A stretch of 43,873 nt of DNA. Origin: a virus. The stretch spans positions 1 to 43,873 of IMG/VR virus record IMGVR_UViG_3300048088_000520. One strand, written 5' to 3'. Numbering within the stretch: the first letter of the stretch is position 1; every line of letters begins with the position of its first letter. Positions 1-43,873 of this stretch are shown one piece after another. Both the position numbers and the translations under genes were made by a program. A model generated the notes under the pieces. The model was not told the origin of the DNA and searched no databases. It was given only the letters and a program-made list of their open reading frames with translations.

Positions 1-1816
1 CCACCGGGGTACTACGCACGCTGACATTGGCCTGAGGAGTTCCCAGCTTGGCCTGGATCATCTGGAACACGTTGAGCAGGTTGTTCTTCTGAAAGTCAGG
101 AGAATCCTTGTTCTCGAAGTAGTAGGCCGCGGCGTCGGACGGTGACTCCTGGCTCGGCACGTCGGTGATGATCGGCTGCTGGTAGATGTCGGTGGTGTTC
201 CCCGCCTGGGCGGTGCCCAAGATGTTCGACCCGCCTTGTATGTAGTTGAGGAAGTGCTGGCCTTCGGGGGTCGCGCCCGAGCCGCTGTAGGCGCCCGAGG
301 CCGCTTGGAGGGATCGGCCGAGACTATTGGGGTCGGCCCAGCCGATCTCGATCCCCGAGTGGCCGCCCGTGGCGGTGCCGATCTGGGTCCCCGCTCCTAC
401 GTGTTGGCCCGGCCGGACGTTGGGGTTGATGTCCTCGGCGTAGTAGACGACGCTGTGCTTGGCGTCGACGGGGTTGTCCAGTTGGAGGGCGACGAACGAG
501 CCGCCCGGCCAGCCGGGGTTGGAGGTCGAGAGGATCGTCCCAGATCCCACGGCGAAGAGGGCGCCCTTGCCCGAGTAGTCCACGCCCTGGTCGGTGCGGC
601 CCTGCTTGAGGCCGGGCCCGACCGGCGAGATCACGCCCCGAGGACCAGAGGTGGCCGATACGGTCTGCGCCCCGCTCTGGGCCGGCTGGTTGGGGATGTT
701 GCCGACGCCCAGCTTCGACGACGTGGCCAGGACTCTCGCCATGAGGTTGCCGCTGGTTCCCCAGGGCGAGGACCCGACCGCATTGGCCACGGCCATGGCG
801 TCGTTCCCCGCCTTGAGGGCGCCCAGGATGTTGCCGTAGTGGCCGTTCTTCAGGGTCTGGAGCGTCGCCTGCAATCCCTCTTGGTACGAGGTGTAGTTCT
901 TGACGCCGACCTTGTTGTAGTTGCTGGCCCCGGGCGCGCCCTGGGTGGTGTTGAGCGGGTTGAAGGCGGCGTTGCCACCCTCGGCCTGGTGCCAGGCGTT
1001 GATCGCGGCGACGTTCTGCGCCGAGGTCGGCAGCCCGAGGCCGTTCAACAGGTCGGTGGCGAAGTTGCCGCTGTAGGTGGCCCCGGCGCTGGTCGTCGTC
1101 CCGCTCACCTGGCTGGCGTTGTTCACGGCGTTCTTGGTGCTGATGTCCGCCTGCTCGGCCGCCATCTCCGATGAGGCTGCCCCTTGGGCCTTGGACGCCG
1201 AGCTCTGGTTCATCACCGCGGCGACGGCTGCGACCTCGTCGGGGGTGGCGTTGCGCCCGATCAGCTTCTGGGCCGTCGTGTTGACGGCGTCCTGTATGTC
1301 CTGGGGGGTGTAGGTGGTCTCGTTGACCCGCGCCGCGTTCTCGACCGTGGTCGACCCGGCCGGGGTCGTTCCCCCGCTCTGCTGGGCGCGCTCGGTCAGG
1401 GTGCGAGACAGCGAGCCGGTGCCCGATTCCTGGGTGAATTTCAGGGCCGACTTGAGACCGTTCTGGACTTCGGAGGTGCTGTAGTTGGCCTTGGAGGCGA
1501 TGATCCCCGCCTGGGCGAGGACTCCGCCCAGTTGCTGCTGCTGGGCCAGGGTGAGCTGGGGGACCGACGCCACGCGGGCACCGACGGTAAGGGGCGCGTG
1601 GCCCGGGCCGACGTTGGGGATGAGGTTGCCGAGCTGCCAGGGATCGTCGCCCGCCTGGTCGAGGATGGGGACGACCGAGGTGTCGCTGAAGAGGGCGTTC
1701 GGCCCCGACGCGGCGCCGCTGCTGGCGTAGGGGTTGTTGCCGCTGCCCGGGTTGGCGGCGTTCGTGGCACTCTTCTTCTTGTTCTTGGGGTTGACGGCCG
1801 AGCCGGGGGTGGCCAT
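1..1816 (-). CDS. Virion-associated peptidoglycan hydrolase with degenerate M23-like domain (continues across contig ends)
   Basis: The gene starts at ATG 1816, sharing one base with the upstream stop (TGATG), and is cut by the window edge. Across the 127-bp terminal overlap it closes with TGA at 43736-43738, giving 608 aa. Residues 1-250 are Ala/Gln/Asn-rich. Residues about 250-360 look like the transglycosylase-like domain of virion lysins, with WHQAEGG (Glu279) as a candidate catalytic site. Residues about 395-500 have the M23 LytM layout (GVDYSGKG, then PGQHVGAGTQIG, then HSGIEIGW). The first zinc-ligand His is Asp409 and the second His of HxH is Gly488, so peptidase activity is doubtful. 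It lies between the 1623-aa virion protein and two Gln-rich structural genes, so a role in cell-wall penetration during DNA entry is inferred. Confidence 0.72.
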   Translation of the reverse strand, partial: MATPGSAVNPKNKKKSATNAANPGSGNNPYASSGAASGPNALFSDTSVVPILDQAGDDPWQLGNLIPNVGPGHAPLTVGARVASVPQLTLAQQQQLGGVLAQAGIIASKANYSTSEVQNGLKSALKFTQESGTGSLSRTLTERAQQSGGTTPAGSTTVENAARVNETTYTPQDIQDAVNTTAQKLIGRNATPDEVAAVAAVMNQSSASKAQGAASSEMAAEQADISTKNAVNNASQVSGTTTSAGATYSGNFATDLLNGLGLPTSAQNVAAINAWHQAEGGNAAFNPLNTTQGAPGASNYNKVGVKNYTSYQEGLQATLQTLKNGHYGNILGALKAGNDAMAVANAVGSSPWGTSGNLMARVLATSSKLGVGNIPNQPAQSGAQTVSATSGPRGVISPVGPGLKQGRTDQGVDYSGKGALFAVGSGTILSTSNPGWPGGSFVALQLDNPVDAKHSVVYYAEDINPNVRPGQHVGAGTQIGTATGGHSGIEIGWADPNSLGRSLQAASGAYSGSGATPEGQHFLNYIQGGSNILGTAQAGNTTDIYQQPIITDVPSQESPSDAAAYYFENKDSPDFQKNNLLNVFQMIQAKLGTPQANVSVRSTPV

Positions 1817-4800
1817 CAGCCCAGCCCCATGAAGACGGTCTTGATGACCTGGGAGGTGTCAGGCCAACGCTGCATAGTCGAATTCATCGTCGCGTCCCAC
1901 GTTGCCTTCCGGCTGGCCGAAGTCCCCAGGTGTTGGTCGACGGCCTGCTGCAACTCGGTGTACTGGTGCACCAAATACTGTAGGTGCCCCGTATAGGCGT
2001 TCTTGGGGACGTTGGGATCGGCGAGGACTTGGCCGATCTGGCTCACCACCTCGCCGCGCTTGGACTTGGACGAGTTCGAGTTCCAGTAGTCCCACCAGAT
2101 CGGGTTGTTCTGCTCGCCGTACTGCTGGAGGTCGGCGTTGACCTTGTTGTAGACCGAGTAGGCGCTCGAGCCCTGCGCGATGGCCTGCTTCGCCAAGGGC
2201 TGAACCTCGTCGAAGTAGTGCGCCATCCCCGCCGCGATCCAGAACTGGTCGTAGAGCTCCCCGGGCGTCTCCTTCACCCGCAGCCCCATGGCCTTCTGCA
2301 TGTTGTAAGCCTTGTCGGAGAACTTGCCCTGGGTGTCGGTGTTGGGCATGAACCACCGAGCCGCCAAGGGGTACTGGGTGATGAAGCCGCTGTTGGCCTT
2401 GATCCAGGCGGCCGCCTTGTCGGTCTCGGGGAAGGCGTAGCCCGAAGCTGCTTTGGAGTCGAAGACCATCGAGGGGATGAGGTCGGGGTGATCGCGTGCC
2501 ATGGCGTCGACCGCGGCCATCGTGTTGTTCTTGTGCGAGTTGAGGTAGTTCTGGAACATGTCCGACGCCTGGAGGTCGGCACGCGAAAGCGACACCGAGA
2601 CCGGGGATGCGAAGGAAACCAGGGTACGGAACAACCAGGCGATCCCCGTCGTGTTGTTGACCTCTTTGATGAGCTGGGCCTTGGCCGCCGAGGTGTTGGG
2701 GTAGCCGGCGCCCTGGAGCTGCGCGATCGACGGCTCGGTGCCCTTGTTGTGCTCGACGGCGTAGGGGAGGACGTGGAGCATCGCCGAGAGATAGGACCCC
2801 CCGAGGTCGTAGCCGCCCTGTGTCGTGTGTCCCGCGATGCCCTCGGCCACGTGTTGGATGAGCGAGTTAGGCACCCACTGGGTCCACAGCGGCTGGGATG
2901 TCCCGACCGGGCCGAGTAGCGCGCCGGCCGCGTTCGATACCTTCGGAGCGCTCTGGGCCAAGAAGTCGTGGATCGCCTTGAGCGGTATCCCCGCCACCAT
3001 GCCCGGGTGCGGGGTGAAGGCGCTGTTCAATGCCCCGCCTATCCCCGCTTCGCTCCCGGTGTCAGCCGAGGAGAACGGGTCGATGGTGGTCGAAGGGGCG
3101 ACCGTCGCGGTCAGGCCGACCGGCACCGCGCCGACGTTGGGCATCCCGAGGTGGGCGAGCACCGCGCCGAGCGAACCCGTTACCGCGTTCCCTGCCAGCA
3201 TGGAGCCGGGGACGACGACGAGCGGCACGCCGTTGCGCTGTGTGATGGTCGTGGCGTAGTCGTTGACCATGAACATGGATTTGAGGTACTGCTCCGCCGC
3301 GCCCGGGTTGGAGGCGAGCATCCGGCCGATACGCCGGAACGCCTGGTTCTGCGCGAACCAGAAGGGCGCGTAGATGTGGAACATGTTCTCGATCTTGAGC
3401 CGATCCTGGGGGTTGTGGACGAAGCGGATCGACTTGAAGGCGGCGCGCTTGTTGGCGATCGAGTCGGCTTGGTCCTGGGTCATCTCACCGAGCTTGACCT
3501 TCGGCGCGAGAAGTTTGCGCTCGTTGGAGAAGTCGACCAGCGAGGTCGGCTCGCGCGAGATGGTGTTGACGATGGGACCCAAGAAGTTGGCGTGCAGCCG
3601 GTTCGCCAACCGCGGGATGGCATCGAGGCGGCCCGGTATGTGCAACTCGCGCCCGGGGACGTAGCCCGGCAGGTGGTCCACGTTGTCCACCGAGCCGTAG
3701 CGCGCGATCATGCCCTTCACGTCGGGGACGTTCTTGTCGACCATGTCCTCAAGGAGGTCGCGGTGCAGGGTGGTCCCGTCCTGGCCGTAGACCGTGCCCC
3801 GCAAAGCCTGAACGGCGATGTGCGCCCAGTCTTCAAGGGTGGTCCGCCCGAGCTCCTTGCCCTCGCGCGAGCGGGCGTAGGTGCGGGTGTACATGTGCAG
3901 TTCCTCAGGAGACTTCGCCTGCAAGAACTGGAGAGCCTTCTGCTCGGCCTCGGTGGTGGCATCGGCGTCGTTGTGGTACTTCGCGAGTGCGTCCGCGTAC
4001 GCGTTGGTGACGACGGAGCCGAACTCGTCGTGGGCGAAACGGCCGGCGTACTCGGACCAGGAGCGGAAATAGCCGGTGTTCTTCGGGGCGAACATGGTGT
4101 ACTGGTCGCCCTCGTTCATGTTCCGCACGCTGTAGCCGGGGCCGTGGCCGAGCATCCGGCGAGCGTTGCGCACGTCGGCCACCAAGCTTTGGGCCTGGTC
4201 CACGCCCTGGAGCATGGGTGCGTGGCGCGAGTCGACGGCCGGATGGACCATGTGGCCGCCGTTCGCGAGGATGTACGCCGTGGCGTCGTCGACCAGGCGC
4301 TCCTTGCCCATCGCCTTGACGGTCGACTCCTCCAGCCCTTGGATCACCCCGCGCACCGCCGCGACGACATGGGGCATCTCTTGGGTCGAGATCCTGTAGC
4401 CCTGCTTGGCCGCACGATCGGCGATGAAGGCGGCCGACATGTTGAGCGGCCCGAGACGGAACGCGTTCTGGGCGACCTCTGCGATGGACACCCTCGACGC
4501 CCAGCTCATCGTGGCCAGAGCGAGAGGCTGGAAGATCTTCTCGTTGACCGTGTGGTCGATCAGTTGCTCGAAGTGGATGCCCTTGGCCATGAGACCGTTC
4601 TTGGACAACGACTGCTCGGCGGCGGCCAGGGAGTGGACGACCTCGTCGATCTGCTTGAAGTCGGGAACCGTCACATGGTCGTGCTGGTTGAACAAGATGG
4701 CCGCAGCCAGTGACTTGGCCTCTTCGTCGAAGGTGTCCGTTTCGACGCGGGAGATATCCGTGCCGTTCACCAGCGGGGCGTATTGACCTATCTGGCCCGC

Positions 4801-6687
4801 ACCCTGGCCCCCCATGAGCTCGTCCATGTGCGAGTTGACGCTGGCGATGATCGAGTCGCCGAGTTGTTTGGACGCGGAGGCAGGCAGGGCGTCTTGGACC
4901 CTCCGAGCCACCAGGACCTTGAAGGCGTTGCGGACTGCCGTATTGTTTTGGACCGGGTCGCGGTTGGTGGCGAGCTTGTCAGCCACCGCCGTCGCGGTCG
5001 CCCGCTTCTCCCCGCTTGCGACGAGCGCGCCCTGGACAACGGGGGCCAACTGCTTCGAGTTCATCGGCAACTGGCGCCCGACGAACTTGGACAGTTCGTC
5101 GTCGTAGATCGTGGGAGCCGGGGACAACAGTGATGTCCGTTGCGCGCCCGCCGCCTTCGCGGTCCCGTAGAGGCCCCGAGTGGGCATCTGTGAGGTAGTG
5201 CTGATCTCCTGGGTCTCGGCGTAGTGCTTGAAGCGGTCCACGACATTGTCGAACGTGGTGTTGTGCGCGGCGATGTCAGCGGCGACCTCTGAGAAGTTCG
5301 GATGCGCCACGGCTAGCTCACCCGCGCTCTTGCCCACCATGTCGTGGAGCACCGCCCGGAAGGACGGGCTCTGGGTGACCATCGCCTCAACGCCTTCGGC
5401 CGTGACCGGAGCCGTGCCGCTGAACCAGTGCGAGCCGAGGTAGCCGCCGAGCCCTTCACCGCTCTTGATCTTGCCGACGACGCGTCCGGGCGCGCCGATC
5501 ATGTCGGGCACCGCGATCGCCATGGCGGCGTCGAGCCCCCCGCTTATCGCGTTGTAACCGAGTGAACCCTTCGAGAGCCCGACCGCTCCCGCGACGAGCC
5601 GGCCGAAGGTCGGCCCGATCGTGCCGTTGGGGAGCTTCCAGGTCGTCGCGTCCGCCGTGCGCTTCCAAGAGTCGGGGTAGAGGAAGTGTCCACCCGCTGT
5701 CGCGCTTGCCTCACCGGCCGCGAGCGCGGGCGAGGACAGGACGGCGTTCGCTCCCTTGGCGGCCATGCCGATGGGGGTGACAATGGGGTTCAAGACGTTG
5801 CGCGTGACCTGAGCGGCCCTCATCCCCGTGGCAGCCGACTTGGGGATCACCCCGAGATCACCCGCCACTGTGGACGCGCCGATGGAGCCCGCGTCGCTCG
5901 GGGCCGCCGTTCCGGCCACACCCAGCGCGCGAGCGGCCAGAGCCTCGCCTTCGGCCCCGCCCGAACCGCCGTGGGTCAGGGCGACACCCGCCACCGTTCC
6001 CCCGATCAACGGCAACGCGGCGAGGAGCGCTGCCGCCGTACCATGACGCTCTTTCACGTCGTAGATGGCGCGGTAGGTGTGCGAGGGCGTCTGGAGCATC
6101 TGGTTGGGACTGAGCGATGACGCCAGGCCAGCGACATCACCGCCGACCTGTTGCTGCATACCCGCGGTGAACTGCGGAGTGGTGACACCGGGCGCGATAC
6201 TGCCGGCCCCGCCGCTCTGTCCCGCTGGTCCCGTGGGGTTGTTCGCCCCCGTCGCGAGGTTCGTGGCCACGCGGGGAATGTCGCCGACGAGGTGGCCGAC
6301 GCGTTCGGCAGCGGGGACGATCTGCTTTTCGATGGTTGCGTTGCCGCGAGCGGCTTGCAGGCCGCGTTGGGCCGCTTCGACCGGAGCAACAGATCCGCCG
6401 GCCTTGAATCTGTTCTCGGCCTGCTGCACGCGTTCGGCCGCGTTGAGCGCCGAGTCCGCTCCTACGCCCGTTCGCATGATGTGGACGGCGCGTTCGATGT
6501 TGCGGGCGTGCGCGACCGCCGCGATGCTCTGCGCGTTCTCCCTCGGGTCGCCGGGAGCCTTGGCGACCGCGAGTGCGGTGCCAGGTGCCTTCTTGAGCTC
6601 GGGCGCTGAGTGGATCACGTCGTGCAGACGCGACGCCAGGGCCTGGAAGTTGGAGCCTTGGAGGTAGGGCTCAGTGGGAGTTGGCAT
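1816..6687 (-). CDS. Very large virion structural protein (1623 aa), likely internal or ejection protein
   Basis: This is the largest gene, taking 11% of the genome. The ATG at 6687 lies 17 nt inside the 3' end of the preceding gene. The N-terminal 200 residues are polar and Ala-rich. Residues about 214-240 form a hydrophobic Ala/Leu/Gly segment (ALLAALPLIGGTVAGVAL) that could be membrane-active. A compact aromatic-rich block near residues 1085-1140 (IENMFHIYAPFWFAQNQAF) looks most likely to be conserved. The C-terminal 250 residues are helical and Gln-rich. I see no polymerase, protease or lytic motif. Short-tailed phages often carry one or more giant internal proteins ejected with DNA, and position between the portal module and the virion lysin supports that role. 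It could instead be a large minor capsid or tail component. Confidence 0.6.
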   Translation of the reverse strand: MPTPTEPYLQGSNFQALASRLHDVIHSAPELKKAPGTALAVAKAPGDPRENAQSIAAVAHARNIERAVHIMRTGVGADSALNAAERVQQAENRFKAGGSVAPVEAAQRGLQAARGNATIEKQIVPAAERVGHLVGDIPRVATNLATGANNPTGPAGQSGGAGSIAPGVTTPQFTAGMQQQVGGDVAGLASSLSPNQMLQTPSHTYRAIYDVKERHGTAAALLAALPLIGGTVAGVALTHGGSGGAEGEALAARALGVAGTAAPSDAGSIGASTVAGDLGVIPKSAATGMRAAQVTRNVLNPIVTPIGMAAKGANAVLSSPALAAGEASATAGGHFLYPDSWKRTADATTWKLPNGTIGPTFGRLVAGAVGLSKGSLGYNAISGGLDAAMAIAVPDMIGAPGRVVGKIKSGEGLGGYLGSHWFSGTAPVTAEGVEAMVTQSPSFRAVLHDMVGKSAGELAVAHPNFSEVAADIAAHNTTFDNVVDRFKHYAETQEISTTSQMPTRGLYGTAKAAGAQRTSLLSPAPTIYDDELSKFVGRQLPMNSKQLAPVVQGALVASGEKRATATAVADKLATNRDPVQNNTAVRNAFKVLVARRVQDALPASASKQLGDSIIASVNSHMDELMGGQGAGQIGQYAPLVNGTDISRVETDTFDEEAKSLAAAILFNQHDHVTVPDFKQIDEVVHSLAAAEQSLSKNGLMAKGIHFEQLIDHTVNEKIFQPLALATMSWASRVSIAEVAQNAFRLGPLNMSAAFIADRAAKQGYRISTQEMPHVVAAVRGVIQGLEESTVKAMGKERLVDDATAYILANGGHMVHPAVDSRHAPMLQGVDQAQSLVADVRNARRMLGHGPGYSVRNMNEGDQYTMFAPKNTGYFRSWSEYAGRFAHDEFGSVVTNAYADALAKYHNDADATTEAEQKALQFLQAKSPEELHMYTRTYARSREGKELGRTTLEDWAHIAVQALRGTVYGQDGTTLHRDLLEDMVDKNVPDVKGMIARYGSVDNVDHLPGYVPGRELHIPGRLDAIPRLANRLHANFLGPIVNTISREPTSLVDFSNERKLLAPKVKLGEMTQDQADSIANKRAAFKSIRFVHNPQDRLKIENMFHIYAPFWFAQNQAFRRIGRMLASNPGAAEQYLKSMFMVNDYATTITQRNGVPLVVVPGSMLAGNAVTGSLGAVLAHLGMPNVGAVPVGLTATVAPSTTIDPFSSADTGSEAGIGGALNSAFTPHPGMVAGIPLKAIHDFLAQSAPKVSNAAGALLGPVGTSQPLWTQWVPNSLIQHVAEGIAGHTTQGGYDLGGSYLSAMLHVLPYAVEHNKGTEPSIAQLQGAGYPNTSAAKAQLIKEVNNTTGIAWLFRTLVSFASPVSVSLSRADLQASDMFQNYLNSHKNNTMAAVDAMARDHPDLIPSMVFDSKAASGYAFPETDKAAAWIKANSGFITQYPLAARWFMPNTDTQGKFSDKAYNMQKAMGLRVKETPGELYDQFWIAAGMAHYFDEVQPLAKQAIAQGSSAYSVYNKVNADLQQYGEQNNPIWWDYWNSNSSKSKRGEVVSQIGQVLADPNVPKNAYTGHLQYLVHQYTELQQAVDQHLGTSASRKATWDATMNSTMQRWPDTSQVIKTVFMGLG

Positions 6688-7108
6688 AGCTCGACAGCTC
6701 TGCGATGTCCGCCGTTGCGCCGGGTGCCTGGGCCAAGGAACTGAGAAGCCCGCGCACGTTCTGTGCTCCCGCGTTCAAGTTCCCGAGCACCTCGGGTCCT
6801 GGTCCCGGCCCCATCGGTAGCCCGGCGGTGATCGGCTCGTTCGGGCGCTGGGTCGGATGGGTGAACGGCAGCGTGCCGGGGGCGGGTCCTTGGGGCAGCG
6901 GCGCGGCTTGTGGTGGCCCGGCAGGAGCAGCGGGCGCGGGAGGAGTGGGAGCACCCATGGGGACCGCTCGTTGTGCCGCGAGCAGCTGCTGGCGCTCGCC
7001 GTAGGGCAGGCCGCGTGGCGCGGCGACCGGGAGCGGCCCGGTGCGCAGATCGGTTCTGTTCGGGTACGCCGCGCCTTTCGTCCCGCCCCGCCGGCCGCCT
7101 CGGGCCAT
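6671..7108 (-). CDS. Pro/Ala-rich virion-module protein of unknown function
   Basis: It encodes 145 aa. I chose ATG 7108 because it overlaps the upstream stop (TAATG) and opens with the basic stretch MARGGRRGGTKG. The middle (about residues 50-100) is low-complexity Pro/Ala/Gly (APTPPAPAAPAGPPQAAP), and the C-terminus (about 105-145) is a predicted helix ending AELSSYANSH. It lies directly downstream of the portal and its small companion and overlaps the 1623-aa virion gene, so it is probably a minor head or assembly component. No family is recognised. Confidence 0.5.
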   Translation of the reverse strand: MARGGRRGGTKGAAYPNRTDLRTGPLPVAAPRGLPYGERQQLLAAQRAVPMGAPTPPAPAAPAGPPQAAPLPQGPAPGTLPFTHPTQRPNEPITAGLPMGPGPGPEVLGNLNAGAQNVRGLLSSLAQAPGATADIAELSSYANSH

Positions 7109-7311
7109 TACCCGGGCGCTCCGTCCATCACTGCGTACTGCTGTTTCACCCAGACTTCGGCTTGGTATTTCGACCAGCCGAGAGCGTCGCACGCGCGCTG
7201 TACGCGCTCGTCATCGAACCAGATGGAGCCATATCCCGGCGCAACAGCGGACGACAGCATCAGCACGTCCTTGGCGAGCGCTTCGTGACGCAGTTCTTGG
7301 GGCGACTTCAC
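7108..7311 (-). CDS. Small protein downstream of portal, unknown function
   Basis: It encodes 67 aa from ATG 7311, overlapping the portal stop by 4 nt. The sequence is well-folded in composition, with aromatic and charged residues (FDDERVQRACDALGWSKYQAEVWVKQQY). The order terminase, portal, this gene, Pro-rich protein puts it in the head-assembly module. No motif is recognised. The overlaps at both ends strongly support it as a real translated gene. Confidence 0.55.
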   Translation of the reverse strand: MKSPQELRHEALAKDVLMLSSAVAPGYGSIWFDDERVQRACDALGWSKYQAEVWVKQQYAVMDGAPG

Positions 7312-9149
7312 GCGGGCGCCCCAGCGGGTACGGGGCTGGTGGCGCCGCCGTGCAGCGCGCCCAAGAGCGCGCCGAGGTTGGACTCAGAAGGTGTCGGCGG
7401 AGCGACCGAGGGGGGGCCGCCTGGTGGTAGCGCGGCTCCCCCCGGGGTCCCCCCCGGCCCCGGAGCGAGACCGGGTGCTCCCTCCCCAGGGGCACCGGTC
7501 GGCGCGGCGGCCTGACGCGCCTGCTCTTTGGCGTGCACGTCGGCGACGGCTTGGGCCAGCGACGACTGGTCCTGCTCGAGGGCCAAGATGATGGATGCGA
7601 CATCGGGCGCGGCGAGGGTGCCTTGCGCGACCTGTTGGGAGACCGCGGCAAGCAGCGCGTCGTTGAGCGCCTCGGCCATGGTCTCCTCCTTCTCGTGGAA
7701 GCCGTCGTCGATGAGCGGGTGCAGGCGGCGCGCCGTTTCGAGCGAGATGAGTTTGAGGCTGACGAGCTGGCCGAGCAGGACGGCGAGCTGGTTGGCGTCC
7801 GATCCGGCGTGGGGGTAGTCGACGAAGTTCACGTCGGTGTCGAAGATGTCGTTGGGCCGGTAGGTGACCTTGCCCTTCGCGCCCTTCATCTTGCGCACGT
7901 AGAAGCTGACGGTCTTGTTGCCGTAGTACGCCTTGGAGATGGCGATGGCGACGCAGTTCTCGTATTCCTTCGAGCGCGCCAGCAGCGTCTGGGCCTCTTG
8001 GATCGGGAAGTCGACCTGGGCCGACATGATGTCCATGCCGCGCTTGCCCGTGCGCACGTTGGTGGGCGACTCGCCCCCGACCTCTTGGGGGATGCCGCCC
8101 TGCTGGCGCTGGTAGTTCTCCAACTGGCCCAGCATCTGCATCCCCATGGGCGAGGGGTTGAGGTTCTGGGGCTGGAGGACCCCGCCCGTGACGACACCGG
8201 TGCGGCCGTCCTGGCCGTTGGCCTCGGTCAGCACCTCGGGCAGTTCGCCCGGGCGCCCGACCAACCACTCCTTGGGGAAGACGTTGTCCTTGATGGCGAT
8301 GAAGGTGAGCGCCATGAGCTTGGCCTGCATCTGGTGCATCCCGGCCATGTCGTCGAACTTGCCGATGGGCATCTCCAGGCTGGTGCGCTTGGCGATGACG
8401 ACCGGGCATATCTGGGCGCGGTTCGGGACCCGAAGGATCTCGGCGTAGGGGGCGCCGACGGCGAAGTCACGGGAACCGTAGGGACCCGCCTCGGGCGGCG
8501 ACTTGCCGATCACCAGCATGACGAGTTCGTCCTTGTCCGCGTACTCGAGTACCTCGAACTTGTCGTCGGGCCGCGGGTTGGCGCCCTTCTCTATGCTCAC
8601 CGCGGCGTCGGGGTAGCGGCGCTGGATGAACCCGAGCGTCACCTGGTAGCAGAAGATGCAGTCGTTCGGCGTCATGTCGTCGGGGTTCGGGCGCGGGCCG
8701 GGGTACGTGTGCGTCGGGCTGCGCACGTGCCAGGTGGGCACCCCGTGCTCGTAGGAGTGGCCCGGGCGGATGAGCACCGGGGTCGACGCGTAGGCGAGCA
8801 GGTGGCGGGCGCGGCGCCCGTCGAGCACGTCCATGATCGACTTGTCCCACCAGCCGAGGATGGCCTGGCGGCGCTGCCTCGCCATCTTGTCGGCTCTCGG
8901 CTGTCCCGGCGACAGGCTCGGGCAGTCCACGTCGGGGCGCACCGAGGCTACGCGCGCACCCAGTTGGTCGATGCCCTGGCGGATCAGGTTGGCGACGGCG
9001 GCCTTCTCCATGCGGTCCATCTCGGGCAGGGGCACCGAGTCCTCGCCCTCGTAGACCTTGCGCACCTCCTCCATGCGCGAGAAGGAGGCCGACATGGAGT
9101 TCTTGCGCTCGTAGAACAGCGCGCAGATCTGCTCGGCGCTCGTCGTCAT
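7308..9149 (-). CDS. Portal protein
   Basis: It encodes 613 aa. The ATG at 9149 overlaps the terminase stop (ATGA), the classic terminase-portal order. Portals form the dodecameric ring at the capsid vertex through which DNA is packaged and ejected. The N-terminus has the acidic, helical pattern of large portals (YEGEDSVPLP, then an NLIRQGIDQLGARVAS segment). The middle is a mixed alpha/beta region with a long helix near residues 250-290 (GMHQMQAKLMALTFIAIKDN). The C-terminal 60 residues are Pro/Gly/Ala-rich (GAPGEGAPGLAPGPGGTPGG) and probably disordered. Assignment rests on size, position and overall pattern, since portals diverge strongly. Confidence 0.82.
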   Translation of the reverse strand: MTTSAEQICALFYERKNSMSASFSRMEEVRKVYEGEDSVPLPEMDRMEKAAVANLIRQGIDQLGARVASVRPDVDCPSLSPGQPRADKMARQRRQAILGWWDKSIMDVLDGRRARHLLAYASTPVLIRPGHSYEHGVPTWHVRSPTHTYPGPRPNPDDMTPNDCIFCYQVTLGFIQRRYPDAAVSIEKGANPRPDDKFEVLEYADKDELVMLVIGKSPPEAGPYGSRDFAVGAPYAEILRVPNRAQICPVVIAKRTSLEMPIGKFDDMAGMHQMQAKLMALTFIAIKDNVFPKEWLVGRPGELPEVLTEANGQDGRTGVVTGGVLQPQNLNPSPMGMQMLGQLENYQRQQGGIPQEVGGESPTNVRTGKRGMDIMSAQVDFPIQEAQTLLARSKEYENCVAIAISKAYYGNKTVSFYVRKMKGAKGKVTYRPNDIFDTDVNFVDYPHAGSDANQLAVLLGQLVSLKLISLETARRLHPLIDDGFHEKEETMAEALNDALLAAVSQQVAQGTLAAPDVASIILALEQDQSSLAQAVADVHAKEQARQAAAPTGAPGEGAPGLAPGPGGTPGGAALPPGGPPSVAPPTPSESNLGALLGALHGGATSPVPAGAPA

Positions 9150-11098
9150 GCGGTCTCACGCATCCATGACGGGCGCGGCAGCAGGCGCAGCTTGGGCTCT
9201 CGGGCGTAGATCTGGCGCATGTTGGCCTCGCCGAACCATTGGGACATGACCAGGTCGTCCGTTCTGAACTGGGGGTAGCGGGTGACCTCTTCGACCAGGC
9301 GCATCGAAGAGAGACGGGCCGCGTCGCCCTTTCCGGGCAAGCGTACAAGGCCGCGCCGGTAGAGCTCGGACAGGATCTGGGGTCCGAGGTTGGGGTCGAG
9401 CTTGTTGGCGGCGTGGGTCTCGTGGCCGATGATGCGCACGCCGCTCTGCTGTTGCCAGCGCTTGATGGCGTCGGTGGCCAGGAAGAAGCGCTGCGCCGCG
9501 TTCTGCTCGAAGATGAGCGTCGAGATCGGGAAGCCCGCGATGACGCTGCGCTCGTACCACTCGGCGAGAATGCCGGTGAAGGTGCCGCGCGGGTCGTTCC
9601 AGTCGAAGAACTGGCGGATCTGCAGCTTGCCGTTGTGCAAGGCGACGAGGAAGCGCAGGTTGGTCTTGGGGTGGTACACCCACAGTGTGATGCCCCACGA
9701 CTTGGTCGGCGAGGGGTCGACGCACATGTAGGAGACGAAGGGCTGGGAGAGCTGTGGGATCTCCCACACCTCGCGCTCGTCGTCCCAACAGCCCGGGAAC
9801 ATCTCCTTGGTCTTGGGATCGGTGCCGCCCTTGATCCAGCGGATGTCGACCAGGGCGGAGGCGGGGTCGATGTCCTCCTGCTGGTACACCTGCATGAAGT
9901 TGCCCGGGTTGTTCTCCTGCTCGGACTCGAGCTCGAGCCAGGACAGGCGGTGCGGGTCGAGCAGGCAGCCGTCGGGGTAGTACGGGTCGCTCGGATCGTG
10001 CTTCTCCGCGCAGCGGTCCTCGTAGTGCGCCTTGTAGACGATGTGGTGGTACTTGCGCCCCGGCAACGCCGAGCAGCAGTCGTCGTGCTCCTGCTCGGTC
10101 GAGCTCCCTACTCTTTTATCCAGATTATGTCGATAGAGATCCTCTGGACTGAGTCTCTGACCTGGAAGAAGGAGTAGTCCTCCCGGTTCCAGACGTTTCT
10201 CAGCCACCTTGTCCCATCTGTCTCTTTGCTTGTCGATCCGCTCGACTGTCTGGAGGAACTTGTCCTCGGTGGCGTCGTCCCAGACGCAGAAGTCGAATCG
10301 TCCTCCGATGAAGCTGGTGTCGAGTCCGTAGGCACTCCAGGTCGGCTCCTTCTCGGTGATGGGCCTGTCGTCGAGCTGGCTGACGATGAAGGCCTGGGCG
10401 GTCCAGAGCACGCTGCCCTCGGGCTTGAAGACGCCGTACTCGGCGAGCAGCGTGGTCTCGGCGTCGAAGGCCAGGCCGTGCTCCATCTCCTCGGACTCGG
10501 CCTTCATGGGGTAGGGCGATTCGAGGGCGTTGCGCAGGCGCAGCAGGTAGCGCTCGGCCAGGGTCTGGCTCGCCGAGCCCATCAGGCCACGGATGCCGCG
10601 GTTGCGACAGGTCAGCCAGGCCGGGATGTCGAGGGTGAACAGGGTGCTCTTGCCCGAGCCCGGCGGGCAGTTGATGACGACGTACTCCTTGGTGCGCGAT
10701 TCGAGGAAGTTCTTGACCCGCTCGGCCGCCTCCTCCTGCCAGGGGGTGGACCGACGGCCGAAGTAGCGGCGGCGGAAGAAGGCGAAGTCGTCGAGGGCCT
10801 TGGCCGCCTCGGGGCAGAGGCGCTCGCGCGGGATCGCCCCGCGCTTGGACTCGTTCGAGATGCCCGGGCCGTACGCCCGGCTGTGCGGATCGGCCGGCGA
10901 AGACTTGCGGTCGGCTTTCTCGCGGAAGCTGACCAGGTCGGCCGGTGAGTAGTTGCCCTGCTCCTCGCGGATACGCGACTCGCGGCGCCAGGCGGTGGGG
11001 ACCGAGATGCCACAGCGGCGGCAGGACTCGGCCTGGGTGTAGCCCTGCGCCCTCAGCGTGTCGTACTTGGCCCAGATCCGTGGCGAGATGCTGGCCAC
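9146..11098 (-). CDS. terL: Terminase large subunit with N-terminal helix-turn-helix
   Basis: It encodes 650 aa from GTG 11098, one base after the upstream TGA, with GGAAG as ribosome-binding site. Residues 1-45 form a helix-turn-helix (LRAQGYTQAESCRRCGIS) of the type seen in small terminase subunits, suggesting a fused DNA-recognition domain; no separate small subunit is recognised. The ATPase has Walker A PPGSGKS at about residues 145-151 and Walker B FDFCVWDDATED near 267-278. The C-terminal RNase H-like nuclease begins near CVDPSPTKSWG with its first catalytic Asp. It cuts concatemeric DNA and powers packaging through the portal. About 230 bases inside it (10095-10330) look less GC-rich than the rest, a possible recombination patch. 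Confidence 0.92.
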   Translation of the reverse strand: MASISPRIWAKYDTLRAQGYTQAESCRRCGISVPTAWRRESRIREEQGNYSPADLVSFREKADRKSSPADPHSRAYGPGISNESKRGAIPRERLCPEAAKALDDFAFFRRRYFGRRSTPWQEEAAERVKNFLESRTKEYVVINCPPGSGKSTLFTLDIPAWLTCRNRGIRGLMGSASQTLAERYLLRLRNALESPYPMKAESEEMEHGLAFDAETTLLAEYGVFKPEGSVLWTAQAFIVSQLDDRPITEKEPTWSAYGLDTSFIGGRFDFCVWDDATEDKFLQTVERIDKQRDRWDKVAEKRLEPGGLLLLPGQRLSPEDLYRHNLDKRVGSSTEQEHDDCCSALPGRKYHHIVYKAHYEDRCAEKHDPSDPYYPDGCLLDPHRLSWLELESEQENNPGNFMQVYQQEDIDPASALVDIRWIKGGTDPKTKEMFPGCWDDEREVWEIPQLSQPFVSYMCVDPSPTKSWGITLWVYHPKTNLRFLVALHNGKLQIRQFFDWNDPRGTFTGILAEWYERSVIAGFPISTLIFEQNAAQRFFLATDAIKRWQQQSGVRIIGHETHAANKLDPNLGPQILSELYRRGLVRLPGKGDAARLSSMRLVEEVTRYPQFRTDDLVMSQWFGEANMRQIYAREPKLRLLPRPSWMRETA

Positions 11099-11099
11099 A

Positions 11100-11282
11100 T
11101 CACTTCCACTTTGCCGCGTTGCGTGCGAAATTCGCTTTCTTACGCATGGCCGGTGACGCGTTCTTGTCGGCCAGGACCGAGGAAGCCTTCTGCTGGACGG
11201 ACATGCCCGACTTCTTGGCCGCGGCGGTGAAGGTGCCCTTCTTCGACGGGGCGATCTTGATCGGGGCCTTCTTCTTGGCCAT
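11100..11282 (-). CDS. Small basic conserved phage protein upstream of terminase
   Basis: It encodes 60 aa, very rich in Lys and Ala (MAKKKAPIKIAPSKKGTFTA, then SPAMRKKANFARNAAKWK). Small basic proteins with the IKPSKKGTFTAAAKK and KKANFARNAAKWK ends recur beside terminase genes in many phages, so it is probably real and conserved. The charge suggests nucleic-acid contact or a packaging accessory, but the function is unknown. It shares one base with the upstream stop and lies one base before terL. Confidence 0.65.
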   Translation of the reverse strand: MAKKKAPIKIAPSKKGTFTAAAKKSGMSVQQKASSVLADKNASPAMRKKANFARNAAKWK

Positions 11283-11482
11283 CAGGCCGGCGGGGCGGGC
11301 ACCAGGGCGTTCAGGCTTGCCACCGCATCGGTGATGGTGGTGGTGGCGGCCGCGATGGCGGCGTCGTTGGCACCGGGTCCTGCGGCCACCTGGGCCTGCA
11401 GGTTGGCTACTTCACCCTGTACCGCGGTGACCGAAGCGGACAGGGCGCCCACCGCGGTGTTCAGGTCGTCGATGGCGGCCAT
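11282..11482 (-). CDS. Small coiled-coil protein, first gene of the terminase operon
   Basis: It encodes 66 aa. I chose ATG 11482 because AGGAG lies just upstream; an earlier in-frame Met at 11545 has no such site. The sequence is a regular heptad pattern (DDLNTAVGALSASVTAVQGE) followed by an Ala/Thr helix and a Pro tail. It lies first after a 120-bp intergenic region with a candidate promoter. It may oligomerise or assist packaging; no domain assignment is possible. Confidence 0.6.
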   Translation of the reverse strand: MAAIDDLNTAVGALSASVTAVQGEVANLQAQVAAGPGANDAAIAAATTTITDAVASLNALVPAPPA

Positions 11483-11528
11483 GATCTCCTCCAAGAGTTC
11501 GTGTTCGTGAGGCCCGTGCCTCCACTGA

Positions 11529-11544
11529 TGTTCCACGTGAAGCA
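11529..11544. other. parS-like palindrome
   Basis: The sequence TGTTCCACGTGAAGCA matches 14 of 16 positions of the bacterial chromosomal parS consensus TGTTTCACGTGAAACA, including the CACGTG core. It lies in the intergenic region ahead of the terminase operon and covers the predicted transcription start. No ParA or ParB is recognised in the phage, so any binding would be by host ParB. A chance match or an unrelated operator remains possible. Confidence 0.35.
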
Positions 11545-11545
11545 C

Positions 11546-11574
11546 ATCATGACCCAGGAACAGGGCACTTACAA
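11546..11574 (-). promoter_or_regulatory. Candidate promoter of terminase operon
   Basis: On the minus strand a TTGTAA box (11569-11574) is separated by exactly 17 nt from a CATGAT box (11546-11551). This fits a housekeeping sigma-factor promoter and would start near 11539, about 57 nt before the ATG at 11482. It is supported only by motif and position. Confidence 0.4.
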
Positions 11575-11584
11575 GGATGCCGCG

Positions 11585-11612
11585 TAGCGGCCGCCTAGCG
11601 GCCGCCTAGCGG
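11585..11612. repeat. Tandem 11-bp repeat with two NotI-type palindromes
   Basis: The unit tagcggccgcc occurs twice in tandem followed by a partial third copy (tagcgg). The TAG stop of the 56-aa membrane protein lies inside it. Each unit carries the palindrome GCGGCCGC. No function is evident; slippage during replication would explain it. Confidence 0.6.
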
Positions 11613-11776
11613 TTGTGGGTCAGCAGCTCCCAGACGCTCTGGAGCACGCCGGCCATCTGCTCGCGCACGTCGTCCCACAGGTGGACCGCGAGCGCGGCCC
11701 CGCAGATGAGGCAGACCAGGGCGAAGACCACCCCCAGCCCGATCTCGAGGGCGAGGCCGATATGGGTCCAGGTCAC
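11606..11776 (-). CDS. Small single-pass membrane protein
   Basis: It encodes 56 aa. The GTG start at 11776 overlaps the upstream TGA (GTGA). Residues about 7-32 form one strongly hydrophobic span (IGLALEIGLGVVFALVCLIC), followed by an amphipathic, Trp-containing tail ending LLTHNR. Its place beside another tiny membrane or exported protein and well away from the main lysis cassette leaves its job open; an accessory holin or superinfection-exclusion factor are options. Confidence 0.55.
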   Translation of the reverse strand: MTWTHIGLALEIGLGVVFALVCLICGAALAVHLWDDVREQMAGVLQSVWELLTHNR

Positions 11777-11937
11777 GGGCAGATCCACCCCCCCTGCACC
11801 GCCTCGTTGCAGCCGCCGAAAGGCTGGGCCAGGACGGCGCACCCCGAGCACTTGGGCACCGGGGGCTGCCAGGCGATCCCACCGACGAGGAAGAGGAGCG
11901 CGCCGAGAGGCAAGCCGACCAACAGTCGGTATCTCAT
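11773..11937 (-). CDS. Small Cys-rich membrane-anchored or exported protein
   Basis: It encodes 54 aa. ATG 11937 overlaps the upstream TGA as ATGA, which decides the start. A basic N-terminus (MRYR) precedes a hydrophobic span of about 18 residues (LLVGLPLGALLFLVGGIA), like a signal anchor. The outer part has four cysteines (KCSGC, GGC, WICP), which could form disulphides outside the cell. There is no lipobox at the usual position. Function unknown. Confidence 0.5.
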   Translation of the reverse strand: MRYRLLVGLPLGALLFLVGGIAWQPPVPKCSGCAVLAQPFGGCNEAVQGGWICP

Positions 11938-12317
11938 CGGTTGTGCCCACAGCCCAGGCAGGTGCCCACGCGGTCGCGGTACTTGTGCGTGCAACCCGAG
12001 GTGTCGATGCGGTACAGGCGCTCCTTGGCCCGGAGCTGCTCCTTGAGCACCGCGATGGTGGGCGGGGGCGGGACGGGGTCGGCCGCCACCTTGTCGGGCG
12101 CGACCCGGGCGCGCAGTGCTCCCTCGGGGGCCGGCGGCAGGGGCCCGCGCTCGGGCAGGTCGGCCATCGGGGCCTCGAGCAGGCTCGGGCGTTCCAAGTA
12201 GGTGAGGACGGCCAGCAGGGCGACCGAGGCCCTCGAGCGCCCCATATGCGCCGCCCTGGCGTCGAGCTGGGCCAGTTGGGCGTCGGAGAGCCGGATCATC
12301 ACGGCGGTCTTAGCCAT
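11934..12317 (-). CDS. Ribbon-helix-helix DNA-binding protein with C-terminal Cys/His motif
   Basis: It encodes 127 aa. ATG 12317 lies in an ATGGCTAA overlap with the upstream stop. Residues 1-45 match the ribbon-helix-helix pattern: a beta strand (TAVMIRLSD) then two helices (AQLAQLDARAAHMGRSRASV). This fold usually binds operators as dimers. The middle is Pro/Ala-rich. The C-terminus (CTHKYRDRVGTCLGCGHNR) has C, H, CxxC and H spacing suited to one zinc. Second in the late leader operon, it is a candidate late-gene regulator. Confidence 0.6.
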   Translation of the reverse strand: MAKTAVMIRLSDAQLAQLDARAAHMGRSRASVALLAVLTYLERPSLLEAPMADLPERGPLPPAPEGALRARVAPDKVAADPVPPPPTIAVLKEQLRAKERLYRIDTSGCTHKYRDRVGTCLGCGHNR

Positions 12318-12549
12318 CGGCATGATGCTGTGGGATCTTCCCGAGTGCGGCCTTAAGCCGTTCAATAAGCGCCTCGGCTCTCGGCGTGATGCCGACAACA
12401 CAACTCGGCCCATATCTATCGCCGTAAACGACCTCCTGCGCCGCCTCGGCAACGTCGAGAAGGGCTGCAAGGTAGGTGGGGGCGTGGGCGTCGGCGGTAA
12501 TCCACCCGTCTGGGATCTCGATCTGCTGCTCTACGGGGGTCTTGGCCAT
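12310..12549 (-). CDS. Small acidic protein heading the late leader operon
   Basis: It encodes 79 aa from ATG 12549. No Shine-Dalgarno is visible, and the ATG lies 7 nt after a predicted -10 box, so the mRNA is probably leaderless. The sequence is helical (APTYLAALLDVAEAAQEVVY, then RAEALIERLKAALG). No domain is recognised. It overlaps the ribbon-helix-helix gene by 8 nt and is probably cotranscribed with it. Confidence 0.5.
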   Translation of the reverse strand: MAKTPVEQQIEIPDGWITADAHAPTYLAALLDVAEAAQEVVYGDRYGPSCVVGITPRAEALIERLKAALGKIPQHHADG

Positions 12550-12556
12550 AGCAGAA

Positions 12557-12585
12557 ATGCTAACACATCAAGTCGGCACAAGCTA
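12557..12585 (-). promoter_or_regulatory. Candidate leaderless promoter
   Basis: Minus strand: TAGCAT (12557-12562) lies 7 nt before the ATG at 12549, preceded after 17 nt by a weak TAGCTT (12580-12585). The arrangement resembles the promoter before the gene at 23055, and the TAGNNT -35 box resembles that at 21256-21261. The -35 match is poor, so the call rests mainly on the -10 and the leaderless spacing. Confidence 0.33.
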
Positions 12586-12602
12586 CCCCAAGATACGACA
12601 AA

Positions 12603-12638
12603 CCCCCCACCTTCCAGGGAATGAGATCCGGTGGGGGG
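12603..12638 (-). terminator. Strong hairpin terminator
   Basis: CCCCCCACC (12603-12611) and GGTGGGGGG (12630-12638) form a perfect 9-bp stem with an 18-nt loop. On the minus strand the stem is followed by TTTGTC. It lies between the stop of the 53-aa gene and the promoter of the next operon, where a terminator is expected. Confidence 0.6.
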
Positions 12639-12713
12639 CTGTCGGCGACGTTGGCGTTCGTCGCTGGGCACCGGACCTGCGTGTGTGAGCCGTGGGAGGT
12701 GCCGGCCCCGACC

Positions 12714-12875
12714 CTATCGGTTCTTGGTGTCGAATGCTCGTGATGGGCGCCCGCAGGCCGGGTGGCGCTTCTTGGCGGCCAGGATCACCTGGACCAGCCG
12801 CTCCTTCTCAGCCTCGTCCTCCATCTCGGCAATGACGCCGAGCAGGCTCTCGTCGATGCGCACGATGTCTCCCAT
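12714..12875 (-). CDS. Small charged protein, unknown function
   Basis: It encodes 53 aa starting MGDIVRIDESLLGVIAEMED and ending KNR. It is highly charged and helical (EMEDEAEKERLVQVILAAKK). There is no good ribosome-binding site, but a CATAGG -10-like box lies about 36 nt upstream (12911-12916). Coding is supported by residue composition and by the terminator immediately downstream. The Ala/Lys/Glu helix would suit a small regulatory peptide; this is inference. Confidence 0.45.
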   Translation of the reverse strand: MGDIVRIDESLLGVIAEMEDEAEKERLVQVILAAKKRHPACGRPSRAFDTKNR

Positions 12876-12942
12876 GCCCGCGGAACTACCCCCGTTGCGC
12901 GGTATTCACACCTATGGTGCAACAAGGCCGCGATCGCGGCGG

Positions 12943-13113
12943 CTAGGGGGTCTTGGGCACCAGGGGTTCGATGGCCAGTCCGAGCAGGCCCGCCGCGATG
13001 GAGACGAAGCCCCAGTCCTGAATGGTCGGCCCGTTGGCCGGGTTCCCGATGGCGACCACCACGAAGAGCACGATGGCCACGATGAAGGCGATGACTGCGA
13101 GCACTCTGATCAT
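12943..13113 (-). CDS. Small two-helix membrane protein
   Basis: It encodes 56 aa from ATG 13113. Residues 2-22 are a membrane span (IRVLAVIAFIVAIVLFVVVA), a short polar turn follows (NPANGPTIQDW), and residues 36-50 form a second weaker span (GFVSIAAGLLGLAIEP). A TATAGA box ends 6 nt before the ATG, so this too may be leaderless. It is monocistronic beside the switch region. A membrane-located exclusion or accessory holin role is possible but unproven. Confidence 0.55.
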   Translation of the reverse strand: MIRVLAVIAFIVAIVLFVVVAIGNPANGPTIQDWGFVSIAAGLLGLAIEPLVPKTP

Positions 13114-13213
13114 GGGGTGTCTATACCCCCATTGACGCGGAGCGACCCCCCGTATCTCAGGGGGGCCGGCTCCTTGGACCACTCCAACCCAGGAAATGGC
13201 ACGTCGTGCCGAG

Positions 13214-13307
13214 GGAACTTCCCAGAACCCCGGCGGTTGACATCCTACGCGGTCGCGGCGACAATGGCTAGTACACGCACCGAACTTCCCCGAGGAACTT
13301 CCCCGAG
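13214..13307. repeat. GAACTTCCC operator-like repeats
   Basis: GAACTTCCC occurs at 13214-13222 and in an exact 13-bp tandem duplication, GAACTTCCCCGAG, at 13282-13294 and 13295-13307. The copies flank the promoter at 13237-13265. Such spacing is typical of operators for a dimeric regulator or of short iterons. Confidence 0.5.
13237..13265 (+). promoter_or_regulatory. Strong sigma70-like rightward promoter
   Basis: TTGACA (13237-13242), 17-nt spacer, GACAAT (13260-13265). The consensus -35 and exact spacing make it one of the best promoters in the genome. It is bracketed by GAACTTCCC repeats, and no clear gene follows for over 600 nt, so it may drive a long leader, an untranslated RNA, or origin transcription. 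Confidence 0.5.
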
Positions 13308-13477
13308 ACAAGCTTGCGAGCGTGACACGAACGGCGGAGACGCCAAATAGCTCCTATGGAGATGAGCTCCCACTTGCGGCAAGATGCAGCCGGCCTTCCC
13401 GCAGTCCCCGCGTTCAACACGCGCCTGTGGATAACTCCGGCGAGGGGTTCGGTAAGGCTGTGCATGTGCTTCTTATT

Positions 13478-13504
13478 GCGAGGTTTTCCTTGCGAAAAGC
13501 TCGC
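13478..13504. other. Imperfect 11-position hairpin in AT-richer segment
   Basis: GCGAG, G, TTTTC, loop CTTGC, GAAAA, G, CTCGC: two 5-bp stems separated by a G/G mismatch. It lies in the gene-free segment and could be an origin structure, an RNA hairpin or a protein-binding site. Confidence 0.4.
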
Positions 13505-13836
13505 TGTGAAGTGGCTTTGGGCCTGTTTCTGCGTCTGTCATTTCGTGAAAAGCGCAGGTGGAGGGGCTATACCCCCAAATCGACGCTCGACGGCGGCACA
13601 TCGGGGGTCAAAGTCTCTGAGCTGTCAGATATTAAGGAATATGCCTTGACTGATCTGATCTTCTCTACACGGGGGACACATCTACTGATCTACATACTCT
13701 GACTAGAGGTATGTGATGGTCACCCTGGTGCCGCGCGGTAAGCATTGTGTTAGCAACCAGCGAGCTCGGCTCGAGCCTGTTGTGTGCGTTGCTTCCCTTG
13801 CTCGCGTCTCATCTGTTGTGAGTTGCGCTTAGTTGC

Positions 13837-13865
13837 TTGACATTGTGTGGTGTTGGGCTTAGTGT
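13837..13865 (+). promoter_or_regulatory. Strong promoter for the two plus-strand genes
   Basis: TTGACA (13837-13842), 17-nt spacer, TAGTGT (13860-13865). The predicted start is about 40 nt before the ATG at 13910. It is the clearest promoter for the only rightward genes. Confidence 0.6.
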
Positions 13866-13909
13866 GTGGTTGTCGGCATGAGCCGGCGAAGAGACAGGGG
13901 AGATGCGAA

Positions 13910-14089
13910 ATGGACGCTTTCAAGGCAGGGCAGCGAGTCATTGTGATGCCCGACGCGACCGACTACTCGCCAGCGTGGGTGGGGACGATCGTCAGCTACT
14001 GGCGCAACGGTTGCTGGATTGTGCGTGAACCCGCCCACGGCACGACCTGCGCCTACGACGGTCATCGGCTTGTTGTCACCGCCTACTAG
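13910..14089 (+). CDS. Small SH3-like protein, first plus-strand gene
   Basis: It encodes 59 aa. The ATG is preceded after 7 nt by GGGGAG within a GAGACAGGGGAG cassette, which decides the start. The sequence (FKAGQRVIVMPDATDYSPAW, then VGTIVSYWRNGCWIVRE) alternates hydrophobic and polar residues like a small five-strand beta barrel of SH3 or KOW type. Function is unknown. Opposite orientation to nearly all other genes and a near-consensus promoter suggest a first-expressed host-takeover gene. Confidence 0.6.
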   Translation: MDAFKAGQRVIVMPDATDYSPAWVGTIVSYWRNGCWIVREPAHGTTCAYDGHRLVVTAY

Positions 14090-14208
14090 TGGGAGGTCAC
14101 GCTGGCGACGGATTGCACTACCACGGGATCGGAGAAGCCCGTTACGGCCACAGACACCCATTCCTGCACATCAACCACAAACACCTTGAAAGAGACAGGG
14201 GAGTACAA

Positions 14209-14364
14209 ATGAGCGCATTTTCCGAAGCACAAGAGCACCGCGAGTACCTGGAGCGGGGCCGGTACGTCGCCAAGCCGCACCGCGTCTGCCCTGTTTGTCT
14301 GCTGATCTCTTGCGACTGCATCGACGCCGAGGTGGCCGAATACCTGGAGGACTCAACGATCTAG
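14209..14364 (+). CDS. Small Cys-rich protein, second plus-strand gene
   Basis: It encodes 51 aa from an ATG preceded by the same AGAGACAGGGGAG ribosome-binding cassette as the gene before it. The C-terminal half has CPVCLLISCDC, suitable for zinc, followed by an acidic helix (DAEVAEYLEDSTI). The N-terminal half is a charged helix (EAQEHREYLERGRYVAKPH). A small zinc-binding regulator or inhibitor is plausible; no family is recognised. Confidence 0.58.
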   Translation: MSAFSEAQEHREYLERGRYVAKPHRVCPVCLLISCDCIDAEVAEYLEDSTI

Positions 14365-14380
14365 CCCCATGCGTACGGCA

Positions 14381-14398
14381 CCCCTGTCTCCGCAGGGG
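14381..14398. terminator. Hairpin between convergent operons
   Basis: CCCCTG, loop TCTCCG, CAGGGG: a perfect 6-bp stem 17 nt after the plus-strand stop. There is no T-run, so it may be a Rho-dependent pause or RNA-stability element rather than an intrinsic terminator. Confidence 0.4.
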
Positions 14399-14408
14399 CG
14401 ATGAGCGG

Positions 14409-14481
14409 GAGAGCCCCGATACGTCAGTTGCAAGGAGGTCGCTGCGGCCACTTCCGAGCCTGAACCGGTCGGGGCTTTCTC
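14409..14481. terminator. Long-range stem between convergent operons
   Basis: GAGAGCCCCGA (from 14409) pairs with TCGGGGCTTTCTC (to 14481) through a stem of at least 8 perfect pairs. On the plus strand it ends in CTTTCT. It probably ends rightward transcription; part could be a small structured RNA. Confidence 0.35.
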
Positions 14482-14485
14482 GCGT

Positions 14486-14749
14486 CTAGGCGCTGAGCTC
14501 GGGCGGCTTGCGCTTGCGGCGCGCCTTGGTCTGCACCGGGCGCCGTAGCACCCATGACCAGCGCTCGCGGCTCGTGAGCCGGTAGGGCTTGGTCACGAGC
14601 ACCGACTGCTGGCCCGTTTCTAGGGATCTGAGTAGATAGACCTTCTCGCCGGGTTGCAGACTCCTCACGCTCAGGCGCCTCCTAGATTCTCCCTGGTCCT
14701 CAGATGACCCGTTGGTACCCGCGGCGGCGTTCGTGGGCTTAGGCGGCAT
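14486..14749 (-). CDS. Small basic protein at the end of the early operon
   Basis: It encodes 87 aa. ATG 14749 overlaps the upstream gene by 11 nt and is preferred over an upstream Met at 14884 that would overlap it fully. The first 30 residues are polar. The middle (LQPGEKVYLLRSLETGQQ) looks like beta strands, and the C-terminus is strongly basic (RRPVQTKARRKRKPPELSA), suggesting nucleic-acid contact. No family is recognised. Confidence 0.5.
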   Translation of the reverse strand: MPPKPTNAAAGTNGSSEDQGESRRRLSVRSLQPGEKVYLLRSLETGQQSVLVTKPYRLTSRERWSWVLRRPVQTKARRKRKPPELSA

Positions 14750-14894
14750 TCTGAGGGGCACTGAAGCGAGGATTAGGGATGCCACACCGCCTGCAGGCTG
14801 CCAACGCTTCGCCATAGCCCTTCGCAGTGAACCAGTGCCGGACATACCCCGGGCAATCCTGGTTCCGCCTGCCGACGAAGCCACTACCTGCCAT
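14739..14894 (-). CDS. Small Cys-containing protein, unknown function
   Basis: It encodes 51 aa. ATG 14894 overlaps the preceding TAA (TAATG). Basic, with CPGYVRHWFTAKG and CRRCG elements and a Pro/Asn-rich tail. Three cysteines are too few to be sure of a zinc site. Reality rests on the tight overlaps at both ends. Confidence 0.42.
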   Translation of the reverse strand: MAGSGFVGRRNQDCPGYVRHWFTAKGYGEALAACRRCGIPNPRFSAPQNAA

Positions 14895-15298
14895 TATATC
14901 TCTACAACGCGCCAGGCTATGGCTTTTCGGCCTGCTCGAGTCACCGAAACACCTGCAGGCTCGATACGACCAGCGCGGCATAATTCCAAACGCCGCGGCC
15001 TAGTGGTGTTGCCCGCCAGCCCCGTGAGATCGCATATCTGTTGGTCGGTCACCGGGCCGTGCTCGCGTATGCAGGCGTAGACGATCCCTTGGAGGCGCTT
15101 GCGGTCGGGCTTGATGGCCACCTCCGCCTCGCCGCGGGTCTCGAGGGTCGACGGCGGCGGCTCACCGTAGGGAGGCAGGCCGAGAGCGTCGCGGATCGCC
15201 ACATCGGCTGCTATGGCCAAAGGGCTTGACTCGTGTTCCTCGCGCCACTTGTCGGCCTGGGCGATTTGGTCGAAGATCGTTATTTGCCGCTCATCCAT
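14894..15298 (-). CDS. Winged-helix DNA-binding protein
   Basis: It encodes 134 aa. ATG 15298 lies in an ATGGATGA overlap with the upstream stop and is preferred over Met 15313. Residues about 67-134 have winged-helix spacing: helix (RLQGIVYACIREH), turn (GPVTDQQICDLTGL), recognition helix (NTTRPRRLELCRAG) and a beta wing (GRIEPAGVSVTRAGRKA). The N-terminal half is helical and acidic. It is a candidate transcription regulator or replication initiator near the switch region. Confidence 0.6.
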   Translation of the reverse strand: MDERQITIFDQIAQADKWREEHESSPLAIAADVAIRDALGLPPYGEPPPSTLETRGEAEVAIKPDRKRLQGIVYACIREHGPVTDQQICDLTGLAGNTTRPRRLELCRAGRIEPAGVSVTRAGRKAIAWRVVEI

Positions 15299-15488
15299 GA
15301 AGGATCTCCCCAATCGTGTCGATCACGTCGTCGTGACGCGGCCAGGAGCGGGTGGCCTCTTGGCGTCGGCGCGCCTTGGACTTGGCCTTCTGGCGCTCGC
15401 GGTGGATCGGGGCGCACTGCTCACAGCGCAGGCGGGGGCGCCCGATGCGTCGCCAAGGTAGGGCTTCGCCGCAGTCCACGCAGGTCAC
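15291..15488 (-). CDS. Zinc-ribbon protein with basic helix
   Basis: It encodes 65 aa from GTG 15488 in a GTGA overlap. CVDCG (residues 3-7) and CEQCAPIH (about 22-29) form a two-knuckle zinc ribbon, followed by a very basic helix (RERQKAKSKARRRQ) and an acidic end. Such small proteins usually bind DNA or RNA. It is one of several zinc-ribbon genes in this operon. Confidence 0.55.
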   Translation of the reverse strand: MTCVDCGEALPWRRIGRPRLRCEQCAPIHRERQKAKSKARRRQEATRSWPRHDDVIDTIGEILHG

Positions 15489-15730
15489 GTTGCAGCCCCA
15501 ATGGCGCGCTCAATCTGTGCCCGCGATCCCACGATTGGCCCGTTATCACCTTCTAACTTCCAGCCGCACGCCAACTTATAAACGAGACGATCAGCAGGCG
15601 CCGGTTCAATGACGGCCACGATCACGTCACACTCAGCCCAGCACGACAGTCCCGAGCCCTTGATGACGTAGTGGTGCAAATGGTTTGGAGTAAATCCCTG
15701 GTCAGGGGGATTATCGGCGGCGTCAGTCAT
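15485..15730 (-). CDS. Hypothetical early protein
   Basis: It encodes 81 aa from ATG 15730, overlapping the upstream stop. The pattern is beta-rich (HHYVIKGSGLSCWAECDVIV, then LVYKLACGWKLEGDNG) with no recognised domain. It is unknown, but overlaps at both ends and composition support coding. Confidence 0.5.
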   Translation of the reverse strand: MTDAADNPPDQGFTPNHLHHYVIKGSGLSCWAECDVIVAVIEPAPADRLVYKLACGWKLEGDNGPIVGSRAQIERAIGAAT

Positions 15731-16073
15731 CGAGTAACGCTTTCGTCGGACGGTCGGTTATCCACCAATGCTCAGGGTCGCCGTAACACTCCAAATCGGC
15801 CACGGCATCGACGGGCGCATTGAACCGTTCGACCGAACCCAGCCACCTGTGGCACTTCTCGGGCTCAAGCACGATGTACCGGTACTTCATCCGGTCGCAG
15901 GTCGTGTAGTTCATGCCCAACCCGGTCGTCTCTCGGTCAGGCAGCGCCTCGCTAGTGAGCCAGATGACACGGCAGCCGAGGAACGGGTGAGTCACGGGGG
16001 ATTCGAGCATCCCGCACGCACCCAGCGCATCGTGTCCGTGGTCGCAGGTGAAGTGGTAGAGCGGCGTGGTCAC
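15723..16073 (-). CDS. Conserved-looking phage protein with YHFTC/CDR motifs
   Basis: It encodes 116 aa. The pattern YHFTCDHGHDALGACGML, then VIWLT, then TTCDRMKYRYIVL and WWITDRP resembles a family of small phage proteins of unknown role. The opening His followed by a Gly-Leu-Pro-type turn is faintly like the RNA 2'-phosphotransferase/ADP-ribosyltransferase fold, but I cannot confirm a catalytic triad. The overlaps place it firmly in the early operon. Confidence 0.55.
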   Translation of the reverse strand: MTTPLYHFTCDHGHDALGACGMLESPVTHPFLGCRVIWLTSEALPDRETTGLGMNYTTCDRMKYRYIVLEPEKCHRWLGSVERFNAPVDAVADLECYGDPEHWWITDRPTKALLDD

Positions 16074-16324
16074 TCTTCCCCCTCAGAAGTCGCATGGATC
16101 AGGGGACGACCTTCGGCGTCGTAGCCACATGGTCCTGATTCGCCGCAGTCCACGCAGGGAGCCAGGATGTCCAACTCGTCGTAGCCCACGGGCTCCATGT
16201 CGTCAGTGTCAGGCTCGCCACCCTCGCCCAGCAGATTCTTGGCGACGTGATCCCAGAACTCGCCGTCGTCCATCGCATCGCCTTCGTCTACTGGGTCGCT
16301 GCGTTCGTTGGCGCTCACGGGCAC
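16070..16324 (-). CDS. Acidic Cys-containing protein initiated at repeat copy 1
   Basis: It encodes 84 aa, beginning MPVSANERSD. The GTG start at 16324 is inside the 23-nt repeat, 6 nt after AAGGA, and a stop codon lies in frame upstream, so initiation must be here. The sequence is very acidic (DEGDAMDDGEFWDH) and has CVDCGESGPCG near residue 60, a possible zinc site. An acidic protein of this size could mimic DNA, but no evidence goes beyond charge. Confidence 0.52.
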   Translation of the reverse strand: MPVSANERSDPVDEGDAMDDGEFWDHVAKNLLGEGGEPDTDDMEPVGYDELDILAPCVDCGESGPCGYDAEGRPLIHATSEGEE

Positions 16325-16335
16325 GCCCCGTCCTT
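16313..16335 (-). repeat. Start-associated repeat, copy 1
   Basis: Minus strand core AAGGACGGGGCGTGCCCGTG followed by AGC. It contains an SD (AAGGA), a 5-bp hairpin (ACGGG, GCGTG, CCCGT) and the GTG start of the 84-aa gene. Confidence 0.7.
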
Positions 16336-16370
16336 GTGCGGGGCTGAGGATTTACTTGAAGTGGAGTAAG

Positions 16371-16925
16371 TCACGCGGCGCACCCTTCGTGGTGCAGGTT
16401 CTCGCCGGTGATGCGCTCCCCGATCTCGAACGGCAGACCGCAGCTCGGGCAGTCATGGCCCACGCACCGGTCGCCTTCGATCAGTTCGACCGTCATCGTC
16501 TTGGCGGTGACCGCGACGTAGCGCTCCCGCTGGTACGCCTTCGTGCATTCGATGCACCACGACTTCAGCGCCCCGGTGGCCGGGTTCTTCACCCCGAACG
16601 CGCCCAGGGGCAGCCAGGCTCCTTCGCCCTCGTCGTGCTTCGGGCAATGACGCTGACCAGCGCGCTCCTTCAGGGCGTGTCTGCCTTCGTTGGAGCGCCG
16701 CAGGTTGAGCATCGACCCCGCTGGACGCGAGCAGGCCACGGGGGGGGGAAGCTCGCCCTCTAGGCCGCTCAGGTCCCTGCGGATGCGCAGCAGCTCGTCC
16801 ATGACCTCACGGACCTTGGCGCGGGCCACCTGGGGCGTCTGAGCCTCGACGAGGCGCATCTGGCTGATGAGATGGTCGAAGCGGATTTGCAGGGCAATGG
16901 CATGGGCTTCGGCGACGGTGGTCAT
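16371..16925 (-). CDS. Zinc-finger protein with helical N-terminus
   Basis: It encodes 184 aa. ATG 16925 overlaps the stop of the leader or 46-aa frame (TGATG). Residues 1-60 form a long helix (LISQMRLVEAQTPQVARAKV, then REVMDELLRIRRDLSGLEGE). Residues about 93-130 have CPKHDEGEG and a CIECTKAYQRERY knuckle like HNH-associated zinc binding (unusual for lack of the HNH core). The C-terminus has CPSCGLPFEIGERITGENLH. It is probably a nucleic-acid-binding protein. Confidence 0.52.
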   Translation of the reverse strand: MTTVAEAHAIALQIRFDHLISQMRLVEAQTPQVARAKVREVMDELLRIRRDLSGLEGELPPPVACSRPAGSMLNLRRSNEGRHALKERAGQRHCPKHDEGEGAWLPLGAFGVKNPATGALKSWCIECTKAYQRERYVAVTAKTMTVELIEGDRCVGHDCPSCGLPFEIGERITGENLHHEGCAA

Positions 16926-17065
16926 CAGCACTCGACCCCCCGTAGGTCGTTTACTTCAGGAGATTTACCTGTGCTCACGGGCACGCCCCGTCCCTCTGTG
17001 GTGCTGCCGTGGACGGTGCAGGGGTGCCAGCAGCGGCAGTAGTAGCAGTAGATGATTGGACCCAT
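16925..17065 (-). CDS. 46-aa Cys-rich peptide spanning repeat copy 2 (or 19-aa leader)
   Basis: An ATG immediately follows the previous TAA, giving a 46-aa frame. It begins MGPIIYCYYCRCWHPCTVHG, five cysteines in its first 20 residues, and ends in TGATG with the next gene. The repeat is read in frame as EGRGVPVS. Alternatively translation starts at GTG 16984 inside the repeat and makes a 19-aa leader (MPVSTGKSPEVNDLRGVEC). Both end at the same stop and would be coupled to the 184-aa gene. Confidence 0.42.
   Translation of the reverse strand: MGPIIYCYYCRCWHPCTVHGSTTEGRGVPVSTGKSPEVNDLRGVEC
16973..16995 (-). repeat. Start-associated repeat, copy 2
   Basis: Same 23-nt element with one change in the SD part (AGGGA for AAGGA). 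It retains the ACGGG/CCCGT hairpin and GTGCCCGTGAGC. Confidence 0.7.
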
Positions 17066-17512
17066 TTACTCGTCCCCTGACATCAGAGCCGGAAGCCCGG
17101 CTTCGTGGGCGACGTAGAGGTCGTACATGGTGCGTCCGTCCTCGGACCGCATGTAGGGCAACATCACCTGCTCGAACGTGACCATCTCGGTCCTGACGAT
17201 GGCGAGCTGGGCTTCGAGCCAATCTTTAGCGATGCGCCACGCGATCCGCTCGGCCTGCTCGGGTGTCGCGTACTTGGTGTTGCAGACCTTTGGGTCGCGC
17301 TTCATAACCGCCAGCACCCTGTCGGCGTTCACGGGCAACTTGAACCCACGAGAGCCGCCGGATACCTCGATGGCGAACGAGACCCCCGTAGGCGTGCCCA
17401 CAGCGTCATAGCCGGTCATGATCTGGCGAGCGCCACCCTCAACCAGCAGTGCGTGGACGGCACCGATGGTGCGGCTTACCGCCACGGTCGTCGTGTAGTT
17501 GAGAAGGGGCAT
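17066..17512 (-). CDS. Conserved phage hypothetical protein (early)
   Basis: It encodes 148 aa beginning MPLLNYTTTVAVSRTIGAVH and ending MSGDE. The pattern VSRTIG, then FKLPVNADRVLAVM, then TPEQAERIAWRIAKDWLEAQ and TFEQVMLPYM is one I recognise as recurring in phage and prophage early regions without an assigned function. ATG 17512 follows the stop of the 14-aa leader without a gap (TAAATG), so translation is probably coupled. The alpha/beta composition suggests a soluble enzyme-like or DNA-associated protein. Confidence 0.65.
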   Translation of the reverse strand: MPLLNYTTTVAVSRTIGAVHALLVEGGARQIMTGYDAVGTPTGVSFAIEVSGGSRGFKLPVNADRVLAVMKRDPKVCNTKYATPEQAERIAWRIAKDWLEAQLAIVRTEMVTFEQVMLPYMRSEDGRTMYDLYVAHEAGLPALMSGDE

Positions 17513-17557
17513 TTACTCTTCCTCGTTTGCCTGCTGATTATCCGCGCTCACGGGCAC
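17513..17557 (-). CDS. 14-aa leader peptide at repeat copy 3
   Basis: GTG 17557 lies in the repeat, 6 nt after AAGGA. The frame encodes MPVSADNQQANEEE and stops at TAA directly abutting the ATG of the next gene. A stop lies in frame upstream without any other start between. It is probably a translational-coupling leader rather than a functional protein. Confidence 0.4.
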   Translation of the reverse strand: MPVSADNQQANEEE

Positions 17558-17568
17558 GCCCCGTCCTT
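17546..17568 (-). repeat. Start-associated repeat, copy 3
   Basis: Perfect copy of the 23-nt element. It occupies most of the 102-nt space between the 148-aa and 107-aa genes. The remaining bases (17569-17614) hold no clear gene; a 15-codon frame (MLAIDRSDQKDGACP) overlaps the repeat. Confidence 0.7.
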
Positions 17569-17614
17569 CTGGTCGCTGCGGTCGATGGCGAGCATGGGCC
17601 TTACTCGCTGCGGA

Positions 17615-17938
17615 TTACTCTTCACCGGGCACGTCCAGTTCCGGGTGCGCTGGCACCCACGTCCGAGTCTCGAAATCGAAGCGGGCCAGTTCGATCAGCT
17701 TCTGTTCCTCGGGAAGTCCCGCTATCCGCAGCGCCTCCTGGCGCACGTCCCAGTGGTGCTCGCAGACGACGTAGAGCCGTCGCACTTCTTTCCACGCCTC
17801 CTCGGCCCAGTGGCGGACACTGGCCTCGTCTCGGACGGCCCACTCCTTGTCTCGCTCAAGGTCCCGCACCTTGCGCTCCAACGACCGGATGCGCGTCAGT
17901 CGTTCCTCGGGCGTCATGTTCTCGGGGCGCTTAGCCAT
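17615..17938 (-). CDS. Coiled-coil early protein
   Basis: It encodes 107 aa. ATG 17938 lies in an ATGGCTAA overlap with the zinc-ribbon gene. Residues 8-45 are a highly charged coiled coil (PEERLTRIRSLERKVRDLER). The rest is helical with a CEHHW element near residue 59. It may dimerise or act as a partner protein. Unknown function. Confidence 0.52.
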   Translation of the reverse strand: MAKRPENMTPEERLTRIRSLERKVRDLERDKEWAVRDEASVRHWAEEAWKEVRRLYVVCEHHWDVRQEALRIAGLPEEQKLIELARFDFETRTWVPAHPELDVPGEE

Positions 17939-18086
17939 TGGGCCGCTCCAGTTCGCAATACAGCCGGTCAAGTGTTCCCTTCGGCCGGTGGCCGTCGTAG
18001 CCGCAGTCGAGGCACCGATGAACGTGCGGCTTCGGCTGGCACTCGCAATTCTTGGACCCGCAGCTCGGGCACCGAAGCTCACTCAT
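17931..18086 (-). CDS. Double zinc-knuckle mini-protein
   Basis: It encodes 51 aa. ATG 18086 is in an ATGA overlap. CPSCGSKNCEC (residues 6-16) and CLDCGY (about 25-30) give a typical zinc ribbon, with His residues between (HVHR). It ends with a short charged tail (DRLYCELERPNG). Probably nucleic-acid binding. Confidence 0.55.
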   Translation of the reverse strand: MSELRCPSCGSKNCECQPKPHVHRCLDCGYDGHRPKGTLDRLYCELERPNG

Positions 18087-18430
18087 TCGGGAAGAACCTG
18101 TGGGATTGCCTGGTTGTAGTCCTCCAACACCTTCCGGAACGCCTGCACCTGATCGGCCTGCGCCACCCACCCATGCTTGCGGAGGTCATGCTCCAGACGC
18201 CGGAAGTTAGAGTCACTGACGAGCTGCGCCGCCGCCACAACGGGGCCTAGGGCCATCTCGGCACACGCTGGGCATGAGTACCCGCCGTCTTCGTCGTAGT
18301 GGTCAGCGTCGAACGTGAAGGCGCAGTCGGGACAGATGACGCAAACAACATCCCCCTCCCGGTCCCACGTCGAAATCGTGGACGATTGCTCGGTGTTCAC
18401 GGGCACGCCCCGTCCTTCTGCGGCGCTCAC
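18083..18430 (-). CDS. Zinc-ribbon protein starting at or just before repeat copy 4
   Basis: It encodes 115 aa if started at GTG 18430 (GTGA overlap), or 107 aa from GTG 18406 in the repeat with AAGGA 6 nt upstream. The second has the better ribosome-binding site and matches copies 1 and 3. CVICPDCAF and CPACAEM (about residues 30-60) form a zinc ribbon. The C-terminus is a helical charged region (NFRRLEHDLRKHGWVAQADQ). Function unknown. Confidence 0.55.
   Translation of the reverse strand: MSAAEGRGVPVNTEQSSTISTWDREGDVVCVICPDCAFTFDADHYDEDGGYSCPACAEMALGPVVAAAQLVSDSNFRRLEHDLRKHGWVAQADQVQAFRKVLEDYNQAIPQVLPE
18395..18417 (-). repeat. Start-associated repeat, copy 4
   Basis: Same element with one change after the start region (GTGAAC for GTGAGC), giving MPVN rather than MPVS. 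Confidence 0.7.
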
Positions 18431-18843
18431 GCCGGCCTGATCTTGTGCAGCTTGACCATCTCGCCCAGCACTTCGGTGTCGACGGCCTGACGCAAGAACA
18501 CGTTCTCGGACATCACCGTCGATATGGACGCCGTGATGTTCTTCTCGCGCAGGGTGAGAAGATCGATGCGGTCCTCGAGGGCCTCGCAGCGCTCATTGAT
18601 GCGCCCGTAGTCCTCGCGGATGGAGCGCAGGCCCGAGGCGCGCAGGTAGATGGCGATGGCCGGACAGATCATGTCGGCGAAATTGAGCCAGAAGATGCCC
18701 GTCTCGTTCTTCACGGCTTCGAGTGCGTTGGGTTCTAGCTCCGCGTTGGCCTCGCGCACCATCCACTCGGGCGGGTTCGTGTTCCACCCCTCGGCCGGGT
18801 CCGGTGGGCGTAGTAGCCAGCGAAGTGCCGCGGCGATAGTCAC
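18427..18843 (-). CDS. Helical early protein with coiled coil
   Basis: It encodes 138 aa from GTG 18843 (GTGA overlap). Residues about 50-68 are hydrophobic (IFWLNFADMICPAIAIYLRA), and residues 75-110 form a coiled coil (INERCEALEDRIDLLTLREK). It may be membrane-associated. No family is recognised. Confidence 0.5.
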   Translation of the reverse strand: MTIAAALRWLLRPPDPAEGWNTNPPEWMVREANAELEPNALEAVKNETGIFWLNFADMICPAIAIYLRASGLRSIREDYGRINERCEALEDRIDLLTLREKNITASISTVMSENVFLRQAVDTEVLGEMVKLHKIRPA

Positions 18844-19070
18844 GGCTGGGCCTCCGTTCGCGCGTCGAGCCGGGCCAGCGCCTTACCCAGCTCACTGTCG
18901 GGATCAGCCCAGGTGTGCTCGGCAGCGACGGCTACGTCAAGAAGGGCTGCGATGTCGTTGGCCATTTCCATCATCTGCCAAGAGGTGCCGCCTGGGAACT
19001 GTTCGGCCATGTCGGCCTCCATGCCCCGGCGGAGGTCGTTCCTGGCTCTGATCTGCTCGATGGCGCTCAT
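18840..19070 (-). CDS. Small acidic helical protein
   Basis: It encodes 76 aa from ATG 19070, overlapping the upstream stop as ATGA. Composition is Ala/Met/Asp-rich (MEMANDIAALLDVAVAAEHT). The pattern with a final ALARLDARTEA helix suggests a small all-alpha protein. Unknown function. Confidence 0.5.
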   Translation of the reverse strand: MSAIEQIRARNDLRRGMEADMAEQFPGGTSWQMMEMANDIAALLDVAVAAEHTWADPDSELGKALARLDARTEAQP

Positions 19071-19306
19071 GCCAGGTGCCCCATACCGGAACGTTGCATG
19101 GCCTGGAGGGATTGCTCTCCGATGGACTTCAGGTAGTGCTTGACCGCCATAACCGTGGCGCCGAGGCACAGCTCCTCGGGGACGCTGCCGGGTCCGACCG
19201 CCCGGACGCTGAAGCCGTAGGCGTTGTCATAGGCAACGCGCAGCGCCGCGGGGTCCAGGTTCTCCTGCTCGGCGATCTTGTCGATGTCTCTCAGTGCGTA
19301 CGACAT
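19067..19306 (-). CDS. Small early protein, unknown function
   Basis: It encodes 79 aa from ATG 19306, sharing one base with the VRR-NUC stop. DIDKIAEQENLDPAALRVAY followed by a loop and AVKHYLKSIGEQ suggests a helical bundle. No family is recognised; it may work with the nuclease because of tight coupling. Confidence 0.5.
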   Translation of the reverse strand: MSYALRDIDKIAEQENLDPAALRVAYDNAYGFSVRAVGPGSVPEELCLGATVMAVKHYLKSIGEQSLQAMQRSGMGHLA

Positions 19307-19659
19307 CAGCGGGCCTCCTTACTGCGCAGTACATCCTCGATCGTTCCGTTGCGCCACTGCAGCGGGCGCCATACGTGGCACTCGGCATCGGCCTTGGACA
19401 GCGCGAACAGCCAGTCCTGTTGGGCGGGGGCCAGGCGCCCGAGGTCGCTCTTGAGCTCGCAGAAGAGGACGCGGTCGCGGACGAGGACGAGATCGGGGAA
19501 CCCCGCCCCGTCAGCTTGCACCGGGGTCTCGTAGACGACGCGGTCGCCGTGCTTGACCGCGACGCTGCGGAAGTGGGCCACGCGCCACTTCAAGGCGTGC
19601 GCCAGGTCGATCACCGCGTCTTGAAGCTCGGCCTCGCTCATCTTGAGCAGCTCGGTCAC
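19306..19659 (-). CDS. VRR-NUC domain nuclease
   Basis: It encodes 117 aa from GTG 19659 (GTGA overlap). The minimal VRR-NUC core of the PD-(D/E)XK superfamily is visible: helix with Glu11/Gln13 (SEAELQDAVIDLAHAL), GFPDLVLV (Asp56), CELK (Glu68, Lys70) and a Q-rich helix (APAQQDWLFAL). Such stand-alone phage proteins are structure-selective nucleases, probably acting on Holliday junctions or flaps during recombination or before packaging. Length is normal for the family, and all catalytic residues seem present. Confidence 0.85.
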   Translation of the reverse strand: MTELLKMSEAELQDAVIDLAHALKWRVAHFRSVAVKHGDRVVYETPVQADGAGFPDLVLVRDRVLFCELKSDLGRLAPAQQDWLFALSKADAECHVWRPLQWRNGTIEDVLRSKEAR

Positions 19660-19835
19660 GACACCACCTTGACATGGCCGTCCTTGGGACAGCGGTACTC
19701 GGGGAAGTCGCGCTCCCAGTCGAGCGGCCGGCGCGTGTGCACCACGTAGTCGCGGGCCGCGGAGCCGAGCAGGTAGAGGCCCCAGATCAGGCCGAGGCTC
19801 CACAGCGCCCAGAAGGTGATGGTCTCGGCGCTCAC
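19656..19835 (-). CDS. Small membrane protein (early)
   Basis: It encodes 59 aa from GTG 19835 (GTGA overlap). Residues 5-25 are one membrane span (TITFWALWSLGLIWGLYLLG). The cytoplasmic tail is charged (DYVVHTRRPLDWERDFPEYR) and ends with a CPKDGHVKVV element. Unknown role; an early membrane protein could mediate superinfection exclusion. Confidence 0.52.
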   Translation of the reverse strand: MSAETITFWALWSLGLIWGLYLLGSAARDYVVHTRRPLDWERDFPEYRCPKDGHVKVVS

Positions 19836-19972
19836 TTGCGGTCCTCCTTGTGCTGCTCGCAGCGGTCGAACTTGTTCCAGCCGTACTGGGGGTAGGCCAA
19901 GAAGCGGTCGACGCAGCCGCAGGGCCACGTGCGCTTGTTGATGTTGTCGGGGTCGACGCGGGGCGCGGTCAT
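19832..19972 (-). CDS. 46-aa CxC protein
   Basis: It encodes 46 aa. ATG 19972 overlaps the stop of the repeat protein (ATGA). CGC, then DRC and EQH give a CxC...C...H pattern suited to a single zinc. The fragment RTWPCGCVDRFLAYPQYGWN resembles short conserved actinophage peptides. Function unknown. Confidence 0.5.
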   Translation of the reverse strand: MTAPRVDPDNINKRTWPCGCVDRFLAYPQYGWNKFDRCEQHKEDRK

Positions 19973-20808
19973 GACGCCGCCAACATCGCGTCGAGAAGAT
20001 CGAAAGCGGACTGCTGCAACGACGCAACCGTGGGCGCGAGCGCAGCCCAGGCGGCATCCCTGGCGGAAGCCCAGGCGGCAGCCCAGGCGGCATCCCAGGC
20101 GGCATCCCTGGCGGCAGTCCAGGCGGCAGCCCAGGCGGCATCCCAGGCGGCAGCCCAGGCGGCATCCCTGGCGGCATCCCAGGCGGCAGCCCAGGCGGCA
20201 GCCCCGGCGGCATCCCTGGCGGCAGCCCTGGCGGCATCCCAGGCGGCATCCCCGGCGGCAGTCCAGGCGGCAGCCCAGGCGGCATCCCAGGCGGCAGCCC
20301 AGGCGGCATCCCTGGCGGCAGCCCAGGCGGCATCCCTGGCGGAAGCCCAGGCGGCAGCCCTGGCGGCGCTCGCATCCGCTCGCGCCTTGTCCAGCGTCGG
20401 CTGGGCCTTCTTCGCCTTCGCGGTTGAGAGGACCGGTGGGAGCGCGCGCAGAGCCGCCGCCTGCTCCGTGCATCCGGCGAGGTCGAGCCACGCGGGTGCT
20501 TGGTGGTGGATCAGCCAGTCGGTGGCGAGCCAGGCCCGCTTCTCTTCGACGGCCTTCGACGCGGCGGAGCCGACCAACTTGGTCACGTAAGGCTTGAGCT
20601 TCTGGCGCCCCTCGTCGTCGAGCGCGTCGTTCCAGTCGCGCATGAACGCGCCGATGACCTTCGACGCGCAGGCCGGATGATCGGACCACGGCTCACCGGC
20701 CACGAAGGCGACCGCCTCCATGACGCACATCTCGCCATCGGGCTCATGCGAGCCTTTCGACAAGAACAGAGCGTCGATAGCCGACAGTCGGTCCTCGATG
20801 ATGGTCAT
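19969..20808 (-). CDS. Ala/Trp tetrapeptide-repeat protein
   Basis: It encodes 279 aa. Residues 1-140 are an ordinary globular-looking helical domain ([20 protein letters not shown]). Residues about 146-255 are 27 consecutive 4-residue units, mostly [17 protein letters not shown] 12-unit block with the same order recurs (units 5-11 against 17-23), a higher-order duplication. The end is a short helix ([18 protein letters not shown]). The repeat predicts a long helix with Trp on a slowly twisting stripe. Role unknown; protein-protein or membrane interaction is possible. Confidence 0.65.
20046..20375. repeat. About 27 tandem 12-bp repeats
   Basis: The unit reads aggcggcatccc on the plus strand with variants (cagcccaggcgg, ctggcggcagcc). 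It keeps all frames open on both strands, so long frames of PGMPPGL or AAQAASL type here are shadows. The coding unit is 4 aa of the repeat protein. Confidence 0.85.
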
Positions 20809-21206
20809 GACCAGTCCCTCGTCACCGAGAAGGCGCGTCGCGCCAGGTCCCTCGGGTCCTCAAAGAGGAGCCCCTTGCCGAGCGCCTCGCGCTGCTCGCC
20901 GGCGTCGGGTGCGTCGTGGGGGCAGGTGTGCAGCGGGGGCAGGAGGCCCTCGCGGTTGTACCAGTCGCAGTAAGAACAGGACTCGGGTTCCTGCTCGCGG
21001 CATCGACGGTTGTTCTCTGCTTGAGTTACCGCTTCTTCTTCGCATGGCCGCCCAACCCCGATGATCGTTGCACCGTCGATCTCGGCCTTAAAAACGGTCA
21101 CCAGCGGTGAGTCGTCACACCACGGGCCGGGGTCGCGCTTGGCCAGGTCCCAGCCGAAGCGGTCCGCGATCACCTTGAGTGCGTCGAACATCTCATCGTC
21201 GTCCAT
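20805..21206 (-). CDS. Early protein with Cys-rich centre
   Basis: It encodes 133 aa. ATG 21206 has a GGGAG ribosome-binding site and lies just after the promoter at 21233-21261; an earlier frame start at 21242 would be upstream of the predicted transcript start. An N-terminal helix (DDDEMFDALKVIADRFGW) is followed by CREQEPESCSYCDWYNREGL and CPHDAPD, possible zinc ligands. First gene of the second early operon. Unknown function. Confidence 0.55.
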   Translation of the reverse strand: MDDDEMFDALKVIADRFGWDLAKRDPGPWCDDSPLVTVFKAEIDGATIIGVGRPCEEEAVTQAENNRRCREQEPESCSYCDWYNREGLLPPLHTCPHDAPDAGEQREALGKGLLFEDPRDLARRAFSVTRDWS

Positions 21207-21232
21207 GTCACTCCCTGTTCGTAGATACTCAC

Positions 21233-21261
21233 ACATTACCACACAACCGCCGACAAGTCTA
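21233..21261 (-). promoter_or_regulatory. Early promoter 2
   Basis: Minus strand TAGACT (21256-21261), 17-nt spacer, TAATGT (21233-21238). The -10 context GTTGTGTGG-TAATGT-GTGAGT aligns with that of early promoter 1 (GTTGTGTGC-CATAGT-GTAAGT). It occupies the only gap in the early operon, and the -35 overlaps the upstream TAG. Confidence 0.55.
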
Positions 21262-21696
21262 GGGAAAGCCCCACTCTTTCATGGCGTCGAGCACGGCACC
21301 GAGCTCCTCGACGGTCCACCTGCGACTGTCGGCACCGATGGGCCGGCCGGTGGCACGCTGGCCCACGTCCGCGATGTCCCAGTTGTTCTGCTTGCAGATG
21401 GCGTAGACCTTCGCGCCCATCTTCTGCTGCGTCGTCTTCTCCCCCGAGACTCCGGCTGGTGGCCCGCCCTGGCCCGCTGTGGGCATCGGAGGCCCAGGGG
21501 GTCCTGCAGGCGGCTTGGCGGCTCCTGGGGGCGTACGGGCGGCCTGGGAGGCAACGGCCAGATGGTTGATCGAGTCGGCCAGGTTGCCCAGTTGCGCGGC
21601 CAGGACCTTGACGGCGTTCTCGAGGCCGCGGTCGGGGAGGGGGGCGAAGTCGTCGTCGCACGGTGGTGCGTCATAGGGCGGTGCGTCCATGCTCAT
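21259..21696 (-). CDS. Early protein with Pro-rich linker
   Basis: It encodes 145 aa. N-terminal 50 residues: acidic then a helix (LENAVKVLAAQLGNLADSIN). Middle: Pro/Gly-rich linker (residues 55-85). C-terminal 55 residues form a compact helical unit (AKVYAICKQNNWDIADVGQR, then WTVEELGAVLDAMKEWG), like a small protein-interaction domain found at the ends of recombination proteins. It lies beside the exonuclease and HNH genes, so involvement in recombination is plausible. Confidence 0.5.
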   Translation of the reverse strand: MSMDAPPYDAPPCDDDFAPLPDRGLENAVKVLAAQLGNLADSINHLAVASQAARTPPGAAKPPAGPPGPPMPTAGQGGPPAGVSGEKTTQQKMGAKVYAICKQNNWDIADVGQRATGRPIGADSRRWTVEELGAVLDAMKEWGFP

Positions 21697-22037
21697 GGGT
21701 TCTCCTTTCGGAGCAGCCAGCCCTGCTCATAGGACAAATCGGGGTAGTGGTGGATCAGTTCGTGGCAGTTGCTACAGACGTAGAGCAGATTGTCCAGGTC
21801 GTTCGTGCCCCCCTGGCTCCGGCGCAGGCGGTGGTGGCGGTGTGTGGCCAGGGCGCGGAGGCACACCTCGCAGAGGCCGTGCGAGCGCAGGACCAGGAGG
21901 GGGGTGATGGCGTCCAGCTCGACGGCGAAGGCGTCGGCCTTCTTGGATCGCGGGGCGAGGCGGCGCGCCGAGGTGCCCTGGGGCCAGCCCCGGGAGACCA
22001 GCGGAGTGCGGCGCCGGAGGTAGCCGCCGCGCTTCAC
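21693..22037 (-). CDS. HNH endonuclease (early)
   Basis: It encodes 114 aa from GTG 22037 (GTGA overlap with the Cas4-like gene). Basic N-terminus (RGGYLRRRTPLVSRG), zinc pair CEVC (residues 56-59), core His pair HRHHR (about 67-70), Asn83 (DLDNLLYVC), second zinc pair CSNCH (88-92) and His96. All HNH positions appear intact. Coupling to the exonuclease suggests a part in recombination or host-DNA degradation rather than a free homing element. Confidence 0.8.
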   Translation of the reverse strand: MKRGGYLRRRTPLVSRGWPQGTSARRLAPRSKKADAFAVELDAITPLLVLRSHGLCEVCLRALATHRHHRLRRSQGGTNDLDNLLYVCSNCHELIHHYPDLSYEQGWLLRKENP

Positions 22038-22873
22038 GGCTTCGACAACTCGATGCGGATGCGGCCCGGGCCGTCCATCTTGCAGCGGTGCGCCTGGTTG
22101 CAGTAGCCGCAGAGCGGGTGCGTCTCGGGGTCGGGCTCGGAGTACTTGGCGGTCTTGTCGTCGTACATGGAGCGGCCGGGGACCTCGCCGGCCTCGACGA
22201 TGGCGCGGATCTTGCTCAGGCGCTCCACCTCGGCTTCGACCAGCGGCAACCATTGGGCCTTGGTGAATACCCATTCGGACCAGAAGCGGTCGATGGGGCC
22301 GAGGCCCATTTCCTGCGCCTTGTTCACACTCACCGCTTCTCGGCTGAGGTAGACGATGCGGACCTTGGACCGGCCATGCGCGACCGCGTTCATGCCGCCC
22401 TGGCAGATGTGCGAGGCCGACGGGCCTTGGCCGCCCTCGGGACGCACCCGCGCCGGCTGGCCCTTGCCCGGTGAGCGGAAGTAACCATTCGACAGATCGA
22501 ACTTGTAGGCGCCGACCGTCTTGATCTCAATTATTTCCTGGTCCTCGGCGTCGTCGATCACTAGCCCGTCGTAGTGGCCCGAGATCAGGTCCCCGACCTG
22601 GCCTTTTGCCTCAATCGTGGCGGTGGGCCACCGCCACTGGATGGCAGCTTGCACATCGTCATGGAGTAGCGAACCCATCTTCGCGATGGCGAGTGACGCG
22701 CCGTCCATGGCGTCGGTCTCGGGCAGCTTGGCCGCCTTGTAGCCGAGCTTGCGCGAGCAGTCCATGACCCCCGAGAAGCGGAACGGGGTGTCCGCCGCGT
22801 GGTCCTTGTGGTGGTCCTGGGCGACCATCCACTCGGCGAAGGCCTGACCGATGCGCGGCTCGACGGTCCTCAC
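22034..22873 (-). CDS. Cas4-like Fe-S exonuclease (PD-(D/E)XK)
   Basis: It encodes 279 aa. The RecB-type nuclease motifs are visible: His71 (LLHDDVQ), Asp102 (SGHYDGLVI), Glu116 and Lys118 (IIEIKTVGAY), then QGGMNAVAH for the Gln-containing motif. Four cysteines fit a 4Fe-4S cluster in the Cas4/AddB arrangement: Cys39 near the N-terminus and CGYCNQAHRC at residues 255-264. Phage Cas4-like enzymes process DNA ends for recombination. There is no CRISPR array, so a recombination role is favoured. It sits in an overlap chain with the DNA-binding and HNH genes. Confidence 0.82.
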   Translation of the reverse strand: MRTVEPRIGQAFAEWMVAQDHHKDHAADTPFRFSGVMDCSRKLGYKAAKLPETDAMDGASLAIAKMGSLLHDDVQAAIQWRWPTATIEAKGQVGDLISGHYDGLVIDDAEDQEIIEIKTVGAYKFDLSNGYFRSPGKGQPARVRPEGGQGPSASHICQGGMNAVAHGRSKVRIVYLSREAVSVNKAQEMGLGPIDRFWSEWVFTKAQWLPLVEAEVERLSKIRAIVEAGEVPGRSMYDDKTAKYSEPDPETHPLCGYCNQAHRCKMDGPGRIRIELSKP

Positions 22874-23055
22874 TGCGAACCGGCGTCCATCAGGGCATCG
22901 ACGCTGTCGCGGAACACCCTGTAGTAGCCGCCCGGGAGCTTGAAGCCCTTGAGCGTGCCGGCCGCGAGGTAGCGCTTGATGGTCTCGTCGGAGACCGAGA
23001 GCAGCTTGCCCGCCTGGGTGGTCGAGAGTACCTGACGACTTTCGGTTTCATCCAT
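22870..23055 (-). CDS. BldC/MerR-type helix-turn-helix protein
   Basis: It encodes 61 aa. The pattern LSTTQAGKLLSVSDETIKRY, LAAGTLKGFKLPGGYYRVF is the excisionase/BldC-like winged helix (AAKLLGVS..TIRRW..-G.L...R...G..R). Such proteins bind direct repeats as regulators or excisionases. No integrase exists here, so a regulator is more likely. It is the first gene after early promoter 1, and its ATG lies only 8 nt after the -10 box, so the transcript is probably leaderless. Confidence 0.8.
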   Translation of the reverse strand: MDETESRQVLSTTQAGKLLSVSDETIKRYLAAGTLKGFKLPGGYYRVFRDSVDALMDAGSQ

Positions 23056-23063
23056 AGACTTAC

Positions 23064-23092
23064 ACTATGGCACACAACTAAAGGTATATCAA
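23064..23092 (-). promoter_or_regulatory. Early promoter 1 (leaderless)
   Basis: Minus strand TTGATA (23087-23092), 17-nt spacer, CATAGT (23064-23069); the ATG at 23055 follows 8 nt later. The -35 overlaps the TGA of the last lysis gene. It separates late and early transcription units. Confidence 0.55.
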
Positions 23093-23358
23093 GGAACCTT
23101 CGGCTGGCGGTGGTCGGGCAGGCCCGGCACCTCGTTGGGGATCGACTTGGAGTGGATGATGATGTGGTCGAGCTTCTTGTGCAGGTGGGAGTGGTGCTCG
23201 CGCCATTTGACCAAGAGCTTGCGACCGAGCAGCGTCACGCCGCCGCCGATGATCAGGTAGCTCAGGAGATCCTCGGGGCCGTTGCCCTGGAGGCTCGGCC
23301 AGAAGTACCCGAACCAGACACCGTGGAGCCAGTTGCCGATCTCGGAGAAGGGCGTCAC
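23089..23358 (-). CDS. Lysis-cassette membrane protein 4
   Basis: It encodes 89 aa from GTG 23358 (GTGA overlap). Residues about 31-45 form a membrane span (LLSYLIIGGGVTLLG), preceded by an aromatic segment (NWLHGVWFGYFW) and followed by a His/Lys-rich cytoplasmic helix (KWREHHSHLHKKLDHIIIHS). Similar tails occur in actinophage lysis-region membrane proteins. It may be a holin partner or antiholin. It is the last late gene. Confidence 0.55.
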   Translation of the reverse strand: MTPFSEIGNWLHGVWFGYFWPSLQGNGPEDLLSYLIIGGGVTLLGRKLLVKWREHHSHLHKKLDHIIIHSKSIPNEVPGLPDHRQPKVP

Positions 23359-23669
23359 GATCTCGACTTCACGTGCAGGTCGGGGAGGGGCGGCGGCGCC
23401 CCGCACGCCGCGAAGGCTTTGGTCTGGGCGCACTCGAGCCACGCCAACTGCTCGATGAGGACCAGTTGGCCCTGCGTCAGGAGAGGGCCGATGTGGTGCA
23501 AGCCCTTGTCGATGCTCGCCTGCAACGCGTGAGTGTTGGCCTGGGCGCCCTTGATCTCGACGCTCTGGTAGACGATGACGACGGGGGCGACCATGACCCA
23601 GAGCACCAGCACCGCCAGCCACGCCTTGCGGGCGATGTCGTGGTCCCACAACCGGGCGGCCCAGATCAC
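23355..23669 (-). CDS. Lysis-cassette membrane protein 3
   Basis: It encodes 104 aa. N-terminal span at residues 17-35 (WLAVLVLWVMVAPVVIVYQS), then a helical, Gln-rich extracytoplasmic region (HALQASIDKGLHHIGPLLTQ) and two cysteines (LECAQTKAFAACGAP). The topology of one N-terminal anchor with an external helix is like i-spanins, though no partner o-spanin is seen and the host is probably monoderm. Role uncertain. Confidence 0.5.
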   Translation of the reverse strand: MIWAARLWDHDIARKAWLAVLVLWVMVAPVVIVYQSVEIKGAQANTHALQASIDKGLHHIGPLLTQGQLVLIEQLAWLECAQTKAFAACGAPPPLPDLHVKSRS

Positions 23670-23992
23670 GTGTGTTCCTGTTCCTGTTCCTGGTTGGAGA
23701 TGACCTCCTTGATGAGGTGGTGCGTCTCGAGCTGGCCCTCATCGAGGGCGTCGAGCTTCTCGTCCACCACCGCCGTCCAGCCCTTGACTGCCGGGGTCTT
23801 GGTGCGCGGGTTGAGATCCTTGCCGAAGAGGAACTCGGCGATGGAGCGGGCGTCGGCGTCAGCGGTCGACCTTCCCCGCTTCCACGAATCGTAGGTCTTG
23901 GTCACCGAGCGCACGATGCTTACTACGACGTAGACGGCCAGGGGCGCGACGACGAAATCGACCCACCCCGCCGAGAGCGCCGCGCCGACCAC
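23666..23992 (-). CDS. Lysis-cassette membrane protein 2
   Basis: It encodes 108 aa from GTG 23992. One membrane span (residues 9-28, GWVDFVVAPLAVYVVVSIVR), then a long charged cytoplasmic region with coiled-coil character (EKLDALDEGQLETHHLIKEV) ending in Glu/Gln repeats. Between the holin and further membrane proteins, it is a candidate holin regulator. Confidence 0.52.
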   Translation of the reverse strand: MVGAALSAGWVDFVVAPLAVYVVVSIVRSVTKTYDSWKRGRSTADADARSIAEFLFGKDLNPRTKTPAVKGWTAVVDEKLDALDEGQLETHHLIKEVISNQEQEQEHT

Positions 23993-23997
23993 ACTGA

Positions 23998-24231
23998 TTA
24001 GGGCAGACTCGGTGGTGCCCCTACAGGCGGCGCCGGGGTGCCCGTTGACGGGTCGCTGACGTAGTGCTCGATGGCCAGGACGACCGAGCCGGCCACGACG
24101 AGGATCGAGCTCACCGCGGTGGGCAGGTGCAGGCTGGTCACCGACGCGGTGATCACGCCCATGACGATGCCCGCGATGGCGAGGACCTGGCGGGCGACGG
24201 CCCCTATCTGTTGGGTGTTCACGGTACGCAT
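23998..24231 (-). CDS. Holin
   Basis: It encodes 77 aa with two membrane spans (VLAIAGIVMGVITASVTSL and AVSSILVVAGSVVLAIEHYV) and a short Pro/Gly tail, the size and layout of two-span actinophage holins. It permeabilises the membrane and lets the amidase act. AAGGAG directly abuts ATG 24231, so GTG 24222 (9 nt away, product MNTQQIG...) may be the better start. Immediately follows the endolysin gene. Confidence 0.75.
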   Translation of the reverse strand: MRTVNTQQIGAVARQVLAIAGIVMGVITASVTSLHLPTAVSSILVVAGSVVLAIEHYVSDPSTGTPAPPVGAPPSLP

Positions 24232-24235
24232 CTCC

Positions 24236-24883
24236 TTAGGTAGGCAATCGTTCGGTGTGCCAGCCCGACGGCGAGACGATCTCCTGCCACCAGTGGTAGG
24301 CGACGTTGTTGACCACGCCCCAGACGTGGAGCTGGCCTCCTTGGACGAGTGATGTCACGGTTTCGTTCTCCTCTTTGCTCGGTGGTTCGGGTGGTGCTGC
24401 GGCGAGAGTGACGATGGTGGGGATCTGCGCTATGCGGATGGAGCCCGGGCACGGGTGATTCCCCCAGCTCGGGTCCGGTGTGCCGTCCGGGTTGGCGTGG
24501 GGGGTGATGCCGCGCTGGCCGTGCGCGACCGGGCCGGTGACGGGCCAGCCCTCCGCCGCGGAGAGCCAGTCGGCCAGCCGGGCGCCGGTCGCGAGCTGCG
24601 CGCCCGTCATGGCCTCGGTGTCGAACCCCTCGAACTCGCACGACGTGTAGGAGTCGTTGCCGTTCGCCTCGGCCCACGCCACCACGGACGTGTCGAGGTA
24701 CTGCTCGAGCGTGCCGTCCTTGGCGCACCAGAAGTGGGCCGATACCTGGGCCGACGGGTTGTCGAAGAAGCCGAACAGCGAGCCGTTGCCCTGCTGGACG
24801 TGGATCACGAGGCCCAGGTGGGCCGAGCGCGTGCCCCCGTGGTTGACCGAGATCGGCTTCTGCACCGCGAACGGGCAGATCAC
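24236..24883 (-). CDS. Endolysin, N-acetylmuramoyl-L-alanine amidase
   Basis: It encodes 215 aa from GTG 24883 (GTGA overlap with the fibre gene). An Amidase_2/PGRP-type domain covers residues about 15-155. Zinc ligands fit His28 (GLVIHVQ), His129 (ITPHAN) and Cys145 (NHPCPG); SAHFWCAKDGTLEQYLD is the typical core strand-loop. After a Pro-rich linker (AAAPPEPPSKEEN), a short C-terminal repeat (GGQLHVWGVVNNVAYHWWQE) probably binds cell wall. It cleaves the amide between MurNAc and the stem peptide. No lysin B-type mycolyl esterase lies beside it, so a mycolate-bearing host is less certain. Confidence 0.88.
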   Translation of the reverse strand: MICPFAVQKPISVNHGGTRSAHLGLVIHVQQGNGSLFGFFDNPSAQVSAHFWCAKDGTLEQYLDTSVVAWAEANGNDSYTSCEFEGFDTEAMTGAQLATGARLADWLSAAEGWPVTGPVAHGQRGITPHANPDGTPDPSWGNHPCPGSIRIAQIPTIVTLAAAPPEPPSKEENETVTSLVQGGQLHVWGVVNNVAYHWWQEIVSPSGWHTERLPT

Positions 24884-26307
24884 AACTGGATCGCTTTGAG
24901 CACCATGTCGACGATGGTCTGGCCCGCCCCGATGGCACCGGCCACGTTGGTGTAGGCCCACTGGGGGGCGAGCGTGTAGGAGGTGCCGGGGGTCAGGCCG
25001 GTGACGACGTTCTCGAAGTTCTGGTAGCTGCCCGAGTCGAGGAAGCCCGACTTGACCTCTGAGCCCAGCAGGTTGGTGTTGTTGGTGGTGCCGTTGGACC
25101 AGCGCAAGAGGATCTGGGTGCCCACGGTCCCGTTGACCCAGTACGACGAGCAGGTGAGCAGGAGGTTGCCGCTCGGCGGGGCGACGACGGTGAGCTTGGC
25201 GTTGGTCGAGTCGATGACCACGAAGGTGGCCGGGGTGGCCGAGTAGTTGGGGCCGACGATGCGGGTGTAGGCCAGGATCCCGCCGCCGTACTGCGGCGTC
25301 GAGCACTCGATGGCCTGCCACTTGGACCCGGCGCTGTCCCATTGGAACGTGGTGGTCAACATGACCGAGGCGACCGTGGTGGTCGGGAGCGGAACGGCGT
25401 TGGACGCCTCGAACGACGCGCCCCAGGTGATCGCCCGGCCCGTGCCGTTGTCGGTGATGCGCACGGTCAGGCGGTCCCCGTCGACCGGGGTGCCCGTGAG
25501 GCTCGTCGTCATCGACGTGATGGCCTGGGCCAGGCCCGTGATCGAGGCTACGTCGGTGGTGTCGGTGTTGATGGCGGGCGTCGCGGACTGGGTGACCGTC
25601 GTGACGCGCCGGGTGATGCGCTTAGCCGTGACGGTCTGGGTGGCCGTCGTGCCGAGGACCTGCTGGGCGATGGCCGCGGGGTCATAGGTCGTGGACGCCA
25701 TGAGGTTGGTGATGGCGCCGCCCGAGCCGTTGACCGTGGTGACCCCGGCGTGAGTGTGGTCGTAACGCGCCGGGTTGGCCGAGGTCCCGTCCGCGCCCGA
25801 CGACGCGACGGCCGTGGTGCCGCCCGAGCCGAACCCCGTCCACTGGAGCGCGGTGCCGACGACCTGGAGGAACTGCGACGCGGTGCCCCGGGCCAGCTTG
25901 GTGAGCGTGTTGGCCGAGGCGCCGACGAGCAGGTCGCCCGAGGCGGCCACCGCGCCGAGGGTCTGGACCGCGACCTGGTTGGCCTCGTCGAGATCCTGGG
26001 CGTCGATGGTGTGGAGGAACGAGCAGTTGGCCGCGTGCGTGGAGGCCGAGGCGCCGCCCGTGCCATAGCCGCGGCCCGAGGACGCCACCGTGAACGACGA
26101 GCCCGAGCGCGACGCGATCAGTATCTTCTCCTCGGTCGAGAGTCCCTGGTCCACGGTGATGATGAAGGGGCCGACCGAGCCGTCGGGGAAGGTCGTCCCG
26201 TCGTGCGCGGTGAAGCTGGTCGCGCCCGAGGACAGGCCCGCTGGGATGTAGTCGATGGCCGACGCGTTGTCGATGAACTGGCGTCTGATCCAGCTGGTTA
26301 TCGCCAC
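24880..26307 (-). CDS. Tail fibre protein with shared C-terminal module
   Basis: It encodes 475 aa from GTG 26307 with GGAG upstream. N-terminus (AITSWIRRQFIDNASAIDYI) and the Thr/Ser/Gly-rich middle are fibre-like. ASGADGTSANPARYDHTHAG near residue 170 is a common fibre linker. Residues about 225-320 (RITRRVTTVTQSATPAINTD, then DRLTVRITDNGTGRAITWG) match a region of the 250-aa fibre protein downstream on the map, so the two share a domain. The C-terminus is a beta-rich knob. Likely receptor contact. Confidence 0.7.
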   Translation of the reverse strand: MAITSWIRRQFIDNASAIDYIPAGLSSGATSFTAHDGTTFPDGSVGPFIITVDQGLSTEEKILIASRSGSSFTVASSGRGYGTGGASASTHAANCSFLHTIDAQDLDEANQVAVQTLGAVAASGDLLVGASANTLTKLARGTASQFLQVVGTALQWTGFGSGGTTAVASSGADGTSANPARYDHTHAGVTTVNGSGGAITNLMASTTYDPAAIAQQVLGTTATQTVTAKRITRRVTTVTQSATPAINTDTTDVASITGLAQAITSMTTSLTGTPVDGDRLTVRITDNGTGRAITWGASFEASNAVPLPTTTVASVMLTTTFQWDSAGSKWQAIECSTPQYGGGILAYTRIVGPNYSATPATFVVIDSTNAKLTVVAPPSGNLLLTCSSYWVNGTVGTQILLRWSNGTTNNTNLLGSEVKSGFLDSGSYQNFENVVTGLTPGTSYTLAPQWAYTNVAGAIGAGQTIVDMVLKAIQL

Positions 26308-26350
26308 GGTGCTCCGATTCTACGTTGACCAGGGGTTATGAATGGGGGAC

Positions 26351-27136
26351 TCACGGGCTCATCACCAGGAACATGTTGCCCGAGTTCGCGTAGGTGAAGG
26401 TCAAACCAAAGAGCGCAACAGAGGTACACGCTGTGTTGAATGTGTTCACAAAACTATTGCTACCGGCGGTAGCGCTTGCCGTAACGCCACCGACGCCCTG
26501 GAGCGTGGTAACGATTCCGTCCGTCGCTGACGTAAAGTCGTCGACGTTGCCGAGTGCGCTCGACCCCGACGCCCCCGTAAACGTGTTCGTGCCGACCGGG
26601 GTCCCGTGGACTCGACCGACGTAGCCCGTTACGGCCAACGCGTCCGGGAACCCCCCGGCCGTTGACCCTGTGCCAGGACTCACCGAAAGAGTCGTCAAAC
26701 TCGCCGTACCGCCTGATACGGACGCGGTGAGATCGAGTCCCAGCGTGCCCGCTGGTGGGCGCCATACCGACACGAGCCACGCGACGTACCACAAAGTCCC
26801 GGCGGTTGTGGTGGTAGGCGTTGACGTGAGGGTCAGGCTTGCCGACACGTCGGCCAGCGTGGCGACCTTCCACTGCATGACGCTGTCCACGGCCACATTG
26901 CTAGGGCCGCTTGTGACGATGGACCCGATCTGTTGCCAACCGCCCGAACCCGTGTCGGTCAACGCCAGTCCGGTTGCAAATGGGATTCCGTCTACCGCCG
27001 CCGTGCAGAGTGCGACAAGTAGGTCGCCTGCCTGTATCGAACCCGACAATGTGCCCGTGGCCGCGTTTGGTGCGGACGGGGTTGCCGGTTCGATTATGGC
27101 GTGACTAGCTGCAACGTGAGTCCATAAGGTACTCAT
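26351..27136 (-). CDS. Beta-rich virion appendage protein
   Basis: It encodes 261 aa, rich in Ser/Thr/Gly/Val with regular short strands (ATGTLSGSIQAGDLLVALCT, LWYVAWLVSVW, SVSPGTGSTAGGFPDALAVT). No motif is seen. Position between two fibre genes implies a tail tip, fibre or decoration role. AT content of third positions looks a little higher than in neighbours, suggesting a more recent gain. Confidence 0.55.
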   Translation of the reverse strand: MSTLWTHVAASHAIIEPATPSAPNAATGTLSGSIQAGDLLVALCTAAVDGIPFATGLALTDTGSGGWQQIGSIVTSGPSNVAVDSVMQWKVATLADVSASLTLTSTPTTTTAGTLWYVAWLVSVWRPPAGTLGLDLTASVSGGTASLTTLSVSPGTGSTAGGFPDALAVTGYVGRVHGTPVGTNTFTGASGSSALGNVDDFTSATDGIVTTLQGVGGVTASATAGSNSFVNTFNTACTSVALFGLTFTYANSGNMFLVMSP

Positions 27137-27143
27137 GCGTTCT

Positions 27144-27896
27144 CTACGCCACCGCTACACAACGCCACTTGGTCGTGGCGACGTTCCAGATGAAACCGAC
27201 GGAGAGCTTCGCGGAGATGACGGTCGTCGTCGGGAGTGCGACGGTCGAGGCTTCGAACGAGGCGCCCCAGGTGATGGCCCGGGCCGTCCCGTTGTCGGTG
27301 ATCTCGAAGATGAGCTGATCCCCACCGACCGGCGTGCCGCTCAGATTGGTCGTCATCGACGTGATCGCCTGATTCAGGCCGGTGATCGACGCGGTGTCGG
27401 TGATGTCGGTGTTGACCGTCGGCGTGGCTGATTGGGTGACCGTGACATAGCGCCGGGTGATGCGCGTGTAGGTGGCCTCGAGCACGTACCAGACCGTGCC
27501 GATCAGCTCGACCTCGAACCCCGCGTTGACCGGGACGGTGATGTTGCCGACCGCGCCGAAGTTGTTGAGCGTGGTGCCCGACCCCGGCGCGAGCGTGACC
27601 GTCACCGAGGCGAGGTTGGCGACGGTGTTGTTGGTGCCGTTGAGCGCCGTGGAGCCCGGCAGCGTCAGCGTCTGCGCCGCGGTGGACCCGGTGAAGACCG
27701 TCTCCTCACCTGCGCCGAGCGTGGCGGTGGTGTTGCGGGTCATGGCGACGGTCGACCCTGAGCCGATCGGCGACGAGACGCCGGCCGAGTTGAGCGAGAA
27801 CAGCGTGCCGCCGTTGAAGTACAACAGCTCGTAGCCCGACGGTGGGTTGGACGGCGCGGAGCCGTCGAAGAGGACGAGGCCCCCGGCGGCGGTCAT
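27144..27896 (-). CDS. Tail fibre protein carrying the shared module
   Basis: It encodes 250 aa. The N-terminus (GGLVLFDGSAPSNPPSGYEL) and a beta region (TLTLPGSTALNGTNNTVANL) resemble fibre head and shaft. Residues about 147-235 (ATYTRITRRYVTVTQSATPT, then ITDNGTARAITWGASFEAST) match the 475-aa fibre closely enough to be recognised by eye. This looks like module duplication. It overlaps the collagen-like gene by 4 nt. Confidence 0.65.
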   Translation of the reverse strand: MTAAGGLVLFDGSAPSNPPSGYELLYFNGGTLFSLNSAGVSSPIGSGSTVAMTRNTTATLGAGEETVFTGSTAAQTLTLPGSTALNGTNNTVANLASVTVTLAPGSGTTLNNFGAVGNITVPVNAGFEVELIGTVWYVLEATYTRITRRYVTVTQSATPTVNTDITDTASITGLNQAITSMTTNLSGTPVGGDQLIFEITDNGTARAITWGASFEASTVALPTTTVISAKLSVGFIWNVATTKWRCVAVA

Positions 27897-28195
27897 AGCG
27901 CGATCAACATCCCGGTGCCCTGGATCACGACGCTGCCTTCGACCGTGATGGGCTGCTTGAAGAGGACCTGGGTGTTAGTCGCCACGGTGAAGGTGGTGTT
28001 GGCCGCCACGTCGATGGGGGCGGCCGTGCCCGCGCCCGCCGCGCCCGGAGTGCCCGGGGGCCCGGGAGGACCGGCGGGGCCCTGCGAGCCCCCACCGAGC
28101 ACGCTCTGGGCGATGGTCCCGGCGAAGGTGGACGGGCGCTTGGCCCTGGGCACAGGGGAGGGGGGCGGGATGTCGCCGAAGGGCAGGACCGGCAT
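27893..28195 (-). CDS. Short collagen-like virion protein
   Basis: It encodes 100 aa from ATG 28195 (TGATG overlap). A GSQGPAGPPGPPGTPGAAGAG segment at residues 36-56 gives about seven G-X-Y triplets, a short collagen-like trimeric stalk. The rest is an N-terminal Pro-rich anchor and a C-terminal beta segment (NTTFTVATNTQVLFKQPITV). Probably a fibre adaptor between tail and fibre. A longer frame upstream is a shadow of the 622-aa gene. Confidence 0.62.
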   Translation of the reverse strand: MPVLPFGDIPPPSPVPRAKRPSTFAGTIAQSVLGGGSQGPAGPPGPPGTPGAAGAGTAAPIDVAANTTFTVATNTQVLFKQPITVEGSVVIQGTGMLIAL

Positions 28196-30063
28196 CAGAC
28201 CACCGTCCTCGCCGTGATGACCGCGACCCCGTTGAGCTCGCCCGTGGTGCGGCCCACCTGCTCGGGGATGTAGTCGATGGTCTCGATGGTCACCGGGTAC
28301 GGTCCGTTGTTGCCCACCTGGAGGGTGGAGATGACCTTGTTGGCCCGAATGGTGTCGAGGTAGGCGTACTCGGCCGAGGGCACCATGTGGAACTCGATGT
28401 CGCGGGTCTTGCACACCTCGCGCAACTGGATGACCACGGTCCAGTCCGTCGGCACCGGGGGGGCGGGGACCGAGCGCAGCGTGTGACGCAGCAGCGTGGG
28501 AGCGACCGTCTGGGACTGGCCCGCGGTGAGCAACTGGCGAACCTCGATGGCCTGGGAGAGCGTCTGGGGGGTGTTCCATTCCACGAAGGTGGCGTTGGTC
28601 TGGGCGATGGTGCCGAGCGTGGTGAAGGCGCCGCCGTTGAGCGAGACGGAGGTCTTGATGCTCGTGCCCGACGGCAGGGCGAGGAACTGGTTGTCGACGA
28701 AGACCGGCATCTTGTTGTCGACGAGGCTGTAGGTGATGAACCCTGAGTCGATGGTGCCGCTGGCGACGAAGTGCGAGGTGTCCTCCGCGTAGACGCCGTG
28801 GCCCGAGACCGAGAAGACCACCCTGGCGCCGAGGATGGTGATGGCGTTGACCGCGCCCTGCGTCGTGGCCATGAGGTCCGAGGCGAAGGCGGGAGCCAGG
28901 TCGCTCACGAACTGGGAGGGGTCCATGCGGAACAGCCCCGTCGAGGTCCCGTCGTAGTTCTGATAGGTCCCGTAGATGAAGCGCCCGTAGCCGGCGAAGG
29001 CGAGCACGGGGCTGGGCATGACGAAGAGCGGGCCTATCGTCAGGCTGACCGTGCCGGCCACGCCGTTGGCGAGCGACTGCTCGGCGAAGCGCCACCCGAG
29101 CGAGGTCCCGACCGTGACACCCGAGCCGGCGTAGCCGTAGATGGCGTTGACCGTCTCGCCCGTGGGGAGCTGGCCGCAGACGATGGGGGCTGCCAGGGTG
29201 GTGGCGTCGGTGTTGATCTGGATGGAGTAGACCACCCCGATGTTGCCGTTGTTGCCGCAGGCGAAGATGACCCCGTTGCCCTCGGCGAAGTCTTTCCATA
29301 CGAAGTTGGAGTAGTTCGACGTGAACAAAGCGGTGGGCAGCGCGCCCGTCGCGATGACGTTGTAGATCGTGCCGCCGTCGCCGAGCATGAGGCGGCCGAG
29401 GACGAAGCGCAGCACGGCGGCCGAGCCGATGGCGCTCGTCACGTACTGGGTGGCCGCCGCGTTGCCCTCGGTGGTCGAGTAGACGCCGCTCGCCCCGTAG
29501 GCCACGTAGACGGTATGGCCGTCGGTGCAGATCGACGACGCCGTGACCGCGGGCGTGCCGGTCACCGTCGTCCACGAGGAGAGGTCCGTCGAGAACTTGA
29601 GCGCCTGGCCGTCGATGGCGTAGACCGTCGAGCCGCAGGTGACGAGGCCGAGGTTGGTGGCCGACGACGTGAGCGAGTGGGTGGTGTCGTTGAGCAGGCC
29701 GAGCTGCCACTGCACCCACGGGTCGATGCCCTTGGAGGTCCGGTAGGAGAACTCCTGAGAGTTCTTGCGGTCGAGGTAGACCTGCCCCGCCCCGAGGTGC
29801 CAGGAGTCCTGAGTCCGGCGCCACAGGCTCTCGGTGGAGAGCGACTGCTCGCCCGGCTCGTTCGAGGTGTCGGCCTGGGTCCGGGTCGTCTGCGTGGTCG
29901 TGGCCCGCATGGCCTGGCGCTTCCAAGGCTTGAACTCGAGGTCCTCGAGATAGTTCCTGCCATTGATCGCGATGAGATAGGGGACCGGGACCTTGGAGGA
30001 GGACCCCTGCCCGGCCGACCAGGCGGTGTTGAGCTGGGAGTCGAGGGTGCCGATAGCCGGCAT
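28195..30063 (-). CDS. Beta-propeller-like tail protein
   Basis: It encodes 622 aa from ATG 30063. Residues 1-110 form the virion-binding part (VPYLIAINGRNYLEDLEFKP). Residues 120-480 show repeated strand clusters of propeller type (STVYAIDGQALKFSTDLSSW; HTVYVAYGASGVYSTTEG; GTIYNVIATG; FGYGRFIYGTYQNYDG-like FAGYGRFIYGTYQ; VVFSVSGHGVYAEDT). The C-terminus is another beta domain. Such proteins in short-tailed phages form tail or nozzle components. It directly follows the connector gene. Confidence 0.68.
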   Translation of the reverse strand: MPAIGTLDSQLNTAWSAGQGSSSKVPVPYLIAINGRNYLEDLEFKPWKRQAMRATTTQTTRTQADTSNEPGEQSLSTESLWRRTQDSWHLGAGQVYLDRKNSQEFSYRTSKGIDPWVQWQLGLLNDTTHSLTSSATNLGLVTCGSTVYAIDGQALKFSTDLSSWTTVTGTPAVTASSICTDGHTVYVAYGASGVYSTTEGNAAATQYVTSAIGSAAVLRFVLGRLMLGDGGTIYNVIATGALPTALFTSNYSNFVWKDFAEGNGVIFACGNNGNIGVVYSIQINTDATTLAAPIVCGQLPTGETVNAIYGYAGSGVTVGTSLGWRFAEQSLANGVAGTVSLTIGPLFVMPSPVLAFAGYGRFIYGTYQNYDGTSTGLFRMDPSQFVSDLAPAFASDLMATTQGAVNAITILGARVVFSVSGHGVYAEDTSHFVASGTIDSGFITYSLVDNKMPVFVDNQFLALPSGTSIKTSVSLNGGAFTTLGTIAQTNATFVEWNTPQTLSQAIEVRQLLTAGQSQTVAPTLLRHTLRSVPAPPVPTDWTVVIQLREVCKTRDIEFHMVPSAEYAYLDTIRANKVISTLQVGNNGPYPVTIETIDYIPEQVGRTTGELNGVAVITARTVV

Positions 30064-30962
30064 CAGATGACCCGCAGGGGCGAGCCGTACTGCTTGAGGA
30101 GCCCAGCCGCCACGGCCTGGATCCTCTGCTGGCGCAGCATCAGGAGGCCCTTGTACGAGTTGAGGACCTGGCCCCCGGTGACCAGCTCGAGCTGGAGGGG
30201 GTCGCTCGTCGACTCGGTGAAGTTGCGCTTGACCTCACGCCCGGCCATGAGCGAGCAGGCCGCGCCGACCGCGGGCAGGCCGTTGGCCTCGGGTGGCAGC
30301 TTGGCTACGCTCTGCACGTCGTCGGTCAGGTTGACCAGGTGAGAGAACCGCGAGCGGTAGCGGACGTGGATGGGGAGCCCCGGGAAGGCGCCTTGCTCGA
30401 GGAGCAGCGCCATGCCCGAGGGGTAGTCCGAGGTCGGGACGTTGCGCGCCACCTTGAAGCGCCGTATGGCGGGCAGGTGCTTGGACGGGCCGGGGATCTT
30501 GTAGCGCAGCTCTTGGATCGAGAGCACCTGGGACTGGGTCACGCCGGTCATGTCGTAGCCCGACACCGCGGCGTTGTAGGTGAGCTCGAGGTCCACCATG
30601 CTGAACAGCCCGTTCCAGGGCGAGGCCAGGTCGTCGAGATCCTCGTTGATGGCGCGCTGGATCATGAAGGCGCTGAACTTGGGCATCGGCTCGACGAAGG
30701 CGTTGAGTGAATGGCTCGCCGCGGTGGTGCCGTCCACCCCGCGCTCGACGGTGATGGTGTTGTTCTGGGCGTTCCAGCAGCGGATGTGCTCGAGGTCGAC
30801 GCAGCACACCGAGCCGCGCTGAATGAGCGACCCCGGCTCGTAGGTGAGCGCCATCGACGTGTCGCCTGCGCCCATCGGGTTGGCGAGTCGGTTGCCCTCG
30901 GGGGACTGGTTGGCGTAGAGGTGGGTCCGGGTCTCGGCTATCAGGTCGCTCAGCGTCGGCAT
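30063..30962 (-). CDS. Head-tail connector or adaptor-like protein
   Basis: It encodes 299 aa. ATG 30962 overlaps the upstream stop (TGATG), preferred over Met 31037. The start TLSDLIAETRTHLYAN is typical of adaptor proteins that open with a LxxLIxEVRxxL helix, followed by a beta-rich domain (MALTYEPGSLIQRGSVCCVD) and a core mixed region. It precedes the propeller tail gene, consistent with a neck ring between portal and tail. Assignment by pattern and order. Confidence 0.6.
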   Translation of the reverse strand: MPTLSDLIAETRTHLYANQSPEGNRLANPMGAGDTSMALTYEPGSLIQRGSVCCVDLEHIRCWNAQNNTITVERGVDGTTAASHSLNAFVEPMPKFSAFMIQRAINEDLDDLASPWNGLFSMVDLELTYNAAVSGYDMTGVTQSQVLSIQELRYKIPGPSKHLPAIRRFKVARNVPTSDYPSGMALLLEQGAFPGLPIHVRYRSRFSHLVNLTDDVQSVAKLPPEANGLPAVGAACSLMAGREVKRNFTESTSDPLQLELVTGGQVLNSYKGLLMLRQQRIQAVAAGLLKQYGSPLRVI

Positions 30963-31600
30963 CAGGGGTGCCTCACTCTCGCCAGCGTGTCGAGCCAGAG
31001 CCTGCCCCCGGCATGGAAGGGCCAGGTGCCGTCCCACTTGCCGAGCGCGTCGAGGTCAGGGGTGGCGAAGCACGAACCGCACGAGTCGATCTTGGCGTAG
31101 ACCTCGTCGGTCACAGGGTCGGCGGGGAAGTAGGGCTGGTGGGCGTAGAACCGCTGGCCGTTCTGGCGGAAGCCCCAGGTGTCGTAGAAGCGCGGGCCCT
31201 CCTCGGCAAAGACCATCGGAGCCACCGAGCGCCCATTCTTGGCCGCGTCGATGAGGCGCACCATGTCCTCGGTGTCCCAGACGAGATCGGACTCCACCCA
31301 GATCACGATGTCGGGGTCGTCCTCCAGCGCGCGGGCCAGGGTGGGACGGACCACCGAGGCGATCTGCGCCCAGCGCTGTGGGTTGTCCACGCTGCCGAAC
31401 CGCGGGCCGCCGTGGGATACCTCCATGAAGGTGTCGCTGGTCCGCACGCGATGCGCCAGCTCGTCGTCGGTGCCGTCGTGGCTGTCGCCCTCGGTCAGGT
31501 AAAGGCGCAGCCCGACGCGACAGCGCAGCTTGTTCACCTGCTCGAAGTAACGGTCGAGGTAGGACTGGCTGTCCCTGAAGATGGAGCACAGGGCGATCAT
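30962..31600 (-). CDS. GT-A-fold glycosyltransferase (Anp1-like)
   Basis: It encodes 212 aa from ATG 31600 (ATGA overlap). CSIFRDSQSYLDRYFEQV, then LYLTEGDSHDGTDDEL and DPDIVIWVESDLVWDTEDM are the strand-loop pattern of GT-A enzymes; the ESDLVW segment stands in the DxD position. I recognise the set as like Anp1-type transferases that recur in phages. It would transfer an activated sugar to a polysaccharide or virion protein. It is the last gene of a three-gene sugar cassette inside the tail genes. Confidence 0.72.
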   Translation of the reverse strand: MIALCSIFRDSQSYLDRYFEQVNKLRCRVGLRLYLTEGDSHDGTDDELAHRVRTSDTFMEVSHGGPRFGSVDNPQRWAQIASVVRPTLARALEDDPDIVIWVESDLVWDTEDMVRLIDAAKNGRSVAPMVFAEEGPRFYDTWGFRQNGQRFYAHQPYFPADPVTDEVYAKIDSCGSCFATPDLDALGKWDGTWPFHAGGRLWLDTLARVRHP

Positions 31601-32688
31601 GCGGGTACGTACTCCCCGACGAGGGCGGCCACCTGCTCGACGCCCGTGTCCAGGCTCGGGTGCAGACCGACGTAGAGGCCGTGGTCGTGGACGTAGTCGG
31701 CGCCGGGGTAGTGGTCATCGGCCCACTCCGCGAAGGCGGGCTGGCGCATCAGGTTGCCGCCGAGGATGGGGCGTGTCTCGACACCGTGGGCCTCGAGCCA
31801 CTCGGCCAGGCCGTCACGGTCCTCTTGGACGAACATGGGCAGGCCGAACCACGAGGGCGACGTGTGCAGCGGGGCGGTGGGGAACGTCACGTTGGGATGA
31901 CCGGCGAGGTAGGTGACGAAGGTGGCGCGGTTCATGGCGCGGATCTTGTTGAAGATGTGGAGCTTGTCGAGTTGGACGAGCCCGATGGCGGCGGCGATCT
32001 CGCTCGGGCGCAAGTTGAACCCCCGCGTGACGAAGCGATAGGGGTCGCCCCCCTTGTGGCGCTCCCAGCCATGCGACCGCATGGAGCGGAACTGGTCGGC
32101 CAGCTTGGCGTCGGCTGTCGTGATCATTCCTCCCTCCATCGTGGTCATCTGGTGGGAGAAGAAGAAGGACCACGATGCCGCCAGGCCGAAGGACCCCACG
32201 GGGCAGTCGTGGTAGGTCGCACCCAGCGCCTCGCAGCAGTCCTCGACCACGACCAGGTCGCGCTCGGCGGCCAGTTCCATGATCGGGTCCATGTCGCACG
32301 GCACGCCCATGAGGTGGACAACACCGATGCAGTCGACGGCTTTGTTGAGGCGGCGCTCGATCAGCTCGGCCGTGGTGTTGACACCGTCCACGTCGCAGAA
32401 GGCGACTCTCCCATAGACATCTAAGGACCACGCGTGGGTCGGCCACGTCACCGCAGGGACCAGGGCGGTGTGCCCGATCGGTGCGCCCAGGGCGATGAGC
32501 AGGTCGGCCGAGGACCCCGAGTTGACCATGACCGCGTGAGGCGCGCCGACGTAGTCCGCGAAGGCCGCCTCGAACTCTTCGACCTTGTCGCCACACGTCG
32601 TGTGCTTGGAGCGCAGCACCTCGGTGGCCGCGTCGATCTCTTCCTCACCGATGGTGGGAACAGCCAGCGGATACCAGAACTCCTTCAC
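31597..32688 (-). CDS. ColD-like 3-dehydratase of the DegT/DnrJ aminotransferase fold
   Basis: It encodes 363 aa. GTG 32688 overlaps the glycosyltransferase stop (GTGA), and decides the start. The family fold is clear: VNSGSSADLL (residues 56-65, phosphate), VVVEDCCEALGA (Asp150 binds pyridine nitrogen), and the active-site loop SWSFFFSHQMTTMEGGMITT (172-191). The PLP-anchoring Lys of aminotransferases is His179. That replacement marks GDP-4-keto-6-deoxymannose 3-dehydratase (ColD) and the CDP-sugar E1 dehydrase, which make 3-deoxy and 3,6-dideoxy sugars. The product would be used by the neighbouring transferases; the substrate is unknown. Confidence 0.85.
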   Translation of the reverse strand: MKEFWYPLAVPTIGEEEIDAATEVLRSKHTTCGDKVEEFEAAFADYVGAPHAVMVNSGSSADLLIALGAPIGHTALVPAVTWPTHAWSLDVYGRVAFCDVDGVNTTAELIERRLNKAVDCIGVVHLMGVPCDMDPIMELAAERDLVVVEDCCEALGATYHDCPVGSFGLAASWSFFFSHQMTTMEGGMITTADAKLADQFRSMRSHGWERHKGGDPYRFVTRGFNLRPSEIAAAIGLVQLDKLHIFNKIRAMNRATFVTYLAGHPNVTFPTAPLHTSPSWFGLPMFVQEDRDGLAEWLEAHGVETRPILGGNLMRQPAFAEWADDHYPGADYVHDHGLYVGLHPSLDTGVEQVAALVGEYVPA

Positions 32689-34097
32689 GTCCGCTGTGCC
32701 TTGTGCTTTTCCAGCAGCAGGTCGGTATAGCTCTCCCCTGTCCCGAACTTCTGATGACAGGTCGGGCAGAAGGCCTGGCGCTCGTAGAGCTCGGGGATCT
32801 TCTCGACCTGCTCGGGCAGGAGCCCCTCGTCGCCCGCGTCCCACACGGTCACTCCACCCTCGGTGATGAACTCGGGCGTGCCGCTCAGGTGCACGTCGAC
32901 CAGGCCGGCGTCGAAGAGGATGCGCTTGACATCGGCTGGGACCTGGTACTCCTTGCCTTTCTTGAAGACGTAGATGTTGCCGCCGATGTCCGCGGTGTGG
33001 TCGCGCACGAGCACCAGCTTGAACAGCTTGCCCACCGGCTCGTACCACTCCCCGGTCTCAGTGAGCGGCGTCAACCGTTCGCGCCCGATGGCGTCGAGGA
33101 CGCCGTTGGCACAGCGCTCCCAGGTGAACTCGGCCGCCTGCGGCGCGTTGCGCTTGGCCCGCTCGACCGCCTCGGCGTAGTTGTAGTACGTCCAGAGCAT
33201 GTACTCACAGAGCTGGTCGAAGTCAGGCTCCCACCATCCGCCGGCCTCGCCGAAGACGAAGTAGCCCGCCTTGTCGATCGTGGCGTCGAGACCCATGCCG
33301 AGGTGGGCGAAGGACTCGTGGCCGTGGGCGTTGGTGAGGATGGTCGGGCAGCCCTGGGCGATGGCCTGGAGGGGTTGGAGACCGAACCCCTCGCCGCGTG
33401 AGGGGCCGAGGTAGCAGTGGGTCTGGGCGTAGAGGTCGACCTCGGCCGCCGAGGACAGGTAGCCGTTGACGGTCTCGACCCGGTCGCCGAAGTACTCCTC
33501 GTAGCGCGGCGACTTCATGATCAGGTACGGCGCGGGCATGTCCTCGGGCCACGAGCCTTCGGGGAAGCACTTGCGGAACGCCTTGTACGCGAGGTCGGTC
33601 CCCTTGCGCTGGCCCCTTCCCGCGACCATGAAGTTGAACCGGGTCGTCGGCATGGTGCGCGGTACGTAGCGCCACAGGTCGGGGTCGATGCCGAGGGGGA
33701 CGTAGTGGACGTTGTCGTGGTAGCGGCTGAACAACTCCAGGTTCTGCTTGGACGGCACAATGATGGTGTCGCACTCGTGGAGGTTCTCCCTGAACGCGGT
33801 GGGGAGGTGAGTGGTCTCGAACATGGTGAAGAGGACCACCTTCTGGTTCGCCCACCAGCCCCGGGCGTGGGAGGGGACCGAGACCCAGAGCACGATGTTG
33901 GACAGCCCGGCGTAGGGCTTGACCGGCCCGAACTTCTCATACGCCGTCGGGTCGTCGAGCATGTAGGAGTGTGGGGCACGGTCGATCTCGTCGTAGACCA
34001 TGATGTCCTGCTTGGCGATCTCCTCGGCCAGGCGCACACCCAGGCGGCCGTAGCCGATCTGGTCGGAGCGGACCCGAAAGATCGTGAGTTCACTCAC
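32685..34097 (-). CDS. GT4-type glycosyltransferase with extra C-terminal domain
   Basis: It encodes 470 aa from GTG 34097. Residues 1-350 are a GT-B transferase: N-terminal Rossmann part (VRSDQIGYGRLGVRLAEEIA), hinge motif VPLGIDPDLW (133-142), GQRKGTDLAYKAF, and GPSRGEGFGLQPLQAIAQG (231-249). The EX7E motif is EX7Q here (Glu236, Gln244), a notable change. Residues about 355-470 are an added domain (GGNIYVFKKGKEYQVPADVK, then FCPTCHQKFGTGE) resembling a small virion-associated unit with one CxxC. The fusion hints that the enzyme or its product may be tied to the virion. Confidence 0.78.
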   Translation of the reverse strand: MSELTIFRVRSDQIGYGRLGVRLAEEIAKQDIMVYDEIDRAPHSYMLDDPTAYEKFGPVKPYAGLSNIVLWVSVPSHARGWWANQKVVLFTMFETTHLPTAFRENLHECDTIIVPSKQNLELFSRYHDNVHYVPLGIDPDLWRYVPRTMPTTRFNFMVAGRGQRKGTDLAYKAFRKCFPEGSWPEDMPAPYLIMKSPRYEEYFGDRVETVNGYLSSAAEVDLYAQTHCYLGPSRGEGFGLQPLQAIAQGCPTILTNAHGHESFAHLGMGLDATIDKAGYFVFGEAGGWWEPDFDQLCEYMLWTYYNYAEAVERAKRNAPQAAEFTWERCANGVLDAIGRERLTPLTETGEWYEPVGKLFKLVLVRDHTADIGGNIYVFKKGKEYQVPADVKRILFDAGLVDVHLSGTPEFITEGGVTVWDAGDEGLLPEQVEKIPELYERQAFCPTCHQKFGTGESYTDLLLEKHKAQRT

Positions 34098-34440
34098 CGG
34101 GCGTCCTCTGCAACTGATCGGCCTTGAGCTCTAGCTCCTTGGTGATGGCGAGTCCCTCGCGCACGCGTGACTTCATCTCGGGCGGGACAATCTTTCCCAT
34201 CTCGATCTCGAACTGGTCGTTGGCCTTGCGCTCCAACTCGGCGCAGTCGTCGATGCGCGGGGGCTGCACGCCGTTGTGGCGCAGACGGCGGTAGGCCGGC
34301 ATGTCGGCGTCCCACGCCTTGTCCTTGGCGACGGTCGACACCGCGGTGGGATGGCGATTGGGCATGGCCGAAGGAGCGAAGGACACCGCCCGGATGCAGC
34401 CGGTGCCCTCCTTGCACTTGAAGCATCGACCACAGCCCAT
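34090..34440 (-). CDS. Small protein with CxxC-rich N-terminus
   Basis: It encodes 116 aa from ATG 34440 with GGGAGG upstream. MGCGRCFKCKEGTGCIRAVS puts four cysteines in 15 residues, probably binding metal. The rest is helical and charged (CAELERKANDQFEIEMGKIV). It overlaps the glycosyltransferase by 8 nt and may be linked to the cassette or belong to the structural module. Confidence 0.55.
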   Translation of the reverse strand: MGCGRCFKCKEGTGCIRAVSFAPSAMPNRHPTAVSTVAKDKAWDADMPAYRRLRHNGVQPPRIDDCAELERKANDQFEIEMGKIVPPEMKSRVREGLAITKELELKADQLQRTPGE

Positions 34441-34442
34441 TG

Positions 34443-34778
34443 CTACCTCCCGGCCCAGCGCGACGCCGCGGCCTGCGCTTCCAGATTCGTCGTCCCGGCG
34501 AGCTGGTTCAGCACGCCTGCAAGCTCACGATAGTTGGGTTCCTTGTTGCCGGCGGCGATATTGAGCGCTCCGACCAGGGGTTGGTTGGTCGAGCCGGCGA
34601 TGGTGTTGGCGGCGTTGATCGACCCTCTCCCGATCGCGGTCCCGGCCTTGACGCAGATGGCCTCGTTCAGCTCGTAGGGCGTCGTCACTGTTGCTCCCCC
34701 TCCTCCGCTCGTTGCACCGTCGTAGGTCGTGGTGGAGCTGTCGTAGGTCGTCGTGGCTGAGTCATAGGTGGCCGTCAT
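34443..34778 (-). CDS. Virion-module protein with YDS repeat N-terminus
   Basis: It encodes 111 aa. The first 24 residues are a repeat of TYDSAT, TYDSST and TYDGAT (about 18-21 bp units) ending in GGGG. The rest is a compact helical domain (PYELNEAICVKAGTAIGRGS, then NYRELAGVLNQLAGTTNLEA). It could be a flexible-tethered adaptor. Starts directly after the upstream stop (TGAATG). Confidence 0.5.
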   Translation of the reverse strand: MTATYDSATTTYDSSTTTYDGATSGGGGATVTTPYELNEAICVKAGTAIGRGSINAANTIAGSTNQPLVGALNIAAGNKEPNYRELAGVLNQLAGTTNLEAQAAASRWAGR

Positions 34779-35162
34779 TCACGGGTCCGTGGAGTAGCCG
34801 GCGTTGTTGAGCGCCGTGGCTTCGGCCGTCGTGATCTGGTTGGCGCTCCCCCCGTAGTAGGTGCGCACGACGTAAGGGATCTGAAAGAAGTCCTGCTCGA
34901 TCAGGGCGCCCCCCGATTCGTAGATGGCGCGGGCGTAGGGATCGGTCGGTGGTTGGACCATGTTGGCCGGCGTCCCGTCGACCTGGCTGTCGAGGAACGT
35001 GCCGTCACTCATCGCGAAGATGTTGCGGCCCCGGGTCTGGTTACGGAAGTGGCGGAACAGCCGCTTCATGGTGGGCTCGACGGGATACCACGGGTCGTCG
35101 CCGTTGGCGGTGACGTAGATCGGGGGCACGATGTCGTCCGACGGTGGGGTGAAGTGGGGCAT
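34779..35162 (-). CDS. Putative virion structural protein
   Basis: It encodes 127 aa. Features are RGRNIFAMSDGTFLDSQVDG, PYARAIYESGGALIEQDFFQ and PYVVRTYYGGSANQITTAEA. This beta-rich pattern with YYGGS occurs in phage structural proteins of unknown position. It overlaps the hydrolase stop by one base (TGATG). Unknown function. Confidence 0.5.
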   Translation of the reverse strand: MPHFTPPSDDIVPPIYVTANGDDPWYPVEPTMKRLFRHFRNQTRGRNIFAMSDGTFLDSQVDGTPANMVQPPTDPYARAIYESGGALIEQDFFQIPYVVRTYYGGSANQITTAEATALNNAGYSTDP

Positions 35163-36052
35163 CAGTTATGGGGGAGATTGGCCGTGAACCACGCTGCTAT
35201 CCGGAACACGTCGTTGTTGGGGTCGGCGTTGTCGGCCGATGATGTCAGAACATGGCCTTCGGTGGGCGAACCCGCTGACGAAGTGCCGGTGCCGTCGCAG
35301 TTGGGCGAGACCGTCGCGCCCGCAGTATGCGCGGCGGCATAGATGGCCGGGGTGAGGGTGTCGCCTGTCCACGGCGATGCCCCGACTGCCTGGTCGGCAC
35401 TGCCCCATCCGAGCAGGCCGGGTATCGACGTGATGCCGTTGAGGGCACTAGAGGTCACGTCCGCTCCGGTGGTGGTCGTGTTCGAGAAGATTACGTTCGG
35501 GGTGTAGACCGGATTCGTGTCCGCGAGGATCGACGCGCCGTGGTGGGACACGTAGCCGCCGATGGTCGAGGTGCGGCCGATGGCGACCTGCATGGTGACG
35601 TAGCCGCCCCACGACAGACCGACCGGGACGATGGGCACAGAGGCCGAGATGTTCTTCTGGATATACCACACAATGTGATCCCACCATTCGAGGTGGGTGG
35701 CGACCAGGCGCGAGCCATGACCAGCATCACCGTTGATGTCGTTGTAGATGAGTTGCAATCCGCCACCAGGGCTGTACGCATCGGCGGGCATGATCGGAGC
35801 GATCACCCGCCAGCCGGTCGCCGCGATGGTGTTGGCGAGCGTCAACGCGCGTATCGGCAGGAATCCTCCGCCATCAGCGATACCAAAAGGGAAAAACCCG
35901 ATGGTGCCCACAGTGCTGCCCCCGTGCAGATAGACCATGACACCTTTGAGCGTGCCGGTCGGCGCGATATTGGTGGCGAGATTCAGCCCCGCGGGTATCA
36001 CGGTGGTCGGCGGATTGGCGCTGCCGTTCGGCCAGCAGTGTGTCGTCGGCAC
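35162..36052 (-). CDS. Alpha/beta hydrolase in the fibre module
   Basis: It encodes 296 aa from GTG 36052. The alpha/beta-hydrolase pattern is complete: oxyanion strand MVYLHGGS (39-46), nucleophile elbow GLSWGG with Ser147, an Asp after a strand (LGWGSADQ, Asp220) and a final His (EGHVL, His267). No signal peptide. The dienelactone-hydrolase/esterase style and position after the fibre suggest deacetylation or ester cleavage on the host surface during adsorption. It lacks LysB-type context beside the endolysin. Confidence 0.75.
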   Translation of the reverse strand: MPTTHCWPNGSANPPTTVIPAGLNLATNIAPTGTLKGVMVYLHGGSTVGTIGFFPFGIADGGGFLPIRALTLANTIAATGWRVIAPIMPADAYSPGGGLQLIYNDINGDAGHGSRLVATHLEWWDHIVWYIQKNISASVPIVPVGLSWGGYVTMQVAIGRTSTIGGYVSHHGASILADTNPVYTPNVIFSNTTTTGADVTSSALNGITSIPGLLGWGSADQAVGASPWTGDTLTPAIYAAAHTAGATVSPNCDGTGTSSAGSPTEGHVLTSSADNADPNNDVFRIAAWFTANLPHN

Positions 36053-36055
36053 CGC

Positions 36056-37852
36056 TCAAACCAATTCGATATAGAGCGCCGTGACAAGCAAGCTCGCCCC
36101 CATGGTGAGGGTTCCTGCAGCGCCCTGGGTCGTCCAGACCTGTGCCGTGTAGGAACCCGGTGAAAGAGGCGCCCCAGCTTGGGGCGGGCTGGCGATACTC
36201 AGAGGGAAGAAGTCTGAAGCGACGTTCACGCTGGGTGCCACCGATGCGATCAAAGTCGCGGCGTTACCAGCGTAGATCTTAGCCGAGAGCGACGTACCTG
36301 CGACAGCCGACGAACCGAAGGCCGGTGACATGAGCGTGGCCTTGATGTTGCGAGTGGTGCCGGGTGGAATGATGAACGGAGCGATGAAGCTGGCGGTTGA
36401 GTTCGAGCCGGCGATGGGGGTATTGGCCGTCTGTGTCGTGGTGTAGGCATTCGAGAAGTAAACCCCGCCGATTATCCCGCCGTTCCCGTTCGTCGGATAG
36501 ATGCGATTGCCCAACAGGTCGGTCATCGCGACGGGCCAGGTGCCTTTCACCGTGTCGCCGGTTGACACCGTGCCTGAGCCCTGGATGACGGTTACGCCGG
36601 TCAGCGTGCCTGCACCCGTCCCGGTGTTCTGGATCGTGTAGGTCTGGCCGCTTGAGTGGGCGACCTGTGACCAGCAACCCGCCGCAGGGAAGGACGTAGA
36701 GGCAGCAACGTTGAGGGGGGTGGCGGTGATGTTGTTGGTGTTGGACCCCGCGGCCACGGTGGTCGAGGGTTGCGTCCCGCCGTTGGAGACAAAACTCAAA
36801 CCACCTTGGCCGATTCCAGCAGATGCGACCGCACTCGCCCCCGCCGAGATGACCGCGACGCGAACCGTGTTGAGAGAAGTTCCCGAGTTGGCCAGTGCGG
36901 GGCTCACCACGTAGTTCGCGACGGCACTGTAGGTGATGCTGGCCGTACCGTCACTGTTGTCGGCCAGGTCGATATAGGTGTCGTTGTTGGCGGTGAAAGA
37001 ACGCGATGTAACAGCCGCGACGGTGAGAAGAATCCCCTTTATCATGACGGTGCCCGAGGTCATCGAGCACAGCAGGGTCGAACCTGGACTGTCTGCCGTC
37101 CACACACACCCAGAGAGAACGTAGGGCATCTGGTTCCCGGCAAGCTGCCCGAGGCTAGGTGCGTCGGTCGAGACTACGCCCTGATGCAGTGTCGTGATGC
37201 GTTGGGAGTTCCATGACACGGGGCCAGCCGGTGCGGTCATCTGGTCGAGCGTGTTGGCCCGGATGATCGACTCGTTGGCGTTCGTGCCCGTGATCGAGAG
37301 CGCGGTCCACGTCTGGGCTGTGGTGTCGATGGTGATGCCGGCCGAGGGCACCGCGATCATCCAGAGCGTGCCGCCGTTGACCGTGCCGTTCTGCACCTGC
37401 ACTAAGCGGCCGGTCGTGACGGCGCCTCCAGCTGGCCAGTCAGTGGGACGAGTCAGCGCAGAGCCAGCACCGTTCCACACCCATGGCCCGTTCTGCGACG
37501 GCGTCGACTGCGCCGTCAGCAGGACCGTGTCGAGCCCCGAGGACACAAAGCTGAACCCGTCCACCGATGCGGGGGCGGAAGCGATGTTGACGTTGGCCGT
37601 CGCCGCGCATTGGACCCCGGCGATAACCGGGACGCGGATGTTGAACCGACCCGTGCCCTTGGTCCCTACATCGGACAGGTTGTTGGAGATCTTGTTGAAG
37701 TTGAACGCGCCCGTGATGCCGAGCGCGGTCTCTATGGCGACGATGGCATCGTTGGCGTTCGCGTGCTCGCCCGAGTGCGACGGGGAGTTGAGGTTCTGGC
37801 CCGAAGTGGGGTTGGTCGGAGCGTCGAGGCCGCCCGGATAGTTGGTGGCCAC
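36056..37852 (-). CDS. Tail fibre or appendage protein
   Basis: It encodes 598 aa. The N-terminus (NYPGGLDAPTNPTSGQNLNS, then PSHSGEHANANDAIVAIETA) is a common virion-attachment module in actinophage-type fibres. The rest is Ser/Thr/Gly-rich beta structure with a trimeric-fibre look (SFTANNDTYIDLADNSDGTA; TAQVWTTQGAAGTLTMGASL at the end). It is probably the main receptor-binding fibre, with the hydrolase as companion. Confidence 0.72.
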   Translation of the reverse strand: MATNYPGGLDAPTNPTSGQNLNSPSHSGEHANANDAIVAIETALGITGAFNFNKISNNLSDVGTKGTGRFNIRVPVIAGVQCAATANVNIASAPASVDGFSFVSSGLDTVLLTAQSTPSQNGPWVWNGAGSALTRPTDWPAGGAVTTGRLVQVQNGTVNGGTLWMIAVPSAGITIDTTAQTWTALSITGTNANESIIRANTLDQMTAPAGPVSWNSQRITTLHQGVVSTDAPSLGQLAGNQMPYVLSGCVWTADSPGSTLLCSMTSGTVMIKGILLTVAAVTSRSFTANNDTYIDLADNSDGTASITYSAVANYVVSPALANSGTSLNTVRVAVISAGASAVASAGIGQGGLSFVSNGGTQPSTTVAAGSNTNNITATPLNVAASTSFPAAGCWSQVAHSSGQTYTIQNTGTGAGTLTGVTVIQGSGTVSTGDTVKGTWPVAMTDLLGNRIYPTNGNGGIIGGVYFSNAYTTTQTANTPIAGSNSTASFIAPFIIPPGTTRNIKATLMSPAFGSSAVAGTSLSAKIYAGNAATLIASVAPSVNVASDFFPLSIASPPQAGAPLSPGSYTAQVWTTQGAAGTLTMGASLLVTALYIELV

Positions 37853-37859
37853 CTAGGCC

Positions 37860-38153
37860 TCAGTCCCAGGAACTGTTGTCGGATGCCTCGGGAGCTGAGT
37901 GGTGGTACTGACCGTCGGTTCCCGGCTCGGGATCGTCGTCGTAGCCCGGCTCGCCACGCATCCCGATGGTGAACAGGTTGCGCGGCGGCGGTCCCGTCGG
38001 GCGCGCACCGGGCAGCCATCCGTCGGCGTTCGCCTCGTCCTCGAGGGTGGCCGCGAGGTGGTTGTACGTCCCGGCGTCACCGCGGACGAGGTTGTGGCCC
38101 ACGGTGTAGCGGTTGTTGTCGGGCACCCCTGCGCACGGGTCGGGCTCTCTCAC
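37860..38153 (-). CDS. Hypothetical head-module protein
   Basis: It encodes 97 aa, acidic and Pro/Gly/Asn-rich (CAGVPDNNRYTVGHNLVRGD; GEPGYDDDPEPGTDGQYHHS). It overlaps the upstream gene by 4 nt. Largely disordered in composition, no motif recognised. Confidence 0.45.
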   Translation of the reverse strand: MREPDPCAGVPDNNRYTVGHNLVRGDAGTYNHLAATLEDEANADGWLPGARPTGPPPRNLFTIGMRGEPGYDDDPEPGTDGQYHHSAPEASDNSSWD

Positions 38154-38395
38154 TTCTTGAACCCGTTCGTCGGCCAGCAGCAGTTGTACGTCGCGCCGAC
38201 GATGGTGCCGCGCGGCGGACCGCCCATGGTGTTGATGTCCGCCCCCACCGCGCTCGACGACTCACCTTGGAGCGAGGTGCGGACGTAGACGCCCGTCCTG
38301 GCCTCGTCGAAGTGGGCCGCGTCGGCGGCGGGGAAGTGGAAGCGGTGTTCGGAACCGGCGCTGCCGCCCCCGTAGCGCCCGTTGCCTGCGCTCAT
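38150..38395 (-). CDS. Hypothetical Gly/Ala-rich protein
   Basis: It encodes 81 aa beginning MSAGNGRYGGGSAGSEHRFH and ending NCCWPTNGFKK. Overlaps both neighbours by 4 nt. May be a minor structural protein; no family is recognised. Confidence 0.45.
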   Translation of the reverse strand: MSAGNGRYGGGSAGSEHRFHFPAADAAHFDEARTGVYVRTSLQGESSSAVGADINTMGGPPRGTIVGATYNCCWPTNGFKK

Positions 38396-38676
38396 CTTTT
38401 TGCCTCCTTGTCCATCTCGGCCCTGAACTCGTCAAGACCCATTTCGATAGTGGCTTCCGCACCCGCTTCGTGCTCCAACCAGGTCCGCATCCCCCAGTCG
38501 CCCGTGTGGTTTATGGCGTTGGGATTCGACGCTTCCCTAATGACCGCTGTCCAACTCGTGCGACCAAAGTCCCATTCCTGTAGCGGTGGCAGGGAGACTT
38601 TGTCGACGGATCCGTCCCATGGGTGGTGCTTGTACCAGACGAGGTAGGCGAGCCGCGCGATGAAATTACGAATCAT
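38392..38676 (-). CDS. Hypothetical protein, helical
   Basis: It encodes 94 aa. N-terminal MIRNFIARLAYLVWYKHHPW is amphipathic; Trp-rich central portion (WGMRTWLEHEAG) and acidic C-terminal helix (GLDEFRAEMDKEAKR). Overlaps neighbours by 4 nt. Unknown function. Confidence 0.45.
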   Translation of the reverse strand: MIRNFIARLAYLVWYKHHPWDGSVDKVSLPPLQEWDFGRTSWTAVIREASNPNAINHTGDWGMRTWLEHEAGAEATIEMGLDEFRAEMDKEAKR

Positions 38677-38891
38677 CTCTTGGCTTCCTGCGCTCGGAAG
38701 GGTGGATTGTCGGGGTCCTCGATCAGTTCCTTGCCCGGGCCGTCATAGGTGGCGCCGGGCGGGTCGACGGCCGAGGTGGGGACGGTCGGTGTCCCGTCCA
38801 TCTTCATGTGCCCGCCGCAGCTAAAGCACTGGTAGCCGTCGAAGCCCGCGCCGATGTCGTGACTGCGGCAGTACGGACAGGAGACGGCCAT
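38673..38891 (-). CDS. Zinc-ribbon protein downstream of HNH
   Basis: It encodes 72 aa. ATG 38891 shares one base with the HNH stop (TGATG), preferred over Met 38996. CPYC (residues 5-8) and CFSCG (about 22-26) form a zinc ribbon at the N-terminus. The rest is Pro-rich (DPPGATYDGPGKELIEDPDN). Unknown function. Confidence 0.55.
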   Translation of the reverse strand: MAVSCPYCRSHDIGAGFDGYQCFSCGGHMKMDGTPTVPTSAVDPPGATYDGPGKELIEDPDNPPFRAQEAKR

Positions 38892-39268
38892 CAGGCGGCC
38901 CCCCTTTCTCGGAATCGTTTGGTGGCGTCTTTCATGCAGGTCGGACATTGGCGTCGGCCACTTGCTCGTGTCACCATTCGATGACCGCGGTGACATCTAT
39001 CGCTCCGCGAGCGGCGCTGGTTTTCGGTGTTGGTCACCGGCTCCAGGTGCCCGGGGTTCACGCAGGCCCGGTTGCGGCAAAGGTGGTCGAGCTGTATCCC
39101 GTCAGGCACGGGCCCAACGAACACCTCGTACGCCACGCGGTGCGCGCCACGGGACTGCGTGCCATCCCACAACTTGCCGTACCCATCACGCGTCATGCCA
39201 GCGCGCCATTCCCAGCACTCATCCACGATGACCACCTTCTCGGCCATCCTGTCGACGAGGTCGGTCAT
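38891..39268 (-). CDS. HNH endonuclease in the head module
   Basis: It encodes 125 aa. The core LDHLCRNRACVNPGHLEPVT (residues 60-79) holds Asp61-His62, Asn71 and His74 in the HNH_3/homing layout, preceded by GYGKLWDGTQSRGAHRVAYE. A C-terminal zinc site is formed by CHRGH and CPTC (92-111). It lies just after the capsid gene and separates it from structural genes, typical of a free-standing homing endonuclease that spreads between phages. Confidence 0.85.
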   Translation of the reverse strand: MTDLVDRMAEKVVIVDECWEWRAGMTRDGYGKLWDGTQSRGAHRVAYEVFVGPVPDGIQLDHLCRNRACVNPGHLEPVTNTENQRRSRSDRCHRGHRMVTRASGRRQCPTCMKDATKRFRERGAA

Positions 39269-39486
39269 TTAAATGACCCGGGTTTTGCAACGCCTGGATG
39301 GAGCGGCATGACACCGTCGTGGTTGTCCGCCTGAGGATGCACGTCGCCCGAGGAGTCGATCGGGTACGCACACGTCCCGTGCTGGTCCCCGTAGGGATTG
39401 ACCAGGTCGGTCGAGTCGATGGGGTGGCTCGTGATCCCATGCGTGTCGGGCCTGGGGGTGAGCATCTGGTCGTGGTAATCGGCCAT
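39265..39486 (-). CDS. Small protein with internal repeat beside capsid gene
   Basis: It encodes 73 aa. ATG 39486 has AAAGGAGG four bases upstream, better than Met 39528. Two similar segments occur: HPIDSTDLVNPYGDQHG and YPIDSSGDVHPQADNHDG. It follows the capsid gene after an 83-nt gap and might be a decoration or cement protein; this is inference. Confidence 0.5.
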   Translation of the reverse strand: MADYHDQMLTPRPDTHGITSHPIDSTDLVNPYGDQHGTCAYPIDSSGDVHPQADNHDGVMPLHPGVAKPGSFK

Positions 39487-39569
39487 GGTCCTCCTTTGGG
39501 CCTGCCGGGCCGAGGGCGTGTCGGACACCCCCGACCCGGACGGGCCTTGGTTGTAAGGCTACGTCAGTG
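39487..39569 (-). terminator. Structured gap after capsid gene
   Basis: 83 nt with a GC-rich hairpin (GGGGTGT, CCG, ACACGCCC on the minus strand) but no T-run. It may attenuate transcription after the capsid gene, giving more capsid than downstream products. Confidence 0.35.
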
Positions 39570-40556
39570 CTACAGCGTGGTGTTCGACCCCGCCGTGGTG
39601 TTCTGGCCGACCGATGAGGCCGACTCGACCCGGTAGAGCGAGGCCTGGCGGAAGATGCCGTAGGCACCCAGCCAGTACCAGCCCATCGGGACCCAACGGC
39701 GCAGGTAGTCGGTGATCGGGCCGGGGGCGACGCGGGGGAGTGCCCCGTTGCCGTCCGCGCTCGAGTACGCCTTGGCCAGCGCCTGGCGCCCCATGATGAG
39801 GGTGCCGTACACGTCGGTGTCGGTCGTCGACGAGCCGGCGTCCGCGAAGATCGGCGTGCGTGGGGTCTCCACGAAGCGCGTCCCTTCGAAGGCTCCGATC
39901 TCACCGGACCAGATCTCTCCCGGCTGGGAGTACGTGTGCGGGTCACGCCACGTCGAAGCACCGGTCTGACCACGGAAGTCATACGCGATGTCGGGGTGCA
40001 TGAACCCGGCGTAGAGCCCGCCGATCGACGGCACGTTGTTGCGGACCAGGACGGCTCTCGCCAGCCTGGCGTCCGCGGCACCGAAGGTGTTGAGCGGGGT
40101 GACCGAGGTGCGCCCCGCCGGCGCGGCGCCGGTCCCTGTCGAGTACGCGACCGCGGTGCCCGCCAGGAGCACGCCGAGCGCGATGGTGTCGAGGGACTTG
40201 CCGGCGTTGAAGCCGATGATGTTCGCCACCACCGGGTCCAACGGCACGAACGACGTGCCACGCAGGAGCGCCGAGGTGAGCACGGCGGCGCCGTACTCGG
40301 CCAGGGTCAGCGTGACCGTCGAGTCGGCCAGCACCAAGGGGGTGATGTCGGTGGACTCGTTGATGGACGAGGACTGGGTGGCCAGGTCGCTCTGGATCAC
40401 GAACTCCACCGCGTTGCCCACCATCGACTGGTTGGTCGGCTGGACATCGGCGACGGCGTCGTAATACAGCTCTGGGCGCAGGGCGTAGTAGGCCCGCAGT
40501 TCCCAGGCGGTCTGGTCCCAATGGACTGCTGAACCGATTGTGATGCCAGCAGGCAC
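39570..40556 (-). CDS. Major capsid protein, N4-gp56 family
   Basis: It encodes 328 aa. GTG 40556 has TAGGAGA upstream. Family features: AYYALRPELYYDAVADVQPT (residues 22-41), NQSMVGNAVEFVIQSDLATQ, STDITPLVLADSTVTLTLAE and YGAAVLTSALLRGTSF (64-100), GFNAGKSLDTIAL (near 115), HPDIAYDFRG and WSGEIGAFEGTRFVETPRTP later. It has the HK97-type fold and forms the shell. The scaffold gene is immediately upstream (17 nt). Length is usual for the family. Confidence 0.9.
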   Translation of the reverse strand: MPAGITIGSAVHWDQTAWELRAYYALRPELYYDAVADVQPTNQSMVGNAVEFVIQSDLATQSSSINESTDITPLVLADSTVTLTLAEYGAAVLTSALLRGTSFVPLDPVVANIIGFNAGKSLDTIALGVLLAGTAVAYSTGTGAAPAGRTSVTPLNTFGAADARLARAVLVRNNVPSIGGLYAGFMHPDIAYDFRGQTGASTWRDPHTYSQPGEIWSGEIGAFEGTRFVETPRTPIFADAGSSTTDTDVYGTLIMGRQALAKAYSSADGNGALPRVAPGPITDYLRRWVPMGWYWLGAYGIFRQASLYRVESASSVGQNTTAGSNTTL

Positions 40557-40573
40557 GGAGGTCTCCTATGTGG

Positions 40574-41086
40574 TTAGCGGATGGGCGGACCCGTCGCCGT
40601 GTGCTGGGCTGCCATCTGGCCCCCGTACTCCTGGAAGATCGCCTCGAACTTCTCGGGCGCCCTCGGATCTGAGTGGCTGATCTGCGCCAGCTTGGCGTTG
40701 CGTTCGGCCAACCTGGATTCGGATAGTTCGACCCCGGCCGTGTTGACGAGGTCCTGGGCGCCGTTCATGGCGGCCAGTTCCCCTTCGATGGCGGGGTCAG
40801 CTCCCGTGCTCGACTCTCCGAAGGCATCGGTCCACGCCGCCGAGATGGCCTCGGGGTTCTGTTCCCCTTGGTATCCGGCGATGAAGTAGGACGCCCGCTT
40901 GTCGGTGATCGGGACGCCAGCCGCTACAAAGGCCCGCTCCCTCTCGTATTGCGCCAGCTTCTCGTTGGCTTCCCGTCCCGCCTTGGCTGCTTTGGCCAGG
41001 CGACGCGCGTCCTTGCGCGGCATCTGGACCATCGGCTGCTCTTGGTTGGGGTCGTCCTCGAGGTACTGGTCGAAGGTGTCGGTCAT
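40574..41086 (-). CDS. Capsid scaffolding protein
   Basis: It encodes 170 aa with AGGAG 8 nt before the ATG at 41086. Highly charged and helical (MPRKDARRLAKAAKAGREAN, EKLAQYERERAFVAAG; AERNAKLAQISHSDPRAPEK), acidic N-terminus, no Cys, directly upstream of the capsid gene: the classic scaffold pattern. It guides procapsid assembly and is absent from mature virions. Confidence 0.82.
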   Translation of the reverse strand: MTDTFDQYLEDDPNQEQPMVQMPRKDARRLAKAAKAGREANEKLAQYERERAFVAAGVPITDKRASYFIAGYQGEQNPEAISAAWTDAFGESSTGADPAIEGELAAMNGAQDLVNTAGVELSESRLAERNAKLAQISHSDPRAPEKFEAIFQEYGGQMAAQHTATGPPIR

Positions 41087-41311
41087 GGGTTCACTCCTGT
41101 CTTTGCGCCCGGCGCGCGGAGGTACGCGTGGGGAAGGTCCAAGGTGGATCAGGCGTGTGGGGACGGACTGGCCCTACGGCCTGTCAACGCACGTTCGGCT
41201 CTACACCCCGGGTGTGCGGCGGCCCGGGGGACCGGCGAAGCGCTACGACGCCCTTGGGCGGAGCGCAACCAACGTCAGTGTGTCACGTCGGGCACTGCGA
41301 TACAAGGACCC
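41087..41311. other. 225-bp gap before scaffold gene
   Basis: No gene is evident. CCCCGGG (41206-41212) and CCCGGGG (41223-41229) form a perfect 7-bp stem with a 10-nt loop. A TTGACA box lies on the minus strand without a good -10. It may hold a late promoter or processing site, since scaffold and capsid need high expression. Confidence 0.4.
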
Positions 41312-41476
41312 TCAGGAGTGGGCGCGGGTCCAAAGGTCGCACACGTCGTGCGGCTTGACGATGCCGAGCACCTTCTTGCAGGTGCCGTCGGCGTTCATCG
41401 AGGCGCAGTTGTGGCAGTTGCGCACGTCGGTGGCGCGGCGGTAGTCGACGGCCGCCTTGGTCTTCTTAGCTGCCAC
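41312..41476 (-). CDS. 54-aa CxxC protein of the structural module
   Basis: Start GTG 41476 overlaps the upstream gene by 11 nt. VAAKKTKAAVDYRRATDVRN is followed by CHNCASMNADGTCKKVLGIV and KPHDVCDLW. The CxxC...C...V.G.I...VC.LW layout recurs in small phage proteins (sometimes compared to iron-sulfur proteins). Probably metal-binding; its role in the virion module is unknown. Confidence 0.6.
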   Translation of the reverse strand: MAAKKTKAAVDYRRATDVRNCHNCASMNADGTCKKVLGIVKPHDVCDLWTRAHS

Positions 41477-41618
41477 CGCTCGTCTCGCCCGGCGACGGCC
41501 CGGTCGGTGAGCCGCCGGGCTGGACAGGCCCCGGTGCGTCCTCGCAGTAGCAGGGGAAGTTGCCCTTGTCGCACCACTTGATAGCAGGGCAGAGGCGGGG
41601 GCGAGCTGATTCAGCCAT
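41466..41618 (-). CDS. 50-aa Cys-containing peptide
   Basis: ATG 41618 overlaps the stop of the preceding structural gene by 8 nt (ATGGCTGA). MAESARPRLCPAIKWCDKGN continues FPCYCEDAPG and ends with a Pro/Gly/Ser tail. Four cysteines suggest metal binding. Tight overlaps support coding. Unknown function. Confidence 0.5.
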   Translation of the reverse strand: MAESARPRLCPAIKWCDKGNFPCYCEDAPGPVQPGGSPTGPSPGETSGGS

Positions 41619-42591
41619 TACGTTGCACGCTCCCAAGCCCACTGATGCCCTTGTTCTGGGTCTCGGCATAGTGGTAGTTGCCTTGGAAGGCCGCCGTGCG
41701 CTGCTGGGCGCGCTGCGATATCAGTTGCTGGTCCTGGGCGTTGCCGCCGAACTCGGCGCCGAGCTGGGTCCCTTCGCTGATCACGGCCTCGTGCGAGCCT
41801 GGGAGCGCCCCGAAGAGCTGCGCCTGCTTGGCCAGGTCGGTGAAGCCCTTCTGCGCGGTGGCGTCGGTGATGCCCTCCTGGGCGAGCAGCATCGCCTGGG
41901 GCTGTCCGACGGCCCCATAACCGGTCCTCGAGGCCTCGGCGCCGATCTGGGCCGAGGTGAACTGCTGTTGGATCAGGGGCAGCGCCCGGTTCGGGTCGAG
42001 GTAGTAGGCGGCCAACTGGCCCTGGGTCACCCCGTAGTAGGTCTGGAGCTGGTTGAGCACGTCGGGCGGGGCCTTGAGCGCGGCCTGGTAGCCCTGGGTG
42101 ATCCGGGCGTCGAGCTCGGCCGTCGACACGTCGTGGCCCATGAGGGTGGTCAGCTCGGTGTCGGTGATGAACCCGGTCGGCAACCCCGCTTGTTGTGCAA
42201 GCCCTATTGCATAATCCTTGTAGGAGAGAATCTGGGCCTCGGTCATGGCGGGCAATCCCTGTTTCTGGCGTTGGGCCTGGACCTGGCCGAAGATCGAGTT
42301 CTTGTAGAAGTCCTGTGAGCGCAGCGAATAGAGGATCTGGTCGATGGAGTTGTTCGACTGGATCTGCTGGGCCGCCCACAAGATGGCGTCGTGGCCGAAT
42401 CCCCAGTCGCTCAGCTCGGAGGACAAGATGGCGAGGGCGTCCTGGCTGGTGACCGGGTTGCCGTTCGCGTCCACCGTCATGGTGGTGCCCGCCGGCGGGC
42501 TTGTTCCGCCCGACCCCGCCGTTCCTCCCTTGGTTGCCGCCCCGCCGGGGAGCCACGGGTCTGTTATCCCGCCGGTCATGGTGGAGGTCAT
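41611..42591 (-). CDS. Gln-rich virion structural protein
   Basis: It encodes 326 aa. ATG 42591 overlaps the upstream stop (ATGA). A Gly/Pro-rich head (TKGGTAGSGGTSPPAGTTM) is followed by helical Gln/Ala-rich sequence (QVQAQRQKQGLPAMTEAQIL; TYYGVTQGQLAAYYLDPNRA). Its position in a cluster with the virion lysin and the 383-aa protein suggests an internal virion component. No enzymatic motif. Confidence 0.6.
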   Translation of the reverse strand: MTSTMTGGITDPWLPGGAATKGGTAGSGGTSPPAGTTMTVDANGNPVTSQDALAILSSELSDWGFGHDAILWAAQQIQSNNSIDQILYSLRSQDFYKNSIFGQVQAQRQKQGLPAMTEAQILSYKDYAIGLAQQAGLPTGFITDTELTTLMGHDVSTAELDARITQGYQAALKAPPDVLNQLQTYYGVTQGQLAAYYLDPNRALPLIQQQFTSAQIGAEASRTGYGAVGQPQAMLLAQEGITDATAQKGFTDLAKQAQLFGALPGSHEAVISEGTQLGAEFGGNAQDQQLISQRAQQRTAAFQGNYHYAETQNKGISGLGSVQRNG

Positions 42592-43739
42592 GTGATCGGC
42601 ACTCCAGGAATCCGTGGCGCTCCGGCTGCCGAGAAGGCCGTCGAGCCACTAGGCCCAGAGGGCGTGCGGCCGAACATCTCGCCGAGGCCCTGGGCGATCG
42701 AGCTCGCCCGGTCCTGGGCGTTGACCGATCTCATGTAGCCGTACTGCGGATCCTTCATCAGGGTCTGCTGCCAGTCGTAGAGGGACATGGCTGTGGGTAC
42801 CCCCCCCGGTCCGGGGGCGTTGAGCGCCCGGGCGTACTGGGGCTTGGACATGTCGATGGAGTCGGGGGCGACACCCAAGAGCTGGGCCGTCACCTCCTTG
42901 TACGGGGTGACGTACTGGGCGGGGGTGATGCCGGCGTCGATGGCCCCCTTGATCGAGGGGTAGAGGCTCGCCGCCTGGGCCTGGAAGTAGGCGGTGACCG
43001 AGGAGGCGTCCATCGTGCCGGCGGCCATGGCCTGGGCGAAACCCTGCGCCGTCGACTCCGAGATCGGGACGAGGAACTTGGCCGACTCGGCCATGACGCT
43101 GTCGCGCTGGGCGACAAGGGTCCCGGTCCCTCCCGCGGCCGAGGTCTGCCCGGCGTAGTGGAACGAGAAGGACCCATCGGGGTTGGTGATGATGGCCTGG
43201 TTGATCTGCTGCTTGACCTGCTGGTCCGTCCAGCCGAAGGCGAGAGATTGCTGAGAGAGAAACGTGATTTGCTGATCTGTGGCTTGCAGACCCAGGCTGG
43301 CCAAGGTCGCCGACATGGCCGCCTTCTGGGCCATGAGATCGGCTTGGGCCTGAGCCGGGTCGGAGTTGACTTCCTTTATCCAGTTGCGGGTCGCGTCCGA
43401 TGAGGTCCGGTACCAGGCCGAGGACTCGAACTGAGCCTCCGCCTGGGCGGCCGAGAGGCCCTGCTGCGCCCACTGGACGATCTGGGGGCCGAGGTCTGGG
43501 ACGCTGAGCAGCCAGGCCAGATTGGGGAAGGCCTGCTCCACCGAGGCGATGGCATCGGCGCCGACCGCCGTCGCGGTCGAGGACCCAGGGGCGCCCGGGG
43601 CCCCCGCACCCTGTGCCCATGGCAGCCCGGCGAGCTCGGTCTGCTGTTGCTGGGCGAGGGCTTGGAGGTAGCTCCCACCACCCGCCTGGTTCGCTGCGTT
43701 GAGTGCGGCCCAGTCGGCCGCCGTCATGGTGTCGGTCAC
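42588..43739 (-). CDS. Virion structural protein with aromatic repeats
   Basis: It encodes 383 aa. GTG 43739 overlaps the lysin stop (GTGA); Met5 is an alternative. Elements such as WLLSVPDLGPQIVQWAQQGL, FESSAWYRTSSDATRNWIKE and LYPSIKGAIDAGITPAQYVT are typical of Ala/Gln-rich internal proteins that neighbour virion lysins in actinophage-like genomes. Probably part of an internal or ejection complex with the lysin and the 1623-aa protein. Confidence 0.6.
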   Translation of the reverse strand: MTDTMTAADWAALNAANQAGGGSYLQALAQQQQTELAGLPWAQGAGAPGAPGSSTATAVGADAIASVEQAFPNLAWLLSVPDLGPQIVQWAQQGLSAAQAEAQFESSAWYRTSSDATRNWIKEVNSDPAQAQADLMAQKAAMSATLASLGLQATDQQITFLSQQSLAFGWTDQQVKQQINQAIITNPDGSFSFHYAGQTSAAGGTGTLVAQRDSVMAESAKFLVPISESTAQGFAQAMAAGTMDASSVTAYFQAQAASLYPSIKGAIDAGITPAQYVTPYKEVTAQLLGVAPDSIDMSKPQYARALNAPGPGGVPTAMSLYDWQQTLMKDPQYGYMRSVNAQDRASSIAQGLGEMFGRTPSGPSGSTAFSAAGAPRIPGVPIT

Positions 43740-43873
43740 TTCATCACCACCGGGGTACTACGCACGCTGACATTGGCCTGAGGAGTTCCCAGCTTGGCCT
43801 GGATCATCTGGAACACGTTGAGCAGGTTGTTCTTCTGAAAGTCAGGAGAATCCTTGTTCTCGAAGTAGTAGGC
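43736..43873 (-). CDS. 3' end of the virion lysin (duplicate of bases 1-127 plus final 11 nt)
   Basis: This fragment carries the stop codon (TGA, 43736-43738) of the lysin that begins at base 1816. Bases 43747-43873 repeat 1-127, so it is not a second gene. It closes the reading frame as ...STPVVMK. Confidence 0.92.
   Translation of the reverse strand, partial: AYYFENKDSPDFQKNNLLNVFQMIQAKLGTPQANVSVRSTPVVMK
43747..43873. repeat. 127-bp terminal direct repeat (assembly overlap)
   Basis: Bases 43747-43873 equal 1-127 exactly. A length of 127 matches a common assembler k-mer, so it reflects a circular assembly graph rather than biological terminal repeats. Joining the ends restores the lysin gene. 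Confidence 0.93.

Follow-up and report, generated by a model that had tools for sequence, protein, structure and literature searches.

Four copies of a start-codon-containing block in an uncultivated tailed phage: a probable SAS-like translation-initiation element

Introduction

Why should a phage genome carry, among its non-structural genes, four copies of one short block that holds both an SD-like sequence and a GTG codon, and what would such a block do for the genes beside it? The locus that raises this question lies in a window of 43,873 nt (the whole stretch of DNA analysed here), and the first comparison that suggests itself is with the start-associated sequences (SAS) of actinobacterial-type phages. 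The SAS of cluster K mycobacteriophages, GGGATAGGAGCCC, is a 13-bp sequence that lies 3–7 bp upstream of mostly ATG starts, occurs in 11–19 copies and is kept across relatives (Pope et al. 2011, PMC3203893). In Microbacterium phages of cluster EF, an SAS unrelated to the cluster K sequence, GGGAAAGGACCCC, occupies RBS positions in ten unusually conserved copies, and other start-linked or intergenic repeats have been reported for clusters EC, EG, and EI (PMC7302621). The SAS survey was repeated in 2025. The kind of element described below is thus already known; its sequence and its inclusion of the start codon are new.

The phage and its relatives

The window looks like a complete phage genome, its ends joined by a 127-bp direct repeat (1–127 and 43747–43873). 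The source is an uncultivated tailed phage, distantly akin to the Streptomyces phages of the genus Manuelvirus. A terminase gene is present and, used as a query, found no match in IMG/VR. The major head protein belongs to phrog_1357 and is distantly related to that of Manuelvirus-group Streptomyces phages (~36% capsid identity); closer capsid relatives in IMG/VR share 92, 90, and 81% identity, followed by others at 66–62%. DNA alignment with these IMG/VR relatives revealed that the structural genes are common to them, with the non-structural region at 11–24 kb largely replaced, and both the element and the genes surrounding it are absent from the closest capsid relatives.

Two further features of the window may be recorded here. 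An aminotransferase-like protein (phrog_3139) with relatives in Synechococcus phages is encoded among the structural genes at 31597–33048, and a coding region holds a 12-bp tandem repeat array at 19970–20439. The non-structural region of one relative (G004, ~32312–32456) also carries an array of 12-bp period, unlike that of the window in sequence.

Sequence and distribution of the repeat

The four copies (Table 1) share a single orientation and are confined to 16.3–18.4 kb, among non-structural genes and with the recognisable structural genes outside. The sequence AAGGACGGGGCGTGCCCGTG is exact in three of them and has a single mismatch (AGGGA) in the remaining one, and a 19-nt block, GGACGGGGCGTGCCCGTGA, is identical in all four. 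This invariant core spans the spacer between SD and GTG, the GTG itself, and seven bases more. Each copy presents AAGGA or AGGGA, then 6 nt, then an in-frame GTG, and the frame so opened begins with MPVS in three copies and with MPVN in copy 4. The 23-nt blocks, their spacing, and these residues are as the first-pass annotation had described them, one copy reading AGGGA in place of AAGGA. With a 20-nt query and up to three mismatches, shuffled sequence gave a mean of 0.02 matches, none of 100 shuffles reached four, and the genome itself yielded no fifth or degenerate copy. Random occurrences within genes, which would have told against a role at starts, were likewise not found, as no copy lies inside a long gene.

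Conservation ends sharply at the borders of the core. In pairwise comparison the 17-nt flanks are identical at only 3–10 positions upstream and 5–9 downstream, and a few bordering positions still look related (AGC.CC.CAG upstream, RCRC downstream). Neither the six-base spacer nor the third base of CCC would be held constant if an SD and a start codon were all that was needed.

Beyond the window, the element was not recovered. IMG/VR holds no exact match to the core (18–20 nt), and a search for known RNA families and tRNAs found none. A search of bacterial genomes gave one core match, antisense within a long gene of a Bacteroidales MAG (L104), which we judged to be chance. The annotation had proposed that related phages be searched; among 11 capsid relatives the element is absent at up to three mismatches, save for one unconvincing, chance-like three-mismatch site in G005, a test that is weak because the nearest relatives lack the whole region. 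With no relative carrying the element, evolutionary conservation cannot be shown.

Table 1. Copies of the element, adjoining genes, and a second start-associated repeat in the window
Feature	Coordinates	Strand	Description
Copy 1, AAGGACGGGGCGTGCCCGTGAGC	16313..16335	-	20-nt match 16316-16335; GTG 16324-16322 opens 84-aa frame 16070-16324; in-frame stop upstream
Copy 2, AGGGACGGGGCGTGCCCGTGAGC	16973..16995	-	20-nt match 16976-16995; GTG 16984 opens 19-codon frame MPVSTGKSPEVNDLRGVEC; TGA overlaps ATG 16925 of next gene
Copy 3, AAGGACGGGGCGTGCCCGTGAGC	17546..17568	-	20-nt match 17549-17568; GTG 17557 opens 14-codon frame MPVSADNQQANEEE; TAA directly abuts ATG 17512; in-frame stop upstream
Copy 4, AAGGACGGGGCGTGCCCGTGAAC	18395..18417	-	20-nt match 18398-18417; GTG 18406 opens ~107-aa frame down to 18083
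84-aa Cys-containing small protein	16070..16324	-	Candidate start from copy 1; no Pfam match
184-aa Cys/His-rich protein	16371..16925	-	After copy 2 leader; weak HNH/endonuclease VII match, E 0.014-0.023
148-aa protein, phrog_17260	17066..17512	-	After copy 3 leader; homologues at ~40-50% identity in Microbacterium and other phages
~107-aa Cys-rich protein	18083..18406	-	Candidate start from copy 4
Different start-associated repeat, copy a, AAGAGACAGGGGAG	13889..13902	+	Before small ORF, ATG ~13910 (59 aa)
Different start-associated repeat, copy b, AAGAGACAGGGGAG	14190..14203	+	Before small ORF, ATG ~14209 (51 aa)

Reading frames at the four copies

In each copy the GTG is either the first start of the downstream frame or one lying in frame with it, and sizeable genes are opened only by copies 1 and 4, short leader frames by copies 2 and 3. 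At copies 1 and 3 no alternative start lies between the upstream in-frame stop and the GTG, in agreement with the first-pass annotation, and for these two its description of the copies as always at gene junctions is clear. The other two may lie inside longer frames: copy 2 is also in frame within a possible 46-aa Cys-rich ORF (ATG 17064), and copy 4 would lie eight codons into a longer frame if that frame began at GTG 18430, which overlaps the stop of the preceding gene.

The related proposal that each copy supplies the start holds at every copy for a frame, but at copies 2 and 3 that frame is not the main gene. For the gene at 17066–17512, all 14 phage homologues in IMG/VR align from ATG 17512 (the start being ATG in 13 and GTG in one), most of them preceded by an SD-like sequence of their own. 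Since the homologues share this start, copy 3 is not the start of that gene. The 184-aa protein has no relatives in IMG/VR or in phages, and the ~107-aa protein has none in phages. One phage with a homologue of the 17066–17512 gene (L154) carries another repeated RBS block, CAAGGGGGGTAAC, in three copies (5591, 7478, and 8792).

The predicted hairpin

Every copy contains ACGGG/CCCGT as a perfect 5-bp inverted repeat around the loop GCGTG, and the isolated element is predicted to fold as ACGGG-GCGTG-CCCGT at -8.4 kcal/mol. A fold at least as stable is found for about 1% of 18-mers from the window, and a 5-bp stem of some kind for 3.7% of shuffled cores. Once 30 or 45 nt of flank are included, the predicted stem is dominant only in copy 3. 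Roughly half of the predicted ensemble of copy 4 contains it at 45 nt, and other pairings displace it in copies 1 and 2. Identical cores leave no covariation that could back the hairpin. An RNA hairpin enclosing the start codon may form, and the 5-bp hairpin that had been placed over each start stands as an inverted repeat and an isolated fold, although in its flanks it dominates only at copy 3.

Translational operators that hold the start region in a hairpin are known, the MS2 replicase operator among them, as is post-transcriptional control in phage T4. The element resembles operators of the MS2 type in placing the start codon in a small hairpin beside the SD; it differs from them in that its predicted hairpin lacks covariation and is not stable in most contexts.

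Start-region repeats elsewhere in the lineage

Repeats overlapping SD-plus-start positions were sought in a scan that recovered the known SAS copies of mycobacteriophage Anaya as a positive control and found a different start-associated repeat on the plus strand of the window (Table 1). A TTGACA-like sequence lies upstream of its copy a. Among the uncultivated relatives, start-region repeats were found in G003 (ACAATGAAAGGGGAAACG, three copies), G004 (GGGGAGGTAAGTGATGG), G006 (CCTGAAAGGACAAG), and G010 (GACGGGAGAGACGATG); chance matches may be among the two-copy blocks. The same scan found no start-region repeat in G001, G002, and G007, and the feature is thus not universal. In G005 (L098/L099), unrelated genes are preceded on the minus strand (28835, 28429, and ~26776) by an intergenic repeat of ~65 nt, GACGATTCCGCCGGC...CTCAAGACAGGA, that stops just short of their ATG and may combine a promoter or operator with an RBS, in the manner of ESAS plus SAS.

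The Streptomyces phage WRightOn (L158), of the Manuelvirus group, carries CAAGGG(G)AGAGA-type sites nine times in a leftward small-gene region (minus strand, 38.4–43.5 kb). Seven of the nine lie directly before annotated starts, and the other two (42329 and 40979) precede an ATG, which suggests misannotated starts.

One repeat found in the relative G008 was rejected as a start cassette. It proved to be the coding 3' end (RAALEGER stop) shared by a family of small paralogues and joined to the next gene by an ATGA overlap, and so not every start-region repeat is an SAS. Blocks of the RAALEGER type were found in 11 IMG/VR contigs, including phages of 124 kb and 91 kb. The family itself, TITISRE ... 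RAALEGER, occurs in L116–L127, at 36116 and 36361 of G008, and at 9677 of G009, and its last codons and ATGA overlap are near-identical in nucleotides in phages of 40–65% GC.

Comparison with known start-associated sequences

The first-pass annotation had likened the element to the cluster K SAS while noting that the sequences differ, and on both counts we agree. Like the cluster K SAS, it is a short SD-containing repeat in one orientation at the starts of unrelated small non-structural genes, conserved beyond the SD. It differs in including the GTG start and two further codons, and in occurring in four copies in one genome. The cluster K consensus itself, searched at up to two mismatches, has one two-mismatch site in the window (2788, against 1.46 expected), and the element is no match to it. 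In all four copies the SD lies 6 nt before GTG; conservation, however, continues past the start codon, and in two of the four cases that codon begins a leader frame. Nor did the 40 nt upstream of the four copies hold a shared inverted repeat corresponding to the ESAS, a 17-bp imperfect inverted repeat upstream of SAS. Because it departs from the sequence definition of the cluster K SAS and has no ESAS, we do not file the element as a member of that class. What the SAS of clusters K and EF have in common, namely an SD with conservation beyond it and a single orientation among non-structural genes, is nevertheless found here.

The cluster EF SAS is also alike in its RBS position, in containing AAAGGAC, and in its GGG...CCC ends; there, however, the SD lies between GGG and CCC, the start codon falls outside the motif, and a linked ESAS is found upstream. 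In both published consensus sequences the SD is bracketed by terminal GGG and CCC; here GGG and CCC stand around GTG, a resemblance inferred from three sequences. The blocks of WRightOn, G003–G006, and G010 share with the element their repetition at start regions, mostly in a small-gene region, and the same broad capsid lineage; they are unrelated to it in sequence, number 2–9 copies, and have no start-codon hairpin noted.

Alternative explanations

The strongest rival is that a piece of a start region was copied along with gene insertions, direct repeats at the junctions then allowing gain and loss of cassettes by homologous recombination. On this account the SD and start are present because junctions contain them. 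The copies do flank three units, of 849, 573, and 660 nt, in a region wholly replaced in the closest relatives, and there is a precedent in cluster O phages, in which a 17-bp direct repeat flanks a gene gained or lost at a start/stop junction (PMC4351075). The G008 repeat, a coding 3' end overlapping the next ATG, points the same way. Against such copying, the adjoining genes are unrelated, all 19 core positions were kept while the flanks diverged, and GTG is in frame in all four copies. We consider this origin unlikely, though still to be reckoned with.

It is improbable that the block is instead a DNA operator, with ACGGG-n5-CCCGT bound by a phage DNA-binding protein in the manner of stoperators or of the palindromes of clusters O and EG. 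The perfect inverted repeat in every copy would suit such a site, and palindromic repeats near starts have precedent (PMC7302621, PMC4351075). Yet conservation is asymmetric and spans the SD and GTG, the copies all face one way, the rest of the genome yields neither another perfect site nor a clear excess of near sites or half-site palindromes, and a limited consensus scan predicted no sigma-70-like promoter beside any copy.

Least probable is a protein-level repeat, in which the block would encode a conserved peptide: EGRGVPVS if read in the GTG frame, KDGACP-stop if read in the following one. Frame +1 does read AP[QH][KR]DGACP-stop or a close variant in all four copies, with a GTGA overlap with the next frame, and G008 has a C-terminal block of such a kind. 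Copies 2 and 4, however, lack a start codon for frame +1, and at copies 1 and 3 a stop closes frame 0 upstream; degenerate codon positions are invariant, and the peptides appear nowhere else in the loci examined bar a chance DGACP in L104.

Proposed function and significance

Our preferred reading, drawn from sequence comparison, is that the element is probably an SAS-like translation-initiation element whose sequence is new and takes in the start codon. This reading is favoured by the four copies where 0.02 were expected, the invariant core, the published SAS of other sequences, and the start blocks of related phages. On the other side, there are only four copies and none in relatives, copies 2 and 4 fit longer frames, and recent copying could also yield identical cores.

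As an SAS-like element, each copy on the mRNA of the leftward small non-structural genes would offer AAGGA, or once AGGGA, to the anti-SD, with GTG 6 nt further on. At copies 1 and 4 the ribosome would start a small protein at the GTG; at copies 2 and 3 it would start a leader of 14–19 codons that ends at the ATG of the next gene, and since these leaders stop at that ATG, we propose that the next gene is translated by coupling or reinitiation. Conservation past the SD and start, including synonymous positions and the SD–GTG spacer, suggests that the block is probably recognised in its entirety at the nucleic-acid level, whether by the ribosome or by another factor, and such recognition would perhaps give these genes a common level or timing of translation. 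A bolder version, which we regard as improbable, would make the four units a phage regulon under one RNA-binding factor that reads a hairpin whose loop holds the start codon, the elements of clusters K and EF and the present one being independent versions of a GGG/CCC bracket around the initiation signal, here with coupling leader peptides added.

Since SAS were described in 2011 no function has been demonstrated for them; the present case contributes a version whose block takes in the start codon. The comparative picture is one of several phages of a single capsid lineage, each with a start-block sequence of its own, mostly where gene content changes fast. A core that is a copied boundary repeat would show small phage genes arriving with a ready-made start; one that is selected would point to a layer of translation control in actinobacterial-type phages.
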